This document shows positions 1 to 64,000 of a stretch of DNA of 64,000 nt, piece after piece; the first letter of the stretch is position 1, and every line of letters begins with the position of its first letter. Origin of the DNA: a virus; the IMG/VR virus record IMGVR_UViG_3300036790_000231, positions 27,256-91,255 of that record; one strand, 5' to 3'. A program made the position numbers and the translations under genes. The notes beneath the pieces were generated by a model that ran no database searches, had not been told where the DNA came from, and saw only the letters and a program-made list of their open reading frames with translations.

Positions 1-80
1 TTTCCCCATTCTTCAATAAAATTACCAACAGTATTCTTACCTGAATTCTTCAGACCGGCCAATCCGATTAACTTAGTCAA
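1..80 (-). CDS. P-loop kinase, likely deoxynucleoside monophosphate kinase (5' end only)
   Basis: Only the first 26 codons are present; the gene runs off the left edge. It must start at TTG (78-80), because an in-frame TGA lies two codons upstream, so it overlaps the previous gene by 8 bases. The N-terminus IGLAGLKNSGKNTVGNF contains a Walker A loop of the kind seen in phage dNMP kinases, which phosphorylate dNMPs for viral DNA synthesis. The substrate is inferred from this loop alone, so another P-loop kinase is possible. Confidence 0.6.
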   Translation of the reverse strand, partial: MTKLIGLAGLKNSGKNTVGNFIEEWG

Positions 81-279
81 TTTTCATAACCTCCATATCG
101 TTAACTTGCAAACCACTATGCCTGACCAATCTATCTGCTGTCATTTTAACCACCTCATTCAACTCATCATCTGTTAAATTATAATGATCTTCAAAACCGG
201 CATTAATAAAATCTTCCTCTTCTATATCACTATCTAAAACAGTTATTTCGCCTTCCAGGTGTACATGAAAACGTTTCAT
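73..279 (-). CDS. small acidic protein of unknown function
   Basis: A 68-residue protein rich in Asp and Glu (for example DSDIEEEDF near residue 17). I recognise no domain. Its ATG overlaps the stop of the SSB gene as ATGA and its own stop overlaps the kinase start, so it sits inside the replication operon and is probably translationally coupled to it. Confidence 0.7.
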   Translation of the reverse strand: MKRFHVHLEGEITVLDSDIEEEDFINAGFEDHYNLTDDELNEVVKMTADRLVRHSGLQVNDMEVMKID

Positions 280-1106
280 CTATTAAAAGCAGACGATCTC
301 ATTAGCGGCGCACTGCCACCGAAGACATCATTTTGTGCTGGAGTTATCTCGGAAGAAGAATTCTCTGCCACTGTTCCCTGTCCATTTACTATCGCGCGCA
401 TTTCCTCAAAGGTGGGCGATTTAGTAAGTGAATCTAAATCAAACTTCTCCTGCATAATAGACATATCCGCGACAAGCATTGGCTGAGGTCCGCCATCCAC
501 TTCAGCAGGAACAATTGTATATTTAGTATCACTCAGTCCAGAACCTTCTCTAGAAATTACGAAATCTCTCGACATTAAGCCTTTGTAATTTCTATCAGTC
601 TGAACTGCTAAGTTGAAATTTGTAGCAGAGCACTTCCAAAGAAATACACTGTCTCCAAACCCAGTAATAATTGGTTTCTTGTTAGCATCACGTTCAGTAT
701 AACCTTTATCACTTTTCTTATATATAGGTCCAAGAACAAATGCTTTTTCTCCCATAGGGGTAATTTTTTCATTTAATTCCTGAAGATCTTCATTACCTCT
801 CCAAATCAAATTAAGAAAGCCCTTCTTACTTCTCTTACTAATTTCTTCCTCCATCGAAGAACAAGCAGGACAAGGAATGCCTTCATCTTCCTGGTCCAAA
901 CAAGGAACATCAGAAAAATATTTCCCTCTTCTCAATCTATGAACTACGGCCCAAGTAAGTTCTTCTCCATGTTCCAGAAATCTTACTCTAGCTCTCTGTC
1001 CATCTTCTATTGCGAAATACTGTAAAGCCTGACCAGTTCCCGCCGCTGCACTTCTAGCCTTTGATCTTTCATTTGATTTTATAAAACTGCTAGCTCCACG
1101 AGGCAT
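276..1106 (-). CDS. gp32-like single-stranded DNA-binding protein
   Basis: A 276-residue protein that would coat ssDNA at the phage replication fork. It has a possible zinc site at H56, C69, C79 and C82; the spacing H-X12-C-X9-C-X2-C is the same as the zinc site of T4 gp32 as I recall it (H64, C77, C87, C90). The N-terminus is basic and Ser/Ala-rich, and the C-terminal 60 residues are Ser/Thr-rich with scattered acids, as expected of a protein-interaction tail. Neighbouring primase and helicase genes fit the role. The start ATG lies 67 bases after the stop of the broken zinc-ribbon ORF. The function is inferred from motif spacing and context, not from full-length similarity. Confidence 0.8.
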   Translation of the reverse strand: MPRGASSFIKSNERSKARSAAAGTGQALQYFAIEDGQRARVRFLEHGEELTWAVVHRLRRGKYFSDVPCLDQEDEGIPCPACSSMEEEISKRSKKGFLNLIWRGNEDLQELNEKITPMGEKAFVLGPIYKKSDKGYTERDANKKPIITGFGDSVFLWKCSATNFNLAVQTDRNYKGLMSRDFVISREGSGLSDTKYTIVPAEVDGGPQPMLVADMSIMQEKFDLDSLTKSPTFEEMRAIVNGQGTVAENSSSEITPAQNDVFGGSAPLMRSSAFNR

Positions 1107-1171
1107 ATTCTTGCCCTTTCCGTTTATTCGCGTTTAATTTTCTTTTACCAATCAATCAAATTTACCCTTTT

Positions 1172-1296
1172 TTAAGTAGCATCAAAACCGCAATTTTTAC
1201 ATCTAAAAAGTGTTCCTTCTATATTCCATTCACAGTTTTTCCATACGCATGCGCTTCTACAATATATTTATTTTTAGTCCAATTCTTATTAATCAT
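1172..1296 (-). pseudogene. small zinc-ribbon ORF split by a frame change
   Basis: An ATG at 1294-1296 overlaps the primase stop (ATGA) and opens a 25-codon frame ending at 1219. The -1 frame then continues to a stop at 1172 and encodes a zinc-ribbon-like end, CEWNIEGTLFRCKNCGFDA. One extra A in the A5 run (minus strand, 1236-1240) would join the two into a roughly 41-residue protein. This may be a sequencing deletion, a real mutation or a frameshift site. No canonical start exists for the second frame alone. Confidence 0.4.
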
Positions 1297-2438
1297 AGTC
1301 CATCCCTTATTATAAATGATAAAGCAGGCTCTGCATTTACTATTAACTCTTCTATTTCATTTGTTTTAAGTTCAGCAGCATCTCCTGAAGCATTGGTGAC
1401 GATTCTTACATCTATGTGCGGATTAAGCATTTCTACGATTTTTTGCGTTCCCTTTTGGCCTGCTTGATCATTATCAAAATATACGATTATCTCACTGCAA
1501 TATTTAATTATTAATTCCGCTTGAGTTTCAGAAAACTCACTGCCTGCCACGCCTAAAGCTTTCCAACCGCATTGATCCATTGCTATTACATTTAACTCAC
1601 CCTCAACAACAACGGCAGAATACATATTATGTCCTTCAAAATCATCAGGTTGATCTAATAGTCTATTCAGACCAAATACATATTCAGACTTTCTATATCT
1701 ATCAAAACCATAATGGACTGATTTATAAGGAGTATCTCCAAGAATAAGATATCTAGGATATGCAGGATTGTCCCTATATTGACGTCCCTTAAATCCTACC
1801 AGTCTTCCATTCTCATCTCTAATAGGAATAGTAATTCTATCTGTATATTGATCATATCCAATTTCCCACTTATTTAAGATATCAGGATTAAATCCTCTAT
1901 CATACATATATTTCTTGTAGTCAGGATAATTACTGCAACCACAGCATTCTGGCCCTCCTACAGTGTTGCAATTGTCTCTATATGGTTCACACTCATAACA
2001 CCAATATTTATTCTTCCAATCCATTCTAAACTTTTCAATCCAAGTTTCGCTAGGGAGAATAACTTTCATATCATTCACATTATCTAATATACCGTTATTC
2101 ATAATCTTTTCTACCTCGACGCTTAAATCATCTATAGGGGATTTTAATTCCCCTCCATATCTTTCTTCTAATAAACGTCTAGCTTCAGTTTCTGGTATTT
2201 TTTTATACCAAGAAAGAAATGATATAGCATTTCCCTTACGACCGCATGAGTGGCACACAAAAAGTGTAGTATTTATATTCATTCTTGCGCTAGGATTTAT
2301 ATCTCCATGTATATGATCTTCGCTAGGACAACTAAAATTGCACTCTGATCCCGTTACACTAATTTTTTGTATGCCAGTTGATTCGAGCAGATCCTTAACA
2401 TCAACATACGACAGATCTAGCAATTCTTTTCTTTTCAC
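1293..2438 (-). CDS. DnaG-type DNA primase
   Basis: A 381-residue primase that makes RNA primers for lagging-strand synthesis. The N-terminus has a CHC2-type zinc finger (C37, H42 or H44, C62, C65, the last pair in VCHSCGRKGN). The C-terminal third is a TOPRIM domain with the glutamate motif VVVEGELNVIA and the acidic motif YFDNDQAG, roughly residues 270-335, expected to bind Mg2+. It is shorter than bacterial DnaG because the C-terminal helicase-interaction domain is missing, as in many phage primases. A second Cys cluster (CYECEPYRDNC...CCGC) lies in the middle. Its start overlaps the end of the HNH gene by 38 bases, and the DnaB gene follows upstream. Confidence 0.9.
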   Translation of the reverse strand: MKRKELLDLSYVDVKDLLESTGIQKISVTGSECNFSCPSEDHIHGDINPSARMNINTTLFVCHSCGRKGNAISFLSWYKKIPETEARRLLEERYGGELKSPIDDLSVEVEKIMNNGILDNVNDMKVILPSETWIEKFRMDWKNKYWCYECEPYRDNCNTVGGPECCGCSNYPDYKKYMYDRGFNPDILNKWEIGYDQYTDRITIPIRDENGRLVGFKGRQYRDNPAYPRYLILGDTPYKSVHYGFDRYRKSEYVFGLNRLLDQPDDFEGHNMYSAVVVEGELNVIAMDQCGWKALGVAGSEFSETQAELIIKYCSEIIVYFDNDQAGQKGTQKIVEMLNPHIDVRIVTNASGDAAELKTNEIEELIVNAEPALSFIIRDGL

Positions 2439-2847
2439 AAGTTATACACCTTCTGCGTCCATTATCCCATCTTGTATTATTTTCATCAAAAGCGTGACCA
2501 TATTTGCAGTGTGTCTTTCTTTTATTTATAGCTGAAGGGGAATTAGATAGTGCATTATTATCAGTGTTACTTATGCACATGAGATGATGAGGATTGACAC
2601 AGGACGGGTTATCACATCGATGATGAACTTGATAGAAAGGTGGTGATAAAATCCATCCCCATCTTAATAAAAATGAGAAACGATGCGCCTTGATAGATTT
2701 TCTTTTACCTCCCGTGAAATTACCATATCCCTTAGCGTCTTTACTTCCTGTCCATATCCAACATTTTGTTCCTAATTTAGATATTGGACCATCTTTATTT
2801 ACCTTCTTCCAAAAAAGTAAAACTCTTAAGGGATTTTCTACTTCCAT
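2401..2847 (-). CDS. free-standing HNH endonuclease (homing type)
   Basis: A 148-residue protein with an HNH_3-type core: the lead-in CWIWTGSKDAKGYGNF (residues 29-44), then HHRCDNPSCVNPHHL (75-89), which holds the catalytic His and zinc ligands. A C-terminal CKYGH...CITCEKK part is a second zinc-binding segment. Genes of this type usually move between phage genomes. It sits between helicase and primase, overlaps the primase by 38 bases and starts 3 bases after the helicase stop, which looks like insertion into the replication operon. Confidence 0.9.
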   Translation of the reverse strand: MEVENPLRVLLFWKKVNKDGPISKLGTKCWIWTGSKDAKGYGNFTGGKRKSIKAHRFSFLLRWGWILSPPFYQVHHRCDNPSCVNPHHLMCISNTDNNALSNSPSAINKRKTHCKYGHAFDENNTRWDNGRRRCITCEKKRIARSVVC

Positions 2848-2850
2848 TTT

Positions 2851-4128
2851 TCATGCATATCCTTTATCAAAATTATGAGAGACATCTTCTACTCCATCCC
2901 AAGGTCTAAAATACATTCGTTCAGGTTCCCATAGCATTGCCGACTCAGCAATCGAACTACTTCTACTCTTAACTAATCTCATAATCATTTTATTTTCTAG
3001 CTTTAATTCTTCATTTTGTTTCATCCCTATATATACATCAGATGCTTGCAATACGGAAATAGAACCGCCTACATTGCTCTCAGTAGAACCATCATCGGCC
3101 GATCCTCGCGTATCCTGACTGACCATAATAATTACTGACTCGGTAGAAAGAGCAATGGACTTTAATTCATTAGTTATCTCTACTAAACTCTCCCATTTGG
3201 CCATACTCGCGCGATGTGCCTTCATCAGTTGAACATAATCAACGCATGTGATAGCTGGCTTATACCGATTGATTTCTGCGTACACTCTATCAATCGTACA
3301 TGCTCCTAACTTATCTGCAATGATCAGATCATTATCTGAATCTTTATAACTATTAGCAACTAGTCTCCATTTTTGAATAGCATCATCAGACAGCTCTCGC
3401 TTTCTCAACATCCGATGCGAGAAATTCGTCACCATAGTGTCAAAGCGATCCATGATTTGACGACGGCTCATCTCAAGAGATAAAAGCAGCCCAGAATAGC
3501 CTTGATTTAGAGCGTTTGCTAAAAAGAGCTGTGAACTCAGACTCTTTCCGCGACCTGAGAAACCAGCAATAGTGACCACATCTCCCGGCTGAAATCCCTC
3601 TGTTAAATCGTCAAATAGAGGAATACCCATCTTGATTCCGGTAGAAATGCCTTCTGCCTTGTCTACTTCATATTGGTCGATCCTCTCGGCCATTTCTGCG
3701 CGAAATCTGGAGACTTGGCCAGAGGGGACCGTAGCCGCCAAATCTCGTGCAGCATCAAGCATCAACTCGTCTACATGATTCCTTAAATCCCTTTTACCGG
3801 ACTTAAATTCACGTGCATATTCTGCAAGCTCCAATACCTTAGATTCAAACTTCCTGCGCTTTGTTTCCGCAAGAAACTCATCTATTAGAGCCTCTAAGGG
3901 ATCTTCAGTAACTTCTCCACGCCAACTAGGAAAATTATTTCTTACCAGTGATATAGAAGGTGCAATAGAATATTTCCTAGTATGTTTTGAAACCCAATCA
4001 AAAATTTCTGAGCATTCTTGGCCCGATTGGGTTTGCGAAAAATGCCTTGATTCTATTCCCCTAGAAAGTAAATTAGCTATTTGCCCAGAGGAAATAGCAC
4101 TTGAAAGGAGCGCCCTCTCGGAATCCAT
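2851..4128 (-). CDS. DnaB-like replicative DNA helicase
   Basis: A 425-residue hexameric-type helicase that would unwind DNA at the phage fork. Walker A is GFSGRGKS (residues 189-196), followed by LLLSLEMSRRQIMDRF, the usual DnaB H1a region. Walker B is CVDYVQLM near residue 295, and the sensor-like SQDTRGSADDGS follows. The N-terminal 130 residues are the helical primase-interacting part. The order helicase, HNH, primase, SSB on one strand supports one replication operon. Its ATG lies 23 bases after the stop of the PrmC-like gene. Confidence 0.92.
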   Translation of the reverse strand: MDSERALLSSAISSGQIANLLSRGIESRHFSQTQSGQECSEIFDWVSKHTRKYSIAPSISLVRNNFPSWRGEVTEDPLEALIDEFLAETKRRKFESKVLELAEYAREFKSGKRDLRNHVDELMLDAARDLAATVPSGQVSRFRAEMAERIDQYEVDKAEGISTGIKMGIPLFDDLTEGFQPGDVVTIAGFSGRGKSLSSQLFLANALNQGYSGLLLSLEMSRRQIMDRFDTMVTNFSHRMLRKRELSDDAIQKWRLVANSYKDSDNDLIIADKLGACTIDRVYAEINRYKPAITCVDYVQLMKAHRASMAKWESLVEITNELKSIALSTESVIIMVSQDTRGSADDGSTESNVGGSISVLQASDVYIGMKQNEELKLENKMIMRLVKSRSSSIAESAMLWEPERMYFRPWDGVEDVSHNFDKGYA

Positions 4129-4151
4129 ACTTTCCTTTCTTTGGCGCTTAT

Positions 4152-4937
4152 CTATCTCTTTCCAACAACTACTCTAATGTCTTCTTTTCTATCCTTAATT
4201 CCATATACAATAGGAAATCCAGTATCTCTAATCTTCTCCATTACTACCTCACCCATATTGCCAAACTTACCAACCTCAAGAGCAATCACTTGGACATATT
4301 TTCTTTTCTTAACTTCTGACAAAAGTCTGTTAATAAGTGCGTATCCATCATCTCCTCCCCACAAAGAAATATCAGGTTCATTATTCACCATCTCAGATGG
4401 ATATGAATCGATCTTTTCTTTTGGAAGATAAGGTAGATTAGCAGTTATTGCATAGTAAACATCCGAGGTATTTTCTAATAAATTGCTATGCTTAATATTA
4501 ATAGGCAAATGTAAATTTTCTGAATTTACATAGGCTAAATCCAAAGCATCCTTACTAATATCCGATACTGTTACCTCAATATCAGGACGCTCATGCTTTA
4601 CAGCCAACGCAACTGCTCCAGAACCCGTCCCTACATCCAACAACCTTACATTTGCTGGAATATCAAGAATAGGCTCTACAAGTAATTCAGTCTCTATACG
4701 AGGAACTAATACTCTGTTATCAATAGATAGATCAAGTCCTCTGAACTTGCTTTTACCAATTATATAAGCTACAGGTTCCCTTTCATTAATTCTTCTACTA
4801 ATATATGTATTAAGCTGGATATCATTTTCAGCTGATTCAAAAAGTTCTTCGGTTTCTTTCCTAGGATTTTCTCCTTCAAGATTTGTAATGGCTTCAACAG
4901 TAGAATCAAAAACAGAACTATCAACAACGGTATTCAA
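4152..4937 (-). CDS. PrmC/HemK-like N5-glutamine methyltransferase
   Basis: A 261-residue SAM-dependent methyltransferase. PrmC methylates the Gln of the GGQ motif in peptide release factors. The N-terminal substrate domain has REPVAYIIGKSKFRGL (residues 53-68) and VLVPRIETELLVEPI, both typical of PrmC. The SAM loop is LDVGTGSGAVAL (100-111). The catalytic motif is NLPY (167-170) rather than the usual NPPY; the changed second position sits in the substrate-binding turn. It lies directly upstream of the helicase. A phage copy could help host termination factors late in infection, or modify a viral Gln/Asn-containing protein; the target is unknown. Confidence 0.8.
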   Translation of the reverse strand: MNTVVDSSVFDSTVEAITNLEGENPRKETEELFESAENDIQLNTYISRRINEREPVAYIIGKSKFRGLDLSIDNRVLVPRIETELLVEPILDIPANVRLLDVGTGSGAVALAVKHERPDIEVTVSDISKDALDLAYVNSENLHLPINIKHSNLLENTSDVYYAITANLPYLPKEKIDSYPSEMVNNEPDISLWGGDDGYALINRLLSEVKKRKYVQVIALEVGKFGNMGEVVMEKIRDTGFPIVYGIKDRKEDIRVVVGKR

Positions 4938-4952
4938 GGGACTTCTCTCCTT

Positions 4953-5303
4953 TTATGGTATCAAACGACCTTGTTCACTTTGTCTAATCATATTGTGAAC
5001 TGTTTCTCTATCTTCAGCAACTGCCTGCTCGCAAAGTTTCTGTGTCTCATGGATTTCTTTTGTAATAAAAGACTTCTCCTCATCAGTTATTCCAATTTGT
5101 GGATCTATGTATCTAACTACAGTAATAGGTCCAACAACAATATTGGCATATTGTCTAGTTGGTATTAACTCAGCAGCAGAAACACTAATTCTTATTAGAG
5201 GATAACCATTTGAATTCACAGGAATATGATTATCAATATTTAATGAATCTCTTTCAGCAGTATTAGCTGCTACTTGAGCTTGCTGTCTCTCTTCTGCCAT
5301 CAA
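4953..5303 (-). CDS. conserved-looking phage protein, function unknown
   Basis: A 116-residue protein. The middle reads LIRISVSAAELIPTRQYANI, resembling a small family seen in phages that carries no assigned function as far as I recall. The last 45 residues are charged and probably helical. It lies between the PrmC-like gene and an 81-codon ORF that it overlaps by 41 bases. Confidence 0.65.
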   Translation of the reverse strand: MMAEERQQAQVAANTAERDSLNIDNHIPVNSNGYPLIRISVSAAELIPTRQYANIVVGPITVVRYIDPQIGITDEEKSFITKEIHETQKLCEQAVAEDRETVHNMIRQSEQGRLIP

Positions 5304-5508
5304 TTATCTCCTCAATTATATCATTATCTAATACTTTTTCCAGGAAAGTTTTTAAATCATTAATACTATCCGCAAGATAGATATGAGAGTTTGCAATAGA
5401 AGCATTCAATAAAGTATCAGGATCGAACTCCTCATTCTCATCGGCCGTATTAAAAGCCTTTTTCAGATACTTAACTGCTTGCCATCTATTGAAATTTCCA
5501 TCAATCAT
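5263..5508 (-). CDS. small hypothetical protein, first gene of the replication operon
   Basis: An 81-residue acidic protein, MIDGNFNRWQAVKYLKKAF at the start, with a Ser-rich tail. No domain is recognised. It is the most upstream gene of the left minus-strand operon, so transcription of the replication genes probably begins in the 240-base gap to its right. It overlaps the next gene by 41 bases in another frame. Confidence 0.6.
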   Translation of the reverse strand: MIDGNFNRWQAVKYLKKAFNTADENEEFDPDTLLNASIANSHIYLADSINDLKTFLEKVLDNDIIEEIIDGRRETASSSSS

Positions 5509-5673
5509 TTATACCTCATAGTTTGCTTATTTTACGTTGCTTCTACCTATACTCTATCACATCGAGACGCTCGTGGGCTTAGTTACAAATGTTACAATGT
5601 ATCCAAAATTGAGCTATTTAGATTTGCCAATTCTTAGCATTCAAGCCATTTCAAGAAGATTCGATAGAGGAGC

Positions 5674-5702
5674 TTGCATCTTCATTTCAAAGCTGTTATA
5701 GT
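5674..5702 (+). promoter_or_regulatory. sigma70-type promoter for the winged-helix gene
   Basis: TTGCAT (5674-5679) and TATAGT (5697-5702) are separated by 17 bases. Transcription would start near 5709, and AGGAG at 5735-5739 lies 10 bases before the ATG at 5750. The rest of the gap 5509-5673 has a second weak TACAAT near 5594-5599 but no gene. Confidence 0.65.
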
Positions 5703-5749
5703 TGTTCTTAGGCGTGCAAAAACACAAATCCAGTAGGAGCATATATTCA

Positions 5750-6115
5750 ATGAGTGGTTTCGTTTTGAAGCTTGCGGAAGAACACCGCGATCTTCTCAAG
5801 AAAGAAATTGAGACAAAGGTTGGAAGCCAGCTTTCTGATCTTGAGTCTGTTGAATCGGAAATTAAGAAGCTGAGTCGTAAAAGTGGTGGTACGACAGGAA
5901 CTACGGCTCCTGCAACCCCCGATGCAGTCCTAGTTGAAGCCGTTGATAAGCTTTCAAAGGACGGCGCAGTAAAGGCTAGCGATATTGCTTCTCATCTCGG
6001 CGTCGATTCGCGCTCCATTGCTCGCAGGCTGAGCAACTTCGCGAAGGATGGCGTTCTTGGTGGGGATAAGGAGTCCGGTTACATTACCGGCGAAGGTCTG
6101 CCAGCAGCGGCCTAA
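5750..6115 (+). CDS. winged-helix protein with coiled-coil N-terminus
   Basis: A 121-residue protein. Residues 1-45 are charged and helical, followed by a Gly/Thr/Ala-Pro linker, then a winged-helix segment in which VKASDIASHLGVDSRSIARR is the helix-turn-helix and the rest forms the wing. The start was placed at 5750 because AGGAG precedes it; the frame is also open upstream from 5702 without such a site. It has its own promoter and terminator, its codon use is more GC-rich than the neighbours, and it is monocistronic, which suits an abundantly made DNA-binding or regulatory protein. Confidence 0.75.
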   Translation: MSGFVLKLAEEHRDLLKKEIETKVGSQLSDLESVESEIKKLSRKSGGTTGTTAPATPDAVLVEAVDKLSKDGAVKASDIASHLGVDSRSIARRLSNFAKDGVLGGDKESGYITGEGLPAAA

Positions 6116-6125
6116 TAAGTAGTTC

Positions 6126-6166
6126 AGAGGGGAAGGTCAAATCCATACGGGCCTTCCCCTCTTTTT
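6126..6166 (+). terminator. intrinsic terminator after the winged-helix gene
   Basis: AGAGGGGAAGG (6126-6136) pairs with CCTTCCCCTCT (6152-6162) around a 15-base loop and is followed by a T run. It lies 10 bases after the stop codon. Confidence 0.88.
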
Positions 6167-6184
6167 ATGTAGTATTTGAATCAT

Positions 6185-6268
6185 GGCAGCGTGCCCAAAC
6201 TGGTAAAGGGACCTCGTTTAAGCCGAGGCGGCTTCACGGCCTTGCGAGTTCGACTCTCGCCGCTGCTA
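6185..6268 (+). tRNA. tRNA-Leu (anticodon UAA)
   Basis: The acceptor stem GGCAGCG/CGCTGCT (first pair G-T) closes a class II tRNA. The D arm is CCC...GGG, the anticodon arm CCTCG-TTTAAGC-CGAGG gives UAA, a long variable arm follows, and the T arm is GCGAG-TTCGACT-CTCGC. The discriminator is A and CCA is not encoded. It reads TTA, a codon rare in GC-rich hosts. Confidence 0.93.
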
Positions 6269-6760
6269 CTCATATATCTTACTTCTATTGAGCTGTATAT
6301 CTCTTTCGGCATTTTTCTTTGCCGTCCATTTGAACCAAGTGGTTCCCTGATGACAAATCTGATCTACATCGGATACTCCACTATACTTCATTGATCTTCC
6401 ATTTATAAATGTTCTCTTTATTGATAATCTACGAACAGTATACTCCCACTTAAATATTCTAACTTTATTAAATTCTTTTATTACTCCACCTTCGGCTGCC
6501 GTTAAATTAAGTTTATTAATTTCTTTTCTATAATTATTTTTTGATTTCATATCTATAACAGTACAATAATCATCCTCGCATATCCAACCATTATCAAAAG
6601 CATCTAACTCACAGTACTTTGAATGACTTCCTTTATAGAAAGTATTCATTGTCACTCCAGGACCAGTCGGCCTATTTTCATGCTTCCAATCATTACCAAG
6701 TTTTTTAGCAATTTCTTCTGCATTACCTGTTAAGAAACTCAACATTATATCCTTTCGCAT
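6266..6760 (-). CDS. hypothetical protein next to the SF2 helicase
   Basis: A 164-residue protein with many aromatic and basic residues and no domain I recognise. It overlaps the 3' end of the SF2 helicase gene by 38 bases in another frame, and its last codons run into the 3' end of the antisense tRNA-Leu by 3 bases. The close coupling suggests cotranscription with the helicase. Confidence 0.6.
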   Translation of the reverse strand: MRKDIMLSFLTGNAEEIAKKLGNDWKHENRPTGPGVTMNTFYKGSHSKYCELDAFDNGWICEDDYCTVIDMKSKNNYRKEINKLNLTAAEGGVIKEFNKVRIFKWEYTVRRLSIKRTFINGRSMKYSGVSDVDQICHQGTTWFKWTAKKNAERDIQLNRSKIYE

Positions 6761-8162
6761 TATATATTTTATGCATACGCTCTCTAAATTGTCCTCTTAG
6801 CAATGACGTATCTACATCTCTGAAATCATATACTATTGCATCCTTCTTTTTTGGAGAAGTTCTCATAATTCTCCCAATAGCTTGCTCGAATCCTCTAACT
6901 TTTCTTCCCGGATAAGTTAGAAACAATCTATTCAAACAAGGAATATCTGTTCCCTCCTCAATAAGAGTCGAGAAAAGAATTGATCCTTGATATCCATTTT
7001 CTATTGAATCTTTTATTTCTTGAGTCCTATCTGAATTATCTCCAGTAAGAATATGTAATAAAAAATGACCTACTACCTCTTCAGGAATCATATTTATCAT
7101 TTCATCCAAATGATTCTTTCTTTTAGATAATATAATACAATGATTCTTATTTTCTATCGCCTCAGATAGAGCATAATTCACAATTAATTCATTTCTATCT
7201 ACATCTTTTTCTAAATATTTCATCATTGAATTATAGTTGTTTCTGACTATTCTTCCGAATACCTTTTTAGTAGGATGATAATCAAAATCAAATTTAGTAT
7301 CCACTACCTTGATCGATGGGATCACAAGGGCCTCCTTGGCATCGGAGAGAGAGGTATCTGCAATGATTGGACCAATTACTGCTTTTACTAAATCCCAACG
7401 CGCGGGATCGCTGTCAGGAGTGGCCGAACAGCCAAAACGATAATAAGCAGGAAAACGCTGAATTAGATCAAAAGAGGAATCGGCACCTGCATGGTGAGCC
7501 TCATCATACACAACCATTCCAAATCGTTTATACCAATCATCATCTAATTCATCAACATGATTCCAGACAGATTGACGAAGAGCAATAACAAGTTGAAATT
7601 CGTCATTCCAATATCCATCACCAATTACACTAACTGCCTTAATACCTATTTCATTGGCTGCAATCACCCATTGAGAAACTAAATCCTTCTTTTCTACAAA
7701 AACAATTGTCTTCTGCTGACAATCTCGAATGATTGAAAGCATAGTTCTCGTCTTGCCGCTTCCAGTAGGCGCACGATAAACTCCATTAGCATAATGAATA
7801 AGTTTTTCTTTAGCAGTTTTTTGATATGATCTCAAGCCAATTTCTAAATGGTTAGACCTATAGTTTTCCCGATGTATTAATCCAGAATAATCCCAATCAA
7901 TCTCTATATCATTATCTTTTAATATCTTTTCAAATGCAAAAACGAATCCTCGCGGAAGAATTAGTTCATCATTATTGTTATATTCCCAAAGAAATATATA
8001 ATCAGGAAGATTCTCTGCTTCCCAAAGATGCTCTCTTAGCGCTAATTTCTTAGCCGGATTTACAATAGTGAGATGACTAAGGATTTTCTCTAATATATTT
8101 GAGCTAAGCTGCTTGCGATCCAAATGAATCTTAGAATCAATCGTCGCCTCAATCTTCTCCAT
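6723..8162 (-). CDS. SF2 DNA/RNA helicase (UvsW/XPB-like)
   Basis: A 479-residue superfamily 2 helicase. The Q-tip-like LRSYQKTAKEKLI (110-122) leads to Walker A APTGSGKT (131-138), DEAH (220-223), SAT (246-248) and a C-terminal RecA lobe with QAIGRIMRTSP (motif VI). The first 100 residues are a phage-type DNA-binding extension. Enzymes of this group unwind or reanneal branched DNA during phage recombination and origin control (T4 UvsW). A promoter ends 7 bases before its ATG, so its message would have almost no leader. Confidence 0.9.
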   Translation of the reverse strand: MEKIEATIDSKIHLDRKQLSSNILEKILSHLTIVNPAKKLALREHLWEAENLPDYIFLWEYNNNDELILPRGFVFAFEKILKDNDIEIDWDYSGLIHRENYRSNHLEIGLRSYQKTAKEKLIHYANGVYRAPTGSGKTRTMLSIIRDCQQKTIVFVEKKDLVSQWVIAANEIGIKAVSVIGDGYWNDEFQLVIALRQSVWNHVDELDDDWYKRFGMVVYDEAHHAGADSSFDLIQRFPAYYRFGCSATPDSDPARWDLVKAVIGPIIADTSLSDAKEALVIPSIKVVDTKFDFDYHPTKKVFGRIVRNNYNSMMKYLEKDVDRNELIVNYALSEAIENKNHCIILSKRKNHLDEMINMIPEEVVGHFLLHILTGDNSDRTQEIKDSIENGYQGSILFSTLIEEGTDIPCLNRLFLTYPGRKVRGFEQAIGRIMRTSPKKKDAIVYDFRDVDTSLLRGQFRERMHKIYNAKGYNVEFLNR

Positions 8163-8168
8163 CTAGAC

Positions 8169-8197
8169 ATTGTAACACGTCATTATTTTTAATGCAA
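8169..8197 (-). promoter_or_regulatory. promoter for the SF2 helicase
   Basis: On the minus strand TTGCAT (8197-8192) and TACAAT (8174-8169) are 17 bases apart. The -10 element is preceded by CGTGT, close to the CGTGC seen before other -10 boxes in this genome. The start codon at 8162 lies about where transcription should begin, so the message may be leaderless. Confidence 0.65.
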
Positions 8198-8596
8198 GCC
8201 TTCAGGATTAGGTCCAATATGAGCAATTTTTTCACAATTAGTAGGAGCTAATTTTTTTAACTCAAATTTATATAATTTTTTACCAACTCTGATCTCTTCT
8301 GGGCTAGCAAGAAGCTCATGTTTTTTCAAAAGTATTATATCTTGTTCATATCCAGTTTCATCTATATCTCTCAAAATACTCTTTATTTTCTGAGTTTCTT
8401 CGCATTGAATAAAACTTCTTTCTTGAGAAGCTGGCCTAGCTTTTAAAAGATAGTTGGTAATTCTATCATTCTCGTGTATTAAAGCTACTACAAGAAAAGC
8501 AATTACTATCATGCAAATTAAAACCGCTATTGAAATTGGATTCTCTTTACAAAACCTTTTCAAAAAGTTTGCTCTAGCTCTCATAATACTGTACAT
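8189..8596 (-). CDS. single-pass membrane protein
   Basis: A 135-residue protein with a basic N-terminus, one strong membrane helix (SIAVLICMIVIAFLVVALI, about residues 22-40) and a charged, Lys-rich outer part. This layout resembles an i-spanin or another small lysis-region protein, but no pairing gene proves it. Its ATG overlaps the stop of the upstream frame as TGATG. Confidence 0.6.
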   Translation of the reverse strand: MYSIMRARANFLKRFCKENPISIAVLICMIVIAFLVVALIHENDRITNYLLKARPASQERSFIQCEETQKIKSILRDIDETGYEQDIILLKKHELLASPEEIRVGKKLYKFELKKLAPTNCEKIAHIGPNPEGLH

Positions 8597-8709
8597 CAGA
8601 TCACCCTAACAATTTCACCTATACAAAGAAGAGTCAGAAAAAAGCCAGTTACTAATAAGGTTATTTTGAAATCAGACCAAAACTGTCCACGTTTTATTGG
8701 ACGCTTTTT
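8596..8709 (-). pseudogene. membrane-helix frame without its own start, -1 to the gene before it
   Basis: This stretch encodes KRPIKRGQFWSDFKITLLVT followed by a hydrophobic end, and its stop is coupled (TGATG) to the next gene, so it looks translated. No sensible start is seen. It is in the -1 frame of the 92-residue ORF just upstream, and one more A in the A5 run at 8705-8709 would join them into one three-helix protein. Confidence 0.45.
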
Positions 8710-8972
8710 GTTTTGTTTTCTGTTAGTTCGTGATCTGATGGGGTAGGAGCTAAATGCTCCAAACTCTCCGTAGCTTTCATTATTCGCCGGAAAGAATCCA
8801 ACCAAAGCGCTGGAGGTACTGAAATGAACCACAGCCCCAGGAGGACAATTATCCACTGAGCGTCCGTTACCTGAAATATCTCCCGATACTCTATATATAG
8901 ACCTATCCCTATGGAAGCCAATCTTACTACGGTATTTACCGCCGTTTTTAAATATCCCAATAATTTTATCAT
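8694..8972 (-). CDS. holin-like membrane protein (possibly 3'-truncated by a frame change)
   Basis: A 92-residue protein with two predicted membrane helices (about residues 15-31 and 37-58) and a charged tail, a holin-like plan. The stop comes right after an A-rich tract, and membrane-type coding continues in the -1 frame to 8596. Next to it are a single-pass membrane protein and, beyond, the tail genes, a common place for lysis genes. A holin role is inferred only from topology. Confidence 0.55.
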   Translation of the reverse strand: MIKLLGYLKTAVNTVVRLASIGIGLYIEYREIFQVTDAQWIIVLLGLWFISVPPALWLDSFRRIMKATESLEHLAPTPSDHELTENKTKSVQ

Positions 8973-8994
8973 TCATTATAACTCCAACAAAAAA

Positions 8995-9042
8995 AGCACG
9001 ACATAATTTTCCCCTTTCTCTTTGAGCCGCCTATGCCGTGCT
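8995..9042 (-). terminator. possible terminator after the virion operon
   Basis: On the minus strand AGCACG (9042-9037) can pair with CGTGCT (9000-8995), followed by seven T. The loop is long (36 bases), so this is a weak call. It lies directly after the last tail gene. Confidence 0.35.
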
Positions 9043-9048
9043 CTATTT

Positions 9049-9420
9049 TTATACTAATGGAAATAACTTATTGTCAAAACTAAATACTGTTTCTAAAGTA
9101 ACAGCTAAGCTAATCTCTATTTTTCCTTCCGTATTTATTATAAAATCTCCTATTACTCCACCTATATTTGCATCAATTAATTGTTGCTTTGTTGGATGAT
9201 ATCCTGAAGGTAATTTGGCAATTGCAGCTTCTTTAGATACAGCACCAGATGATTTAATTACGCCTCTTAAATAGACTATTCCATTCGATCCCAATGAACA
9301 TTCTGCATTTGAATATGGTGTTCCTTTATTAGAAATTCCAGTTTCTAATGTAATAGCTTTCCATTCTCCTAAAGAAGAGCTTCCTACTCTAGACCCACCA
9401 GAGCTAGCCATAAAATACAC
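9049..9420 (-). CDS. tail fibre or receptor-binding-type protein
   Basis: A 123-residue protein (second start at residue 4, MASSGGSRVG). The stretch IVYLRGVIKSSG...LPSGYHP is the pattern of the beta-sandwich at the C-terminal ends of phage tail fibre proteins, where a strand with 'LRG' is followed by 'LP.GY.P'. It is the last gene of the virion operon and overlaps the previous gene by 17 bases. It would sit at the tail tip and may contact the host surface. Confidence 0.65.
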   Translation of the reverse strand: MYFMASSGGSRVGSSSLGEWKAITLETGISNKGTPYSNAECSLGSNGIVYLRGVIKSSGAVSKEAAIAKLPSGYHPTKQQLIDANIGGVIGDFIINTEGKIEISLAVTLETVFSFDNKLFPLV

Positions 9421-9763
9421 ATCCTTCGACTTCGCCGCTGACTATTTCCAAATATATTGCATCATTATAAATAGTCGGTGTCTCTACGGGGAAAAAGTCT
9501 CTAGTAGATTCATTACTTTCTAGTGTAATAGTAGTTATGTAATATCCCGCATTAGAAGTTCCATCCCACAGGCGCACCTTTGCCTTTGCATCTCCTGTAG
9601 ACTCTGTTATTGTCCATCCATAAATAGTAGATACTGATTGAACTTTTGCTTCTTCTTCGCCAACTTTCTCATGATTAGGAAGTGGAGTTTCACCAGCTTT
9701 GACCAGCACCGCTGAGGCGGAGATCGCCGGATAGAATGGTGCTCTAAGGGCCTGTGATGCCAT
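9404..9763 (-). CDS. minor virion protein
   Basis: A 119-residue beta-rich protein with little charge, including YGWTITESTGDAKAKVRLWD and a VSGEVEGCVFYG end. This style is common in small tail-tip or decoration proteins of phages. The position among tail genes is the main support. Confidence 0.55.
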   Translation of the reverse strand: MASQALRAPFYPAISASAVLVKAGETPLPNHEKVGEEEAKVQSVSTIYGWTITESTGDAKAKVRLWDGTSNAGYYITTITLESNESTRDFFPVETPTIYNDAIYLEIVSGEVEGCVFYG

Positions 9764-9865
9764 CTTGTCTCCGAGTCGTTCGTTTAGATCTCTGTACTAC
9801 TGAGGAGTCTACCTCATTTCGGCCCGTTCTGGAGAATTTGTAAGATAACAACTATTTAGATAAAT

Positions 9866-10792
9866 TCATGTGGGAGAAATAACATTAAAAGAGAATGAGC
9901 AATTTTTCAATACGCCTATTTCCTTATAAATATAAACAACAAACAAACCTTTTTCAGTAAATGTAACGGCATGATAATCAACACCTGCCGCTCTTGGCGT
10001 GGCAACGGCTGAATAAAATTCTGTACTTTTTGCAGTATGCCAAGTAATTTTATAAATTCCAGTTGAAGTTTTTTCTGAGGTGAATTCATTTTCTTGTTCG
10101 CTTAAAATTTCGCCATTTTCTCCAATCACGCCAAAATATGAATATATGCTTCTAGCACCAAATTTTCTACGTACTGTTCCTTCACCTAGCTTTTCACCTG
10201 TAACAGCTCCATCCAAGATAGCTTCACCGTGTATTGATTCTCTTGCATATTTGCTATTAGCAAAAGTTCTTGCATCTTCTATATAATATGAGGACGAAGA
10301 AGATGCATTTTTAGGAACCAACACGCGAGCGCATCTGAAAGAACTTTGAGGCAATGCCGCAGCCCCTTTATATTCTCCATTTTCCATTTTTGTCTTAGTT
10401 GCTTCCGCAGTAGGAGTACCATTCAGCCATTCCAATTTGGCATAGCTAGAACCTCCAATTTTCAATTCATTTACATCATAAACTCTAAGAATAATTTGGG
10501 CTATTTGTGGATTGACAGAACTTACTTCTACATTGTTAGATGGTGTAGCTGATGTAGAATTTGGAATCTCATATAGTCCATTATAAAATGAATTAGATGA
10601 TTCTTGAATAGCATTAGTTTGAGCTACATAGGCATTCCCCTCATTTACGTTAACTTGAAGACCGGTTCCGGCAGTTACTTTATAATCATTTTCTTCGACT
10701 ACTCCTGCATTAACTAAAGTCTTTGCTATTAATCTATCCTGATAGGAAGGATAGAGAAGGTCTTCACAATCAGCAGGCAATAAAATAGACAT
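9866..10792 (-). CDS. tail-tip / baseplate-type structural protein
   Basis: A 308-residue protein. The N-terminal YPSYQDRLIAKTLVNAGVV and the stretch VTAGTGLQVNVNEGNAYVAQ resemble the N-terminal module of tail-attached proteins in phages of Gram-positive bacteria. The middle has a Ser-rich linker (NASSSSSYYIEDARTF), and the C-terminal part is beta-rich and would form a separate domain. It is placed between the hub gene and the receptor-binding-type genes. Confidence 0.6.
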   Translation of the reverse strand: MSILLPADCEDLLYPSYQDRLIAKTLVNAGVVEENDYKVTAGTGLQVNVNEGNAYVAQTNAIQESSNSFYNGLYEIPNSTSATPSNNVEVSSVNPQIAQIILRVYDVNELKIGGSSYAKLEWLNGTPTAEATKTKMENGEYKGAAALPQSSFRCARVLVPKNASSSSSYYIEDARTFANSKYARESIHGEAILDGAVTGEKLGEGTVRRKFGARSIYSYFGVIGENGEILSEQENEFTSEKTSTGIYKITWHTAKSTEFYSAVATPRAAGVDYHAVTFTEKGLFVVYIYKEIGVLKNCSFSFNVISPT

Positions 10793-10803
10793 TTATTTCC
10801 TCC

Positions 10804-10956
10804 CTATAGTTCTTCTACTTTTTCTTTTAATTTTTTAATTTCTTCATTCTGAACTCTTTGTGTTCTAATTAAAGAGCTAACTAGATTAGTTAGTTTTTTG
10901 TATTCAGATGGAAAATTAGGTTTTACTACGGGTATTTTATGTTCCGGTTCAGACAT
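10804..10956 (-). CDS. 50-residue coiled-coil protein
   Basis: The protein starts MSEPEHKIPVVKPNFPSEYK and ends in a charged heptad-like helix (QNEEIKKLKEKVEEL). The start codon overlaps the stop of the hub gene (TGATG), so it is probably translated by coupling. It may be a small trimerisation or chaperone peptide for the tail tip; this is a guess. Confidence 0.6.
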   Translation of the reverse strand: MSEPEHKIPVVKPNFPSEYKKLTNLVSSLIRTQRVQNEEIKKLKEKVEEL

Positions 10957-13508
10957 CAGTTAGAATAAGTTGTTTGAATTGAATTAATCTTCTCAGTTCC
11001 ATTATCTTCAATATTAATACTCATTCCATATACCCTTACTGGTTTTGGATTAGACCAAGTACCTACTTTAAATCTAGGACCTCTTTCTATCGTGGTGTAA
11101 ACAAAATCTCCTAATTCATAATCTTCAAATGGGCGCGGCACCGAGGGAATTAGCACGTCCGTATACTCGATGCCCTTCGGTTCAAACGTAACGATAGTAA
11201 AGGGTTTTTCCAGTGTGAGTACCTGGATCGCCGCATAGGCTCTCAGGATCTTGGGTTCTTCTTCTCCAAGTCCATCAACAATAGAAGCCTCTTCCTCAAA
11301 TAGGCCATTTTTCTGAATACTATCGAGTGATTCAGCTTTTTCTACATCATATTGGCCGATGACCTCAAATCTGTTCCTAGTTTTAAGACCTTCACCGGTT
11401 CTTTCCGCGCCAATACAATTACCTGGATATGTAAATCTAATTCCCGGCCCCCTATCTACTCCAAGGCCAGCGATATTTTCTCTTATTGTATTTCTTACTA
11501 TATGCAATTTTCTAGTAAGAGGATCTATATAGAAATCAAATCCTGATTCAATATTACTTAACTTAGTAAACTGTTCGCCAATATTTTGAAATTGATTTAA
11601 GGTAAGAATAATTGAATTAGTAGTTTCAGGAATTTCTCCCATAGTGACATGCGTAGGAACATCAATATTGGCTCTTTCGATTAAATCAGCGCCAATCAAT
11701 CCAAGAGGTACACCAGGATAGCTTCCTGATCCAATAGGATATTCTCCATAAGATATTTCTATCGCCTGTTCCTGACTAAGAGGAGTATATCCGCCAATTC
11801 TACCTTCAGCGACTGCTTTTACCACCATTTCTGTCCACTCTGATCCAGTATGCAACATTCTGGAATTAAAGTTTTGATACCATCCCATCGCTGTTACTTC
11901 TAGTTGATCAGTATTAGAATTAGATATCTCTTTTGCAGTATAAATTGGTCCTGACCAAATCGCTTTACTATTCCTGTAACATACAATTGAGGTAGAATGT
12001 TCTTCTATTAGTGATGCGACAGGATCTAGCAGATGGAGCCAAAAATTTGCTGTTCCTGGCTGATTTAGCATTAATTGTAATTTTCTATCATGCGCGCTAT
12101 TTAATTCAGTAATTTGACTCATATCAGATGTATTTACAAGCCACCAACGCCAATCAACAGTTGCAGTATGTGTATTAGATAAGGTAGGTACAACAATTAC
12201 TAAGGGACCGGTCCTTAATATTTTATTTGTTTCAGGAAATAATTTACTGCTAGTTAATGATAATATAAATTCTGTTGTAACAAGAAAATCTGGTCTTATA
12301 GATAATTTATTATCCTTTAAATCTATTTGAAGTCTACCTTCTACAGTAAAATTAGTTGGTATGTTAATATGTGAGCGTAATCTATAATTGTTTTCTATTT
12401 TGGTTTCAAAAGTAGGATGTACTTGGACATTATTCTTAATATTAGAAATAAAAGATGTTTTAACCTCAAATTTAGAAAGTATATTGACAACCCTATCTAC
12501 AAGATTTATAATTAAATTAGCCGACTCTTCAATATTAATTTTTGCTTTTACAAATGATTTTATTAAATCACTTAGGGCTGATTTAGATTCAAATATAGGA
12601 TTTATTTTTCCAGAAACTTTTATAGAATTAGAAAATTGTACTTTACTTTCGAAAGTAGGTTTAATATTCCCATGAGATTTTATACTTGTAGATAATTCTC
12701 CCTTGCTATTGAAAGTAGATATAAATGGAAATAAATTTTTTACTTTTTCATAGATTCCATAATACGGTTTAAATAATCTTCGTGGAGATCTGTAAGTAGG
12801 TGGCCGATTAAATACATATCTAGGCTGTAATTTGGAAAGGGATTGAGTATTTATTATGAGAGATGATTTCTCTTCATAAATAGATGGAAATTTTATTTGA
12901 GACTTAAATGACTCAGATACAGTAACTGAAGAAGAAAAAGTAGGCTTAATTTCTATAGGACCAATAGCTCCTCCACCAAAGTTATCAGCACGAGAAGTTG
13001 TGCCCGTCATTCCTAACCCAATTTTGCCTGATCCTATTACTGATATATCAGTCTCTTCACCTACTAGAGATAGTTCAGAAAATGTTTTTCCATGCCATGC
13101 TTTTAAATTAGTTCCTTCTATAGTAAAACCAAATACATCACCACTACTAAACGATGTAGCGGTAGTAGAGGCTATAACAGAATAAACACCTTTAATTACT
13201 TTCGCCAGTCTAAGAGTAGAAGATCCTTCAATTTCAAATAAATATAACGATTCAGTCGCCGCCGTATATCTTAGATATAATTCATAATATGTTTTTGTAC
13301 TAATAATTTTTGTTGTTACAAATGAGGCTTGTTTTTCTGAAAATGTTTCTTTCCATAGAGCGCCAGATTCTTCACCAGATTCAATAGAAGCACATTCTTC
13401 ATTGATTATTCTGAGAGCTTTTAGGTTACTAGCGGCTTCCCAATTAGTACCTAAACCGCCATTAGCGCGATTAAATTCATCAAGAACTGTTGAAACAGGA
13501 AAGCTCAT
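10956..13508 (-). CDS. tail hub protein with repeat insertion
   Basis: An 850-residue protein. Residues 1-180 look like a LamG-type beta-sandwich (VLDEFNRANGGLGTNWE at the start). Residues about 185-430 contain several degenerate repeats built on I-x-P-x-F-E-S-K followed by a polar strand. Residues about 445-850 resemble tail hub proteins (ReqiPepy6 Gp37-like/gp27-like): ATVDWRWWLVN, LMLNQPGTANFWL, VTAMGWYQNFNSRML and the end LGDFVYTTIERGPRF. The hub would cap the tail tube and hold fibres. The gene follows the small structural genes and precedes the coiled-coil ORF. Confidence 0.7.
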   Translation of the reverse strand: MSFPVSTVLDEFNRANGGLGTNWEAASNLKALRIINEECASIESGEESGALWKETFSEKQASFVTTKIISTKTYYELYLRYTAATESLYLFEIEGSSTLRLAKVIKGVYSVIASTTATSFSSGDVFGFTIEGTNLKAWHGKTFSELSLVGEETDISVIGSGKIGLGMTGTTSRADNFGGGAIGPIEIKPTFSSSVTVSESFKSQIKFPSIYEEKSSLIINTQSLSKLQPRYVFNRPPTYRSPRRLFKPYYGIYEKVKNLFPFISTFNSKGELSTSIKSHGNIKPTFESKVQFSNSIKVSGKINPIFESKSALSDLIKSFVKAKINIEESANLIINLVDRVVNILSKFEVKTSFISNIKNNVQVHPTFETKIENNYRLRSHINIPTNFTVEGRLQIDLKDNKLSIRPDFLVTTEFILSLTSSKLFPETNKILRTGPLVIVVPTLSNTHTATVDWRWWLVNTSDMSQITELNSAHDRKLQLMLNQPGTANFWLHLLDPVASLIEEHSTSIVCYRNSKAIWSGPIYTAKEISNSNTDQLEVTAMGWYQNFNSRMLHTGSEWTEMVVKAVAEGRIGGYTPLSQEQAIEISYGEYPIGSGSYPGVPLGLIGADLIERANIDVPTHVTMGEIPETTNSIILTLNQFQNIGEQFTKLSNIESGFDFYIDPLTRKLHIVRNTIRENIAGLGVDRGPGIRFTYPGNCIGAERTGEGLKTRNRFEVIGQYDVEKAESLDSIQKNGLFEEEASIVDGLGEEEPKILRAYAAIQVLTLEKPFTIVTFEPKGIEYTDVLIPSVPRPFEDYELGDFVYTTIERGPRFKVGTWSNPKPVRVYGMSINIEDNGTEKINSIQTTYSN

Positions 13509-13514
13509 ACCATT

Positions 13515-14096
13515 TTAATTCAAAATCTCTACATACCATTGATAAACCGTCAATAAGTTAGAAGCAGATGAAGCTCCCCATTTAGCCCCTATAGTCAAAA
13601 TTTTTGATTCATCAGTATTTATGGTCGCTTCTCCACCGGTTGAAGTTGTCTCTGGCATCATTGTCGATCCAACTGAAGTAGTTTCAGCCGAAACAGCCTC
13701 AAATCCATCAACAACTCCCTGAGTGATGATCTTTCCAGTTGGGCCTACTGATATCACACGAGAAGTAGCTTCTAAAGCCCAAGATTGATTGCTAACTCCA
13801 GATGAAGTTTTAATAGCTATCGTTTCTGCCAGCGCCACACCAGCTACTCCACCATAGTACAGCCCTAAAATGATAGTTGGAGTACCAGTATTAGAATAAG
13901 TTCCTCTAGCCGTGTATCTTAAAATAGTTCCAGCTTCAAGAGGAGGACAATCCCTGCCTATAGTAAAAGCTTGTCCTAAAGTATTTCCTCCAGGAGATAC
14001 ATCGGTTAAAGTGGTAGATTCTTTATAGACGGTTCCAGTATTTTCCGAACTATATGAAGGAGCGTTAGCTAAAATCTCCCAAGTTTGATTAGCCAT
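13515..14096 (-). CDS. virion protein, beta-sandwich type
   Basis: A 193-residue protein of low charge. It contains LRYTARGTYSNTGTPTIILG and ends with the strand LLTVYQWYVEILN, a plan seen in small tail or capsid-surface proteins of phages from actinobacteria. It has no enzymatic motif. It starts 19 bases after the stop of the next upstream gene in the tail operon. Confidence 0.6.
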   Translation of the reverse strand: MANQTWEILANAPSYSSENTGTVYKESTTLTDVSPGGNTLGQAFTIGRDCPPLEAGTILRYTARGTYSNTGTPTIILGLYYGGVAGVALAETIAIKTSSGVSNQSWALEATSRVISVGPTGKIITQGVVDGFEAVSAETTSVGSTMMPETTSTGGEATINTDESKILTIGAKWGASSASNLLTVYQWYVEILN

Positions 14097-14115
14097 TATG
14101 TTACCTTTCTTTTAC

Positions 14116-14523
14116 CTATGAAAATATGAATTTCGCGCCTTCAACAGGAATATATGGCAAATTATACGTAGTATTAATTATAAATTCACTTAAAACAGTC
14201 CAAGCTATTTGTTCACCAGAGGTTTCTGCCGTTGCTAAACCAGATCCTTTTATTTTAGATTCTCCAGCAGTACATTCAGGAAATTCTATTTTTGCTTCAT
14301 TAACCATATATCCGGCTTCAGTTTCAGTACCTTCAACTATTTTCCATTTGGATGCTTCAACTTTAACTCGTTTATATCCCGTATATGCAGCCTCGGTTCC
14401 AGTAGCAATTCTGGTTGGTTCTGTTGTATATAGAGCAATCCAAGTAGTAGGCAGAACTGGTTGTTCCTTACCTGAAATCCATTTAAGGCCTTTAGTCTCC
14501 CATGCTTTGCTAAGTGATGACAT
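14116..14523 (-). CDS. tail structural protein
   Basis: A 135-residue protein with WIALYTTEPTRIATGTEAAY, close in pattern to the 'LFT.APT..G.G.E..' opening of a common phage tail structural family, and a C-terminal strand pair. Its exact place in the tail tip is unknown. Confidence 0.62.
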   Translation of the reverse strand: MSSLSKAWETKGLKWISGKEQPVLPTTWIALYTTEPTRIATGTEAAYTGYKRVKVEASKWKIVEGTETEAGYMVNEAKIEFPECTAGESKIKGSGLATAETSGEQIAWTVLSEFIINTTYNLPYIPVEGAKFIFS

Positions 14524-14551
14524 TCATTTTTCTCCTATATTATTTTTGTTT

Positions 14552-15301
14552 TTATGAATAACTTGGTGAATCAAATGTTACTATATGCGAAGTATTTGGA
14601 ACAATTTGTCTAGCTATATTAAAATGATTTTCTATCTCTTTTGATGAAAGGGCTCCCGCATATATGGCTACCTCAGATATATATCCTATGAATTCTTTAA
14701 GTGATAAAGATTCCAAGCTTGAGGTTCCTATATATACAGGTTCCCCTCCATCAGAAATTGTATGGCTACCAACATTAATTGATACTATTTCTTTTCCATC
14801 TATGAATATAGACATTTTCCCTTCAAATAGTCTACCTACTACATGATAAGGAATTCCTTCTAATAATTTTCTACTAACTAAAGTAATTTCTTCAGTTCCA
14901 TTTCCTACACCAAAATATATATGACCAGAAGATAATCCCAATATATATGGATTAGCGAATTTATTATTGGTCTTACCTACAATTATAGAAGAATGATTAG
15001 CATTGCCAGATACAATAAATGCCTCTATTGTTATATTGGAAATGATACGTAACGGAGCAGCATCAGATATTTCCACATTTTGATCAGTCCCCTTAATTCC
15101 GAAACACGCCGATCCAGCCGTAGTATCATAAATAAGTGCTTGATATCCCAGTGGGAGAGGAGTGCCATCATAAATACCATTAAGTCCATATTTAGAAGCA
15201 CGATCATATGCACGTGTTCCATTTTTCTCATTCAATCTCCAATATCCAACTATAAAGGGATTGCGGCGTATGGTAGCAAAATACGATGTAGGAATTGTCA
15301 T
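14552..15301 (-). CDS. LamG / concanavalin A-like lectin domain protein
   Basis: A 249-residue protein that is nearly all one LamG-like jelly roll: FIVGYWRLNEKNGTRAYDRA at the start, NITIEAFIVS, FIDGKEIVSINVG and the closing GYISEVAIYAGALSSKEIENHF. Phages use such domains on tail tips to bind sugars or proteins on the cell. The start overlaps the end of the Dit-like gene by 4 bases. Confidence 0.8.
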   Translation of the reverse strand: MTIPTSYFATIRRNPFIVGYWRLNEKNGTRAYDRASKYGLNGIYDGTPLPLGYQALIYDTTAGSACFGIKGTDQNVEISDAAPLRIISNITIEAFIVSGNANHSSIIVGKTNNKFANPYILGLSSGHIYFGVGNGTEEITLVSRKLLEGIPYHVVGRLFEGKMSIFIDGKEIVSINVGSHTISDGGEPVYIGTSSLESLSLKEFIGYISEVAIYAGALSSKEIENHFNIARQIVPNTSHIVTFDSPSYS

Positions 15302-16872
15302 CCTAAAAATCCATATTCATAATAAACGGCTAGCAAAGATTTTTCTCCAAATCCTTTTCCAGTTATGTAAATGTCATTCCACATTGGCTCCAAAACTATC
15401 CAAGCAGAGCTAGAGGATGAGAAATTTTCCAGCTTATTACTTCCATTTGAATTTACTAATGTCTTTCTTTTTCCACATTCAAAGATTAAATAATCATTTT
15501 CAGCAACAGGAGCATTGTAGTAAACTTCTAAATTATTAGTTAAATTGGATATTAGAATACTTTCAAATGGTCCATATATAACAAATACAGGCTCTACGAA
15601 AGTCTTTCCTCTATTGCATATACTAAGAATATTGTTATCTTGAATAACAGTAGATCCAATAAATTTTCTATATCCTCTTGGATAACTACGCGGATACGAT
15701 CTACCAAGCAAAGGCGATTCTGAATTATTTGGAATTAGAAAATTACTTAATTGAGCTGTAGAAAATGCGCGAAAATCAGAAGATTTAAGAACCACTTGAA
15801 ATGGCCTTTTTATCTTATTAATAGTTGTTTGTTCCTCTTTAATTTGAGGAGGAGTAATACATCTACAATTAAACTCTACATCGCCAGGATAAATAGATTC
15901 AATTCTATATTCATCAAAATTCCATAAAACATCTTTTTGGTCCCCTCCAAATCCAACTTGGGATACTATTTCTTCTCCAAATAAATCTGCATACGATCCT
16001 CCTAAATCATAAAATGCCATAATAGAAGGAACATTGTTATCAGATGGCTTTTCTTTCCAAAACTCAATAGACAATCTGTTATCTATTTTTTTACCTCTCA
16101 AATAAAATAATTCACCTATTTCAGGGCGCAAATTTTCTGGAAGTGCAATTTTTTCTAATTCTTTTACTTCATTTTCTATTATAATCAATATTGATAAAAA
16201 CGGCTCCCCTTCATTGTCATTATATAAAACTTTTGCAAAATTTTCATCATCCTTAACTGAAAACACATACCCGAATGTGGATTCTGATTTAGACCCTCTG
16301 ATAATTTTTATCGTTGACTGAACATTACCAAATACACGTTTCTCAGAAGCTCTAATAAGATAATTTTCACCAGCTTTGCTCCACGATAAAAATCCATTAT
16401 TAACTTCTAGATTAGAATTAGAACCAATTAATGCTTCATAATTTCCAGATCCCAAAGAAGCAATAGGGCTATATGGTAAAATAGTTTGTGCTTCATCAAA
16501 ATTATCATATATATCGAACCATTTAAACTTTAGAGAAGATTCTACCAATGGTGCATAAGCAGCAAGAAAATCACCTTTCAGCTGATTATATACTTGCAAA
16601 CTCCCTGTTTCTATGTTACCAGTAAGGGTAATTACTCTTCCATTATAAAAAGCATCATAAACAAATTCATTATGTTGGGCTGGTCGGGGCTCGCGTCCTT
16701 CTCTTACTTCAGAGCTATCCAATCCAGTAATACCTGTAACTCTTATTAAATCTGATTGATAACGATCGTTGATTATATACCCATTATATTCTATAAATGC
16801 TTGAACTCCAAAGGATAATGGAGAATTCCAAGGCTGTTCTAAATGCCCATATCTAAGATTGGCTACTGTCAT
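15298..16872 (-). CDS. distal tail (Dit-like) protein
   Basis: A 524-residue protein placed directly after the tape measure, the usual Dit position. The N-terminal YIINDRYQSDLIRVTGITGL and VRE..EPRPAQHNEFVYDAFYNGR fit a Dit core that joins the tube to the hub. An internal jelly-roll-like insertion (residues about 150-330) and a C-terminal half with VLKSSDFRAFSTAQL make it longer than minimal Dit proteins. It overlaps the tape measure by 4 bases and the lectin gene by 4 bases. Confidence 0.68.
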   Translation of the reverse strand: MTVANLRYGHLEQPWNSPLSFGVQAFIEYNGYIINDRYQSDLIRVTGITGLDSSEVREGREPRPAQHNEFVYDAFYNGRVITLTGNIETGSLQVYNQLKGDFLAAYAPLVESSLKFKWFDIYDNFDEAQTILPYSPIASLGSGNYEALIGSNSNLEVNNGFLSWSKAGENYLIRASEKRVFGNVQSTIKIIRGSKSESTFGYVFSVKDDENFAKVLYNDNEGEPFLSILIIIENEVKELEKIALPENLRPEIGELFYLRGKKIDNRLSIEFWKEKPSDNNVPSIMAFYDLGGSYADLFGEEIVSQVGFGGDQKDVLWNFDEYRIESIYPGDVEFNCRCITPPQIKEEQTTINKIKRPFQVVLKSSDFRAFSTAQLSNFLIPNNSESPLLGRSYPRSYPRGYRKFIGSTVIQDNNILSICNRGKTFVEPVFVIYGPFESILISNLTNNLEVYYNAPVAENDYLIFECGKRKTLVNSNGSNKLENFSSSSSAWIVLEPMWNDIYITGKGFGEKSLLAVYYEYGFLG

Positions 16873-19800
16873 GGCGCTGTAGGACTCTGACCGATTTGAT
16901 GAGAAAGTTCCTCACTAAACAATTGTGGATCTGCTACCTCGACAGGATGAGTAAGATTCAAGTTTTCTATCATAGTCGAGGACGAAGCACCTGGAGCGGC
17001 TGAACCATATACTGGCATATTTTCTGGTCGCATGCTGGCCGGGAGAGAAGCTGCATAAGCAGGTAACATACCGCCCATTCCATTGAAGAATGCTCCTCTA
17101 TATTGTTCCCATGCAGTAGTAGAAAAAGATTGTGGCTGATTTAAATGACCATTTAATTCGGCCATTTTCTCAGTATTCTGTTCAGTGGCTAAAGAATTTG
17201 TCTCAAGTTGACTGACAAGAGAACGCATAGTTTCTTTTTCTTTTTCTGTATGAGCAGAAGATTCGAGTCCCTTTATAGTTTGCTGTCCTTCTGAAGAAGC
17301 AAACCAAGTAAGAATTTCTTGAGAACTCATTCCGGCCACTTTCCCTAGGCCGACTCCGCTAGCAGTAGCCTCTAATTGGCTTCTTTCTGTTCCTAAAGCT
17401 CCTGCTTCGCCTTCGGTAGCAGACTTCAAGGCTTTGACATTCGTAACCCCTGTAATTTTCCCTACAGTTTCAATCCCCTGCGCGAGATTTGAGTAGATAC
17501 TTTTATTGAATGATCCAGAAGCCTCTATTCCCTTTACCAAAAGTTCTACTGTTGCAGCAGTATTATTTTGTAAGGCTAATCTATTTTCTTCAAGTTGTTC
17601 AGTATTTTTATTTATCTCTTCAATAAAGTGAGCTTCTTCCGATATAGCGCCAGAGGAATGAGCTTGCTGCTTAAGTTCCAATAGCTTAATACGTTCAGAT
17701 TCCAAATCACCTTGTTTCATTATCAAAGCACTTTGTTCATATTCTCCAGCTTCCTTGTTATTTCCTCTTTCAGCGGCTATCTTTGACTTAGATTGTAGTA
17801 AAGAAACTTCAGATTGTTTAGAAGATGATTCTTGTTCCATTTGCGACTTAGCAGAAGTAATTTGTTCGACTACAGCATTTGTAACAATTTGTTTCAAGCC
17901 AGATATTTCCTCCTTAATCGAAGCAACTCTAGAAGATTCTCCTTCTCTTTCAGCTTCATGTAGGACATTTTCTAATTGTACAATATATCCAGTCGTCGTA
18001 GAAATTATCTGCTGATCCATTTCCTTGACCTTGACAAAATTCCCTAAAGCTTGAGCAATTCCCTGTTCAGAAGTAATACCACTCTCAGTTTCTTGATAAG
18101 CTTGATTAACTTCAGATTGTAGTGCATTTATTCTTTCCATAGCAGCAGTTGCTATTGTTTGATTCAAACTAGCGATACTCTGTTTAATAGTATTAACCTC
18201 TTCCGTATTGCCAATTTTTTCTGCTTCCTTAAGAGGCTTTTGAAGATTTTGTATTTGCTTATTAGCAGAAGCAGCTATTTGCTTATTCAAAACTTGAACT
18301 TGACCATACTGGCCCTTAGATTGAGCCGTACTCTCTTGAGAAGTTTGTTCTTGAGATATTACGTTATATGATGATTCTAATTTAGATACTTGATCTTGTA
18401 TTTGCTGCGTTTGATCGCTATATCTATTTTCTATATTTTCTGACATAGCCTTAGATAGATTGTCTTGTTCTTCTATTAATTTATTATAACGAGCCCTTAA
18501 ATTATTCAAAGCCGCTGTACGCTTAGGACTGCTCTTCTCAGTTTCTACATGACTAACTTGACTCATAGTCTCATTTTTGAGCTGATTTATCTTGCCCAAT
18601 TCTTTTTTCATATCCTGAGATTCTTTCTCCATGGTTCTAATATCTAATCCCTCAGTTCCAGGTTCGCCAATTACTCTTTTAACAATTTTCCCTTTAGAAG
18701 AAAACACCTTTTGTATATTAGAAGAAGTCGATAATTCGGTTCTCTTTTCTCTACCAGTTTTCATCTTTTCTAGGAGCCCATTGGCAGCCCCTATTTCATT
18801 AGAAAATTCTTCAATATATTTATCATATTTTCCACTTTCTGAGCTGAATTTTTTTATTCCTTTAAATGCTTTACTTAATGATTTAAAGAACTTTTGAATA
18901 TTAGAAAATTCAGCTTGTTCATTAGGATTCATTTCAAGAAGCGTAGGCATGAATCTGGCTATGCTACTACTTATTGCGTTGCTGCTGCTGGATGCTTGAG
19001 CAGAAGACCCAATAACTCGCGGTATGCCACCATCAGCAAAATGTTGTCTCGGGGAAGAAGAGTTGAATCCCATGTGACTATCTAAACCACTTGGCGATGT
19101 TCCAGCCAAACGAGCTGCCTCACTATATTGGGAAGGATTCATAATTCTCTCACCCTCATGAGCAATGATTGGAACTGGAGAACCACCCCACGGCGCGCGT
19201 CCGCCAGAAGCAAATTCTTTCAATCTTTTTACCGCTCCTCCAGAAGCCATAAATTTTAGATAATCTCCACTTACAAAAGTTTCCCATGCTCCTAGTCCTT
19301 GGGAAGCAAGAATCTTTATAGCTCCAATTGTATTAGCAATAGGATTCTTTGCATTCCCTCCAGGAACATCAGCAGCATTCATTGGCATCTCAATTTGATA
19401 CAAACCCTCTGCGTGTGAACCTTCATCTGAAACAGGGCTTTCAGCTAATGGATTGCCAGCAGACTCAGCCAATGAAATAGCAGCCATAATTCTTGCCATT
19501 CCTCTAGGACCACCCTCTTTATCCCAGAGATTTTCTAATCTACTTCTATTATAACTTCCACCAGCAGAACTAGATGTTTCTATTCCGGCACCAGAAGATT
19601 CACCTAATTTTTCTAAGAATTGATTAGCCGCACCAGTTGCCGTATTCAAGGCACCTTGAACAACTTTCCCAATTAATGCTCCACCTTTGACTTTAGGAGC
19701 AACAATTTGCTGAAGCAATCCTAATGCTCCCCCACCTTTTCCGGCAGAAGCTTGTACTGCACTTATAAATGAGGCTGCTCCCTTACCCTTACCAATATCA

Positions 19801-22800
19801 GTAAGTTGCTGTCCATGATTCTCTAAGGTTTTTGCTGCTGATATCCAAGCCTTAGTTCCTTCTACATCAGGCAAGTGAACTGCATTGAATCCTGCTAGAT
19901 ATGAAGCGCTTGGTGAAGATTCAAACCAGCCAGCTCCTCCATTGTCCTTTTGTCTTGCAAACCCTGAAGTTCCCCAATATCTATCTCCAATCCTCATAAA
20001 TGTATGATCTCCATTGAAGAAAATAGTTACCAAACCCTCTCCTGAAGGAAATCCCCATGAGCCTATATCACCCGAAACTGTAGTTGGAACTTTGTATCCA
20101 CCTTGTTGTGTGACAAAAGAAACACCGCCTGAGCAATCGACACCATCTCCCAAGCGAGCGGGTTCTGTATGACCACCCCCATATACATATGGGAGATTCA
20201 TATTGGAAACTAAGTCAGCAGCAGCAAGAACTCTGGCCATATGCGTGCCACCGAAACTTGCATGAAATGCCCTTAATGCACTTACAGTTCCACCCTCGGC
20301 CATACTCCTAACAGCCGGTGCCCTACTCAGATACTCGTCAAGAAGAGAAGCTTGACGAGAAGCATGACGAGGATCGGTTGTAAGAGCTATCTCATCGTGA
20401 CCAGCCTCACCTACTCGATATGAATGTCCACCAGGAGAAGCATTCATCCAACCACCAGATGCACGCATATATTCTGGAACTCCTCCACCAGATGCATTAT
20501 TCGGTTCAGAAAAATTTTCATGTCTATATTGCTGATTTCTTGATCCTTGAATCTCAGTATTAGAAATTCCATACTTACTCAATGCCTCAGAAACCAATTC
20601 CTTTATTTCTTTCATGCCCTTAGCAGTACTAACGGTCCCCTTGCGCATAGCTTCATCAATAGCTGTCTCCGCACTTCCAAAATTACTTATTAATGCTTCC
20701 TTACCTTGCTTAGAGTGAAGTCCTAAATCTTCTGCAATACTTTCTATATTAGTTTTAACCCTTTCTTTTACTTGCTTAAAAATAAATTCTGTTGATTCTT
20801 TAATTGATTCAAAACTCTTTGATACTTTAGCAGTAACAGGTCCTAAACTTTCAAAATATTTTTTTGTATTTTCTGAAAATAATTGAGCTGCGCGCGTAGC
20901 AGGACTATAAGCTTTAGCAAGTTCTTCTAATTTTTTCTTCCATTGATGAAGAGCTGGATTATGAGCTAATTTGGTTGCTTCTAAAGATATTTCTTCTAAA
21001 GCACCGTTGGAAAGATTTTGTATTTTACCTTTATTTTCTTGAAGTAAATTTCCAAACTTTCTTAGACTAGATTCCGAACTATTTTCTTCACCAAAAACAT
21101 TTTGGGCGAATCCCGCATAATTACCCGTTACCGCATCTCCCAAAGAACTAAGAGAAAAAGCATGATGAATATCTCTTCCTAATTCATCGCCAAAATTACC
21201 TGTTGTAGGAATTCCCTGGGAACTATAAGTTTGACCTAAATTAGCCGTAGATTTGTCTAATATGTATGCAACTCCTCCTGCTACCACGACAGGAACTAGA
21301 ACCGCCCCAACTAAATCTGCTGCGCTTATTCCAATGGCTCCTACTGCTCCCTCGCCGCCAGCAATAAGATCAGACTCAGTAGAAGAACCTGCATCATGCT
21401 CTGCTGTGGAAACTGCTCCTGCTCCTCCTGCGCTCTCTGCGCCGCCAACTACTCTCTCATCATTAAGCGCTTCTTGAGCAACTTTTGTCTCTTCAATAGC
21501 TTGTTTGTTTTTGGTTACTGCACTGGTGAGAGCTTCCCATGCCTCTCTTCCCGTGCCACCCTCAAACATAATTTTCAATGCGCTATATAGACCTTTAACT
21601 ACGCCAATAGTGCCCATCACGGCTGATTTATATTTCATTACTTTAGTAATAACAAATATGCCAGCCAAAATGGTTCCAAATCCCTCTAATAAAATCCTTC
21701 CCGGTGCTCCAAAAAGATTGAAAAATTTCAATAAAATGTTTGTAAGTGTGCCAACTATTTTAACTACATTACCTAATCCAGGTATCAAAACTACTTTTAA
21801 GAAGGTAGAAAATGCTCCTAAATTGCTAAGATTAAATACCTCAATAAACTCCTTACCTAGAGTAAGTAGAACTCCACCAATTAATGACAGACCTTCTCTT
21901 GCTTCTCTAAAGAACTTAGTGACCTTTGGCCCATTAGATTCAACCCATTTAGTCGCCCTTTCGACTGATTCAGAAAAAGTAGTTACAGTCTTTAATCCCT
22001 GTGGAGCAGCATCATGGCCAATTGCCAAGAAAAGAGATCCGATTGATGATCCTAAGTGAGCAAACCCTTCAGCATATTTTACGGCACCAGTAAAGAATTC
22101 TTTAAGATCATTCACTCCTTCTGGAGTAGAATATTTTGTATCAAGTTTAGCCCAAAAATTATCCCAATCTTCTGACATTTTTTTGAAAGCCGGATCAGCA
22201 GCTTTTGCTATATCTTGAAATAAATTCATCAAATGTAAAATAGCTGAAGTAACTATAGGAAGATTATCTGTAGCATCTTTAGACATTTCCTCAAAGAATG
22301 AAGTGCCTTTTTCACCAAAGATCTCATTCTTATATTTTTTCAGGCTAGATCCCATAGCCTGAGCAAGATTGTCAATCGGTTCTAAGAAAGAGCCTGATCC
22401 TAAAAGACTTTCAAGTTTTAAAGCAGCTTCTTCAAATGGTTCAATGAAGTAATCAGTTATTTTCTTAAGGGGGCTATCTGGCGACTTGAGCTGTTTCTCC
22501 AGGTTGCTTAGGACTTTGACTAAGGCTTTTTCAGGGCCAGACATCTGGCTAAGCAATTGTTGATACTGAGCTTCTTGACTTGTCTCGGAAGAAGAAGGCT
22601 GAGCAGCTTGAAGTAAAGTTATTTGTCTCTCGCGGGCCGCCGCCGAGTGAGCTTGTTCTGCTTGAGTTACTGCTTGATGAGATGAAACAAGAGATTGACG
22701 AGCGCTTACAACACTTCGAGCCCCTTCAACTCCTCTACGCCGAGCAATATTCGCTTCTCTTTCTGCCCAAGGTACTTCCCAATCTGCCTTCTTTTTAGCT

Positions 22801-24611
22801 AATTCAGCAGCTTTTACTTGCTCTTCGGCAGTTATAATTCCTGTTGTTTCACCTTTTTCAATAGAAATCTGCTCTTGTCTTCTAGCTTCAGCAAGAGAAA
22901 CAGATGCACCTTCAGCAGCTAGTCTTGCACTCTTTTCAGCAAAAACAAGATCGGTAATATTTTTAAGAGCTTGTTCACGCGCTTCAGTAAGAGCAATCTG
23001 TGAATCTCTTACTTGTAATTGCGCATCATTTAATTGTATATTAGAATTTACTAGCTGTTGATTAGCAGAAATAAGTGTAGATTGATTTTGTAATTCTTTA
23101 ATTTTCCCAGCATTAGGTTCAAAGTAGGCAGTTTTTTCTGCTTCGCTTTTAACTGATACTGCTTGGAAAATTGATTTGAATCTAAGTAAAGCCGCACCAG
23201 CAATCGATATCATCGGAATAAGCTGACCAACTCCTGAAATAAACGCTCCTCCAAGAGCTGCACCTGCCTCACTTGCAGCAGAAGCAACAGATATTAAACT
23301 TCCAACTAAGCTATCTACTCCAGTAACTAATTGCTGAGGGACTGCGGCAATAAAAACCTCTTTTACCCCTTGTACTGCTGAAGCTACGCCAGTAAGTCTA
23401 AATTTTAGAAAGTCTAAATGAGCACCAATCGCTTCAAATGTTTCTCCAAAATCTCCTCTTTTGAAAGACGCTACTATTCCACCAGTAGATTCAAGAAGAG
23501 CTTTGCGGGCAATCTTAGAAGCTTCCTCCGCTTTGGATCCCCATTTCAGTGCATCTTCTCCACCAAGCTCAAATTGCCTGCTTAATGAGCTAAAAGCTCT
23601 AGCAAAATCTTGTGCTCCCCGTTTAGCCTCATTCTCAGTTAATTGGCCAGATTTTAATTTAGAAAGCCATCTATCGTACGCACTGGTAATATCATTGATC
23701 TTTTGCTTTAATTCTGCATCATCAAAACTCTTACCAATATTAAATGACTCGCTTCTTAATCTCTCCGAATCAGCAATTAATCTACCATATTCCTCATGAA
23801 CTGGTCCAAGAGAATTAGCCAAACTTTTATATTCTCTACTAAAAGCATCTATATAATTTTTTTGCTCTTGCTGAGATTTTCCTGTTTGATCTAGGGTAGA
23901 TCTATAATTTTGAAGAGCCTGATCTAAATCCTTAATTGAATTAATTTGTTTTTGCGCATCAGTAGATAAAGAAATTGGTTGACGAGAAGATGGCTCTAAA
24001 GTTTGTAATGCTTTTGCAGAAGCGCGCGCCTGCTCGGCTAAATCTCTTAACTTAGTAGCTTCTTGACTGGCTATATCAAATCTTTTAGAAAGAGAATCAA
24101 GTGATCCCCCTAATGCAGTATATTCTCTACGTGCATCTCCTAAATCCTTATTACCACTTTTTATCTCTTGCCCAAGATTATCAAATCTATCAACAATTTC
24201 ATCAACTTTTTTATTTAAATCATCTGAGGCTCCGCCTGTTTTCTCAAACTCAGCAGCAGTTTCAGCCATTGCGTCTTGAACATCAGTAGTTTTTCTTCCA
24301 AGATTCTCATGAGAAGATGCCGTATCATCTACCGACTTCTTATGACGATCTAAACTACCAGTAGCATCATCTATATCTCTACCAAGATTACGAGCGGATT
24401 GGGATCCTCTAACTTGCTCTTCTCGTAATCTTCTAGCCTTTTCCTCAGCATCCTCAGATTTATCACCAAGCTTTTCAATATCTTTGGCAACACCCTCAGC
24501 ACTAGAAGTTCCAGTTAATCTATCTAACTCAGCTTTAAGCGCAGCTACTTTAGCACTTGCTTGATCTTTTGCGCGAAGAAGTATCTCAATTATGTAGTCA
24601 CTGTCGGCCAA
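16869..24611 (-). CDS. tape measure protein with two cell-wall hydrolase domains
   Basis: A 2,580-residue protein that sets tail length and is ejected ahead of the DNA. Residues 1-400 are long coiled coil; hydrophobic segments follow near 430-480 and 960-1,130. About residues 1,465-1,560 look like an NlpC/P60-type peptidase: NLPYVYGGGH, the cysteine in DGVDCSGGVSF and a later GDHTFMRIGDRYWGTSG histidine. About 1,695-1,760 is a lytic transglycosylase segment with ISLAESAGNP and GLYQIEM. Residues about 1,900-2,350 are again long coiled coil. At roughly 1.5 angstrom per residue the tail could be near 390 nm if all is used as ruler. It is the longest gene here and lies between the endonuclease gene and the Dit gene. 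Confidence 0.92.
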   Translation of the reverse strand: MADSDYIIEILLRAKDQASAKVAALKAELDRLTGTSSAEGVAKDIEKLGDKSEDAEEKARRLREEQVRGSQSARNLGRDIDDATGSLDRHKKSVDDTASSHENLGRKTTDVQDAMAETAAEFEKTGGASDDLNKKVDEIVDRFDNLGQEIKSGNKDLGDARREYTALGGSLDSLSKRFDIASQEATKLRDLAEQARASAKALQTLEPSSRQPISLSTDAQKQINSIKDLDQALQNYRSTLDQTGKSQQEQKNYIDAFSREYKSLANSLGPVHEEYGRLIADSERLRSESFNIGKSFDDAELKQKINDITSAYDRWLSKLKSGQLTENEAKRGAQDFARAFSSLSRQFELGGEDALKWGSKAEEASKIARKALLESTGGIVASFKRGDFGETFEAIGAHLDFLKFRLTGVASAVQGVKEVFIAAVPQQLVTGVDSLVGSLISVASAASEAGAALGGAFISGVGQLIPMISIAGAALLRFKSIFQAVSVKSEAEKTAYFEPNAGKIKELQNQSTLISANQQLVNSNIQLNDAQLQVRDSQIALTEAREQALKNITDLVFAEKSARLAAEGASVSLAEARRQEQISIEKGETTGIITAEEQVKAAELAKKKADWEVPWAEREANIARRRGVEGARSVVSARQSLVSSHQAVTQAEQAHSAAARERQITLLQAAQPSSSETSQEAQYQQLLSQMSGPEKALVKVLSNLEKQLKSPDSPLKKITDYFIEPFEEAALKLESLLGSGSFLEPIDNLAQAMGSSLKKYKNEIFGEKGTSFFEEMSKDATDNLPIVTSAILHLMNLFQDIAKAADPAFKKMSEDWDNFWAKLDTKYSTPEGVNDLKEFFTGAVKYAEGFAHLGSSIGSLFLAIGHDAAPQGLKTVTTFSESVERATKWVESNGPKVTKFFREAREGLSLIGGVLLTLGKEFIEVFNLSNLGAFSTFLKVVLIPGLGNVVKIVGTLTNILLKFFNLFGAPGRILLEGFGTILAGIFVITKVMKYKSAVMGTIGVVKGLYSALKIMFEGGTGREAWEALTSAVTKNKQAIEETKVAQEALNDERVVGGAESAGGAGAVSTAEHDAGSSTESDLIAGGEGAVGAIGISAADLVGAVLVPVVVAGGVAYILDKSTANLGQTYSSQGIPTTGNFGDELGRDIHHAFSLSSLGDAVTGNYAGFAQNVFGEENSSESSLRKFGNLLQENKGKIQNLSNGALEEISLEATKLAHNPALHQWKKKLEELAKAYSPATRAAQLFSENTKKYFESLGPVTAKVSKSFESIKESTEFIFKQVKERVKTNIESIAEDLGLHSKQGKEALISNFGSAETAIDEAMRKGTVSTAKGMKEIKELVSEALSKYGISNTEIQGSRNQQYRHENFSEPNNASGGGVPEYMRASGGWMNASPGGHSYRVGEAGHDEIALTTDPRHASRQASLLDEYLSRAPAVRSMAEGGTVSALRAFHASFGGTHMARVLAAADLVSNMNLPYVYGGGHTEPARLGDGVDCSGGVSFVTQQGGYKVPTTVSGDIGSWGFPSGEGLVTIFFNGDHTFMRIGDRYWGTSGFARQKDNGGAGWFESSPSASYLAGFNAVHLPDVEGTKAWISAAKTLENHGQQLTDIGKGKGAASFISAVQASAGKGGGALGLLQQIVAPKVKGGALIGKVVQGALNTATGAANQFLEKLGESSGAGIETSSSAGGSYNRSRLENLWDKEGGPRGMARIMAAISLAESAGNPLAESPVSDEGSHAEGLYQIEMPMNAADVPGGNAKNPIANTIGAIKILASQGLGAWETFVSGDYLKFMASGGAVKRLKEFASGGRAPWGGSPVPIIAHEGERIMNPSQYSEAARLAGTSPSGLDSHMGFNSSSPRQHFADGGIPRVIGSSAQASSSSNAISSSIARFMPTLLEMNPNEQAEFSNIQKFFKSLSKAFKGIKKFSSESGKYDKYIEEFSNEIGAANGLLEKMKTGREKRTELSTSSNIQKVFSSKGKIVKRVIGEPGTEGLDIRTMEKESQDMKKELGKINQLKNETMSQVSHVETEKSSPKRTAALNNLRARYNKLIEEQDNLSKAMSENIENRYSDQTQQIQDQVSKLESSYNVISQEQTSQESTAQSKGQYGQVQVLNKQIAASANKQIQNLQKPLKEAEKIGNTEEVNTIKQSIASLNQTIATAAMERINALQSEVNQAYQETESGITSEQGIAQALGNFVKVKEMDQQIISTTTGYIVQLENVLHEAEREGESSRVASIKEEISGLKQIVTNAVVEQITSAKSQMEQESSSKQSEVSLLQSKSKIAAERGNNKEAGEYEQSALIMKQGDLESERIKLLELKQQAHSSGAISEEAHFIEEINKNTEQLEENRLALQNNTAATVELLVKGIEASGSFNKSIYSNLAQGIETVGKITGVTNVKALKSATEGEAGALGTERSQLEATASGVGLGKVAGMSSQEILTWFASSEGQQTIKGLESSAHTEKEKETMRSLVSQLETNSLATEQNTEKMAELNGHLNQPQSFSTTAWEQYRGAFFNGMGGMLPAYAASLPASMRPENMPVYGSAAPGASSSTMIENLNLTHPVEVADPQLFSEELSHQIGQSPTAP

Positions 24612-25208
24612 CTACATCACCTCATTCCTAACAGAATGAAATTCTTCAATAACTATTTCTCTTTCTTCTATCTCTTTTTTAGTATAAGCACCTCCGCGAC
24701 AATTTCTAAATTGGGCAAATTTTAGAACTATTTCTGCTTGTCTTCTCTTATTACATAAATAAGGAATAATATAAGGGAATGAATTACAAACATCTCTCTT
24801 ATTTTGCAAACGCCATTGATAAGCTATTTTTCCAGAAACAGTTATTTGGTTAAAGGTTACCTTTCCACCGTCCATTACAGTTACCAATACATCCAAAGGT
24901 TCTCTATGAACTTGAGCCACACTAATAAGAGGGCTTCGGAATAAAGGATGAGTCCCCTTTTTCTTTGTTAATGAAAAACATCCCTCCCCATCTAAAAACC
25001 CAGCAGCCCAAGCATACTCTAATTTTTCATCAAAAGATGGTTCTTTATAAACAAATGGCTCAATCTTTTTGATACCTTTTCTTTCATTAGTACATTGCTT
25101 GCAATGAGTTTGTAAACCATCGCTAGATCTAATAGAATGCCAAAAATCACTAGCAGATTTCTTTATTCTGCATTTACTACATCTTTTATTTTCTATTAGA
25201 TAGGCCAT
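24612..25208 (-). CDS. LAGLIDADG-family homing endonuclease
   Basis: A 198-residue protein. An N-terminal zinc knuckle (CSKCRIKKSASDFW...CKQC) is followed by the LAGLIDADG motif AWAAGFLDGEGCFSL (residues about 66-80), whose acidic residue cuts DNA. One motif means it works as a dimer. It sits between the GT frame and the tape measure, genes that are normally adjacent, so it is a mobile insertion; the stop is right before the tape measure start. Confidence 0.88.
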   Translation of the reverse strand: MAYLIENKRCSKCRIKKSASDFWHSIRSSDGLQTHCKQCTNERKGIKKIEPFVYKEPSFDEKLEYAWAAGFLDGEGCFSLTKKKGTHPLFRSPLISVAQVHREPLDVLVTVMDGGKVTFNQITVSGKIAYQWRLQNKRDVCNSFPYIIPYLCNKRRQAEIVLKFAQFRNCRGGAYTKKEIEEREIVIEEFHSVRNEVM

Positions 25209-25209
25209 T

Positions 25210-25659
25210 TTAATGTTCTATTTTTGGAGGAGTAACCTTCGCTAAAGCTCTTCGTCCAGCTTTAAGGAATGGATCATTGTCCTCAATCTCTTTAAGTTCT
25301 TTTTCTTCTATTTCTGTTTCTTTAGGATCACGCCAAGCTACATTCTTTAATTTTTCATAGTAATCATTAAGAGAATCTATATATTTATTTCTAGTTCCCT
25401 TATCATCATCGTAATTTGAATTGGAATATAGAGCACTTATATGATCGTTTCTTTTCTGATCTATTTCATCAACTAATTTTCTTCTAGTCCATATTTCATA
25501 AGCCTTAGTAAATCTTCTAGCAGGCCACTCCAGAAGTTCATTTATAGTCTCAGGATGATGTCCTGAATATGACTCAAGTGCAGCAAGAGGAGTTAAAGTG
25601 CGCGGTTTTGATTCCTCTTCCTCGCCCTCTGCGTCGCTGTCAGAACGTTTCTCCACCAC
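25210..25659 (-). CDS. tail assembly chaperone, GT extension frame
   Basis: A 149-codon frame (GTG at 25659) that is best read as the downstream half of a lambda-type G/GT fusion. It is acidic at its start (SDSDAEGEEEESK) and then helical, the usual T-domain composition. It is entered by -1 slippage at 25671-25665 from the G frame, giving a protein of about 360 residues. A separate start at the GTG is possible but not needed. Confidence 0.8.
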   Translation of the reverse strand: MVEKRSDSDAEGEEEESKPRTLTPLAALESYSGHHPETINELLEWPARRFTKAYEIWTRRKLVDEIDQKRNDHISALYSNSNYDDDKGTRNKYIDSLNDYYEKLKNVAWRDPKETEIEEKELKEIEDNDPFLKAGRRALAKVTPPKIEH

Positions 25660-26291
25660 TTTGTTAAAAAATACTCCAACTCTTCATAATTCTGCTCAAT
25701 AAACAAAGTAAGCATCTCCTCGCCATCCCTGACCGACATGCCGCCCTCGTCAGTCGGTCTAGACCAAATATCAATTAAGAGATTTCTCTCTGAACGCGGC
25801 ACCCTCAACCATATACACTGAGCTTCCGTAAGAAAATCAGGGATATAAGAAGCTAATTTGAGAACGCTTTTCAGGATCGAGTCAATACCACCTAAGCTGC
25901 TACCAGCGTCAACTGACAAATGACCATCTCGGAAGGAGAGAGGAAGTTTTTCATCTGGCATTATTTTGTCAATAGAAAGACCATCAGGGCCACTCATCGC
26001 CTCATCCATCTTGCGCGAAAACAGTCCAGTAAACTCAATCATCGCATGATATGAAAGAGGTTTTTGGTTATAAAATCTCTCAAAATGTTGAGGAATCAAC
26101 TCGCCACCAACTTTAACCTCATAATCTGCTTGGAAGTGCCATTCTTTAGTCGGAATAGGCTTTTCGATATCATCCTCAGAAGTCACAAGAGGTAAATCTT
26201 TTTTCTCCTCTTTCCCCTCAGCTACAGCGCCAAGTTTTTCTTGAAGTATTTTCTCTGCTGCTGCCTCATCTGTTGAATCTTCTGTAGCCAT
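25593..26291 (-). CDS. tail assembly chaperone G
   Basis: A 232-residue protein made when no slippage occurs. The acidic N-terminus, the WHFQADYEVKVGGELIPQHF core and the helical second half fit tail assembly chaperones that coat the tape measure during tail building. The last 22 residues after the slippery site are basic (ATQRARKRNQNR) and differ from the acidic extension used by the fusion. It is placed between the tail-completion gene and the tape measure, the canonical G position. Confidence 0.85.
   Translation of the reverse strand: MATEDSTDEAAAEKILQEKLGAVAEGKEEKKDLPLVTSEDDIEKPIPTKEWHFQADYEVKVGGELIPQHFERFYNQKPLSYHAMIEFTGLFSRKMDEAMSGPDGLSIDKIMPDEKLPLSFRDGHLSVDAGSSLGGIDSILKSVLKLASYIPDFLTEAQCIWLRVPRSERNLLIDIWSRPTDEGGMSVRDGEEMLTLFIEQNYEELEYFLTKWWRNVLTATQRARKRNQNRAL
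25665..25671 (-). promoter_or_regulatory. -1 ribosomal frameshift site (T_TTT_TTA)
   Basis: In the G frame, the codons TAT-TTT-TTA give the heptamer T_TTT_TTA (25671-25665), a classic X_XXY_YYZ site. Slipping back one base continues with AAC-AAA-GTG in the GT frame. The G frame closes at 25593. The fused product has 209 residues from G plus 151 from the extension. Confidence 0.88.
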
Positions 26292-26322
26292 TTTATTCCT
26301 TTCTAACTTTCGCTTTATCTAG

Positions 26323-26922
26323 TTATCTAAGACTATCTGGTTGAAGTCTTAATTTTAGGATTGCTTTAAATTTCTCTTTCCAATAAGGTAATGTTACTAA
26401 TCTCATGGCAGCATAAGTAGCTGCCATATAGTGTTGACCTTTTTGTCCTTTTACTGATTTTTGATATATAGAATGTATTCCATCTGGAGGAAGCTTCATA
26501 TAATTAGCTCTAAAAGGATATATAGCGCTTGCATTATTTCCATAAATACCAGTTCCCTTATCTACATAAATTGGATACAACATAGAGCCAGGGTTATATA
26601 TAGAAGTGGAGTCCATAATTGCAGGAATACCTATTTCTGCAAGAAATTCTATTCCAACATCAACAGGTCCATGACTTCCAACTGCCTCAGAAAGAGCTAG
26701 AGTTGATCCATGAGGAACAATTCCCTTTAAAAATCCCTCAGTATCATCAGTAATTCCTTTGACCATATCGGACAAAGTTTGATGGACTGAATCTCCACTA
26801 AGTTTGCGCGTATTTGATTCTATACGAGCTACATATATTTGATTATCATTTGCCATGAGCGTTTTTGAAGGACTGAGATTATAAAAAGCGTCGTGGATCA
26901 AGGGCCAATGGCCGAGATGCAC
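26323..26922 (-). CDS. HK97 gp10-like tail completion / head-tail joining protein
   Basis: A 199-residue protein. The region IYVDKGTGIYG...IYPFRANYMKL...VKGQKGQHYMA follows the pattern of HK97 gp10-like proteins, which finish the tail end that meets the head. GTG at 26922 has a GGGCGAGG upstream; an ATG at 26856 (MANDNQIYVAR) is an alternative start. It lies between the major tail protein and the G chaperone, as in other siphoviruses. Confidence 0.68.
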   Translation of the reverse strand: MHLGHWPLIHDAFYNLSPSKTLMANDNQIYVARIESNTRKLSGDSVHQTLSDMVKGITDDTEGFLKGIVPHGSTLALSEAVGSHGPVDVGIEFLAEIGIPAIMDSTSIYNPGSMLYPIYVDKGTGIYGNNASAIYPFRANYMKLPPDGIHSIYQKSVKGQKGQHYMAATYAAMRLVTLPYWKEKFKAILKLRLQPDSLR

Positions 26923-26983
26923 GAGCGCGGCCTCGCCCTACGCTCATCTACTACGATTTATATCATTTTTACAAAGAAACGTC

Positions 26984-27021
26984 AAGGGGGCGATGAGCGT
27001 CTATGAACCCATCGCCCCCTT
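26984..27021. terminator. strong hairpin after the major tail protein gene
   Basis: AAGGGGGCGATG (26984-26995) and CATCGCCCCCTT (27010-27021) form a perfect 12-bp stem with a 14-base loop. There is no T run on the minus strand, so it may partly terminate or protect the very abundant major tail message rather than stop transcription fully. Confidence 0.6.
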
Positions 27022-27037
27022 TTACTACTACTACTGC

Positions 27038-28018
27038 TTACCTATATACAACCTGATCAACAACTTCACCCATTGAATAGTCCGGATCTGAGACAACTGG
27101 GTCAGCAAATACCCTGAATGTTTGAGCAATAGTTTGTTGATTGCCAGACTTCATATACTCAAGGGTTGAAGCTTGAGGAGACTTCAGAACTCTACGCATA
27201 AGATGACCTCTTATTTTACCGGCAGAAGTTCCAACAGTTCTCTTATGAAGAATAGCCATTCTACGTTCTGTATAAGCAGAAGGATTTCCTAGTCCCAAAT
27301 GTCTCTCGTTAGGCGTCTGAGTTATATCAGTGGTGATTTCTCCACCTTCCCAAGCAAACTGAATATTTTCTAAGCTTGTTTGAGCAAGAGGAGCATCAAC
27401 TGTCATCTCCCATTCATCTGGAATAGCTAGAATAGCCGCCTGAATCTGATCAATATCGATCATACTCTCAGTGTTATTCCTGGTAAGTTTTATTCCGCCT
27501 TTAGTGGAACCAAGCTCAGTCCAAGAACCAACCGGATCATAAAGCCCAAAACCTGCTTGAACTCTTTTAATTTCTGATGTAGCTTCTTCAGCAGTTTTTT
27601 TCAGCGTATTTTGAGCAATAACGATCAATGGTTGAGCATGATTCTCCAGTTCTCCAGCAAATTTAACTGTAATTGCATTTTTATCTAATCCTTCTGTTCC
27701 TTCACATTCCACACCTTCTTCTCCGATAGAAGGAAGTTCTTCCAGAGCTTTTTGTATATCTTCAGAACTCAATTCATTATATTTAAGTTCTTTAGTTTCA
27801 TAAGACATAAAACCAAACGAAATGATACCAGTAGTAGGTTCTTTCGTTAATTTAGTAATTTCTTGTTCCTCATTAGTATAACCAGTAGTAGCAAGATTGA
27901 TTATACTTCCTAATTTCTTAGGATAAGGAGTAGAATAAGGGGCTACAAGAACACGAGCAGGGCCACGGATAATTCCGTCCCCCAGCGGTTCTACTCTCTC
28001 AAATCCACCCGTAGACAT
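27038..28018 (-). CDS. major tail tube protein with inserted Ig-like module
   Basis: A 326-residue protein that would form the tail tube. RVLVAPYSTPYPKKLGSI near the start, DEWEMTVDAPLAQTSLENIQ and the C-terminal AQTFRVFADPVVSDPDYS match the usual tail tube layout. Residues about 61-140 form a separate module (ISFGFMSYETKELKYNELS...ITVKFAGELENHAQPLIV) that is also in the decoration protein at 31,919. It is followed by the strong hairpin at 26,984. Confidence 0.75.
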   Translation of the reverse strand: MSTGGFERVEPLGDGIIRGPARVLVAPYSTPYPKKLGSIINLATTGYTNEEQEITKLTKEPTTGIISFGFMSYETKELKYNELSSEDIQKALEELPSIGEEGVECEGTEGLDKNAITVKFAGELENHAQPLIVIAQNTLKKTAEEATSEIKRVQAGFGLYDPVGSWTELGSTKGGIKLTRNNTESMIDIDQIQAAILAIPDEWEMTVDAPLAQTSLENIQFAWEGGEITTDITQTPNERHLGLGNPSAYTERRMAILHKRTVGTSAGKIRGHLMRRVLKSPQASTLEYMKSGNQQTIAQTFRVFADPVVSDPDYSMGEVVDQVVYR

Positions 28019-28038
28019 GGGCTATTCCTTTCTTTTTA

Positions 28039-28359
28039 CTAAGAGCCCTGCGCAGGCGCGATGGGCGAGGGAGTGGACACAGTGACAGAAGGAATTGGTT
28101 TAGATTCGGAAGAAGAGACAGACTTGCCCGCTTCCTGATCCTTCACAATTTCTATCTGAAATCCTTTATTAACTCTACTAAGCTCATTGGGTGTAATATA
28201 TACTACATCCCCATTCAAATAAAGGGAACGTGATATACCGTTATCACTTCTAAATAAATCTATTCTATTATTTGTATCACCTAACGATATATTGCCAATA
28301 TATCTCACAGGGATCGAAGGCTCGACACCATCGACCGTAACTTTTGTAGCGTCGGCCAT
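28039..28359 (-). CDS. small virion-operon protein, unknown
   Basis: A 106-residue protein. Residues 1-75 are compact and beta-rich (VRYIGNISLGDTNNRIDLF) and the last 30 are a Ser/Pro linker (SVTVSTPSPIAPAQGS). It lies 16 bases before the tail-completion-like gene and 20 bases after the major tail protein in gene order; I cannot assign it further. Confidence 0.6.
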   Translation of the reverse strand: MADATKVTVDGVEPSIPVRYIGNISLGDTNNRIDLFRSDNGISRSLYLNGDVVYITPNELSRVNKGFQIEIVKDQEAGKSVSSSESKPIPSVTVSTPSPIAPAQGS

Positions 28360-28375
28360 TTTCTTTCCTTTCAGA

Positions 28376-29032
28376 TCAGAAGCTTGTCTTCTGTACTTTA
28401 TATTCTAAAAGTCTTCCTTGCAATATGCAAACTGGAGATGGTTCATTTCTCACAAAAGGTTCGGATGTTTTTGCTACTGGAGGATTGGATATTTCTCCAG
28501 TTAAAACCCCACCCAGCGAAGCATTTTTTTTAATACTCATATGTACTGCATCGGATAATCTTTGTAATTTACTATCCAGTTCTTCCTCTAATTTAATTCC
28601 TTCTTCATCATGTAAATTTTCTTGTTTAATAGGTTCTGATTTACATAATATATCTATAAATAAGGTTGCTTCAACTACATCAAATTGATCAGGTTGAAAA
28701 CTGGCTGGTTTAAAATCATGACAAGTAGTAGTTATATTTGGCCATCTGTCTAGCGAAGCTTCCATCAATGATGGCTTTATACCAGTAAAAAAATTATTTT
28801 TTTCTACTTGAGGTATAAGTATTCTATTAAATTCAAATCCAGTAATTTCATAGTATTCCTTATCTCTTTGATCCCAAGAATATTGTAACTGTTTAGTGAT
28901 GGATGGTAAATATTTTATTAATTGCGCTTTGGCAGCTCGCTGAACTTGCTCAGCTTCAATACCCTGTCCAACTGCTAAATGACTGTAATCATTTCCAAAA
29001 GGCTCAAATTCTTTTATAATTTCGTTAGCCAT
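28376..29032 (-). CDS. probable head-tail connector or tail terminator protein
   Basis: A protein of 218 residues from ATG 29032 (a TTG at 29056 would add 8). It has no recognised domain. Its place between two head-tail region genes and the tail tube gene is where the head-tail joining or tail terminator protein is found. Function from position only. Confidence 0.55.
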   Translation of the reverse strand: MANEIIKEFEPFGNDYSHLAVGQGIEAEQVQRAAKAQLIKYLPSITKQLQYSWDQRDKEYYEITGFEFNRILIPQVEKNNFFTGIKPSLMEASLDRWPNITTTCHDFKPASFQPDQFDVVEATLFIDILCKSEPIKQENLHDEEGIKLEEELDSKLQRLSDAVHMSIKKNASLGGVLTGEISNPPVAKTSEPFVRNEPSPVCILQGRLLEYKVQKTSF

Positions 29033-29033
29033 T

Positions 29034-29981
29034 TTATGGGAAAGGATAAAAACCAAGTGTTAACGGATCGAATGCTCCCCAATAACCTGTATAAAGCGGC
29101 TGATTGTCAAATGGATCCTTGGTCACATATCCCCTTGGACGACTCAATCGTTTCAAATTCCCATTAGCTTCCCAGCCTTCGTCAAATTCCAATGATGAAG
29201 CGGGCATGGGAACTGCCTTGCGTTGAGGCAGTTTAAATACGAGAAATTGTAAATCACGCCAATTCTGTTCTAGCTCTTTGCATAATCTATCTCTTAATTT
29301 TTCCAGTGCTGTAATTGCTTCTGGATATGAAGTAATCTCCGTAGGGGATTGAGCAGTTTTCGTTCTTGCTTGTCTGGCCCAATAATCAATCCCTGGACTA
29401 CAAAGCTCAAATGCCAATCTCTTAGAAAAATAGTCCAACTGAACTAACGGATATACTTCTGCCTCTTCATCGGCTTCAACCGCTTTACCAAGCACCCTTT
29501 CTTGAATTAGAACGGCATATTTCTGAACTCTTCTTTCGCCAAAATTAGGATCTTTGATAAGGGCATAAAGAGTAGTTGGCATATGATCGGCTACTCCATC
29601 AACTATTGCACCTGTTTTTATCCCCAATCCAGGTCCGTGATCAGAAATTATTATAGGAAACTCTAAAGTCTCTTCATATTCCGAATCCTTAGAAATCCCC
29701 CACCATCCAAAATATTCTCCCTCAACTGCCACATCTGATTCAACAAATTGATATTTTACGTTATGCCCTTCTGCATCTTTTGGCCAAATTGATTCTCCTA
29801 ACTCACCATTTATTAATGGTACTCTAGAAGTTAATGGCCTCATAAAGAATTTAACTTCAATTCCTTCGGTATTGATTGTTTCTTGTCCTCGCAAAATCGT
29901 ATCGGTTAGGGGTGGATGGGTTACCCCTAACCGAACGATTACAGGATTATTAGAAACTTTTGTACTAATGAATGTAGTCAT
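29034..29981 (-). CDS. virion protein of the head-tail region
   Basis: A 315-residue protein. It has an immunoglobulin-like opening with FFMRPLTSRVPLING and EGEYFGWWGISK, and ends with FDPLTLGFYPFP. The part DGWEANGNLKR... is Gly-rich. It may be a connector or neck protein; no family was recognised with certainty. Confidence 0.55.
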   Translation of the reverse strand: MTTFISTKVSNNPVIVRLGVTHPPLTDTILRGQETINTEGIEVKFFMRPLTSRVPLINGELGESIWPKDAEGHNVKYQFVESDVAVEGEYFGWWGISKDSEYEETLEFPIIISDHGPGLGIKTGAIVDGVADHMPTTLYALIKDPNFGERRVQKYAVLIQERVLGKAVEADEEAEVYPLVQLDYFSKRLAFELCSPGIDYWARQARTKTAQSPTEITSYPEAITALEKLRDRLCKELEQNWRDLQFLVFKLPQRKAVPMPASSLEFDEGWEANGNLKRLSRPRGYVTKDPFDNQPLYTGYWGAFDPLTLGFYPFP

Positions 29982-29984
29982 GAA

Positions 29985-30599
29985 TTAGGCTACTACTGCT
30001 GCTTCACCTTCGGAGTTTATATCAACCTCATTGGCTATCTCTGATACTTCTGTAGCTTCTCTTTCAAATTCAATAACAGCTGGCCTTCTAGCATGATTCA
30101 TCTCATAAACTATAACTCCATTAACGCTATCATCGTCAAGGATCTCCATTTTCTCAAGTATATCTCTTACGCTCATAGCATCATATCCATTAAATGGCTC
30201 TCTCTCAGACGGAGCAACAAATTCAATTACAGTATTCCTATTCAGTCCACCACGCTCATATTGACGAACTTGCTCTACTTCATCAAATTTTAATTTCTTC
30301 ATTCTATCTATTATTTCTTTTGGATGAAGTCCTACATAATCTTCAAAGGGAGGGTCAACTGTTTGACCGTTAGGAGCAATTCTTGCCCCCTCAGCAGTGG
30401 TTGCTTCCACCCTATATTTCTTTGCCTCTCTATCAGTAAGTGGTTCAAAAGTTTGTGTGTACCAATGAATTCCAGTACTTATTTGCTTTTTTATATGGTC
30501 ACTAAGCTCCCAATCTGATACAACTTGACCGGGAAAATAATTCTGTGACTCGCCCTCAGAATCCATAGCAGTCGTTTGTTTTCTAACTAAATATGGCAT
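29985..30599 (-). CDS. head-tail connector candidate
   Basis: A 204-residue acidic protein directly after the major capsid gene, where head completion proteins are coded. The C-terminal third is acidic and Val-rich (ATEVSEIANEVDINSEGEAA). A segment KKLKFDEVEQVRQYERGGLN reads as a helix-hairpin typical of short DNA-end-binding motifs in such proteins. Function from position. Confidence 0.55.
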   Translation of the reverse strand: MPYLVRKQTTAMDSEGESQNYFPGQVVSDWELSDHIKKQISTGIHWYTQTFEPLTDREAKKYRVEATTAEGARIAPNGQTVDPPFEDYVGLHPKEIIDRMKKLKFDEVEQVRQYERGGLNRNTVIEFVAPSEREPFNGYDAMSVRDILEKMEILDDDSVNGVIVYEMNHARRPAVIEFEREATEVSEIANEVDINSEGEAAVVA

Positions 30600-30623
30600 G
30601 ATCTTTCCTTTTCCTTATATTTT

Positions 30624-31880
30624 CTAAAACGCCTTACCGAGTAAGAAGCACTGCGGCCTACGTAATCTGGGAAACCTTGAGCATCCTTGTCTAAAGTAAG
30701 TAGTCTTTGACTCGTGATCAATAATTATCTCAGATTGAGGTCCAATCTCCTTACGTAGAGAATTCCATGTATCAGATATAACTACAGGGCCATCGGCAAC
30801 ATCTGCGATATTCTCACCCTCGAACACATAATTCGTAGTCATAAGAACCTCTCCATTTTGTAAATAAGTAGTCATAGCCGACTGACCACGATTATATCCA
30901 AGTTCAGTAGCAACTTCATTTGTTTCTTCTCTATAGCCAGAATCTGTAACGATCAGCTTAGGAGGTTCGGCAGCAACCCCACCCTGAGCATCTGATGGAG
31001 TCGAGCCCCACAGCAAGCTAAGAATGTCATCTACAGTCGGGAGAAAAGCATTCCTATCTGTATTGGTTAAATAACCTCTGGCTTGATTTGAGCGCTGCAA
31101 TTTTTCATATGTATAAGAATTCATATGAATACAAGATCCATAAACCCCTGTATCATTACCAATGATTTTCTGCCACGAACGAATATCGTCAATAGGAGTC
31201 GAATTTAACCTATCTGTCCATGGGACCGCAGCAGAAGGCTTATGAGTTTCTAAATAGTTATATTTTATTTCGTATGACTGACCGCCAGCATAATTTACAA
31301 CAAGAGGATTACCCTTGAATACCTGCCAGCGCATAACTTCAGTCAATCTCTCAAAGCGAAGCTGAAGAATTTTTCCAAGAGTGGCAAGATCTACACCGGC
31401 ACGTGCTCTAATTGCTCCAACATCAGAAGTTAATCTAATATAAAGATCCTCCGAAATAGGAGACATTTCATCAAGTAACAGAAGCTCTGTGACTTCCTCT
31501 GTATAATTGATCTTTGGATTATAAATTGCAGGAGTTGCATTTGGCGCTCTAAACTGGCCGATACCAAACGGAGCAACCTCGGCAATATCCCTGCGAATTA
31601 AGCGATCCATTACTGGTTTGAGCGGAGCAATATCTGCCCCAGGCGATGGAATTGTCTCCCAGGCAGTCAGAAGAGCGCGTCTAACGATATCCGTAAGAGC
31701 GGCCTGCGGATAAAGATCAAAAACATTCAAGCCTACATCGCCAACACCAGGACTGGAGATTTCAGAACCTACACCGGCATCTCCTCCAGCAATAGGCATA
31801 TAAACATTAGCGAACCACTCTTCGATTCTCCTACTATCATCTATTCTCTTATTTTCCTTTGTCATTTTGGCTTTTGCCAT
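30624..31880 (-). CDS. major capsid protein, lambda gpE-type
   Basis: A 418-residue protein that would build the capsid shell in the HK97 fold. It has the features of the phage capsid E family: VTELLLLDEMSPISEDLYIR, then LQLRFERLTEVMRWQVFKGN, which is the family's conserved RxExxMRWQ region, and a C-terminal YVFEGENIADVADGPVVIS. It follows the decoration gene, as in lambda-like order (protease/scaffold, decoration, capsid). Confidence 0.85.
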   Translation of the reverse strand: MAKAKMTKENKRIDDSRRIEEWFANVYMPIAGGDAGVGSEISSPGVGDVGLNVFDLYPQAALTDIVRRALLTAWETIPSPGADIAPLKPVMDRLIRRDIAEVAPFGIGQFRAPNATPAIYNPKINYTEEVTELLLLDEMSPISEDLYIRLTSDVGAIRARAGVDLATLGKILQLRFERLTEVMRWQVFKGNPLVVNYAGGQSYEIKYNYLETHKPSAAVPWTDRLNSTPIDDIRSWQKIIGNDTGVYGSCIHMNSYTYEKLQRSNQARGYLTNTDRNAFLPTVDDILSLLWGSTPSDAQGGVAAEPPKLIVTDSGYREETNEVATELGYNRGQSAMTTYLQNGEVLMTTNYVFEGENIADVADGPVVISDTWNSLRKEIGPQSEIIIDHESKTTYFRQGCSRFPRLRRPQCFLLGKAF

Positions 31881-31918
31881 GACTTATTTCCCTTTCCTAT
31901 CTTGGTCAAAAGCCAATT

Positions 31919-32647
31919 TTAATAGAAATTACAATTTTTGAGGGCTTCTTCTGCTAATAAACCATATTTTGTCCACTGAGGCATTTTCGATATATCGAAA
32001 GTACAAGCATGAAAATAAAGTGGAAGAGGCTCGTCTGCAAAGAATTCATTTCCCCAGAAATCTTTATCTGGACCGTCATATACACCAATGATCTTCTCAG
32101 CAGTTTCACCAGCAGTAGTAGAGGTAGAAGTAACTTTTGGAGAAGTTCCTCCAGTAAGTCCACTTGAGTTCACTACTAATAATGGTTGAGCCTTATTACC
32201 AAGCTCGCCTTTGAATTCCACAACAGCAGCTTTTTCATTTATAGGCTTTGATTCTTCAGATGTTATAGCTATATTTTCCGAAGAAGCAATAGTGCTCATT
32301 GATACTAATGCCGTTGTTAATTCTGTAATAGTTGCATTATATTTTATTCCGCTAGACACCATTCCACCATATTCAATAGTGAAAGTTCCACCGGTTGGAG
32401 AACCTGTCTCAGTAAGAGTTTGTTTAGCATTTTTATTCGTGCCAAGCTTTTCAAATATCTTCACCTTAGTAGGATCAGATGTACTCTTGGTAAGAAAAGT
32501 TCCAATAGCTATCTCGTATCTTCCTTCTGAATTAGCCGTTAGAGTAGTTGCATCAAACCAAACTGATCTTATTGAGTCTCTTCCCGCGAAATCACGAAGA
32601 CAGGTGATCCTTCTAATTTCGCGATTACGAAAATGATTCCAAGGCAT
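31919..32647 (-). CDS. head decoration-type protein with Ig-like module
   Basis: A 242-residue protein located between the protease and the capsid gene, where lambda gpD lies. Residues 1-60 and 185-242 form a domain that carries a beta-rich insertion at 86-180 (GTFTIEYGG...IKYNATITEL...VEFKGELGNKAQPLLVV). This insertion has the pattern of repeats seen in actinobacterial surface proteins and phage decoration proteins, and a second copy sits in the tail tube protein. Role in stabilising the capsid is inferred. Confidence 0.65.
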   Translation of the reverse strand: MPWNHFRNREIRRITCLRDFAGRDSIRSVWFDATTLTANSEGRYEIAIGTFLTKSTSDPTKVKIFEKLGTNKNAKQTLTETGSPTGGTFTIEYGGMVSSGIKYNATITELTTALVSMSTIASSENIAITSEESKPINEKAAVVEFKGELGNKAQPLLVVNSSGLTGGTSPKVTSTSTTAGETAEKIIGVYDGPDKDFWGNEFFADEPLPLYFHACTFDISKMPQWTKYGLLAEEALKNCNFY

Positions 32648-32648
32648 T

Positions 32649-34916
32649 TTAGTTTCCTTTTCCGTTCTCGCTGAGCATCATTTTGATATAAGGATCATCT
32701 TTTAAGCTAGGATCGGCTTTTACCCATTCCTGAGCCATGTCAATGCCAGTTTTCTTTTTATCTGGATCGCTTGCTTTAGTCTGCAAATCTGGTCGCCCAT
32801 TTACAGGACTCTGCAATAATGATGCTTGCTCTGCAAAAGCTATTTTCTGTTTATCGTTTCTAGGAAGAGCTTTGACAATTCTTTCAACAATTTGGGTAGC
32901 TGTCTCAGGTATCGAAACAGTATGACCGTTATCAGACAATTGAAGTTTAATTGCTACATCTTCATCATCGCTAAGTAAAATGGTTTCAATCTCTTTAAGC
33001 AAACCAGGAAACTCTTTTAATCCTTCGTCAGCAAGCTCAGAAATTCTATTTTCTACACGAGCTTTTTTCTCTTTATTTTTAGTCTCAGAAAGTTCAGAAT
33101 TTATTTTCTCTATCTGAATATTCTGTTGCCTCTGAAACTCTTTAGCCTCATTAGAGAGGCCAAGAAGCTCCATTTGCTCCTCTGACATAGCAAGAAGCGT
33201 CATATTCCCTCCTTGGGGCTGATTACTTAAATGTGTTCCTCTTCTGCGCTCGCTGGCAATGATTAGAGGATCTTGTGACATACTTAATTTACTAGAAGTT
33301 TTTTTATCTTTCCCAAAACCAGGCAAAGATTCTATATCTACGCCAAGCTCTTTTGCTCTGCGCCGTATAAGAGTTTTAGCTGCTTCGTAATCTCCATGTT
33401 TAGAAGCAGCTAAAACAGCAGCGGCGTGAAGTTGTTTAACATTGTTTATAGGATATGATCCATCAGGTAATGAATTATTATTAGATTTAGCTTTATCTCT
33501 TTCTGCTTGATCTACAGAAAGATAAAGGTCAACTATAATTTTCTCTTGCTCGGATAGTCCCATCCCTTTTCCTAATTTGTCTAGTTGCTCTTTATCTTCT
33601 TTAGGATCAATTGTATCATTTACCCATCTTTTACTTACATCAATCCATTGTGAAAAAGATGATAAATGAACAACGTTTTTATCATCTACTGTATAAGGAA
33701 CCACCCAAGCATCATCATCTTGTCCAACTCCATAATTTACCTTTACTAAGGCTTTTCCATCAGTAATATCTATAACAAAATATTGTGGGTATGAATCAAA
33801 ATCAGGCTCAAAAGTATCTAATATCCTTTCAACCTGATTCTCTATATCATGATAGGAAGGTTTTTCTCCCCATTGAATATCCGCAAGAAACTCACCTTTA
33901 GAAGCAGTTTTCTCTGTTTTTGGTGGCTCTGTGATTTCTTGCGAAAGTTGTGAAATCAATTTTGGTGGATCTAGTTTATTCTCCGGAACAGTAATATCTT
34001 TTTCCGATAACATCATAGATATTATAGTTCTCTCAGAAAAATCGCTAGATTTACTTCCATAAGCAGATATTCCACCCATCCAAGGTTTATGAGTAAGCGC
34101 TGTATGATCTAAAGCCACTGGATATACTTTTCCCGTGGTAGTATTTTTATAGTCATATAAAATTCCAGAAGAACGAGAAGGAATAGTACCTCTCTGGACT
34201 TTTCCCTTAATATCTGGCTCAGTGAATTCATGAGCGGCCAGAACTACTTTCTCGCCAGGGAACTTTTTAGAATCTGCTATTACAAGCTGTTTTATATATC
34301 CTGTATTTTCTAAAAGATTATTTTCATGGCTAGTCGGAATAGTTACATACTCTATTGCATTATCATTAAAAGCATCTACAATGTCTTCCAGTCCAATAGC
34401 TTTTGTAGGATCGTTAGAATGACCAGGAACAAATATAAGAGGCTCATCTAGCTTCTCACCATTTGGACCAGGACGTGTCGCAAGCATTCCCGATCTAAGA
34501 ATAGGGGCCCAAATCAATCCATTATCATCTTCACCAAGAGTAATTGGCTCTTCAAGATTTATGTCTGAATAAATCTCAAATCCAAGATCTGTACTTTTAT
34601 CTTTTAGAAGTTTAGAAAAATCTTCGGAAAATCCTGTATTTAGATTTTTCATGAGAGTTGATTTAGCCCATACCTCACCCGCAGGGCCGCCCCAAAGGAG
34701 ATCCTCACAATCTTCTTTTGGACATTGGTCATGAGAGGCATGGAAATGAGCCATATCTGCGACATGCTCGTCAGCAAGTGGTTGACCAGAAGCAATTTTT
34801 TTGCCTATTTCCCAAGTTCTAGCAGGCATGTCGGGAGAAAAACGTCCTTCATCGCGAAGTGCTAATCCTTTTTTTGCCGCCGATTTCATCGCAGCAGTCG
34901 GCTGATTTTTTTTCAT
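32649..34916 (-). CDS. capsid maturation protease fused to scaffold
   Basis: A 755-residue protein. The N-terminal 80 residues have the pattern AAKKGLALRDEGRFSP...TWEIGKKIASGQPLAD...WGGPAGEVWAK, a module found in many phage head proteins. Residues about 90-290 form a protease-like domain (ILRSGMLATRPGPNGEKL...TIPTSHENNLLENTGYIK...ALDHTALTHKP). Residues about 355-440 are an unknown compact domain, 495-535 contain the LHAAAVLAASKHGDYEAAK helix pair, and the last 190 are charged, mostly helical, scaffold-like. Fused protease-scaffolds that process themselves are common in siphoviruses. The start overlaps the intein gene by 4 bases. Confidence 0.75.
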   Translation of the reverse strand: MKKNQPTAAMKSAAKKGLALRDEGRFSPDMPARTWEIGKKIASGQPLADEHVADMAHFHASHDQCPKEDCEDLLWGGPAGEVWAKSTLMKNLNTGFSEDFSKLLKDKSTDLGFEIYSDINLEEPITLGEDDNGLIWAPILRSGMLATRPGPNGEKLDEPLIFVPGHSNDPTKAIGLEDIVDAFNDNAIEYVTIPTSHENNLLENTGYIKQLVIADSKKFPGEKVVLAAHEFTEPDIKGKVQRGTIPSRSSGILYDYKNTTTGKVYPVALDHTALTHKPWMGGISAYGSKSSDFSERTIISMMLSEKDITVPENKLDPPKLISQLSQEITEPPKTEKTASKGEFLADIQWGEKPSYHDIENQVERILDTFEPDFDSYPQYFVIDITDGKALVKVNYGVGQDDDAWVVPYTVDDKNVVHLSSFSQWIDVSKRWVNDTIDPKEDKEQLDKLGKGMGLSEQEKIIVDLYLSVDQAERDKAKSNNNSLPDGSYPINNVKQLHAAAVLAASKHGDYEAAKTLIRRRAKELGVDIESLPGFGKDKKTSSKLSMSQDPLIIASERRRGTHLSNQPQGGNMTLLAMSEEQMELLGLSNEAKEFQRQQNIQIEKINSELSETKNKEKKARVENRISELADEGLKEFPGLLKEIETILLSDDEDVAIKLQLSDNGHTVSIPETATQIVERIVKALPRNDKQKIAFAEQASLLQSPVNGRPDLQTKASDPDKKKTGIDMAQEWVKADPSLKDDPYIKMMLSENGKGN

Positions 34917-36544
34917 AGAAGCACCATTTCACTTTGGGGCGGTTCATCGAGCCCGATTAAAACTCTGTATACATCGCACCTTTCAGACAGATCTTCCAGT
35001 ATCAAGGCTACATCTTCGGGCATCGCCATCTCCCCCATGTCAAGTTCTGATAAATGTCTGTGGCCGCCCCAAGGAGGAGCTGCGCCTTTATCTGCCTCTC
35101 CAATTACATATCCTGGATCTCCAACATCGGGAGTTTTTGAATGTCCGGCCTTACCACGCCAGAAAGTCGTCTGACGAATAGTGTCCTTCAAGACACCGCA
35201 GAGACCTTTTGTTTTTGGCCCAAATCTCTTAAGATTATCTTTATAACAATTATGTACCACTACTCCATTTACTACAAAGTTGTGGTTGTCTTCAACTTCA
35301 ATATCCCACACATCCTCATATTCATCTAAAACTACTACAGATAGAACTTTGTGATTATAGGTTATACCAACAGCCGGATTTCTTTCCCTATAAGCTCTCT
35401 TCGAGTATAAATCTCTACATTTTTTGGTGCAATGAACATGATTCCTGTATTGAACCGTAAATTCATCACCGCAATTTTTACAAGAACGAACAATTATTTT
35501 ATCTTTTATTTTTTCATTAAGTTTCTTAGTACAAGAGCGACAAGTTACATCTATATCTACTTTTCTAGTTCTAACTAATTTTCCACAATTTTTACAGTTT
35601 ACTTTTTTTCTCTCGTCAGAATAACTTTCCTGCCTACATTTAGCAGAACAATAAATTTGTGTAGTACCAGTAGCTACAAAAGGATTATCACAATTAGTAC
35701 ATCTTAATTCTTTTCCTATAATTTGTTTCATATAACTAGCGGATTCTGGGCATTCGCCACAAGTAAGATGGTTTTTATATTGAGGCAAAAATATATTAGT
35801 GCAATATCTACATTTTCTAAGATCTTGTTTCTGATTTATTTTATCTCTAGCAGTTTCATGATGAATTTTCAAATGATCAGCATTATCTAAAAGGGAAAAA
35901 TTATTAGGATCATTATTAGATCTACGTTCATCCAAATGATGGATATGATTATTTTTACTTTTACTGCTAACAGAAGCCAAGCATTTATACTCAGAAGCCC
36001 ATTGTGACCTATCTGGTGATAATCTAACTAGTGGTAGATAATCTCTATAAAATGGCATTAAAGAATCGCCCGAATGTAAATCTTGAGCCTCCACATAAGT
36101 AGAATCTCTACACATAAAACGATGATCCGGTGTACATCTGATCATTTTTCCGCTATCTAAAATGACCATAACGAGCTGAGCGCTTTTTCTTATTTGTTCA
36201 CTCCATTTTACAGTTTTAAGTTCAAAAACTTGTAAATTTGTATTAAAAGACCAAACCAGATCATCTTTCTTAATCTGAGAAATTGGAATTCCATCAGGAT
36301 ATTTATCCATATCTCTAGGAGCGTCTACTGGTGTATCAGCAGTAAAGCATTCTCTCCAAGGGTGCGCTTTTCCTGCATAATGTCTCAAAAGGAATCTTAA
36401 ATATCCCATAGATCTTGGATTTGATGTTACCTTTTGATAATTAGAAAGTAAAAGATCTATTCTTCTATCTATCTCATCAAATAATATAGATTCTATTCTT
36501 TTGTCTGACGCTAATTGTATATCAGACACGAATTCCATCCTCAA
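34913..36544 (-). CDS. virion-operon protein interrupted by an HNH intein
   Basis: A 543-residue precursor. The host protein (extein) is residues 1-65 plus 433-543, 176 residues after splicing; the join HPWRE/CYKDNLKRFG lies in a conserved-looking stretch (YAGKAHPWRECYKD...LKDTIRQTTFWRGKAG). That pattern occurs in phage proteins, but I cannot name its job; the place at the head end of the virion operon suggests a head or packaging role. The intein is described separately. The start overlaps the upstream gene by 23 bases. Confidence 0.8.
   Translation of the reverse strand: MRMEFVSDIQLASDKRIESILFDEIDRRIDLLLSNYQKVTSNPRSMGYLRFLLRHYAGKAHPWRECFTADTPVDAPRDMDKYPDGIPISQIKKDDLVWSFNTNLQVFELKTVKWSEQIRKSAQLVMVILDSGKMIRCTPDHRFMCRDSTYVEAQDLHSGDSLMPFYRDYLPLVRLSPDRSQWASEYKCLASVSSKSKNNHIHHLDERRSNNDPNNFSLLDNADHLKIHHETARDKINQKQDLRKCRYCTNIFLPQYKNHLTCGECPESASYMKQIIGKELRCTNCDNPFVATGTTQIYCSAKCRQESYSDERKKVNCKNCGKLVRTRKVDIDVTCRSCTKKLNEKIKDKIIVRSCKNCGDEFTVQYRNHVHCTKKCRDLYSKRAYRERNPAVGITYNHKVLSVVVLDEYEDVWDIEVEDNHNFVVNGVVVHNCYKDNLKRFGPKTKGLCGVLKDTIRQTTFWRGKAGHSKTPDVGDPGYVIGEADKGAAPPWGGHRHLSELDMGEMAMPEDVALILEDLSERCDVYRVLIGLDEPPQSEMVLL
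35249..36349 (-). mobile_element. intein with HNH endonuclease and zinc-finger array
   Basis: Residues 66-432 of the precursor, 367 residues. Block A starts CFTADTPV at C66, block B has CTPDHRF (T138, H141), block F is VWDIEVEDNHNFVV, block G is NGVVVHN with N432, and the next residue is Cys (C+1). So it should splice. A homing HNH sits at about 199-230 (NNHIHHLDERRSNND), followed by four or more CxxC pairs with the look of repeated zinc knuckles that may read the target DNA. It is inserted in a gene that otherwise encodes 176 residues. Confidence 0.9.
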
Positions 36545-36767
36545 TTTCTTTCATTTCATGAGAATTCAATGCTGGAGAGAAAATATGTCCACAAAAAGAA
36601 CATTTAATAATTACATTCAATTCATCTTGGAATTCTCTTGACAAATCAAATCTATTGAATGATAAAATGTCATGTAACTGCTTATCGTGCGGACAACGCA
36701 GTTTTCCATCTTCAAACAACGACCTACTCACGCGCACGTGCTTACTAGAAGGGGCAGAAATTGGCAT
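36522..36767 (-). CDS. small zinc-finger protein, start of the virion operon
   Basis: An 81-residue protein with two possible zinc-binding parts: C24 with H26 in LRCPHDKQLH, and CSFCGHIF near residue 56. It is the first gene of the virion operon on this strand and overlaps the intein gene by 23 bases. Function unknown. Confidence 0.6.
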   Translation of the reverse strand: MPISAPSSKHVRVSRSLFEDGKLRCPHDKQLHDILSFNRFDLSREFQDELNVIIKCSFCGHIFSPALNSHEMKEIEDGIRV

Positions 36768-36843
36768 TTAACATATTATTATATATCTACATAGAAATCT
36801 CAATGGTGGATTCCCCTTCTGAGAAAAATCTAGTGGAGCACGT

Positions 36844-36872
36844 TTGACTCTTAAAGAAATATCTGATAAAGT
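36844..36872 (+). promoter_or_regulatory. promoter facing the RlpA-like gene
   Basis: TTGACT (36844-36849) and TAAAGT (36867-36872) are 17 bases apart. The transcript would run through the hairpin at 36906-36924 before the RlpA-like coding region. The 210-base gap also must hold the minus-strand virion promoter, but I see no clear one. Confidence 0.55.
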
Positions 36873-36905
36873 GTGATAAGTAGTTATCAATTCATCCAAA
36901 AAATT

Positions 36906-36924
36906 ATGCCCCAAATTGGGGCAT
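36906..36924 (+). terminator. hairpin in the RlpA-like leader
   Basis: ATGCCCC and GGGGCAT pair around AAATT, followed by a T-rich tail broken by A. It sits about 30 bases after the predicted transcription start, so it could act as an attenuator. It is also a possible terminator on the minus strand. Confidence 0.45.
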
Positions 36925-36977
36925 TTATTTTATTAGGGTCACGACATACGCGCGGCCAAAACTAGGATTGGAGAAGG

Positions 36978-37374
36978 ATGTATCTTTCTTCTAGCTACAC
37001 TACTTTCTATTTCACTATTCTCTACAAATCACAATCATCATAAATCTCATCACAAAATAAAAAATAAATTTATTGTAGTTCATACTCACAAGAAAAAAAG
37101 TTCAGAATTACTTCAGCATTATGAGGTAAGCTCTACTTGTTATGATCAAGGAACAACTACTGCATCTGGTAGCCCCGTATTTTTAGGTGAGGTAGCAAAT
37201 AATTTCCTTCCTTTAGGAACCCATATTAGATTAGATCATCCCGCCTTTGGTAGGAGAGAATTTACTGTGTTAGATCATATAGGATGGGGAAGCGAATTAG
37301 ATATATATAACCCAAGCTATGATTCCTGTGTAGAATGGGGAAGACGCGAGATAGGTTTTTGGACTTTGAAGTAA
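36978..37374 (+). pseudogene. RlpA/3D-like secreted double-psi beta-barrel protein, start in wrong frame
   Basis: The reading frame from 36982 to 37374 encodes IFLLATLLSISLF, an evident signal peptide, a His/Lys-rich spacer, and a domain TCYDQGTTTASGSPV...LPLGTHIRLDH...TVLDHIGWGSELDIYNPS of the RlpA/3D type, which acts on or binds peptidoglycan. No ATG, GTG, TTG or CTG lies in this frame after the upstream TAG. The ATG at 36978, with GGAGAAGG just before it, is one base out of frame: removing T36981 would give M-I-F-L-L. So it is a frame mutation, an assembly error or a nonstandard start. It has its own promoter and terminator. Confidence 0.65.
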
Positions 37375-37394
37375 GATTTATAAAAATATCAATT

Positions 37395-37421
37395 AAAAAG
37401 GGCGCTTAATGCGCCCTTTTT
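37395..37421. terminator. bidirectional terminator between convergent operons
   Basis: AAAAAGGGCGC (37395-37405), loop TTAAT, GCGCCCTTTTT (37411-37421). It has A and T tracts on both sides, so it ends both the RlpA-like gene and the minus-strand accessory operon. Confidence 0.9.
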
Positions 37422-37447
37422 ATAATTACAATATGAAATCAAACATT

Positions 37448-37705
37448 TTATCCTTCTAAAAACTCTCTTGCTCTATTAACAGCATCAGAAAATTTTTGAT
37501 GCTTTACATTTAAAAATGGTTTTTCCTTTACAGGAGATCTTTTTATTGGATAATTTATATATTCTTCATAGTACCAAGGCCATGAATACGGGTTCATACG
37601 TATTCTTTTTCCACAATAGGGACAATATGGCGATTCATAACATCTACATATATGATGACATTCATACATTTGGTTCTTCTCTTTTAAGAATTTCTCCTTC
37701 TTCAT
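37448..37705 (-). CDS. zinc-ribbon-like small protein
   Basis: An 85-codon frame; ATG at 37669 (MYECHHICRCYESPYC) is a likely alternative start, as the 37705 start would overlap the vWA gene by 44 bases. It has C-x4-C-x5-C-x2-C-G in the N-terminal part, so a zinc knuckle is probable. It is the last gene of the accessory operon. Function unknown. Confidence 0.55.
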   Translation of the reverse strand: MKKEKFLKEKNQMYECHHICRCYESPYCPYCGKRIRMNPYSWPWYYEEYINYPIKRSPVKEKPFLNVKHQKFSDAVNRAREFLEG

Positions 37706-38357
37706 TAATTAATCCGCTTGAAGACAAAGAGGCATATGATTTATTATTGGAAAGAAAATTAGCGCCCATCCCTCCCGCTCTCTTCATAGCTTGCTTAGTT
37801 CCACGGGAGCTTGATTCATAAGTAAAAGTTACGCCAGTAGATTCATTGGAAAATCCATATTCACTTCCTATTTTCCAAGCATCTTGATTAGATCCAAGAT
37901 AAATAAACGACCAATCTTCTGATTCCTTTTCCTTAATCAAATTACGCAAATTCTGGGGGCTAACCTCAGTGCTTGCATTCTCTAAACCATCAGTAAATAT
38001 AACTGCTAATACCTTACCATCTGAATTAGGATCAACCTCTATTCCCTTCATACTTACTACAAACTCATTAAGTCCATCAACAACAGCATTTCTATTTCCT
38101 ATCATAGACCCTGACTCATCAACCAGACATCCAATTACTACTCTTCCCTTTTTCTTTAATGAATCGAGATGACCAATAAACTTTGCAGTTGCATCACGTA
38201 ATGGAGTTAGACCATAAGGCTCATAATCTTCTGTATTAATACCAGTAAACTTTCCTAAAGTTGTCTCCTTTATTACTCTATAAACAGGAGAATTATATCT
38301 ATCGTCAAAAGTAGATATTACAATATCAACTACAGGAATTTTTTTCTTTCTTGTCAT
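37662..38357 (-). CDS. von Willebrand A (vWA) domain protein with swapped segment order
   Basis: A 231-residue protein. All three metal-site (MIDAS) elements are present: DESGSM at 80-85, the Thr element GLTPLRDA at 49-56, and FTDGLENAS at 121-129. In ordinary vWA proteins the order is DxSxS, Thr, then D; here the strand STFDDRY (15-21) and the Thr element come before DxSxS. The last part (SFIYLGSNQDAWKIGSEYGF) matches the usual C-terminus. vWA domains bind protein partners through Mg2+; a phage copy may alter host complexes or help assembly. It lies downstream of the XRE gene and overlaps it by 32 bases. Confidence 0.8.
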   Translation of the reverse strand: MTRKKKIPVVDIVISTFDDRYNSPVYRVIKETTLGKFTGINTEDYEPYGLTPLRDATAKFIGHLDSLKKKGRVVIGCLVDESGSMIGNRNAVVDGLNEFVVSMKGIEVDPNSDGKVLAVIFTDGLENASTEVSPQNLRNLIKEKESEDWSFIYLGSNQDAWKIGSEYGFSNESTGVTFTYESSSRGTKQAMKRAGGMGANFLSNNKSYASLSSSGLINEEGEILKREEPNV

Positions 38358-38610
38358 GTTTATCCTTTAATATACTAATATTTTCTTGTTCGGGGAAAAA
38401 GGATCCAATGGGTACTTCATAAGTGGTAGCCATCGCATATAGACTGCTTATAGATGGCTCTCTCTTATTTGACTCCCAGCGATGAATAGCTGATTCAGTC
38501 ACTCCCGCGCGAGCTGCTGCCTCGCGACGGCTATATCCCCTTTCTTGACGCAATAAAACGAGAGCCTGCGCAACTACAGGACCCACATTGTACAGTGAAT
38601 TTTCACTCAT
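38326..38610 (-). CDS. XRE-family (Cro/CI-like) DNA-binding regulator
   Basis: A 94-residue protein with a typical HTH_3 domain at about 12-72: LRQERGYSRREAAARAGVTE and SAIHRWESNKREPSISSLYA. It has its own promoter upstream, and the vWA gene begins inside its 3' end, so the two are coupled. It may be the repressor controlling this operon. Codon use in the HTH is more GC-rich than the neighbours. Confidence 0.85.
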   Translation of the reverse strand: MSENSLYNVGPVVAQALVLLRQERGYSRREAAARAGVTESAIHRWESNKREPSISSLYAMATTYEVPIGSFFPEQENISILKDKHDKKEKNSCS

Positions 38611-38616
38611 AATTAC

Positions 38617-38646
38617 ATCTTACCATATGGCCATGCCATCTGTCAA
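38617..38646 (-). promoter_or_regulatory. promoter of the XRE regulator
   Basis: A consensus TTGACA (38646-38641) with TAAGAT (38622-38617) 18 bases further. The start codon at 38610 follows within 7 bases, so the message may be leaderless. GGCATGGCCATATGG in the spacer holds short dyads that could be an operator for the regulator itself; that is a guess. Confidence 0.65.
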
Positions 38647-38912
38647 GTGTTCATTATCTCGTTTGCTATTGCTACTTCTCCCGTTATAGTTGGCCAATAT
38701 GAAGGAGCACCTATTATATTATTTTTGCATTCAAGAAATTTTCTTTTCTTTAAAATCTTACAAACGATATATGCTACTCCTGCATCTCCATTTGCTATTT
38801 TCGCTATACAGGGATAATATGGAGCCCACGCTCCCTCTGGATCATTAATAGACAGTCTATAATACTCTTTTAATATATCTTTTTCTAATTTATTCATATT
38901 TATTATTTTCAT
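38643..38912 (-). CDS. small hypothetical protein
   Basis: An 89-residue protein (a second ATG gives MNKLEKDILKEYYRLSI at 38897). No domain recognised. Its 3' end overlaps the -35 box of the XRE promoter, which suggests XRE has independent expression. Confidence 0.55.
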   Translation of the reverse strand: MKIINMNKLEKDILKEYYRLSINDPEGAWAPYYPCIAKIANGDAGVAYIVCKILKKRKFLECKNNIIGAPSYWPTITGEVAIANEIMNT

Positions 38913-38918
38913 TCTTAA

Positions 38919-39188
38919 TTAGACTGTGAATATCTTTTTTCCTTGTACTATTTTCAGATCTGTATTTTTCTCCTCAAAATCACAAAGAACCCTGAAATTG
39001 CCAGAAGTACCACCATCTACTGTAATTATAATCCCAGACCATAGTTCCTCACCATCTTCAAAATCTAATCTATCTAAATCAAAAGAAGAAACTCCAATTC
39101 CATTAGCTGGCGGATGAGTTGGATTCTCACGATTATGAGATGCTACTCCTATCCCGAATGCCTGAAGATTTTTGCCTATAGCTGTCAT
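38919..39188 (-). CDS. small hypothetical protein
   Basis: An 89-residue beta-rich protein with ELWSGIIITVDGGTSGNFRV in its second half. It overlaps the upstream gene's stop by 4 bases. No function seen. Confidence 0.55.
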   Translation of the reverse strand: MTAIGKNLQAFGIGVASHNRENPTHPPANGIGVSSFDLDRLDFEDGEELWSGIIITVDGGTSGNFRVLCDFEEKNTDLKIVQGKKIFTV

Positions 39189-39400
39189 AATTCTTCTAGA
39201 GCTATTTTCAATTCATCTACTTCCATATTCCGAAATCTAATACTTTTCTTTCTTAGTCCCTTTCTCATTTCTAATCTACTACCGCAGTTGTAAGTAACAG
39301 GAGGATTACAAAATAAATCATCTGTCATAGTAATCCTTACATATACTGATATTCTATATCCTCTTTTTAACAACCACTTATATCTAAGTAATTTAATCAT
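39185..39400 (-). CDS. small basic protein
   Basis: A 71-residue protein, basic, MIKLLRYKWLLKRGYRISV at the start. It overlaps the LysRS gene by 4 bases (ATGA-type), so it is coupled to the synthetase. No domain seen. Confidence 0.5.
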   Translation of the reverse strand: MIKLLRYKWLLKRGYRISVYVRITMTDDLFCNPPVTYNCGSRLEMRKGLRKKSIRFRNMEVDELKIALEEL

Positions 39401-40638
39401 CTCATCGTCGGGAAAGCTGTAACCTCACGAATAGATTTGCTTTTAGTAAGAAGCATTACTAATCTATCTATACCGATCCCAACTCCAGCAGTTGGAAGCA
39501 TCCCATATTCAAGTGATTCAATATATGATTTATCATATGGATTAGCTTCTTCAAAGATTTCGTCTTTATTATTCTCATCAACTACTCGATTAGATGTGCC
39601 TTCATTCCATCTCTTTGCTTGTTCAAGAGGATCATTCAAATCATTAGCGCCACTAGCTATCTCTACTCCATCAATATATAACTCCCATGCTTCTGAAATA
39701 TCAGGATTGTCCTTACTCTTTCTAGAAAGTGGCCAATCGTCAGAAGATAAACTTCCTACAAAATTTAAATCTGGTATTTTGTCTGAATCATTGCAACTAT
39801 AAAAAACATGTTCAATAAGCTGTTGTGTAAAAACCTTCATTTCACGATGATCAACACAAGTAGCAAAGAACTCAACCATAGAAAACTCCGGGCTATGGTT
39901 AATAGATATGCCCTCATTTCTAAATACCTTACCTATATGAAAAACCTTATCAAACCCTCCAACTAAATATCTCTTTAGATATAGCTCAGATGAAATTCTA
40001 AGATAAAAATTCTCACTTAATGCATTGTGATGAGTAACAAATGGTCTAGCAGTAGCTCCTCCATAAACAGGTTGAAGAATTGGTGTTTCAACCTCCAAAT
40101 AACCTGATAATTCAAGGAAATTTCTGATTGATTTTATTATATTTGATCTAAGTATAAATAAATCTCTAGTTTGTTTATTAATCGCCATCTCTACCTCTCT
40201 ATGGCGAAATCTAAAATCATCATTCATAATAATATTCGGTAAATCTCTAACTACCTTAGAAAGTATTGTAATTTCAATAGCTTCTATAAATTCATGTTCA
40301 TCTTTAGGATGATTTTTCTTATATCCTTCTATTCCAATCATATCTCCCGTAGCGAGACTATTACATATAAATCCTATATTTTCTTCCTTACAGTGTATCT
40401 CAATAGATCCTGTTGAATCTGCTATATCTATAAAAGTTATTTTGCCATGATATCTAATTGATGTAACCCGTCCAGCTATTGCAATTAGTTCAGGTATTGA
40501 TGAAGTATAAAACTTTACAGTTCTAATTGTTATTCTATTTCTAAAATTTGCCGGGTAGGGATCAATTCCGGCATTCATTAATTCATCAATCTTCTTAATC
40601 CGACGTTCTCTCATTTGTTCTTCAGATACACCGCTCAC
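39397..40638 (-). CDS. class II lysyl-tRNA synthetase-like protein
   Basis: A 413-residue protein with an N-terminal OB fold (residues about 38-130) and a class II catalytic core. Motif 1 is around 168-190 (SGYLEVETPILQP), motif 2 is VFRNEGISINHSPEFSMVEFF (F239 R240), and motif 3 is AGVGIGIDRLVMLL (384-397), all as in bacterial LysRS. It is shorter than E. coli LysRS (about 505). E218 and E256, which face lysine in LysRS, are kept, but Y280 is F258, N424 is S329, F426 is A331 and E428 is D333 (E. coli LysU numbers from memory). So it may use a different amino acid or be a variant LysRS. A tRNA-Lys is not found here. Confidence 0.88.
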   Translation of the reverse strand: MSGVSEEQMRERRIKKIDELMNAGIDPYPANFRNRITIRTVKFYTSSIPELIAIAGRVTSIRYHGKITFIDIADSTGSIEIHCKEENIGFICNSLATGDMIGIEGYKKNHPKDEHEFIEAIEITILSKVVRDLPNIIMNDDFRFRHREVEMAINKQTRDLFILRSNIIKSIRNFLELSGYLEVETPILQPVYGGATARPFVTHHNALSENFYLRISSELYLKRYLVGGFDKVFHIGKVFRNEGISINHSPEFSMVEFFATCVDHREMKVFTQQLIEHVFYSCNDSDKIPDLNFVGSLSSDDWPLSRKSKDNPDISEAWELYIDGVEIASGANDLNDPLEQAKRWNEGTSNRVVDENNKDEIFEEANPYDKSYIESLEYGMLPTAGVGIGIDRLVMLLTKSKSIREVTAFPTMR

Positions 40639-40646
40639 ATAAACTC

Positions 40647-40892
40647 CTATTCGTAATATTCGGGAACAAAGGCTCGACCATTGTGGTCAATACCTAATTC
40701 CTCTCTCGCTACAGAAATCACTACCGCCTGGGCCGTTGTCGCGGCGTTGAGCCGTTTACGGGCTTTAGCGATCGTGTTCTCGACCGTCTTATGGCTCACT
40801 TTGCATTCAACTGCTATCTGCGCATATTGCATCCCATTGGCCGTCAGCGCCAAGAAGAGTTTTTGTCGCGCCGTGAGTCCTTTTGCTTCCAT
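40647..40892 (-). CDS. LuxR/GerE-type helix-turn-helix protein
   Basis: An 81-residue protein that is almost only one HTH: LTARQKLFLALTANGMQYAQ followed by IAVECKVSHKTVENTIAKAR. This is the DNA-binding part of LuxR regulators without a receiver domain. The 5' part overlaps the end of the next upstream gene by 86 bases in another frame, which is long for this genome. It lies just before LysRS and may control the downstream genes. Confidence 0.78.
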   Translation of the reverse strand: MEAKGLTARQKLFLALTANGMQYAQIAVECKVSHKTVENTIAKARKRLNAATTAQAVVISVAREELGIDHNGRAFVPEYYE

Positions 40893-41310
40893 CGTTATTC
40901 AACACTATCACACGACTCATCCCAAAATCTCTTTCTATAAATTCATCAGCAGACTTTGCTAAGCGATCCCAATTCTTATTACTCATTAATTGAATATTGA
41001 ATTTATCTCCATTAGGGAAATCACACAACCACAATGCAACAAACTTTCTAGTTAAATCTTTACTATCCGGATGAGCAGCTTTATGAGCCTCCTGGATTTT
41101 TCTCAATAACAAGCCAAGCTCATTTAGCTCATCATAAGAAGACATTATATCTACATCGGCATTCATTTCCCTATCATCACACCACCATTCTTCCTTACTT
41201 CCGTCATCATAAAAAGTGATTACACCATCATACTTTTCATATTCTTTTACGTATGGAAAACGAGCCATAGAACTATCATTTTTTTTTGCTCTTATAACTA
41301 AAATATTCAT
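40807..41310 (-). CDS. hypothetical protein
   Basis: A 167-residue acidic protein with VITFYDDGSKEEWWCDDREM and WLCDFPNGDKFNIQLMS. It has no recognised domain. Its final ~28 residues are read in the frame opposite the start of the HTH gene, so the true C-terminus might be shorter or frame-shifted. ATG at 41310 overlaps the upstream stop by 4 bases. Confidence 0.5.
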   Translation of the reverse strand: MNILVIRAKKNDSSMARFPYVKEYEKYDGVITFYDDGSKEEWWCDDREMNADVDIMSSYDELNELGLLLRKIQEAHKAAHPDSKDLTRKFVALWLCDFPNGDKFNIQLMSNKNWDRLAKSADEFIERDFGMSRVIVLNNDGSKRTHGATKTLLGADGQWDAICADSS

Positions 41311-41726
41311 TGCAGTGTTGTCATATGTAGATCGTTTACTCTAAATGCTATCTCTGCTGTCGATTCATCTCTTTTACTTCCTACAAAACAAGTTTTATTG
41401 AGAATTTCACCTGAAATCTCATTTATATTAAGTTCTACTATACAAAGTGCTAGAGATGGAAATTTATATATGTCTTGTACCGAAAATTCCTCTAATAATT
41501 TTTTAATTGAAAATTTTATTATATGTTCGTCTGGATTACTATTTTTTCCAGCGTATATTCCTCTGTAACTACTTTCTTTATCAGATATTCCTATTGTTAT
41601 CCAAGGCGGTCTAACTAGTTCAACCAATTCATCTAATGTATATAATCTCTCCGGCATCATGCAAATTTCAGAAAATAAAGTCTCTTGGGCATATTCTTTC
41701 TTATATAATAAAAGGTTTTTATTCAT
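41307..41726 (-). CDS. hypothetical protein
   Basis: A 139-residue protein, MNKNLLLYKKEYAQETLFSE at the start. I see no known motif. It lies 27 bases from the tRNA-Gln gene and is the next gene in the same direction. Confidence 0.5.
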   Translation of the reverse strand: MNKNLLLYKKEYAQETLFSEICMMPERLYTLDELVELVRPPWITIGISDKESSYRGIYAGKNSNPDEHIIKFSIKKLLEEFSVQDIYKFPSLALCIVELNINEISGEILNKTCFVGSKRDESTAEIAFRVNDLHMTTLQ

Positions 41727-41752
41727 GGTTTTCCTTATAATAGATTACTATA

Positions 41753-41824
41753 CTGGGGAATTAGGACTCGAACCTAAACCACTAGGACCAAAACCTAGTG
41801 TCCTTCCAATTAGACTATTCCCCA
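41753..41824 (-). tRNA. tRNA-Gln (anticodon UUG)
   Basis: On the minus strand the acceptor TGGGGAA pairs with TTCCCCA, as usual for tRNA-Gln; the D arm is GTCT...GGAC (with a wobble), the anticodon arm CTAGG-TTTTGGT-CCTAG gives UUG, and the T arm is TTAGG-TTCGAGT-CCTAA. Discriminator G; CCA not encoded. It reads CAA. Confidence 0.9.
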
Positions 41825-41831
41825 TTTAAAT

Positions 41832-41981
41832 TTATTGTAAATCCTCTATTTCTTGCTCTAAATATGCAATTTCATTTGTTGCATCATTTAATTCTTCTTT
41901 TACTATTTCTAATTCACTTTCCTTCTTTTCTAGCGCATTTTCAAGATTTTTTATTCTATCAGTAGCTTCATCGGTCTGCAT
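41832..41981 (-). CDS. 49-residue coiled-coil protein
   Basis: An acidic peptide that is nearly all heptads (NLENALEKKESELEIVKEEL). The ATG overlaps the MazG stop (TGATG). It ends 8 bases before the tRNA-Gln gene. Function unknown. Confidence 0.6.
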   Translation of the reverse strand: MQTDEATDRIKNLENALEKKESELEIVKEELNDATNEIAYLEQEIEDLQ

Positions 41982-42304
41982 CAAAATTGTCTCCCATGCT
42001 TATAGGGTCTATTTCTATTCTTTTCCATCTTAGCCATTACAGCTTTATCCATATCGAATTTTCTCTCTGCGGCATAATCTAGAAGCCTAATCAATACGTC
42101 AGTAGCCTCTTCTTCCTCATGCGCATGATCGCCGTCACGAAGGGCATCAAGCATCTCAGAAATCTCTGAATGTATTAATGCCAACTTCTCAGGATATATA
42201 GATGGATTTAAAAACTCATCTTTGTTATAGCCTGTTCTTCTATGATCCCAAAATCCATGATCCTTTGATATTTCATAGCATTCTCGTGCTAATTCATTTA
42301 ACAT
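41981..42304 (-). CDS. MazG-like nucleotide pyrophosphohydrolase
   Basis: A 107-residue protein with the MazG metal-binding pattern: EKLALIHSEISEMLDALRDG followed by EEEATDVLIRLLDYA (EExxE then EExxD). Such enzymes split NTPs or (p)ppGpp-like signals, and phage copies are thought to keep cells in growth mode. Single-domain, shorter than bacterial MazG. Coupled on both sides (TGATG and TAATG). Confidence 0.82.
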   Translation of the reverse strand: MLNELARECYEISKDHGFWDHRRTGYNKDEFLNPSIYPEKLALIHSEISEMLDALRDGDHAHEEEEATDVLIRLLDYAAERKFDMDKAVMAKMEKNRNRPYKHGRQF

Positions 42305-42480
42305 TAGTGAATTTTTCCCTTCGTCTTAATTAATGATCCTGGTGACCAATAAGAAAGAAATATTATAAGAAGAAAAATAGCCAAAATTGTCTCAATAATA
42401 TTTCTCACCAGTGGTATAAAAATACATAATGCAAATGTAATTGCTATAAACATAAATACTTTTAGAACTTTATTCCTCAT
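42304..42480 (-). CDS. two-helix membrane peptide
   Basis: A 58-residue protein, MRNKVLKVFMFIAITFALCI at the start, then a second helix (TILAIFLLIIFLSYW) and a basic tail. It is coupled by TAATG to MazG and by TGATG to the RHH gene. It could be a membrane-active host-modifying peptide; no evidence beyond topology. Confidence 0.6.
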   Translation of the reverse strand: MRNKVLKVFMFIAITFALCIFIPLVRNIIETILAIFLLIIFLSYWSPGSLIKTKGKIH

Positions 42481-42650
42481 CAAAATTCATCCAATACTAT
42501 TCTTGTTTTTGCAAAATTTTCTTCTGCATGCTTTTCTAGCGCATATCTAATTACTGCTGATAACTTTTCATTATTTTCTTCTGCTATATCCACTAATTGA
42601 TTTCTTAGCATTCCATCCAATCTAATATGTAATGTAGCTTCCTTTTTCAT
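42480..42650 (-). CDS. ribbon-helix-helix (Arc/CopG-type) DNA-binding protein
   Basis: A 56-residue protein with ATLHIRLDGMLRNQLVDIAE (strand plus first helix) and ENNEKLSAVIRYALEKHAEE (second helix), the RHH plan. These dimers bind operators and are often toxin-antitoxin or phage regulators. No toxin was found next to it. SD-like AGGAT precedes the ATG, and the next gene starts inside its stop codon. Confidence 0.72.
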   Translation of the reverse strand: MKKEATLHIRLDGMLRNQLVDIAEENNEKLSAVIRYALEKHAEENFAKTRIVLDEF

Positions 42651-42653
42651 ATC

Positions 42654-42725
42654 CTATCGTTCCATTATCAAGATTGTAATACCTATTATGACAATATTAG
42701 TCACAATAGCCAATATAATATTCAT
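42654..42725 (-). CDS. 23-residue membrane micropeptide
   Basis: Encodes MNIILAIVTNIVIIGITILI with a short charged end. GGAAG lies 6 bases before the ATG. Its helix is long enough to cross a membrane. It stops 3 bases before the RHH gene. Confidence 0.45.
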   Translation of the reverse strand: MNIILAIVTNIVIIGITILIMER

Positions 42726-42728
42726 AGT

Positions 42729-42797
42729 CTACTTCCATACCAAGAGTATAACACATACAATCCACACAATCATGACAATATTTAAAACTATTCTCAT
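42729..42797 (-). CDS. 22-residue membrane micropeptide
   Basis: Encodes MRIVLNIVMIVWIVCVILLV plus WK. A good SD (GAGGT) is 5 bases before the ATG. The next micropeptide starts 3 bases after its stop. The two peptides look alike in design, a tandem pair. Confidence 0.45.
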   Translation of the reverse strand: MRIVLNIVMIVWIVCVILLVWK

Positions 42798-42799
42798 AT

Positions 42800-43099
42800 C
42801 TACCTCATCAGGTAATTATTCGTTTTGATCCTATTATTATTCTCGACCTCTAGGCGTGCGCGGCCAGCGCGGAGCGTGCGCGTCGATTTAGCGCCCTTTA
42901 CCTTTTTCCAGCGGGACTGATGAAGATGGTACAGATCCCATCCCTGCGATCGTACTCCTTTATCATTTTCTCGGGAGAAAAATATGAACCTATATCGTCC
43001 ATCTTCTGTCTCAAACATTCCCTTTCTCAAAAGTCTTCCCGGCCGAGGATGAGATTGGTATAAAGGATCCTTTTGTATTGATCTAATTGATTTTAGCAT
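42800..43099 (-). CDS. small hypothetical protein, GC-rich middle
   Basis: A 99-residue basic protein; KSIRSIQKDPLYQSHPRPGR starts it. The second half of the gene is clearly richer in GC (42,840-42,990) than its neighbours. No domain seen. Its start overlaps the zinc-ribbon gene. Confidence 0.55.
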   Translation of the reverse strand: MLKSIRSIQKDPLYQSHPRPGRLLRKGMFETEDGRYRFIFFSRENDKGVRSQGWDLYHLHQSRWKKVKGAKSTRTLRAGRARLEVENNNRIKTNNYLMR

Positions 43100-43242
43100 A
43101 ATTCTTTATGTCTTTTTCTTACTTTACGAGGTACTCTCTCTATTTTTGCCTCTATCTCTATATCAGAAATACATTCATCACATATTAGACTATTTTTTAT
43201 TTTTCCGCAAGTTCTACATATAACTTTATTGTACCAAAGCAT
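43093..43242 (-). CDS. 49-residue zinc-ribbon protein
   Basis: Two CxxC pairs (CRTCGKIKNSLICDEC) bind one zinc, followed by a basic tail RVPRKVRKRHKELC. It overlaps both neighbours slightly. Probably a small nucleic-acid binding protein. Confidence 0.6.
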   Translation of the reverse strand: MLWYNKVICRTCGKIKNSLICDECISDIEIEAKIERVPRKVRKRHKELC

Positions 43243-43552
43243 TTTGTTCTTCCTTCGCTTCTTTAACTATTTTTTTTAGCTTCCTTATTATTGTTCTCTT
43301 ATCCCTTGCGTTATCATTATATGAAATTAAATTACCTATCTTATCGCTAAGATAGGAAAAAATGACTTTATTGTATGGTAAATTTAAATCAAACTGGGCT
43401 CTATTTAATGCTCCCCACACACAAAATGATGTTGCGTTAGGACTGTTGTGCCTTACTTCTTTCCCTGAATTATCCTTTGCGAAGGATTCTCTGCACCATC
43501 CTTTTTCAAGCAATAATATCATTCTTTCAATAATTCTTATGTTACTATCCAT
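43226..43552 (-). CDS. DUF6197-like phage protein
   Basis: A 108-residue protein. The pattern LEKGWCRESFAKDNSGKE...TSFCVWGALNRA matches a small family common in actinobacterial phages and their hosts (DUF6197, as I recall it), which has no known function. The family's Trp-Cys and FC-x-GAL motifs are present. Confidence 0.6.
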   Translation of the reverse strand: MDSNIRIIERMILLLEKGWCRESFAKDNSGKEVRHNSPNATSFCVWGALNRAQFDLNLPYNKVIFSYLSDKIGNLISYNDNARDKRTIIRKLKKIVKEAKEEQNALVQ

Positions 43553-43760
43553 TTTTCTCTACCTCGATAGCTGCCATCTTACATAATTCAGAACAATTTA
43601 TAACAACGTCCATCCAGCTTCTTTGATATGCCTTGATAGTTATTTCTTTAGACTTGTTTATAAGAGGGGTTATCGGGTCAACATTCGCTAATTGCCCCTT
43701 TTGAGACTCTATTTTAGCTAATCTACTTCTTATTTCGCTCATTTCTTCATATAAATTCAT
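43545..43760 (-). CDS. small hypothetical protein
   Basis: A protein of about 71 residues from ATG 43760 (MNLYEEMSEIRSRLAKIESQ); the frame is also open from 43796. The N-terminal part is a charged helix. It overlaps the DUF6197-like gene by 8 bases. Confidence 0.5.
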   Translation of the reverse strand: MNLYEEMSEIRSRLAKIESQKGQLANVDPITPLINKSKEITIKAYQRSWMDVVINCSELCKMAAIEVEKNG

Positions 43761-43770
43761 ATTTTTCCTC

Positions 43771-44139
43771 TCATATATTCCAAATGAACGTCGCATTATC
43801 AGGTAGATTGTTTCTAAATCTATCTGGTATCATTCCTTGATGCCATAAATTAGTTGTCTCTAATCTTTTTCCACTGTTAAATTGTATAATAAACTTTGAT
43901 CCACCAAATCCTCGTCCAAGAGTTTGGAATATATTTCTAGGAGTCTCTTCTCCTATAATATAATGTCTATTGTTTACAACAACGGCTTTCTCTGGATTTA
44001 TTTCATCTGATCTTATTATAGCAGTCCAAAATGCGCAATCAAAACACAATTCCTTATTAAACATTTCTTCGCTTATGTCTCCTAGAAAATAATTTTCTTC
44101 TAGTTTATTACATATAATACATTTAATTATCGTATTCAT
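43771..44139 (-). CDS. small zinc-finger protein
   Basis: A 122-residue protein with CIICNKLEENYF...CFDC, a split zinc-ribbon, at the N-terminus and a beta-rich second half. It is the first gene after the structured leader at 44,221-44,326, and its start could be controlled by that RNA. Confidence 0.55.
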   Translation of the reverse strand: MNTIIKCIICNKLEENYFLGDISEEMFNKELCFDCAFWTAIIRSDEINPEKAVVVNNRHYIIGEETPRNIFQTLGRGFGGSKFIIQFNSGKRLETTNLWHQGMIPDRFRNNLPDNATFIWNI

Positions 44140-44220
44140 CTTTTTACCCCTATAAATCTATTTTATATTCTAGCATTCCCGTTCCATCATTTTTATAGAA
44201 GGATTTATTTCATTTATTTA

Positions 44221-44326
44221 TATAGTAGGAGATCCGTCCATCCTCACTCTGCTTTCGGCATCCAGGCTAGGGAAACCTGGCCGATGAAACGGTGTACTTT
44301 CTCCCTTTACCCGAGGATCGACTATA
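44221..44326 (-). ncRNA. structured RNA candidate / leader
   Basis: The outer stem TATAGT (44221-26)/ACTATA (44321-26) and an inner stem ATCCTC (44240-45)/GAGGAT (44313-18) enclose two hairpins: TCGG plus CCAGG paired with CCTGG plus CCGA (44254-44284), and CGG/GTA with TAC/CCG. It begins about 10 bases after a predicted minus-strand start site. It is GC-rich in an AT-rich stretch and has no ORF. No known riboswitch family was recognised. Confidence 0.5.
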
Positions 44327-44344
44327 TGGGCCGGGGCAATATCT

Positions 44345-44372
44345 ATTGTAGCACAACTCGGGAAGAAAGCAA
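44345..44372 (-). promoter_or_regulatory. promoter for the structured RNA and operon below it
   Basis: On the minus strand TTGCTT (44372-44367), 16 bases, TGTGC then TACAAT (44350-44345). The TGC before the -10 box makes it an extended -10. The rest of the 312-base gap (44,373-44,451) holds a GC-rich dyad CGCGC/GCGCG but no gene. Confidence 0.65.
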
Positions 44373-44451
44373 ACCCTATGCGCGCCTACGCGCGGGCGAA
44401 TACAGTCTAATGATTTTTATTATTATATATATAGTTTTATTCTATACTTAA

Positions 44452-44658
44452 TTAACTATTTTCTTTGATTCTTTCTTTTTCCTCCCTAATTAAATCAGAT
44501 TCAATTTCTTTTATTCTATTTACTAGATTAGATTCTAGATTGCGCATTCTTGTATCATATTCAATTAGTATATTGTTTATTTGCTCAAATCCCCTATATA
44601 TTTGTTCAAATTGATCAAAGATTTCCTCCTTATTTATTTCATTTTCTATATTTATCAT
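44452..44658 (-). CDS. coiled-coil protein
   Basis: A 68-residue acidic protein with leucine heptads (YDTRMRNLESNLVNRIKEI). Function unknown. It follows the next gene with only one base between them. Confidence 0.55.
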   Translation of the reverse strand: MINIENEINKEEIFDQFEQIYRGFEQINNILIEYDTRMRNLESNLVNRIKEIESDLIREEKERIKENS

Positions 44659-44659
44659 T

Positions 44660-44860
44660 TTATTTTCTCTTACGTATTTGTAGAATAGTTTCGTTATATG
44701 AGCTAGGATACTTTCTTATTACATCTCTTCTTACAATATTCGCTATCCATTTAAACGGATATCCAAGAACCTCTGTCTCTTGCTTAGAGTAAATTATCCA
44801 TATCTGATATCTTCTCCAGAATTTATAAGGTCGTTTAGTCAATAAGGGTTTTGAATCCAT
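44660..44860 (-). CDS. small basic protein, first of the operon
   Basis: A 66-residue basic protein from ATG 44860 (MDSKPLLTKRPYKFWRRYQI), with AAAGGA in front. The frame is open further up to 44944, but that would lie upstream of the predicted start of transcription (-10 box at 44898-44893). Function unknown. Confidence 0.55.
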   Translation of the reverse strand: MDSKPLLTKRPYKFWRRYQIWIIYSKQETEVLGYPFKWIANIVRRDVIRKYPSSYNETILQIRKRK

Positions 44861-44892
44861 ACATTTTCCTTTCAAGAATTTTCCGTGTATCC

Positions 44893-44940
44893 ATTGTAGC
44901 ACACTTTTGGCTGTGCTACATCCTCGATCTATTTTGTAGC
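44893..44940. promoter_or_regulatory. cluster of facing TGTGCTACA promoters
   Basis: Minus strand: TGTGC-TACAAT (TACAAT at 44898-44893) and TGTGC-TACAAA (44938-44933). Plus strand: TGTGC-TACATC (44917-44922) with TTGTAG 17 bases upstream (44894-44899). The copies are arranged head to head, so transcription in both directions is expected, possibly with interference. Confidence 0.55.
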
Positions 44941-45137
44941 ACAATATATAAATTCATATTATTATTTTTTATATAAATATAAAAAGAAAATATGAGATGT
45001 ATTTTCAATAATTGTGTGAGCTGGCTATAAATAACCTATTCCTATTTTATGCAACTTATGTAAGCTGGCTATCATCGCCCCCTCGGGAGTAATCCATATG
45101 CCAATAAGAAAAGATCCCTGGGGTGGGTACCGTGTGC

Positions 45138-45143
45138 TACATC
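45138..45143 (+). promoter_or_regulatory. extended -10 promoter before a structured noncoding stretch
   Basis: GTGTGC-TACATC on the plus strand with no clear -35 box. Transcription would start near 45150 and run into the long stem at 45,171-45,267. The gap 44,945-45,441 has no gene; besides this it holds a second such -10 (45337-45342), and AGCTGGCTAT twice (about 45,019 and 45,063). Confidence 0.45.
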
Positions 45144-45170
45144 GGATCTTTTGGTATTGGTTGATTGTTT

Positions 45171-45267
45171 TTATCGGGAAGAAAGATAGATGGATACCCT
45201 CAGCGCGGCTGGCGCGCAAGGACCCAGATATTGGCTCAGAGGACTCTAGAATCTCTTCTCCCGATAA
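45171..45267 (+). ncRNA. structured RNA candidate with long closing stem
   Basis: TTATCGGGAAGAAAGA (45171-45186) pairs with TCTCTTCTCCCGATAA (45252-45267) apart from small bulges. Inside, GCGCG/CGCGC (45203-07 and 45213-17) form a hairpin. It lies behind the promoter at 45138. No coding sense was found in it. Confidence 0.42.
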
Positions 45268-45361
45268 TTGATTAAGAGATGGAGGGATTGATCACATCGG
45301 CCGCATTCGGCGGCTCAGAGCCAAATTCTGGCGTGCTACAAAGATAAGTAGTTTCTACTTA

Positions 45362-45390
45362 TTGATTAGTTTTTGAAGACGTGCTACATT
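45362..45390 (+). promoter_or_regulatory. promoter of the first rightward gene
   Basis: TTGATT (45362-45367), 17 bases, then CGTGC and TACATT (45385-45390). It lies just after a perfect palindrome (ATAAGTAG/CTACTTAT, 45344-45362) that might be an operator. Confidence 0.6.
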
Positions 45391-45441
45391 GATTGAGTTG
45401 GTGCAGCACAGAGGCAGGAACATAGAAAAAGCAGCAGCGTA

Positions 45442-45594
45442 ATGGAGATGGAGCACATGATTGATCGCTACGACCCAGATCATTACCGGACATGGTCGAC
45501 CAAATTGTTGATCTATTCTCTCCCCAAGGAAATCGTGGAGTGTCCAACAGCTGCTCAAGCAATGGTGAGAGCATTGCAACTACGTAACCTCTAA
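45442..45594 (+). CDS. small hypothetical protein
   Basis: A 50-residue protein, MEMEHMIDRYDPDHYRTWST at the start, followed by an Ala-rich helix. It lies about 45 bases after the start site of the promoter at 45362. Coding use resembles the GC-richer genes to the right. Confidence 0.5.
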   Translation: MEMEHMIDRYDPDHYRTWSTKLLIYSLPKEIVECPTAAQAMVRALQLRNL

Positions 45595-45953
45595 CCCTCA
45601 TTCCGGCCAACTTCGCGCGGGCTCGCGGCGATAGGGATTCATAGTCTCTAGTTGGTCATCTGTAAACTATCGGAGGAAAAACATATCGGCGCAATTCCGC
45701 GACGGGATTAGTCGCTGTAGCACAACATAGCGGGTAAGTAGTTGGACCTGTATCGTCACAGAGTGCCAATCCAATCATGGATATGTGGTGACTGATTAGA
45801 TCTCTAATCGGATATCCAACGTGAAGTATGTAATGCACTGCGATGACGACGCGATCGAGTTGAATCTCTAGTAAGTACGAGTGCAGAGCCGTACCATTCT
45901 GAGATTGACAAACACATTGCAGTACAATCTTTTTCGGCCGGATTCAGCGGCGA
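45595..45953. other. 359-base stretch without a convincing gene
   Basis: It holds a minus-strand TGTGC-TACAGC -10 box (45719-45714), a strong SD-like GGAGG at 45672-45676 that has no ATG behind it, and one copy of a dispersed repeat (45,597-45,647) that occurs again near 47,509. Otherwise I see nothing. Confidence 0.5.
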
Positions 45954-46094
45954 ATGACCAATGTGGAATATGGTTGCATTATCAACATGAATGCGAAGGC
46001 AATCAGATACTTGCAAACGGAACCGACATGGAATACGATTCGTTGGCTGACATTGCAGCATCAAACCTGCGCCGGTCGTGTTGTCAATCAATGA
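45954..46094 (+). CDS. small hypothetical protein (weak)
   Basis: A 46-residue frame from ATG 45954, MTNVEYGCIINMNAKAIRYL at the start. The frame ends just before GGAGAATCAATG of the next ORF. An overlapping frame also runs through here, so the call is weak. Confidence 0.35.
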   Translation: MTNVEYGCIINMNAKAIRYLQTEPTWNTIRWLTLQHQTCAGRVVNQ

Positions 46095-46105
46095 TTGGAG
46101 AATCA

Positions 46106-46195
46106 ATGCACAAGCGACCAATCAAGACATTAGTCGAGCAACAGCGTATTGCGAAGCTAGAGATTCGCCCTTGGAGCAATCGTGGACGAACGTAG
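46106..46195 (+). CDS. 29-residue basic peptide
   Basis: It starts ATG-CAC-AAG after ATTGGAGAATCA, the very same leader that precedes the winged-helix gene at 46408. The product is strongly basic (MHKRPIKTLVEQQRIAKLEI). It has no known relatives that I recognise. 46,196-46,365 to its right is noncoding. Confidence 0.45.
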   Translation: MHKRPIKTLVEQQRIAKLEIRPWSNRGRT

Positions 46196-46365
46196 CGAGT
46201 ATGGATATGCAATCCCATTGACCAATGGTTTTCAACCTTGTACTTGCTTGGGAATTGCGATCGGAGATCCGATAACAGCTTAGTTTATTTGGCCGATCTC
46301 AGTAGTTGTGAGTTGCCTTCAACGGCAAATCGGCCGATGTAGTTCTTCTACCGAATATGTAGTGC

Positions 46366-46371
46366 TAAACT
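46366..46371 (+). promoter_or_regulatory. extended -10 promoter of the winged-helix gene
   Basis: GTAGTGC-TAAACT with a weak TTCTTC as -35, 17 bases upstream. Transcription would start about 30 bases before the ATG at 46408. Confidence 0.45.
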
Positions 46372-46407
46372 AATGATTATCAACCTCTAATCATCATTGG
46401 AGAATCA

Positions 46408-46662
46408 ATGCGTGGAGATATTGGATATCGGCAGTTTGCGATTCTGAAACAACTGCAACGTCATCTCGGCATCCCGATCGCCGAGTATGTGATTGCGAGA
46501 GAGTATGCCGGAGTGTCCAATCGATACAATTACGATCAGGCATTTCGATCACTTGCGAAGCGAGGATATGTCTTTCGCCATTCATCCGGCGGCGGCGCAT
46601 CGGGGGAAGCAAGATGGTCTGAGATCACAACTGCTGGGTTGCAGTATCTGCGGCACATTTAG
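46408..46662 (+). CDS. winged-helix DNA-binding protein
   Basis: An 84-residue protein. YRQFAILKQLQRHLGIPIAE and VSNRYNYDQAFRSLAKRGYV form the helix-turn-helix, FRHSSGGGASGEARWSEIT the wing. It resembles the protein at 51193 in plan. GGAG lies 8 bases before the start. It is probably a regulator of the rightward genes. Confidence 0.7.
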   Translation: MRGDIGYRQFAILKQLQRHLGIPIAEYVIAREYAGVSNRYNYDQAFRSLAKRGYVFRHSSGGGASGEARWSEITTAGLQYLRHI

Positions 46663-46771
46663 CGGCTGAGAATCTGGCCGGAATAAGCTTGAATAGCTTG
46701 GGATCAAATCCCTTTCCGGCCAATACTCGATATCATTCGAGTTTGAATACAAACATGAAGGGAATGAATCA

Positions 46772-47029
46772 ATGGCAACTGTAGTCGATGAGAATGCAGC
46801 AGCAGAGATCACATGGGACGATGTCCAGACAAAGCCACGCTTTCCGTGGGATGAATGGACAGACGGCAACGTCTATCAGGTGATCGAGGGTGTGGACTTC
46901 AAGTCCAATTCGGCGTCATTCCGTATGCAGCTCAGGAAGCGTGCAGAGGCGACCAAAAAGGATCTGAATGTGAAGACAGTCAAGGATGATAAATCCAAGG
47001 CAGTCTCAGTATTCTTTCAATTCGTCTAA
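46772..47029 (+). CDS. conserved-looking small protein
   Basis: An 85-residue protein starting MATVVDENAAAEITWDDVQT. It ends with VKTVKDDKSKAVSVFFQFV. Lys/Arg-rich middle (MQLRKRAEATKKDLNVK) may bind nucleic acid. GAAGGGAATGA upstream acts as SD. Confidence 0.6.
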   Translation: MATVVDENAAAEITWDDVQTKPRFPWDEWTDGNVYQVIEGVDFKSNSASFRMQLRKRAEATKKDLNVKTVKDDKSKAVSVFFQFV

Positions 47030-47227
47030 ATGGATCATATAAAGGAAATCATAGTTCATGAAGTAAAGAATCTCGTTTCGGCGCTTCCTGAGCACAGATT
47101 GAATATCGAGCCGCCCGTTGAAATAAAGTATGCAATGGAGGATAATCTATCTTGTATTCTTCGTGTACGCGCAGCAGCAGGTGGCACGCCAAGATATTTT
47201 GAGATCAGCGTGAAAGAGCGTATTTAG
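47030..47227 (+). CDS. small hypothetical protein
   Basis: A 65-residue protein that starts directly after the previous stop. It alternates helix and strand (ILRVRAAAGGTPRYFEISVK). No known domain. Confidence 0.55.
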   Translation: MDHIKEIIVHEVKNLVSALPEHRLNIEPPVEIKYAMEDNLSCILRVRAAAGGTPRYFEISVKERI

Positions 47228-47274
47228 TAATTGTGACGAGATTCAATGTGGAGATAATAAGGATATGAAAGGAC

Positions 47275-47499
47275 ATGATGAGTAAAACTATACTGGAAGC
47301 AATTGACATCGCGGCGGCGCTTGTAGGACCTGGGACCATCAATCCAGAGTATGAACGCGCACAGGCCGAGCTTATTGCAGACCTGTTTCCTGATGAGGGG
47401 ATCGACAAAGACGTTCATAAGAGCGCGATTCAACGTGCGATTTACGCGCATTCCCTTCTACACGCTTACAAAGACTTAGATTCACTATCAGATGACTGA
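47275..47499 (+). CDS. small hypothetical protein
   Basis: A 74-residue helical protein with ILEAIDIAAALVGPGTINPE and RAIYAHSLLHAYKDLDSLSD. AAAGGACATG precedes ATG at 47278-47280 or 47275. After its TGA the same frame stays open to 47868 without a canonical start for 160 bases. Confidence 0.55.
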   Translation: MMSKTILEAIDIAAALVGPGTINPEYERAQAELIADLFPDEGIDKDVHKSAIQRAIYAHSLLHAYKDLDSLSDD

Positions 47500-47709
47500 G
47501 TAGAGCATCATTCCAGCCCGTCTCGCGCCGATGCGTGGTGTGGAGTAGGATTCATAGTCCACGTACCGCTGGATGCGGTTTGGACAGGGCCAGACGGCTG
47601 GCAATTCTGTGGGCATCGAGCTGATATCGAACATACGCCTGTAGAGCCTTCTCGCGCGGCTTTGAGCGCCACAGAACCTGTACGGCGCGGGCGCTCGACG
47701 GATGGTGGA

Positions 47710-47868
47710 ATGCGTACTGATCTCGATGTCAAAGATGCTCTAGCTGATGCCGAACGCCAAATACAAAGTAAAGGATTGAATTCTGGCGCTTCTTACGATT
47801 CGCAAGATGAGACGCTAGCTGAAGCTTACTCTAGGACTGAATACAAGGAAGATAAAAATGTATGCTGA
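47710..47868 (+). CDS. small hypothetical protein
   Basis: A protein of 52 residues from ATG 47710 (MRTDLDVKDALADAERQIQS), with GGTGGA before it; TTG at 47662 is an alternative. The stretch 47,500-47,709 is GC-rich and open in this frame but lacks a start. It overlaps the next gene by 11 bases. Confidence 0.5.
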   Translation: MRTDLDVKDALADAERQIQSKGLNSGASYDSQDETLAEAYSRTEYKEDKNVC

Positions 47869-48025
47869 ATTGATTTTTGTTGTGGACGTGGATAGTATTA
47901 CTGAAGCTGAAGACATAGCGGATGGAATTGCAGATAGAGATAATCTAATGAGCACGGAGGTATCGTTCGTCACAAATACACCTACATGCCTAGAGGCCAA
48001 ACAATTCTTTGGAGATAAACAATAA
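47858..48025 (+). CDS. small hypothetical protein
   Basis: A 55-residue acidic protein, MYAELIFVVDVDSITEAEDI at the start, with AAGGA 8 bases upstream. The strand-helix pattern suggests a compact alpha/beta fold. No function seen. Confidence 0.58.
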   Translation: MYAELIFVVDVDSITEAEDIADGIADRDNLMSTEVSFVTNTPTCLEAKQFFGDKQ

Positions 48026-48052
48026 GTCCAGTGAATAAAAGGAATGATTTAC

Positions 48053-48331
48053 ATGATATTGAGTAGAGAACAAGCACGCAATGATATGGTTCAATCGGGG
48101 ATCCATTCGGTGGATATCGCACAAGGCATGGAATTTGGCATTCAGCGGGAGGAAAGGATTCAGAGCCATCTCGAGGCCAAGATCAGCGCCAAGCTCGAAG
48201 CGCACCATCACAGGAGGACTATAATGAGTAAGAAGATTATAGCAATAGGTAAAATTAAAAACGGCATAATCCAATATGATATTAGGAGCTTTTCCAAATG
48301 GCACCAAAAGATCATCTCTCAGAAGAAATAA
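48053..48331 (+). CDS. small hypothetical protein
   Basis: A 92-residue protein from ATG 48053, 9 bases after AAGGA. It is helical and basic; AHHHRRTIMSKKIIAIGKIK follows the middle. Its 3' end overlaps the next small ORF. Confidence 0.5.
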   Translation: MILSREQARNDMVQSGIHSVDIAQGMEFGIQREERIQSHLEAKISAKLEAHHHRRTIMSKKIIAIGKIKNGIIQYDIRSFSKWHQKIISQKK

Positions 48332-48390
48332 TAAGAGCACAATTACGTTTGAGCAGAGCAAAGGAACAATTAGCGATGGGTAATTGTTAA
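48298..48390 (+). CDS. 30-residue peptide
   Basis: It starts MAPKDHLSEEIIRAQLRLSR, is helical, and has AGGAG 9 bases before its ATG, inside the 3' end of the previous gene. The good SD is the main reason to call it. Confidence 0.5.
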   Translation: MAPKDHLSEEIIRAQLRLSRAKEQLAMGNC

Positions 48391-48438
48391 CTTATTCTAT
48401 AAAAAGCAATATGATCATTGGAGAAAGTGGTAGTAGCT

Positions 48439-49077
48439 ATGAATAATATGATCGAGCTTTATTGTGAATTGGGCGATCACAAATGGATGAGAGAATCACA
48501 GCGTGGCAAGCGACCAAAGAATTGTCCAGTTCATGCACCGGTAAAAGAATCCTCTACCGGCCAATTCCGCACGTTACGATGTGAAATTGGACAGCACGAC
48601 TGGCAAGCAGAACGCAAACGTGGCAAGCCTCCGCGCAATTGCCCTGAGCATGCCCCTAAGCCTTATCCAGCAGCTCGTCCAATTTCATTGCCGGGACCCA
48701 GCAACGTTCCCCATGTGAGCCCTTCCGGCATAATTGAGCCTAAAATGCGCCTATTGCACTGCGAAGGAGAACCAGGGGCGCCTGAGACGGCGCATGACTA
48801 CGAAGTGCCATCCAAACGCGGCAAGCCGCCAAGATGGTGTGAAGAGCACAAGCCAGAAGAAATCAAATCTGAGAAGAATCCAAAGACAATTGCTGTTGCA
48901 ATTCGCAAAGTGTTGGAACGTCGCAAAGACACGGTGACTGCAAGGGAATGTAAATGTGGTATTACTGTGTTTACAACTCGTGACGAATTGCGGGCAATGA
49001 ATGGAGGATGTAAGGATGTGTATATGGGATGGGTATGCCCGCATCTTAATGCTGTGCGAAAGGCAATAGGCGATTGA
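48439..49077 (+). CDS. triple-repeat zinc/AT-hook-like protein
   Basis: A 212-residue protein from ATG 48439. It has three copies of a unit of the form C-x4-H...RGKxPxxCPxH: CELGDHKWMRESQRGKRPKN, CEIGQHDWQAERKRGKPPRN and, with a longer first part, SKRGKPPRWCEEH. Each unit has Cys/His pairs for one zinc and an RGKPP core like an AT hook. The C-terminal domain has a C-x-C...CKDVYMGWVCPH pattern for another zinc. It probably binds DNA or RNA. GC content is higher than that of neighbours. Confidence 0.65.
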   Translation: MNNMIELYCELGDHKWMRESQRGKRPKNCPVHAPVKESSTGQFRTLRCEIGQHDWQAERKRGKPPRNCPEHAPKPYPAARPISLPGPSNVPHVSPSGIIEPKMRLLHCEGEPGAPETAHDYEVPSKRGKPPRWCEEHKPEEIKSEKNPKTIAVAIRKVLERRKDTVTARECKCGITVFTTRDELRAMNGGCKDVYMGWVCPHLNAVRKAIGD

Positions 49078-49078
49078 G

Positions 49079-49228
49079 ATGAAAACTATGGAAATGTATA
49101 AGATAATGTGGACAGCTTTCTATATGCCTGGGCATCATACAGATAGAAATAACTTTCTCGATGTTAGAATTAGCCGGTATGGAGGCATATCTTTCTCGGC
49201 TATGGATGAGTGGATTAGATTACCATGA
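49079..49228 (+). CDS. small hypothetical protein
   Basis: A 49-residue protein, MKTMEMYKIMWTAFYMPGHH at the start. The ATG lies right after the previous stop and the stop overlaps the next start (ATGA). No domain seen. Confidence 0.5.
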   Translation: MKTMEMYKIMWTAFYMPGHHTDRNNFLDVRISRYGGISFSAMDEWIRLP

Positions 49229-49434
49229 TAACAATTGAAACTTTAAAGCATAGAAGGTGGATAGAGAAAGAGATAGAATTTGTAAATGGAGATAGAAAAC
49301 ATATTTATGAGATACTTGAGAATTGTAGTCATATTTATAAACTTTATCATGATGAATATGAGGAACTACTTACTTATGCTGAAGGATATTCAGCAGGATG
49401 GCGCCAGAGGATGGAGAGCCAATGTCTGAACTAG
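49225..49434 (+). CDS. small hypothetical protein
   Basis: A 69-residue helical protein (HIYKLYHDEYEELLTYAEGY). Coupled with the previous gene by ATGA and overlapping the next by 13 bases. Confidence 0.52.
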   Translation: MITIETLKHRRWIEKEIEFVNGDRKHIYEILENCSHIYKLYHDEYEELLTYAEGYSAGWRQRMESQCLN

Positions 49435-49688
49435 ACAAGAATGCTCAATTGCGGGAAAGCATAGATAAGGCTACTATTCTCATCGGAGATCTGACGCGCC
49501 AACTTTCTAAAGCCCACGAGAGAATCGGCCGATTGGAAGGAGAAAGGCAAGCCGCCGAGTGGCCAGGAGTGATTGATGGATGGAAAGAAAAGGTCAAGCT
49601 GGGAGAGGATTTGGCTAATATGATTTTGAAATCTGATAATTATATTATTATAGTAAAGACAGCACAAAGAATACTAAAAAATGCCTGA
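49422..49688 (+). CDS. coiled-coil protein
   Basis: An 88-residue protein from ATG 49422 with GGAGAG in front. LTRQLSKAHERIGRLEGERQ is a coiled coil. It may be a small scaffold; unknown. Confidence 0.55.
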   Translation: MSELDKNAQLRESIDKATILIGDLTRQLSKAHERIGRLEGERQAAEWPGVIDGWKEKVKLGEDLANMILKSDNYIIIVKTAQRILKNA

Positions 49689-49875
49689 ATCCTTTTATGA
49701 TAATGAATGGGCAGCTCCGGCCACAGAGATGGAAGAGTTGAAACGTCCTCTGAGCTATCAACGGCTTATAAAGTTGATGGATGTGATTCGGAATGAGGAC
49801 TCTATTCGGCCCGGTTCTGTGCCTTATACAATTATGTTTGCATTGAGAGAGACTGAAAAGGGAGAAAAAAGATGA
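49681..49875 (+). CDS. small hypothetical protein
   Basis: A 64-residue protein with MEELKRPLSYQRLIKLMDVI. It overlaps the previous gene by 8 bases and the next by 4. No domain seen. Confidence 0.52.
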   Translation: MPESFYDNEWAAPATEMEELKRPLSYQRLIKLMDVIRNEDSIRPGSVPYTIMFALRETEKGEKR

Positions 49876-50033
49876 AGCACATTCATAGAGATCTTCCAAT
49901 GCTTGAAGTATGGACATCCAATCATACTACGCATGTAGCTTTCAGCACATTTGGAGGAATAGCATTTGGAATATTTACATCAATAATAATAGCTAATTTT
50001 TTCATTCATTTTATTGATAGCTACAAATCTTAA
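49872..50033 (+). CDS. single-pass membrane protein
   Basis: A 53-residue protein with one helix (GGIAFGIFTSIIIANFFIHF) near its C-terminus. Coupled to the previous gene by ATGA. Unknown role. Confidence 0.55.
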   Translation: MKHIHRDLPMLEVWTSNHTTHVAFSTFGGIAFGIFTSIIIANFFIHFIDSYKS

Positions 50034-50169
50034 ATATTATACGGCAAAAGAGCTAAGAACAGCATATATAATTGCTAGCAGAAATAATAATAAGACTGAG
50101 CTAACGTACTTACATCAAGAGATTAAAGACCGTGGACTATCAATTACTAAAATGATGGAGAAGAAGTGA
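50014..50169 (+). CDS. small hypothetical protein (TTG start)
   Basis: A 51-residue frame, MIATNLKYYTAKELRTAYII, then KTELTYLHQEIKDRGLSITK. It overlaps the membrane protein by 20 bases and begins at TTG with no SD; coding sense is convincing but the start is uncertain. Confidence 0.4.
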   Translation: MIATNLKYYTAKELRTAYIIASRNNNKTELTYLHQEIKDRGLSITKMMEKK

Positions 50170-50223
50170 TATATGGTAAGGGAAATAAAATATGCTCAAT
50201 GGGACATTTGATAAGGAGAAAAA

Positions 50224-50574
50224 ATGAAAGAATCTATTGAGAGACAAGAGCTAATAGAAATTACTAAAACAACACTGAAGAAATTTCCTGATCTTTCTGA
50301 ATACAAGAGAAAAAAGCTAATGAAAGCTGCCAAATCAGCTAAATTTATTCTCGTTAATGGCTGGAGGTATAATGAGTGTGGATGCCTGGTTGGAACGGCA
50401 TATTTTAACAGTCTTTCTAATACCAAGTATGTTAACTCTATAGCAATTAAAAAAATATTGGGCCAAGAAATGTTAGAAATAGGAATGTATTTTAATAGAG
50501 AGATTATCAATCATCTAGATGGATTTACTACTTATCCTCCTATTGAACAACGAATAATTGATATTGTAGATTAA
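50224..50574 (+). CDS. hypothetical protein
   Basis: A 116-residue helical protein. KFILVNGWRYNECGCLVGTA has a Cys-Gly-Cys and could be a metal or nucleotide pocket. GGAGAAAAA precedes ATG. No function assigned. Confidence 0.6.
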   Translation: MKESIERQELIEITKTTLKKFPDLSEYKRKKLMKAAKSAKFILVNGWRYNECGCLVGTAYFNSLSNTKYVNSIAIKKILGQEMLEIGMYFNREIINHLDGFTTYPPIEQRIIDIVD

Positions 50575-50721
50575 ATGAATAAAAATATTAAACCCACTAA
50601 AAAAGATTATAATAATTCTCATATTATTCCTCTAATTCCCAATAGAGAACCATCTGACATAGATATATATTCTGCAAGAAATAGAACCGAAGGTTTTATA
50701 CTAGGGACTATAATCGCGTGA
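50575..50721 (+). CDS. small hypothetical protein
   Basis: A 48-residue protein, MNKNIKPTKKDYNNSHIIPL at the start, next to the previous stop (TAAATG). Its stop overlaps the GTG start of the next gene. Confidence 0.48.
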   Translation: MNKNIKPTKKDYNNSHIIPLIPNREPSDIDIYSARNRTEGFILGTIIA

Positions 50722-51077
50722 ATGATAATGCTAAGATATGGGTGAATTTGCTACGAAGTAAAGAATACTTTCAAACTCATGGAAGGCTAAGCAGTACAGG
50801 ACATATACTCCATTATCCCCTATATTGTTGTTTAGGAGTTGCTTGTGTAGCGTACGAACAATCAGAAGGAACCATCGATCCTAGTTGGAAAAATGATACA
50901 ATTCTCCCTATACAAGTAAGAAAATGGCTTAACCTAAAAAGCCCGCTTGGATCATATGAGGATTCTTTTGGGAATAATACTTCCCTAGTACAAGATAATG
51001 ACCTTTATATGAAGGACTTTAATAAAATAGCAGCAATCATTGAAAGCGAACCACAAGGTCTTTTTGAAGATTCTTGA
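50718..51077 (+). CDS. CCLGV-type small phage protein
   Basis: A 119-residue protein from GTG 50718. The pattern WVNLLRSKEYFQTHGRL...CCLGVACVAYE...QDNDLYMKDFNKIAAIIE is common in uncharacterised phage proteins, where a 'CCLGVL' core is followed by 'NDxGxxFxxIAxxI'. The usual Gly after ND is replaced by Leu-Tyr. Function unknown. Confidence 0.62.
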   Translation: MNDNAKIWVNLLRSKEYFQTHGRLSSTGHILHYPLYCCLGVACVAYEQSEGTIDPSWKNDTILPIQVRKWLNLKSPLGSYEDSFGNNTSLVQDNDLYMKDFNKIAAIIESEPQGLFEDS

Positions 51078-51102
51078 CATAGGAGGGGAAAGCTGCTAGA
51101 GT
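51074..51102 (+). promoter_or_regulatory. strong promoter of the second winged-helix gene
   Basis: TTGACA (51074-51079), 17 bases, then CTGC and TAGAGT (51097-51102): a consensus -35 and an extended -10. The -35 overlaps the end of the previous gene. The leader to 51193 is about 85 bases long. Confidence 0.75.
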
Positions 51103-51192
51103 TGTTTGGGTAGGGTGGATCTAGTATGAAGCTGCTCTACAAATTATAATTGTTCATCATAAATTGAAGTTTTAATACAGAAAGAAGCAATC

Positions 51193-51474
51193 ATGCATAC
51201 ATACACAATTGGTAAGCGCAATGATGTTGTTATGGCAATTCGGGAGAAGAAGCGAGTCACATCGGCCGAGATCGGCGTTGAGACTGCCTATCTCGATGCA
51301 CTGAAGCAGGCTGGAATTGTCGAGGTAATTGATAGAATTCCTACCGGCGGTCGCGGCCGTCCAAGGAACCTTTACAGACTATCGAAGCGTGGTCAGGGTA
51401 TCGCTTTGAATCTCACGCGCAAGGCCCAGAAGGTTTCACAGCCCCGCGCCGAGCAAGAGCTAATTGCAGCATGA
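51193..51474 (+). CDS. winged-helix protein
   Basis: A 93-residue protein: KRVTSAEIGVETAYLDALKQ is the HTH helix, PTGGRGRPRNLYRLSKRGQG the wing, basic and DNA-facing. The codons are GC-rich. It has its own promoter and may be a repressor or nucleoid-type factor. The last 39 bases are also the first part of a 40-bp direct repeat. Confidence 0.7.
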   Translation: MHTYTIGKRNDVVMAIREKKRVTSAEIGVETAYLDALKQAGIVEVIDRIPTGGRGRPRNLYRLSKRGQGIALNLTRKAQKVSQPRAEQELIAA

Positions 51475-51475
51475 C
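51436..51475. repeat. 40-bp direct repeat, copy 1
   Basis: Starts TCACAGCCCCGCGCCGAGCA and ends at ATGAC. It is identical to 51843-51882. The copy covers the 3' end of the winged-helix gene and the ATG of the next gene. Confidence 0.9.
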
Positions 51476-51626
51476 TAAGAAGGAAGCAATAGAAAAGTTG
51501 AAAGCCGCAGCTAAGACCTTTGACGCAGATACAGCCCACAGAGACGCGGATGATATCTTAGTCCAATACATCAAAGATCCGCAAATAACCCGTGCATACA
51601 AAGCCGTCCCCAAGTGGTACAGCTAA
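51471..51626 (+). CDS. small phage protein, 'KWY' type
   Basis: A 51-residue protein from ATG 51471, overlapping the previous stop by 4 bases. It ends with RAYKAVPKWYS, a common ending in small actinophage proteins. Unknown function. Confidence 0.55.
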   Translation: MTKKEAIEKLKAAAKTFDADTAHRDADDILVQYIKDPQITRAYKAVPKWYS

Positions 51627-51907
51627 TGGAGGAACCTTGTATCCATTGTAATGGCACAGGCGAGCGCCAGCCGGACGGTGTAGATGAGATGGGCTTGCCG
51701 CGTTGGGGACCGGAAGGACTAGACAATAAGGTAGACAAGAGCTGCACCTACTGCAAAAAGGACACCCCCCAAATGACATCACCTATTGAGACCCCCAAAG
51801 CGGGGGAAACTTATAAAGACGCCGACGGCCGCAAGCTAGAAATCACAGCCCCGCGCCGAGCAAGAGCTAATTGCAGCATGACGGATAAGGAAAAGATACT
51901 AATTTGA
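51626..51907 (+). CDS. DnaJ-type zinc-ribbon protein
   Basis: A 93-residue protein from ATG 51626 that overlaps the previous stop by one base. CIHCNGTGERQPDG and CTYCKK are CxxCxGxG-like zinc pairs. The second half carries the second copy of the 40-bp repeat read in another frame. Function unknown. Confidence 0.55.
   Translation: MEEPCIHCNGTGERQPDGVDEMGLPRWGPEGLDNKVDKSCTYCKKDTPQMTSPIETPKAGETYKDADGRKLEITAPRRARANCSMTDKEKILI
51843..51882. repeat. 40-bp direct repeat, copy 2
   Basis: Identical to 51436-51475. Following it ATGACGGATAAGGAAAAG mirrors the ATGACTAAGAAGGAA start after copy 1, so the 5' end of that gene seems partly duplicated. Confidence 0.9.
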
Positions 51908-51953
51908 TGAAATGTATAGCTATAGATGCAATTAATGACATTAAGGAACCGGC

Positions 51954-52331
51954 ATGAGTACAGATAACCTGGTAAAGCAGATCGATAGGCGATTGGAAAC
52001 AGTCACCAATAATATAACTGACTTGGTATTGAAGATTACTCCATTGGAGGAAGAAAAGGAAGCTTTGGATAACGCTCGCAAAGTTCTTTTGGGAGAAAGT
52101 CTTCAAGCACCAAAAAGGGAATATGCTCGTCTGCCCGATATGGCCGGATATATTCTTGACTATATCGACTCTAATCCCGGTCAAATTGGCTCAGCGATTG
52201 GACATGGATGCAAATTTATGAATACTCCCGCTGAATCAGGAAAGGTTTACAAAGTTCTTAATTCGCTATGTGCTGAACATAAGGTTACAAGGGATAGCAG
52301 TAAGAAATATTGGATAAGACAGCATGTCTAA
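51954..52331 (+). CDS. coiled-coil plus winged-helix-like protein
   Basis: A 125-residue protein. Residues 1-50 form a charged helix (LVKQIDRRLETVTNNITDLV); residues 60-125 look like a winged helix (MAGYILDYIDSNPGQIGSAI then VLNSLCAEHKVTRDSSKKYW). It resembles the plan of the 58154 and 5750 proteins. Probably binds DNA. Confidence 0.58.
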   Translation: MSTDNLVKQIDRRLETVTNNITDLVLKITPLEEEKEALDNARKVLLGESLQAPKREYARLPDMAGYILDYIDSNPGQIGSAIGHGCKFMNTPAESGKVYKVLNSLCAEHKVTRDSSKKYWIRQHV

Positions 52332-52344
52332 TAAGTAACCTGCT

Positions 52345-52455
52345 ATGTTAAAAGTAGTAGCACAGATTGAACTAGAGGTAGAAACAATAAATTCCTTTAT
52401 TAATGAGACAGAATTAGAAGAACAACCTTGGGAAAAGTTAAAATTCTCAAAGTAA
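52345..52455 (+). CDS. 36-residue acidic peptide
   Basis: MLKVVAQIELEVETINSFIN at its start. It runs to 10 bases before the tRNA promoter. Little more can be said. Confidence 0.4.
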   Translation: MLKVVAQIELEVETINSFINETELEEQPWEKLKFSK

Positions 52456-52471
52456 GGTAATGTGCTAAAGT
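52444..52471 (+). promoter_or_regulatory. promoter of the tRNA cluster
   Basis: TTCTCA (52444-52449), 16 bases, then TGTGC and TAAAGT (52466-52471), again with the TGC extended -10. The first tRNA-like element begins at 52491. Confidence 0.55.
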
Positions 52472-52490
52472 AGGAAAAGATAGTATCAAA

Positions 52491-52568
52491 GCTCGCCTAA
52501 CCCCTCTGCTTTACAGGCAGTAGAAAGGGTAATTGGATTGCATCTAGGTTCGAGTCCTAGGGCGAGCA
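52491..52568 (+). tRNA. anomalous tRNA-Val-like element (anticodon loop UAC)
   Basis: Acceptor GCTCGCC/GGCGAGC and T arm CTAGG-TTCGAGT-CCTAG are perfect. Then comes CTGC-TTTACAG-GCAG (52506-52520), a normal anticodon arm with UAC, right after TAACCCCT with no D arm. A D-like GTA-ATTGGAT-TGC lies after it, next to the T arm. The order acceptor, anticodon, D-like, T is not a normal tRNA, so it is a pseudo-tRNA, a rearranged tRNA or another RNA. Confidence 0.55.
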
Positions 52569-52577
52569 TTGGGGGTT

Positions 52578-52623
52578 TCCTAGCGGTGAGTCTGCCTCCT
52601 GCTTGCCGATCGGGCCGCTAGGA
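52578..52623 (+). ncRNA. hairpin between two tRNAs
   Basis: TCCTAGCGG (52578-52586) and CCGCTAGGA (52615-52623) form a perfect 9-bp stem. The loop of 28 bases carries a smaller possible hairpin. It may be a processing signal or a small RNA. Confidence 0.45.
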
Positions 52624-52627
52624 GCGC

Positions 52628-52698
52628 GCTGTTATAGCTCAATGGTAGAGCGCCTGTCTTGTAAACAGGTGATTCTGATTCGACTTCAGATAACAGCT
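52628..52698 (+). tRNA. tRNA-Thr (anticodon UGU)
   Basis: Acceptor GCTGTTA/TAACAGC, D arm GCTC-AATGGTA-GAGC, anticodon arm CCTGT-CTTGTAA-ACAGG with UGU, T arm TCTGA-TTCGACT-TCAGA. Discriminator T. CCA not encoded. Reads ACA. Confidence 0.93.
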
Positions 52699-52860
52699 TT
52701 TTGGAGTATAGGCAAGGATTCGACGCAGTCTGGTCACCCGTAATTCTCAGAGAGCCTTTCTCCAAAGTTGGATTCGCAAAGGTATATTTATATGACTAGG
52801 TAATTTTACCAGCCTTGAATCTAATTCCAATGAGATTAGTCAGTCTGCGATTGGAAACTA

Positions 52861-52932
52861 CCGGCTGTAGAATAATGGTAATTCCCCACACTCATAATGT
52901 GCAAGATTCTGGTTCGAATCCAGGCGGCCGGA
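52861..52932 (+). tRNA. tRNA-Met (anticodon CAU)
   Basis: Acceptor CCGGCTG/CGGCCGG, D arm GAAT...ATTC, anticodon arm CCACA-CTCATAA-TGTGC with CAU (bottom pair C-C mismatched), T arm TCTGG-TTCGAAT-CCAGG. Discriminator A. It could be Met, or Ile if the C is modified to lysidine. Confidence 0.85.
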
Positions 52933-53058
52933 TGAAGGGAGCCCACAAGATCAGCTATCTTCTGGCAATAAGAGAAAAGGAACATTCTCGAATAAGACAC
53001 GGCCGATAGGTCTACCCTTCTAATTTTTATTTCCACCACTCGAAATTCTAGATTAAAT

Positions 53059-53259
53059 ATGAAATTAATCAAGTTAAATATATATGAATATAGAATACAA
53101 GGATTAGATAAGGGTTCCAATCTTTGGAGCCATCCAACATATGATTTGTGCGAAGCTCAAAAGAAGAAGTCATTATTGGAAATAGAGTTCGAAAATATAT
53201 TAGAATCTACTTGGATAGAGAGAAGAAATAAGTTTGGATGGAAATGGAGAAAGATATGA
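53059..53259 (+). CDS. small hypothetical protein
   Basis: A 66-residue protein, MKLIKLNIYEYRIQGLDKGS at its start, with a charged second half. Trp-rich end. Coupled (ATGA) to the next. Confidence 0.5.
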   Translation: MKLIKLNIYEYRIQGLDKGSNLWSHPTYDLCEAQKKKSLLEIEFENILESTWIERRNKFGWKWRKI

Positions 53260-53450
53260 AGATGAATGAATTTTCAAATGAGTATAGGGCATGCGCTAGT
53301 GATAAGGGAGATTTGTCTAGTGATTATGGTAAGGTACGAGAAACATATTTGGAAGCACAAAGAGATTTATCTTTAATGGGACAAGCAAAACCTTCATATG
53401 ATGAATTCTTCATTGAGAAGAGATGTGTTTCAGATTGGGAAAGAATGTAA
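53256..53450 (+). CDS. small hypothetical protein
   Basis: A 64-residue protein from ATG 53256 (MKMNEFSNEYRACASDKGDL), overlapping the previous stop by 4 bases. Its stop overlaps the next start by one base (TAATG). Confidence 0.5.
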   Translation: MKMNEFSNEYRACASDKGDLSSDYGKVRETYLEAQRDLSLMGQAKPSYDEFFIEKRCVSDWERM

Positions 53451-53712
53451 TGAGTCATTTAAGAGGAATGGCTCTTGCATCATTATTACGTGAGGCTGCT
53501 GAGGATGCAGAAAATAGTTCTATAACTAATGACACAATGATAGAAGGTCTTTCAACTATAAGATTAATAATTTTCAATCAACTATAAGATTAATAATTTT
53601 CAAGGTTCATAGTAAGAAGAATGCATTAAATATAATAAATGAAATTGTAGGTGAGGCTCTTTACGGAAATTTTCCAGGAACAATTGAGAAGTATAATAGA
53701 AGGTATAAATAG
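53450..53712 (+). pseudogene. ORF broken by a 26-bp tandem duplication
   Basis: From ATG 53450 the frame reads MSHLRGMALASLLREAAEDA and on until a 26-bp tandem repeat (53552-53603), after which it stops at 53586, 45 residues. With only one repeat copy the frame would continue to TAG at 53712 and give 78 residues ending YGNFPGTIEKYNRRYK. So the gene is intact but for one repeat unit. tRNA-Arg follows after 6 bases. Confidence 0.7.
53552..53603. repeat. perfect 26-bp tandem repeat, two copies
   Basis: Unit starts TCAACTATAAGATTAATAAT and occurs at 53552-53577 and 53578-53603 with no mismatch. 26 is not a multiple of three, so unit number decides the reading frame. Confidence 0.95.
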
Positions 53713-53718
53713 ATATAA

Positions 53719-53790
53719 GCCCTTGTGGTCCAACGGATAAGACGACAAACTTCTAATTTGTAAATCAAAGTTCGATTCTTTGCAGGGGCA
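53719..53790 (+). tRNA. tRNA-Arg (anticodon UCU)
   Basis: Acceptor GCCCTTG/CAGGGGC, D arm GTCC...AGAC, anticodon arm ACAAA-CTTCTAA-TTTGT with UCU, T arm CAAAG-TTCGATT-CTTTG, discriminator A. CCA not encoded. It reads AGA, rare in GC-rich hosts. Confidence 0.92.
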
Positions 53791-53793
53791 CTA

Positions 53794-53873
53794 GGGAGAT
53801 GGAGATATCCGTGAGGAATCTTAGATAAATTGGCGAAAATGTCGTTATACCAATTTATTGGCTGGAATCTCCC
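53794..53873 (+). ncRNA. structured RNA candidate after tRNA-Arg
   Basis: GGGAGAT (53794-53800) pairs with ATCTCCC (53867-53873), and an internal stem TAAATTGG/CCAATTTA (53826-33 and 53850-57) makes a long hairpin. It starts 3 bases after the tRNA and is followed by a T-rich stretch, so it may be a terminator-like small RNA. No ORF. Confidence 0.5.
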
Positions 53874-53880
53874 TTTCAAT

Positions 53881-54016
53881 TTCTTCTGGCCACCACTAGT
53901 GTGAGGCTAGCACAAATAGGTAACAAGATAAAGCGAAATTCTGTATCTAATGCGATGCGTATGTCCTTAAAGATTAATTTCTTTTTGGTTAACGGATACA
54001 GAGGCGGTCAGAAGAA
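53881..54016 (+). ncRNA. structured RNA candidate, 136 bases
   Basis: TTCTTCTG (53881-88) pairs with CAGAAGAA (54009-16), continued by CC/GG pairs. A second stem TCTGTATC (53940-47)/GATACAGA (53995-54002) lies inside, with a CTAG/CTAG hairpin between 53896 and 53911. Another dyad, CCACT/AGTGG, follows near 54,040. It is in the tRNA region and carries no ORF; with the preceding RNA it fills the 350-base gap to 54,140. Confidence 0.5.
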
Positions 54017-54139
54017 AGCAAATTTCAAATCATCGACCACTCCTCACTTAGTGGAGGTTAAATCTCTTTGAGAATAATTGAGAGCCATTTTGACGGCAAC
54101 TCAGGCCGATATCCTAAGATATTGAGGTTAGAAGATTTA

Positions 54140-54232
54140 ATGAAAATTATAATAGGTAATATACATTTTGAATGTTTTCAATCTAGGTACAAAATCGGCC
54201 CACTATGGATAGCTGATGATTTGCATTTGTGA
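54140..54232 (+). CDS. 30-residue peptide (weak)
   Basis: Starts MKIIIGNIHFECFQSRYKIG, ends with HL. GAAG precedes the ATG. It is short, so it may be chance. Confidence 0.3.
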   Translation: MKIIIGNIHFECFQSRYKIGPLWIADDLHL

Positions 54233-54313
54233 ATAGGTGATAGATGAGTACATGTATTTTTTTTTCCTATACCTAAAATAATTACTGATAAACTTAATAA
54301 GGATATATAGAAA

Positions 54314-54901
54314 ATGTATAATGAAACAATAGTGTGGATCGTGTTACAGCACGATTATGAAAATACGTATATTCATGAAATTTTTGATAGCGAAAGTGCC
54401 GCCGAGGAAGAGCGCGAAAAATGCACGAATGAAGACAAATCCGATCCTCCATATGGTTGGACAGTCAAATCATATAAGGTGAACTATGGCGCGCGGACTG
54501 TCCTCGACTACGAGCGAGAGCACCCGAAGTACGACGAGAAGGCACCTGCCGTCGAGCGCGCGGCTAAGGCGCTCACGATGTATCTGACGGGTGACCCGAC
54601 GCGCATCGAGGAGTTCCGCCGCCAGGCGCAGGTCGCTGTTGAGGCTGCGGGTGTGCCGTGGCAGCCGGATGCAGAGACTCGCGCAGCGCTTCTGGAGAGC
54701 GCGAGAGCCGACGACCCTTCCCTCCGGGATCTCCTACGGGCGCTGGCCGCAGCGACTGATCTTCAGACGGGGATGGGTGGCCTCAGTGATATCTCGGCGA
54801 CTGACTTGGATCACCTTGGAGCGATAGGACTGGTCGATGACCCTGCATGGCCGCACTTGACGCTCAAGGCCCGTGAGTTGATCCAGCAGGCAATCCAGTG
54901 A
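54314..54901 (+). CDS. chimeric hypothetical protein (AT-rich head, GC-rich tail)
   Basis: A 195-residue protein. Residues 1-60 (WIVLQHDYENTYIHEIFDSE) are coded in AT-rich phage style; from about 54,490 the DNA turns GC-rich and codes for an Ala/Arg/Asp-rich helical part (EAAGVPWQPDAETRAALLES). This looks like a fusion of a phage gene with host-like DNA. No domain was recognised. It overlaps the next gene (GTGA). Confidence 0.6.
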   Translation: MYNETIVWIVLQHDYENTYIHEIFDSESAAEEEREKCTNEDKSDPPYGWTVKSYKVNYGARTVLDYEREHPKYDEKAPAVERAAKALTMYLTGDPTRIEEFRRQAQVAVEAAGVPWQPDAETRAALLESARADDPSLRDLLRALAAATDLQTGMGGLSDISATDLDHLGAIGLVDDPAWPHLTLKARELIQQAIQ

Positions 54902-55113
54902 TTGTGCGTACCTACGACACGTTTTGTGACGTGAAAGGCAGCAAATGTCACGTCTGGGCCGAGGGAGCTTCGACTACCAGGGGCGCTGCCGCTACTCGTC
55001 AAGATGCTCTCGCAGTGGGCTGGCATCGAATTGGCACCAAGGATGTTTGTCCGAGCTGCCAGCAGGAAATCGCAATCTCAAAGATGGCAACAATGAGCAG
55101 GAAGTCGATGTAG
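54898..55113 (+). CDS. small zinc-finger protein on the GC-rich island
   Basis: A 71-residue protein from GTG 54898. CDVKGSKCHVW and VCPSC form a zinc-ribbon of a type common in actinophage proteins. Its frame stops at 55113, but protein-like coding continues in the -1 frame. Confidence 0.55.
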   Translation: MIVRTYDTFCDVKGSKCHVWAEGASTTRGAAATRQDALAVGWHRIGTKDVCPSCQQEIAISKMATMSRKSM

Positions 55114-55226
55114 AGGAATGCCTCTTCCATCTCGACGGTCGCATCGATATCTGGCTGAATGGATGGCGTCATTGGAATAGCGATAGAATAATCGAGCTAT
55201 TAAAAGCCCAAAGGAGAAAAGATTGA
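55083..55226 (+). pseudogene. open frame without a start, -1 to the zinc-finger gene
   Basis: The frame encodes EECLFHLDGRIDIWLNGWRH and ends with KAQRRKD at TGA 55224. It looks coding but has no start; it may be the natural continuation of the previous gene after a frame change. Confidence 0.35.
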
Positions 55227-55457
55227 ATTGAGATAGAAGTTGGTCAAGTATTTCGTCATAAGACAGATAGAAGTAGAAGATTAATAGTAATTAAGGATCT
55301 TGAAGAAAGATATTACAGATATTTATGTAGACAATATAAATCCAATTATAGAGATGGCACAGTAGAACTTAGTAAAACCGAGCTTTTAAGAGGATATGAA
55401 AAGGTAGATCCAAATGAACGGTTTGGCACCTACGATCAATATGGAAACAGACTATGA
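55227..55457 (+). CDS. small hypothetical protein, no canonical start
   Basis: After TGA 55224-55226 the same frame continues for 76 codons: IEIEVGQVFRHKTDRSRRLI, later YYRYLCRQYKSNYRDG. No ATG, GTG or TTG exists in it near the beginning. AGGAG at 55212-55216 lies 10 bases before ATT 55227, so an ATT start is possible. It overlaps the FtsK-like gene. Confidence 0.4.
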   Translation: MEIEVGQVFRHKTDRSRRLIVIKDLEERYYRYLCRQYKSNYRDGTVELSKTELLRGYEKVDPNERFGTYDQYGNRL

Positions 55458-56538
55458 AAATTATGAGAAGGCAATAAAGATTGGTGATCTTTTAACAGAG
55501 AAGATGGATGAATTTGGAATGAGGGCTGAGGTTGAGAATATTACTATTGCTCCTCAAGTTATTAAATTTGATATGATTCCTGCTTCGGGAACATCTGTGC
55601 GCAAGCTTCCCAGCCTAAAGTTGGATTTACAGTATGAGGTTGGAGCTAAGTCTTTGAGGATAATTGCACCTGTACCGGGAAAGAAAGTAATCGGAATTGA
55701 GATTGATAATCCTGATAGAAGATTAATTACTTTGGCCGACTTTCAGGAGAACGCGCCAACTGATCCACTTTCTTTTCCGCTTGGAATAGATACGGAAAAT
55801 AAAAAGATATGGATCAATCTTCCTGAACAAGGTCCGCATATGCTTATTGGTGGCGCGACTGGAGGGGGAAAGAGTACAGCATTAAACGTGATTATCACTT
55901 CTCTTATCTCGCGTTTTACTCCAGAAGAATTGAATCTAATACTTATTGATACCAAGAGAGTAGAGCTAACTCGATATGAAGGAATCCCTCATCTCGCCGC
56001 GCCTGTCGCGCAAGATGTTCTAAGCGCCGTCAGAGCATTTGCAGGAATTGTTAAATGCATGGAGAAGCGTTATGAGGTCGCTGCAAGACTAGGGGCTAAA
56101 GATCTAAATGAGCTAAATTCCCTAATTGCTGGTGACCTCTCTAGACCCTACCGTCGCTATCCTCACGTTCTCGTCATTGTAGACGAGCTAGCAGACCTTA
56201 TGATGATGGCAAAGCATGAGATTGAGGATTCTATTGTAAGAATTGCGCAAAAGGCAAGAGCAATGGGTATTCATCTTATCTTAGCCACGCAAACTCCGCG
56301 AAGAGAGATTGTAACCGGCACTCTAAAGGCAAATCTTTCAAGTAGATTGACATTTGCAACTACTTCAGAACTTGATAGTAAAATCATTCTTGACCAAATG
56401 GGAGGAGGACAATTGCTTGGCTCAGGTGATGCTCTTTTTTCCGAACAAGGCAGACTAGCTTATAGAATGCAAAGTCCTTTTGTAAGCTCTGAGGAAATTA
56501 ATACAATAGTCAATGAATTGAGGGACTATAGAATGTAA
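55414..56538 (+). CDS. FtsK/SpoIIIE-like DNA translocase ATPase
   Basis: A 374-residue protein. A short N-terminal region (residues 20-110) is beta-rich like the FtsK alpha domain. Walker A is GATGGGKS (147-154), Walker B is VLVIVDELADLMMMA (about 252-266), and ILATQTPRREIVTG with LSSRLTFATTS match the FtsK motor. There are no N-terminal membrane helices and no gamma DNA-reading domain. It would move along dsDNA; in a phage it might help segregate, conjugate or package DNA, or block host FtsK. ATG 55441 is an alternative start. Confidence 0.88.
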   Translation: MNGLAPTINMETDYENYEKAIKIGDLLTEKMDEFGMRAEVENITIAPQVIKFDMIPASGTSVRKLPSLKLDLQYEVGAKSLRIIAPVPGKKVIGIEIDNPDRRLITLADFQENAPTDPLSFPLGIDTENKKIWINLPEQGPHMLIGGATGGGKSTALNVIITSLISRFTPEELNLILIDTKRVELTRYEGIPHLAAPVAQDVLSAVRAFAGIVKCMEKRYEVAARLGAKDLNELNSLIAGDLSRPYRRYPHVLVIVDELADLMMMAKHEIEDSIVRIAQKARAMGIHLILATQTPRREIVTGTLKANLSSRLTFATTSELDSKIILDQMGGGQLLGSGDALFSEQGRLAYRMQSPFVSSEEINTIVNELRDYRM

Positions 56539-56593
56539 AGGATGTACCTCAAAACTTATTTCTGAGATTTTGGAATAATACCAAAGGAATAAT

Positions 56594-56767
56594 ATGGACT
56601 TACATTTAAAAGAAGTAGAAGCAGCAGTAAGAGTTCATAAATCAGAATGGCCTGATTCAGTAAACATGCCCTTAGCCTTCAACAAGATAGGAAGTAATAT
56701 ATATTTATCTATTAGTGCTGTTAGATATCTTTATGATGGAAAATATTGGAAGAAGATTTCCTCATGA
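56594..56767 (+). CDS. small hypothetical protein
   Basis: A 57-residue protein, MDLHLKEVEAAVRVHKSEWP at its start. Overlaps the next by 4 bases (ATGA). No domain. Confidence 0.5.
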   Translation: MDLHLKEVEAAVRVHKSEWPDSVNMPLAFNKIGSNIYLSISAVRYLYDGKYWKKISS

Positions 56768-56904
56768 TATTGGCTTGGCTTATAATATATTTAATAGAGT
56801 CTACACCTCATGTTTCTATAACAGCAAATCATAATGAATGGGGAATCAGTTTAATATTATGCATAATAATTGATATTTACTACATTGGAAGGAAAAATGA
56901 CTGA
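56764..56904 (+). CDS. small membrane protein
   Basis: A 46-residue protein with two hydrophobic parts (ILAWLIIYLIE and ISLILCIIIDIYYIG). Coupled to both neighbours by overlap. Unknown role. Confidence 0.5.
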   Translation: MILAWLIIYLIESTPHVSITANHNEWGISLILCIIIDIYYIGRKND

Positions 56905-57670
56905 CTCAATTAATGATATTATTTTTCAAACAGTTCAAGCACTTAATTCTCGCAAGGACAAACTTGCAGATCTTATTGTAGAAACAGAGAAAAAGCTTGA
57001 ACAACTTTGGGCTGAATCATCGGATATAGATAAATCCATCTCTCATGTTCAATTGGCAGAAATATCTCATGTAAGTGATGATGTTCTTTCTGAACAAAGA
57101 GTTCTCGATCTGCCTAAACCTACTATTACAGAGAAAATAACTCGTAAAAGACCAATCGGTCCTCCAGTCATAGAATCAGATATACGTGATTGGATAATTG
57201 AAAAGAGAACTTTTACTTCTAAGGAACTTGCAACACACTTTTCTAGAACAATTGCATGGGCTCATAACAAGATAAATATTTATTATAGTAAAGGTGTCAT
57301 AGCCAAGGGCAATGAACCATCAAGATCAGGCATTCCTATCATTTGGGAATATGTTAAGCCTAAAGAAGAAGTTATCAAGTCTAACCCTTTTCGAGATACT
57401 AAATCCAACGAAGATTATCCCGAGCGCGGCAGGCCCGTGGCAGGCACGGGTAAGTGGCACAAAGATAATATAAGATATGCCAATAAGGATATTAAAAATA
57501 TCATTGACAAATCTAGATCCCAAGGATGCAAAATTGAACCTACAGGGTCGGGTCATATAATCATCTCCAATGATATGGGTAAGGTTACAATTTCATCTAC
57601 GCCATCTAGTAGGTCTAGCATTAGTAACGCCAAAGATCAGATAAAAAAGATTCTAGGAGTGAACGTATAA
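56897..57670 (+). CDS. HTH protein with a HicA-like C-terminal domain
   Basis: A 257-residue protein from ATG 56897 (MTDSINDIIFQTVQALNSRK), with AAGGA before it. Residues 1-60 are coiled coil. Residues about 95-160 are a winged helix (DIRDWIIEKRTFTSKELATH). The last 65 residues, NIIDKSRSQGCKIEPTGSGH then VTISSTPSSRSSISNAKDQI, follow the HicA-like fold with its Gly-x-Gly-His, a small RNA-binding fold that in HicA is an mRNA-cutting toxin. The fusion hints at a nucleic-acid regulator. Overlaps the membrane protein by 8 bases. Confidence 0.6.
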   Translation: MTDSINDIIFQTVQALNSRKDKLADLIVETEKKLEQLWAESSDIDKSISHVQLAEISHVSDDVLSEQRVLDLPKPTITEKITRKRPIGPPVIESDIRDWIIEKRTFTSKELATHFSRTIAWAHNKINIYYSKGVIAKGNEPSRSGIPIIWEYVKPKEEVIKSNPFRDTKSNEDYPERGRPVAGTGKWHKDNIRYANKDIKNIIDKSRSQGCKIEPTGSGHIIISNDMGKVTISSTPSSRSSISNAKDQIKKILGVNV

Positions 57671-58161
57671 TGATTAACGATTTAAATAGTGATGGACAGG
57701 CAGAAGTCGGTGAAGTCAACGGCGAGCATCCTCATAGCCGCTTCCGTCAGGCCGAGCCATCCTCTGCCGAGTCGCCGTTTGAGTGCCCAGCGGTGATGAC
57801 GGATCTAGCCGAGGAGCAGAAGGTCGCCAAGACATACCTCGACGCACAGCAGAGATTCACCAAGAGCCACGACCTCTCTGTGCTTCAGTCCTTCTTAGAT
57901 GCTCTCCGCTGGAAGGCGGACGATCACATCGTGAATCACGAGGGCGAACATGTGTGGCTTCGCTCGGTCCCCGGTGGAATTACTGACTGTTGCCCCTACG
58001 AGGCTCCATGCCCAGAACATGATCGCCGCGACCCCAAGCAGCAGGAGATCACAGAGGCAGCACGCGTATTGGAGGCCCACGCAGAGCGACACTATTCGAT
58101 GTGGACGATCCGTGGATCGGACCTCGAACGACTCCGCGCCGCTCTGGGAAAGGATGATTAA
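57670..58161 (+). CDS. hypothetical protein on a GC-rich island
   Basis: A 163-residue protein. The first few codons are phage-like (MINDLNSDG), but from about 57,705 to 58,155 the DNA is GC-rich. QEITEAARVLEAHAERHYSM and the CCPYEAPCPEHDRR Cys/His cluster stand out. No domain recognised. It overlaps the previous stop by one base and the next gene by 8. Confidence 0.55.
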   Translation: MINDLNSDGQAEVGEVNGEHPHSRFRQAEPSSAESPFECPAVMTDLAEEQKVAKTYLDAQQRFTKSHDLSVLQSFLDALRWKADDHIVNHEGEHVWLRSVPGGITDCCPYEAPCPEHDRRDPKQQEITEAARVLEAHAERHYSMWTIRGSDLERLRAALGKDD

Positions 58162-58438
58162 TATCACCTTTGAATCAAATACCCGACGGATAGAACTATT
58201 AAAATGGTTAGAAGTAAATAAAATACATCGTCTAACTACATCTGTTATTTATTCCAAAGCAAGAGGTTTTGATGAATTATATCTTTATGATCCTACAGAA
58301 TTTCCTCCATCTCGTACAGTAGGAATGCTTAGGTGCAGAAGAGATCTAGATCTGCTGCACAAACATTCGCTAATAAATAGACATCAATATCTCAATAGTG
58401 AGATAGAATGGTCCTTAAATGATGAACAAATCAATTAA
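58154..58438 (+). CDS. winged-helix-like protein
   Basis: A 94-residue protein from ATG 58154 (MINITFESNTRRIELLKWLE). The region CRRDLDLLHKHSLINRHQYL reads as the recognition helix with a wing. It overlaps the alarmone-hydrolase-like gene by 20 bases. Confidence 0.5.
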   Translation: MINITFESNTRRIELLKWLEVNKIHRLTTSVIYSKARGFDELYLYDPTEFPPSRTVGMLRCRRDLDLLHKHSLINRHQYLNSEIEWSLNDEQIN

Positions 58439-58904
58439 CTTATCTGATGCCTTATTAATAGCTATTAACGTTCATGGAAAACAAGTCGATAAGCAAAATA
58501 ATCCTTATATTCTACATATAACTAGGGTAGTAGAAAAAGCTTATAGCGAAGAAGAAAAGATTATTGCAGCCTTGCATGATGTATGGGAGGATTCTCCCGG
58601 TACTACTCTACCATTTGTGTATCCTTCTATATATAATTCTTTAGTCTTACTTACAAGAAATCCAGAAATTACTTATAAAGAGTATATTAATAAAATATAT
58701 GAATCAAAAAATTTAAACGCTATAAAAATAAAGATTCTTGATCTAGAAGATAATCTATCTAATATGCCAATAAGACCTAGAGTAACAGCTCAATGTAGAA
58801 TAAAAAGATTTGAACAAGAGCTACAATCAGCATATTGGGATAAACAATGGCTAGGTCTTCAAGATAGATATACTAAAGCACTTACTATTTTAAAAGGAGA
58901 ATAA
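58419..58904 (+). CDS. RelA/SpoT-type HD hydrolase (MESH1-like, small)
   Basis: A 161-residue protein with the HD-domain pattern of (p)ppGpp hydrolases: INVHGKQVDKQNNPYILHIT, with H19 and H33, then ALHDVWED (H53, D54, E57, D58), and KILDLEDN (D near 107). There is no synthetase, TGS or ACT domain, as in small alarmone hydrolases and MESH1. It could remove (p)ppGpp and so keep the host translating. The order of metal ligands agrees with the family, but the activity is inferred. Confidence 0.78.
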   Translation: MMNKSINLSDALLIAINVHGKQVDKQNNPYILHITRVVEKAYSEEEKIIAALHDVWEDSPGTTLPFVYPSIYNSLVLLTRNPEITYKEYINKIYESKNLNAIKIKILDLEDNLSNMPIRPRVTAQCRIKRFEQELQSAYWDKQWLGLQDRYTKALTILKGE

Positions 58905-59197
58905 TGAATAAAGAAGATTTTATCAAACAAAGCTTAAAAATTTATGAAAAAGAGCTTGAAAGATACGAACAAAGATCATTTAAGTTAGCAAATGAAAATG
59001 GACTATTAAAATTCCAAAATTCTATTCTAAAAGAAGATTTAAAAAATAATAGCGCTAATCTTCAACGTAAGATTAGAAAGCAAGCACGGGTAATTAAAAG
59101 ATTTGAAGATAAAAGAGATAGGTCAAATGATCTCCATCCAGAGCCACCATTGGATATAACTTCAGAGGTAAAGATGGACCTAGCCAATGAATTCTGA
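58904..59197 (+). CDS. coiled-coil protein
   Basis: A 97-residue protein, nearly all charged helix (ELERYEQRSFKLANENGLLK). It overlaps both neighbours (TAATG with the hydrolase). Unknown function. Confidence 0.55.
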   Translation: MNKEDFIKQSLKIYEKELERYEQRSFKLANENGLLKFQNSILKEDLKNNSANLQRKIRKQARVIKRFEDKRDRSNDLHPEPPLDITSEVKMDLANEF

Positions 59198-59453
59198 AGA
59201 GATTAGAGAGCTATTTGAGTCTCATCTTTTTAAAACGGCTAATTGCTGGTACTTTCAAGGTAGTAGTATGCATGGTAGATCCTATTTGAAAATTAACGGG
59301 AAAAGAATCTCCCCGCGCCGAATTTCTTGGCTACTGTATCATGGAGAAGAATTAGATAACACAATGATGGTCAAGATTTCTTGCACAGAAAAAATGTGTG
59401 TCAATCCAGATCACTTATATTGTGTTCCACGAACTTATGGATGGAAAGTATGA
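59187..59453 (+). CDS. HNH-like protein with a degenerate first motif
   Basis: An 88-residue protein whose end, CTEKMCVNPDHLYC, matches the second half of an HNH_3 zinc endonuclease. The first His of the usual 'VxHxC' is replaced (VKISC), so it may have lost nuclease activity. N-terminal CWYFQGSSMHGRSYLKI matches the family's lead-in. Likely a relic of a homing gene. Confidence 0.6.
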   Translation: MNSEEIRELFESHLFKTANCWYFQGSSMHGRSYLKINGKRISPRRISWLLYHGEELDNTMMVKISCTEKMCVNPDHLYCVPRTYGWKV

Positions 59454-59480
59454 ATCAAGAGAATAAAAGTTTCAATAAAT

Positions 59481-59663
59481 ATGATTATATGCTACGTATT
59501 TAATAGTTGGTACTTATCAATAAGAGATATTTGGTACATCAATCATGAGCCATCAGGTTCTAGCGATGATATTTTTGAGGATAAAATTAGACAAATTTTA
59601 AGAGAAGAGATGGCACAAATTCCATTTAAGATTGATATACCGGATAGGCTAGATGAGAGATAA
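59481..59663 (+). CDS. small hypothetical protein
   Basis: A 60-codon frame; the part GSSDDIFEDKIRQILREEMA is clearly protein-like, the first 20 residues less so, so the start may lie further in. Overlaps the next gene by 11 bases. Confidence 0.42.
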   Translation: MIICYVFNSWYLSIRDIWYINHEPSGSSDDIFEDKIRQILREEMAQIPFKIDIPDRLDER

Positions 59664-59874
59664 TAATACAATTATACATGATGAATGCAACTCTATTAAA
59701 TTTACAATTAATCTGCCAGATCATTGTACAGAAGGCGATTTGCAATCGGTAAAGGGCGCTTTATATAATGCTGCTACATTTTACATAGACTGGGAAAAAC
59801 TCTACAATAGAACGAGTGATACAATATCTATCCCAGGTATTATACTTCTAACAATTGCTAACGAACTTAAATGA
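59653..59874 (+). CDS. small hypothetical protein
   Basis: A 73-residue protein with MRDNNTIIHDECNSIKFTIN at its start. No domain recognised. Coupled to the membrane protein by ATGA. Confidence 0.52.
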   Translation: MRDNNTIIHDECNSIKFTINLPDHCTEGDLQSVKGALYNAATFYIDWEKLYNRTSDTISIPGIILLTIANELK

Positions 59875-60053
59875 ACGAAGATAAATCTACATATTATAAG
59901 TTTCCTAAGACTTTAGCATTTTTTCTTCTGGGAATGGTTTTCGGAATCGTATTATCTACTGGAATCATTCTTGGAATATTTTTATCTCCAGGATATTATT
60001 TAATAATGATAATATGTGGTTTAATATTGTTTTCATTTTCATTAACAATTTAA
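59871..60053 (+). CDS. two-helix membrane protein
   Basis: A 60-residue protein with two helices (TLAFFLLGMVFGIVLSTGII and YYLIMIICGLILFSFSLTI). Coupled by overlap. It may be holin-like or host-modifying; no further evidence. Confidence 0.58.
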   Translation: MNEDKSTYYKFPKTLAFFLLGMVFGIVLSTGIILGIFLSPGYYLIMIICGLILFSFSLTI

Positions 60054-60250
60054 ACAAGGAAGGATGACAGAGCGGTAATAAAGTAAAGCGAAAGAGCCGC
60101 CCTCAATAAGAAAGACGGCTCAGACGCTAACGAGAGATCTACTAACTGCGTGGGGAGACAATTCCAAGCAGCTAATAGTTATTGTAGCATAAATTGAAAT
60201 GGATCGGGAAGAAAATCACATCGGCCGCTAACGCGGTCAGGGAGGCATTA

Positions 60251-60721
60251 ATGAAGAAAATTTACGCAGTTAGTTCTGGCAGTTATAGTGATTATAGGGT
60301 GGATCTTATTTTTACAGATAGGAAAAAGTCTGAAGAATATTGTTCAATTGAAAATAGTTCATTTGATCATATTTATTATGATGATAAGTTTCGAGTAGAG
60401 GAATTTTATTTAGTTGATAAAGAGAAAATAAATAGGATATACATAGCGAGAATTATTTCTCGCAATGGAGATATGAATATCTCTGTTAGAGCTTATATAG
60501 GGAATCCTTCTAAGTATACAAGACCTCAAACTGAAACAAAGTTGCAACATTGTTGGGATCCAAGATATAAAACTAGAATAGCATATATGGAATTTATCTC
60601 TCGATGTATAGACCAAAAGCTTGCCGAAAAGTCTGTACAAGATAAATTTAAGCAGTACAAAGCGGAAAAAGAACTTGGTTATATTCCTTCTCCCACGACG
60701 GCGGCCAAAGTGATACAATGA
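60251..60721 (+). CDS. conserved-looking phage protein 'SSGSYSDYRV'
   Basis: A 156-residue protein from ATG 60251 with GGGAGG in front. Its start MKKIYAVSSGSYSDYRVDLI is a common N-terminus in an uncharacterised phage family (compare 'SSGEYSDY'). CIDQKLAEKSVQDKFKQYKA forms a basic tail. The upstream 200 bases hold a hairpin GAGCCG/CGGCTC and GAGATCTACTAAC, which recurs at 60728. Confidence 0.6.
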   Translation: MKKIYAVSSGSYSDYRVDLIFTDRKKSEEYCSIENSSFDHIYYDDKFRVEEFYLVDKEKINRIYIARIISRNGDMNISVRAYIGNPSKYTRPQTETKLQHCWDPRYKTRIAYMEFISRCIDQKLAEKSVQDKFKQYKAEKELGYIPSPTTAAKVIQ

Positions 60722-60763
60722 AAACCAGACGAGATCTACTAACGACTAAAGGAGACGATCCCG

Positions 60764-61003
60764 TTGGCGCTGCGCGTGAATTTCAATTTTTATGCATCTC
60801 CCGGCAATGTTGAAAACGAGACATTAAGCGAGCCTAAGACTCTCGCTGAATGGCAGGAAAAGACGAAAGAAGCCAAGGAAGAATTAGGTGGATTCGTTTT
60901 TTGTAAAAGGGCTCCAGATCCGGCCGATCTTTCAAAAGAACCAGAATTACTTGTTAACATTGAAAATGTTAGAAGTGTTCTCGTAGTAGAAGGAGGAGTA
61001 TAA
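60764..61003 (+). CDS. small hypothetical protein (TTG start)
   Basis: A 79-residue protein from TTG 60764. SEPKTLAEWQEKTKEAKEEL is a charged helix. GGAGAC precedes it. It is the last phage gene before the terminator. Confidence 0.5.
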   Translation: MALRVNFNFYASPGNVENETLSEPKTLAEWQEKTKEAKEELGGFVFCKRAPDPADLSKEPELLVNIENVRSVLVVEGGV

Positions 61004-61037
61004 TATATGGAAGACATTGTAGGATCATAAAATATGA

Positions 61038-61063
61038 AAAGAGCCCCGAAAGGGGCTCTTTTT
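61038..61063 (+). terminator. intrinsic terminator, right end of the phage operon
   Basis: AAAAGAGCCCC, loop GAAA, GGGGCTCTTTT followed by T. Strong and close to the stop of the last gene. Confidence 0.9.
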
Positions 61064-61156
61064 TATGGAGATATAGAACTATCCAGATCTTCATCCTATA
61101 TCCAAATGGCGTTGGCCCCTTAATTGATCTGGACCATCTTGGCGGGAACAAGCTTA

Positions 61157-61234
61157 TCTAGAGACTTTTACTTGCCCAAATAGGTAGCAGGAAAATCAAA
61201 AAAGTATGCACGTACTTTTTCAACTCTCTCTAGA
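61157..61234. ncRNA. RNA-like hairpin element A
   Basis: Outer stem TCTAGAGA (61157-64)/TCTCTAGA (61227-34), inner hairpin AAAAAGTA/TACTTTTT (61199-206 and 61213-20). Between them ACTTTTACTTGCCCAAATAG. The same design with other bases is found in element B. Confidence 0.55.
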
Positions 61235-61276
61235 CCTATGTTCGCGAGGGACATTCAAAAGCGTGGCAGAAAGCTA

Positions 61277-61347
61277 TTGAGAGACTTTCACTTTTGCCAA
61301 TAAGTAGTCTCAAAAAATCAAGTCTTTTACTTGACTCCTTCTCTCAA
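61277..61347. ncRNA. RNA-like hairpin element B
   Basis: Outer stem TTGAGAGA (61277-84)/TCTCTCAA (61340-47), inner AGTC/GACT, and the linker ACTTTCACTTTTGCCAATAA similar to element A. 42 bases separate A and B. The rest of 61,064-61,479 shows only a CTA repeat (61,380-61,398) and GTCACA repeats. Confidence 0.55.
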
Positions 61348-61479
61348 CTTATCGTGTCTCGGTAGGCTGCGTCCCGTATTGCTACTACTACTACTACTAG
61401 CACACTTCTCCCATGAAAGGGGGTAGGTTTTGACCTCGTCACATACGTCACAAACTATTGGAGGCGGTAGGTTCTGGAA

Positions 61480-61788
61480 GTGCGCAAACCGAAGACGACG
61501 GGATCAGCCGGTATCGGCATCTGCATCCTGCTCGCGATCCTTCCCTGGCGAGGCATAATGCTGCCTACATGGGGATTCATTCTCGGCTTGGTCGTCGCGG
61601 TCGGTTTCATTGCCTACTCCATTGTCTCGTTACTTCTTGGGCTTCTTTCAAGACGGCGCACCAGCAGGGGGTCGCCGATCGACAACAGCGACTTGATGAT
61701 CACGCTCTACGGAGTACAAGAGGAGGAACGCGAGAAGCGTGCGCGTCGAATGGCCAACGAACAAATCGACCGCGAAGCAAGAATTTAG
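61480..61788 (+). CDS. membrane protein of the bacterial-like flank
   Basis: A 102-residue protein (GTG start) with two helices (IGICILLAILPWRGIML and WGFILGLVVAVGFIAYSIVS) and a basic, charged tail. GC-rich and unlike the phage genes. A GC-rich dyad (CCCCC/GGGGG) follows its stop. Confidence 0.6.
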   Translation: MRKPKTTGSAGIGICILLAILPWRGIMLPTWGFILGLVVAVGFIAYSIVSLLLGLLSRRRTSRGSPIDNSDLMITLYGVQEEEREKRARRMANEQIDREARI

Positions 61789-61828
61789 GCTATCCCCCAC
61801 AAGGGGGTAGATGTGCTACAGTAGGTGA

Positions 61829-62800
61829 ATGCCGCCTGCTGATCGCAACAACCCTGTACGTGGCCGCGCTGGCGGCACCGATTCGCGTTACTCCCTGATG
61901 GAGTTCATGCGGGATTACCCCGACGACGCAACATGTCTTGAGTTCCTTTGGCGCGAGCGCTACGCGCCGGACGGCCATCACATGCAATGCCCGAAATGTG
62001 CTCGTGAAAGAAAGTTTCATCGCGTAAAGAATCGCCCATGCTACGACTGCGATACCTGCGGATATCATTTGCATCCTCTTGCGGGAACAATCTTTGAGAA
62101 ATCATCGACTTCTTTGCAGCTTTGGTTTTATGCGATCTTTCTTATGGTAAGCACTCGTTGCGGGATCTCCGCCAAGCAGCTTGAGCGTGAGTTAGGTGTG
62201 ACTTACAAGACTGCTTGGAGAATGTTCAATAAGATCCGCAATGATTTGATGATTGAAGATGATGAGAAACTTCGCGGAGACGTCGAGATAGATGAGGCTT
62301 CCGTTGATGGCAAGCCCAGAAAGAGGCCTGGTGATTCTGGTCAAATTGCCCTTGGGCCTTCTCGGCGCTCTGAGGCAGCGAAATTGCGCGAACATAGTAG
62401 AGCGACGGTATTTGCGGCTGTAGAACGTGGAGGGTGCGTAAAGGCGACTGTACTTCCTTCGCGGCGCGGCCCTGCGCTGAAGAAGCAGGTCATCGAGTGG
62501 GTCGAACCGCAATCGATCGTGATTACCGATGAGTGGCCAGCGTACAACGGCTTGAACCGGCACTTCATCGACCATAGTCGAATCAATCATTCAACAGGTA
62601 TATATGTTGAAGGTGATACCCATACGAATACCATTGAGGGATTCTTCGGCCACGTCAAGCCGTCGATCAGAGGCACCTATCGCAAGGTGTCGCACAAGTG
62701 GTTGCAGGGCTACTTGAACGAGTTCACGTTCCGCTACAACCATCGCGACGACAATCGCGCGATGTTCGAGACGCTACTTCTGCGTGCTGCTGGGAGCTAG
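61829..62800 (+). mobile_element. IS1595-family (ISXO2-like) transposase
   Basis: A 323-residue transposase. The N-terminal zinc ribbon has CPKCARERKF and CDTCGYHL; WRMFNKIRNDLM and VEIDEASVDG hold the first catalytic Asp region; DEWPAYNGLN the second; GFFGHVKPSIRGTYRKV the last with GFxGxxK. TGTGC-TACAGT (61817-61822) lies just before the start. I see no clear inverted repeats, and the gene overlaps the next by 27 bases at its end, so the copy may be fixed in place. Confidence 0.9.
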
Positions 62801-63055
62801 CTCGTCTACCAGCTCGCCTGGGCGCACATCGAGCCCTCTGGCAAGGCGCAGGATCGTCGTCAGACGTGGCTCACGAGCGCCGCGCTCGAAGCGTCCGATC
62901 GCGGTGGGATGCACGTCTGTAGCGCGCGATAGATCGTCCTGAGAGACGCCGTGCTGGGCTCGAAGCTCTTTTAGGCGCTTGCCGAAGGCGACGCTGGCGG
63001 CCTTTGGGTCCTGGTCGAGATGATCCATCCCTGGATGCTCGCCGCTGGAGGCCAA
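62774..63055 (-). CDS. XRE-family HTH protein of the flank
   Basis: A 93-residue protein with an HTH_3 core (LKELRAQHGVSQDDLSRATD then HPTAIGRFERGAREPRLTTI). GC-rich. It converges with the transposase, overlapping its 3' end by 27 bases, and is divergent from the SHOCT protein. Confidence 0.85.
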   Translation of the reverse strand: MASSGEHPGMDHLDQDPKAASVAFGKRLKELRAQHGVSQDDLSRATDVHPTAIGRFERGAREPRLTTILRLARGLDVRPGELVDELAPSSTQK

Positions 63056-63463
63056 GCGGTCCAGAGCGCATTGGTAGAGAGCGCTTTGGTAGGGTTCTGG
63101 GCTTCTGTAGAGCGCCTGGTCCAGAACCGAGGAGATCGTACCGTGATTGGCCTAGTATTTCTTGTCGTGCTCGTAACTATCGTCTGGGTTGCGCTTGATG
63201 CTCGCGACCACGATTTCTCTTACAGCAGAGGAATGCATTCAACCGCCGGTTGGGTTATTGGATGCATTTTGCTTTGGATTGTTTTCTTTCCCTGGTATGT
63301 AATTGAACGCCGAAAGGTTCCAACCAGAAAGGGACTTCAGGTCGAAGGGGCTTCTGCTGATCTTGAGAATTTGCAGAAATTGGCCGATCTATATAACAAG
63401 GGAATTCTCACAAGTGCAGAGATGGAAGAACAAAAGGCAAAGATACTGAAGAGACTTACATAG
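63020..63463 (+). CDS. membrane protein with SHOCT domain
   Basis: A 147-residue protein with two helices (TVIGLVFLVVLVTIVWVAL and AGWVIGCILLWIVFFPWYVI) and a SHOCT tail LQKLADLYNKGILTSAEMEE. SHOCT proteins of this type are frequent in actinobacteria. The true start may be later, as the first 35 bases overlap the HTH gene. Confidence 0.7.
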   Translation: MIHPWMLAAGGQAVQSALVESALVGFWASVERLVQNRGDRTVIGLVFLVVLVTIVWVALDARDHDFSYSRGMHSTAGWVIGCILLWIVFFPWYVIERRKVPTRKGLQVEGASADLENLQKLADLYNKGILTSAEMEEQKAKILKRLT

Positions 63464-63595
63464 CTATTTATCTTTGGGAATTGGCTTCGCCGCTTTCTTT
63501 AGGGCGTCCAATACATCCTTCTTCTTGGGTACGGGAATCTCGTATCCCTTTGGAGTCTTTTCTTTAGGTTTTGAATCATCTTTTTTGTCGGTCAT
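63464..63595 (-). CDS. small Lys/Pro-rich protein
   Basis: A 43-residue protein, MTDKKDDSKPKEKTPKGYEI at its start, ends with KKAAKPIPKDK. It converges with the SHOCT gene. It is short and low complexity, so the call is moderate. Confidence 0.5.
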   Translation of the reverse strand: MTDKKDDSKPKEKTPKGYEIPVPKKKDVLDALKKAAKPIPKDK

Positions 63596-63615
63596 ACAGA
63601 GGAGAATAGCGCGTC

Positions 63616-64000
63616 ATGGAGGAGTTGCTAGCCGGTGTCCGTGCGAAGTTGGATAGGGCAAATAGCCAATTGGAAACTCTTGAACGCGAAATCAAGGCTT
63701 TTCGCAAACGTCGGACATATCGCATCGAAGGTGAGTTTGAGGCTCAACGCAGCGGATATGTCTTCCGGCTTGATGTTATCGAATGGCCACCGATAGCTTG
63801 GGGCGTCCTTAGCGGAGAGATCGTCCACAACGCCCGTTCGGCTCTTGATAACCTCGTTTGGCAACTTATCCTTCTCAACGGACAACAACCGGGGGAATGG
63901 AGTAGCTTCCCTATCTGGGATTCTGGGAAGGCCGAGACATTCCTTTGTGAGTCCCAGCGTCCACCTATGAAAAAACGACGGCCCGGTAAACTCTATGGAG
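63616..64000 (+). CDS. bacterial-type hypothetical protein (5' part)
   Basis: The gene runs off the right end after 128 codons. HNARSALDNLVWQLILLNG and SFPIWDSGKAE are typical of a family common in soil actinobacteria (...CLHNLRSALDHLVW...). ATG 63616 has no strong SD. It supports the view that this end is host-like DNA. Confidence 0.75.
   Translation, partial: MEELLAGVRAKLDRANSQLETLEREIKAFRKRRTYRIEGEFEAQRSGYVFRLDVIEWPPIAWGVLSGEIVHNARSALDNLVWQLILLNGQQPGEWSSFPIWDSGKAETFLCESQRPPMKKRRPGKLYG

What the first reader, a model, noticed from the sequence alone, without database searches (positions are those of the whole stretch)
61157..61347. Two adjacent RNA-like elements with compensating stems
Elements A (61157-61234) and B (61277-61347) share a linker (ACTT-TTGCC/GCCC-AATAAGTAG-like and AAAATCA) but differ in the stems: TCTAGAGA/TCTCTAGA against TTGAGAGA/TCTCTCAA, and AAAAAGTA/TACTTTTT against AGTC/GACT. 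Changes on both sides that keep pairing are the mark of a selected RNA (or DNA hairpin). It lies in the gap between the last phage gene and the bacterial-like flank.
Basis: seen in the sequence. Interest (0 to 1): 0.65.

Follow-up and report, generated by a model that had tools for sequence, protein, structure and literature searches.

The report
Paired pseudoknot RNAs in a phage
A soil-type phage carries, in a gap between its genes, two side-by-side copies of a sequence whose stems have changed in step so that both still fold into the same knotted RNA, probably read from the strand opposite to the neighbouring genes; its job is unknown and no relative was found elsewhere.

Summary
A (61157-61234) and B (61277-61347) are diverged tandem copies (p<0.001) whose 8-bp closing stems pair perfectly in both, with two double changes. 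From 5': AUARGU just before P1, P1, a 14/11-bp hairpin (P3), ACYUAU pairing back to AUARGU, a 15-nt A-rich linker, then the other strand of P1. All 51 scorable cells pair, and 9 pairs changed on both sides between the copies. A minus-strand model built from A alone finds B at 39.6 bits, against 29.3 for a plus-strand model and 14.5 for sequence alone. The seven G-U pairs are all on the minus strand. A bidirectional terminator (61037-61062) would end a roughly 350-nt minus transcript. The 'bacterial flank' is not the phage's end: the contig closes on itself and carries an IS1595 transposase there. No Rfam match, and no relative in two full sister phages, IMG/VR pattern scans or 232 bacterial genomes of one order. 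Everything rests on two copies in one genome. Best reading: an orphan, tandem pseudoknotted phage ncRNA; a decoy or antitoxin-mimic function is a guess.

The parts
61270..61355 (-). Unit B, pseudoknotted element, first on the presumed minus transcript
   Evidence: R3 match 39.6 bits, E=2.8e-7; counted in A10
61150..61242 (-). Unit A, pseudoknotted element, second on the presumed minus transcript
   Evidence: Template of R3; fold z -2.07 on minus strand; counted in A10
61347..61352 (-). Unit B pseudoknot helix, 5' side AUAAGU (pairs with 61300-61305)
61300..61305 (-). Unit B pseudoknot helix, 3' side ACUUAU
61340..61346 (-). Unit B P1 5' arm (pairs with 61278-61284)
61278..61284 (-). Unit B P1 3' arm
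61313..61339 (-). Unit B P3 hairpin (11 pairs, loop AAAAG)
61285..61299 (-). Unit B A-rich linker UGGCAAAAGUGAAAG between PK 3' side and P1 3' arm
   Evidence: Sequence
61234..61239 (-). Unit A pseudoknot helix, 5' side AUAGGU (pairs with 61180-61185)
61180..61185 (-). Unit A pseudoknot helix, 3' side ACCUAU
61227..61233 (-). Unit A P1 5' arm (pairs with 61158-61164)
61158..61164 (-). Unit A P1 3' arm
61193..61226 (-). Unit A P3 hairpin (14 pairs, loop CGUGCA)
61165..61179 (-). Unit A A-rich linker UUGGGCAAGUAAAAG
   Evidence: Sequence
61037..61062 (.). Strong hairpin with T-run on both sides, 11 bp: ends the plus-strand operon and would end a minus-strand transcript (bidirectional terminator)
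61394..61404 (-). Weak match (TGTGCTAGTAG) to the group's recurrent TGTGCTACA motif; possible promoter of the minus transcript
   Evidence: Best site of 61000-61600 but only rank 145 in the genome
61082..61133 (.). Further 8-bp inverted repeat TCCAGATC/GATCTGGA between unit A and the terminator; not shown to be a third copy
   Evidence: similarity to A not significant, p=0.18

Best explanation
The gap holds a small non-coding RNA gene read from the minus strand: start somewhere beyond 61355 (possibly near 61387), unit B, unit A, then the bidirectional terminator at 61062-61037, about 350 nt. Each unit folds into a pseudoknot. A 6-bp helix (AUARGU/ACYUAU) interlocks with the 7-8 bp P1, with a 14/11-bp hairpin (P3) between them and an A-rich single strand crossing the knot. 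SHOWN: two diverged copies, with pairing kept by changes on both sides in all three helices. INFERRED: minus strand (from G-U pairs and model scores), transcript and ends, and function. Most likely mode of action, as a guess: the RNA works in trans as a two-site binder that occupies a protein, such as a host RNA-binding protein or a defence or toxin RNase, in the manner of the pseudo-ToxI RNA of phage PhiTE. It is not a member of that family.
For: Copies related, p<0.001. P1 has two double changes; neutral chance about 0.0004. R3, built from A only on the minus strand, finds B at 39.6 bits, E=2.8e-7; plus-strand R1 gives 29.3 and sequence-only R2 gives 14.5. A10: 51/51 cells paired, 9 double-changed pairs, slid controls at most 57%. 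Separate nulls: PK+P1 0.002, P3 0.00007. All seven non-WC pairs are G-U on the minus strand. The 361-nt minus stretch including the terminator folds at z -3.5, 0 of 100 shuffles as good. Terminator scored on the minus strand. The gap is the second largest uncovered stretch (476 nt) of the genome by an ORF-based count.
Against: Only two sequences, from one genome. The P3 part of A10 was fitted by the model, so its counts lean towards the structure. No copy in two full relatives. No recognisable sigma-70 promoter on either strand, and only a weak motif match. Plus-strand-only hairpins after P1 exist and contain U-G pairs that favour the plus strand, although they do not align between A and B. 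There is no evidence at all on the binding partner.
Confidence: 0.4

Rival explanations
1. The same pairing acts on the plus strand: a three-way junction plus a following small hairpin, transcribed by read-through past the operon terminator or as leader of the 102-aa gene at 61480.
For: P1 and PK are Watson-Crick on both strands. Plus-strand model R1 finds B at 29.3 bits, 15 bits above sequence alone. P3 keeps three double changes in that fit. Small hairpins after P1 have U-G pairs on the plus strand (sequence).
Against: The minus-strand model scores 10 bits more, though the models differ in span. The inner stem shrinks to 8-9 and 5-6 bp on the plus strand. A strong terminator at 61037-61067 lies upstream, with no promoter found between.
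Confidence: 0.2
2. A DNA-level element: hairpin or cruciform-forming tandem repeats used as an origin, packaging or protein-binding site, or ends of a mobile element.
For: Two inverted-repeat units in tandem in a gap beside an IS1595-family transposase gene; TIR-like sequences at 61401-61425 and 61788-61811 (seen beside L005 repeats).
Against: The conserved extension of P3 consists of G-U/G-T pairs on one strand only; DNA-binding sites would be expected to keep sequence rather than pairing. A/B lie outside the TIR-like sequences. The sister phages lack them.
Confidence: 0.15
3. A pair of cis-acting RNA processing, stability or attenuation hairpins at the convergent 3' ends of the two phage operons, with no function in trans.
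For: Position at the 3' end of the plus operon, facing the minus operon that ends just beyond the contig join; a bidirectional terminator next door.
Against: A pseudoknot with conserved sequence in its A-rich linker is more than a processing or terminator hairpin needs; not kept in relatives.
Confidence: 0.2
4. Chance: a decayed duplication whose pairing survived by accident.
Against: Neutral probabilities of about 0.0004 for P1, 0.002 for PK+P1 and 0.00007 for P3; the model built from A finds B far above the next window match (39.6 against 13.5 bits, setting aside the reverse strand of A itself).
Confidence: 0.05

Closest known systems
pseudo-ToxI RNA of phage PhiTE (PMC3475682) and type III antitoxin RNAs ToxI/AntiQ/CptI (PMC5086642)
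   Same: Phage-borne (PhiTE) or otherwise, non-coding, tandem copies, H-type pseudoknot, terminator after the repeats; A-rich single strand in the pseudoknot (as described for CptI)
   Different: Type III units are short (36 nt for ToxI) and near-identical; here they are about 86-93 nt, 120 nt apart and about 76% alike over the aligned 33 nt, with an added 11-14 bp hairpin. No ToxN-type toxin was found in the genome (weak control)
Structured RNA families of Rfam 15
   Same: Structured RNA in a phage intergenic gap
   Different: No family reaches its gathering score over the region, and lax hits are terminator-like sRNAs lying on the 61037-61067 hairpin or weak
Pseudoknotted ncRNA of DRT2 reverse-transcriptase defence (PMC12039810)
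   Same: Pseudoknotted ncRNA linked to phage-host conflict
   Different: No reverse transcriptase in the whole record

Membership tests
Type III antitoxin RNA / pseudo-ToxI | Tandem repeats of a pseudoknot | tested here: met
   Two units, pseudoknot kept with two-sided changes
Type III antitoxin RNA / pseudo-ToxI | Short (36 nt in ToxI), near-identical repeat units | tested here: not met
   Units of 86-93 nt, 120 nt apart, about 76% alike over the aligned 33 nt
Type III antitoxin RNA | ToxN-family toxin gene after the terminator | tested here: inconclusive
   No PF13958 match in the record, but no control genome rang either; the minus strand beyond the terminator is antisense to the 79-aa phage gene
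tRNA or tRNA-like gene | Cloverleaf detectable by ARAGORN or Rfam tRNA | tested here: not met
Any Rfam 15 family (ribozymes, riboswitches, tmRNA, phage ncRNAs) | Score at or above the curated threshold | tested here: not met
TnpB/Cas12f-guided omega RNA | Associated TnpB gene | tested here: not met
   No PF07282 match in the record, control genomes ring
Retron / DRT / DGR RNA | Associated reverse transcriptase | tested here: not met
   No PF00078 match in the record, control genomes ring

The most novel reading that the evidence does not exclude
A previously undescribed class of phage small RNA made of tandem hairpin-bearing pseudoknots, transcribed against the neighbouring operon, which neutralises a host defence or RNA-binding protein of actinobacterial (Solirubrobacterales-like) hosts.
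Probability: 0.15. Interest if true: 0.75.

Novelty: new variant of a known kind. Interest (0 to 1): 0.45.

Why it matters
If real and transcribed, it is an orphan structured RNA in a phage group with almost no relatives in databases. Two diverged copies in one genome already show which helices are under selection, which gives a ready-made SHAPE, deletion and pull-down target. Phage RNAs with tandem pseudoknots are known to defeat a bacterial suicide system in one case (pseudo-ToxI), so a second, unrelated design would be of interest.

Tried and rejected
Plus-strand three-way junction as primary structure: kept as a rival, scores lower. Element at 61082-61133 as a third copy: similarity not significant. 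tRNA pseudogenes: no match. Homologues by DNA pattern in IMG/VR: none; two hits inside coding genes (43-46); some searches gave 32 loci that the model does not confirm. Homologues by neighbouring genes: single-protein scans with the 79-aa gene and FtsK found none; capsid protein found two full sisters and a fragment, in which neither BLASTN, Smith-Waterman nor the models find a copy. 232 genomes of the order of one IS1595-bearing genome titled Solirubrobacterales: none by DNA or model, with no positive control. Large gap of 580-750 nt near the capsid genes in all three phages: the sequences do not align. Phage collection BLASTN: only short weak matches, mostly over the terminator hairpin.

Full report
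Setting. The window is positions 27256-91255 of a 91,255-base IMG/VR virus record. Structural genes are read leftwards and a second set rightwards from about 45 kb. The rightward set ends with a 79-aa gene at 60764-61003, followed by a strong hairpin with T-runs at 61037-61067. Window 63874-64000 is identical to contig positions 197-323, and a 266-aa open frame runs through the join, so the contig closes on itself. The 'bacterial-like flank' is therefore inside the closed contig. It carries a gene with an ISXO2/IS1595 transposase domain, whose best relatives are in genomes titled Solirubrobacterales and Actinomycetota. The first 196 bases of the contig are a rearranged junction (61432-61530 joined to the reverse of 61704-61813), so the exact state of that stretch is uncertain.

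Observation. The stems are as described. A and B are diverged copies. With two changes on each arm, keeping all eight P1 pairs has a chance of 0.4%; under neutral divergence of 20-40%, eight pairs kept with at least two double changes has a chance of 0.03-0.04%.

Structure. A covariance model from A alone, drawn on the plus strand, finds B at 29.3 bits; sequence alone gives 14.5. Folding of the minus strand suggested a longer inner stem, and a minus-strand model from A alone finds B at 39.6 bits, E=2.8e-7; the next match outside A/B has 13.5 bits. The two plus/minus models do not span the same bases, so the 10-bit difference is suggestive, not proof. The minus-strand fold of the wider region paired AUAGGU, just before P1, with ACCUAU in the supposedly single-stranded bulge; in B the same places read AUAAGU and ACUUAU. 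With P1 this makes a pseudoknot. Counted on the model-made alignment: 27 pairs, 51 of 51 cells paired, 9 pairs changed on both sides, 1 of 500 shuffles as high, and sliding the partner by 1-3 columns gives 40-57% paired. Separate nulls give 0.002 for PK+P1 (aligned without gaps inside the helices) and 0.00007 for P3 (whose gap placement was fitted). The seven non-Watson-Crick pairs are all G-U on the minus strand. PK and P1 are strand-neutral; the strand call rests on P3.

Expression. No sigma-70 consensus site was found. A motif TGTGCTACA/TGTTCTACA is over-represented in the three sister phages, with TTGACA at a promoter-like distance in a few cases; the best site of 61000-61600 is on the minus strand at 61404, but only rank 145 in the genome. 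The 361-nt minus stretch to the terminator folds better than all 100 shuffles (z -3.5), which includes the terminator hairpin. Transcription is not shown.

Relatives. Two full sisters (93.6 and 91.4 kb; capsid protein 72% and 67% identical) and a 21-kb fragment were found. Homologues of the 79-aa gene lie in both full sisters, but no copy of A/B was found in them. Pattern scans of IMG/VR gave no confirmed copy. 232 genomes of one order gave none, though without a positive control. Rfam: none. The evidence thus rests on two copies in one genome.

Function. The features (tandem pseudoknots, A-rich linker, own terminator) recall type III antitoxin RNAs and the PhiTE pseudo-ToxI RNA that suppresses ToxIN (PMC3475682, PMC5086642). 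Unit size, divergence and the added hairpin differ, so it is not filed there. No reverse transcriptase or TnpB lies in the record; absence of ToxN is not well controlled. A two-site protein-binding RNA is my best guess (about 0.4 for the whole statement; about 0.75 for conserved minus-strand pairing alone).

Noticed in passing
Contig G000 join: window 63874-64000 = L042 197-323; L042 1-196: The contig closes on itself with a 127-base overlap inside an open frame; its first 196 bases join 61432-61530 to the reverse of 61704-61813, a rearranged or misassembled junction at the transposase cargo.
   Followed up: partly
Intergenic DNA of G000, G001, G002; e.g. window 61812, L042 1049, G002 4094, G001 80139: Nine-base motif TGTGCTACA (also TGTTCTACA) occurs 25 times (38 with the variant) in three sister phages against about 0.34 expected per strand and genome; often in tandem or inverted pairs; a few have TTGACA at promoter distance (extended -10?).
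   Followed up: partly
L042 about 964-1020: tRNA/tmRNA-like 3' end (GGGTTCGATTCCCATTGGCTCCA) with acceptor and T arm but no proper anticodon arm, next to the cargo region; could be an attachment-site remnant. No integrase was recognised by eye among the nearby frames.
   Followed up: partly
L046 10816-11531 (G002): Element with 30-nt, 97% complementary terminal inverted repeats carrying a tRNA-Leu (TAA) gene and a fragment similar to the window's IS1595-type transposase.
   Followed up: no
window 61401-61425 and 61788-61811: Two sequences resembling the terminal repeat beside the related transposase in L005, both in the same orientation; no right end was found.
   Followed up: partly
window 36915-37661; G001 80709-81319; G002 8510-9091: Large stretches without ORFs of 45 aa or more in all three sister phages at similar distance from the capsid gene; the sequences do not align.
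   Followed up: partly
window 39397-40638: Phage frame that reads like a lysyl-tRNA synthetase (by eye), beside five phage tRNA genes in the window.
   Followed up: no
G002 79815-81439: The FtsK-like gene is in two separated open pieces in this sister phage, whole in the others.
   Followed up: no
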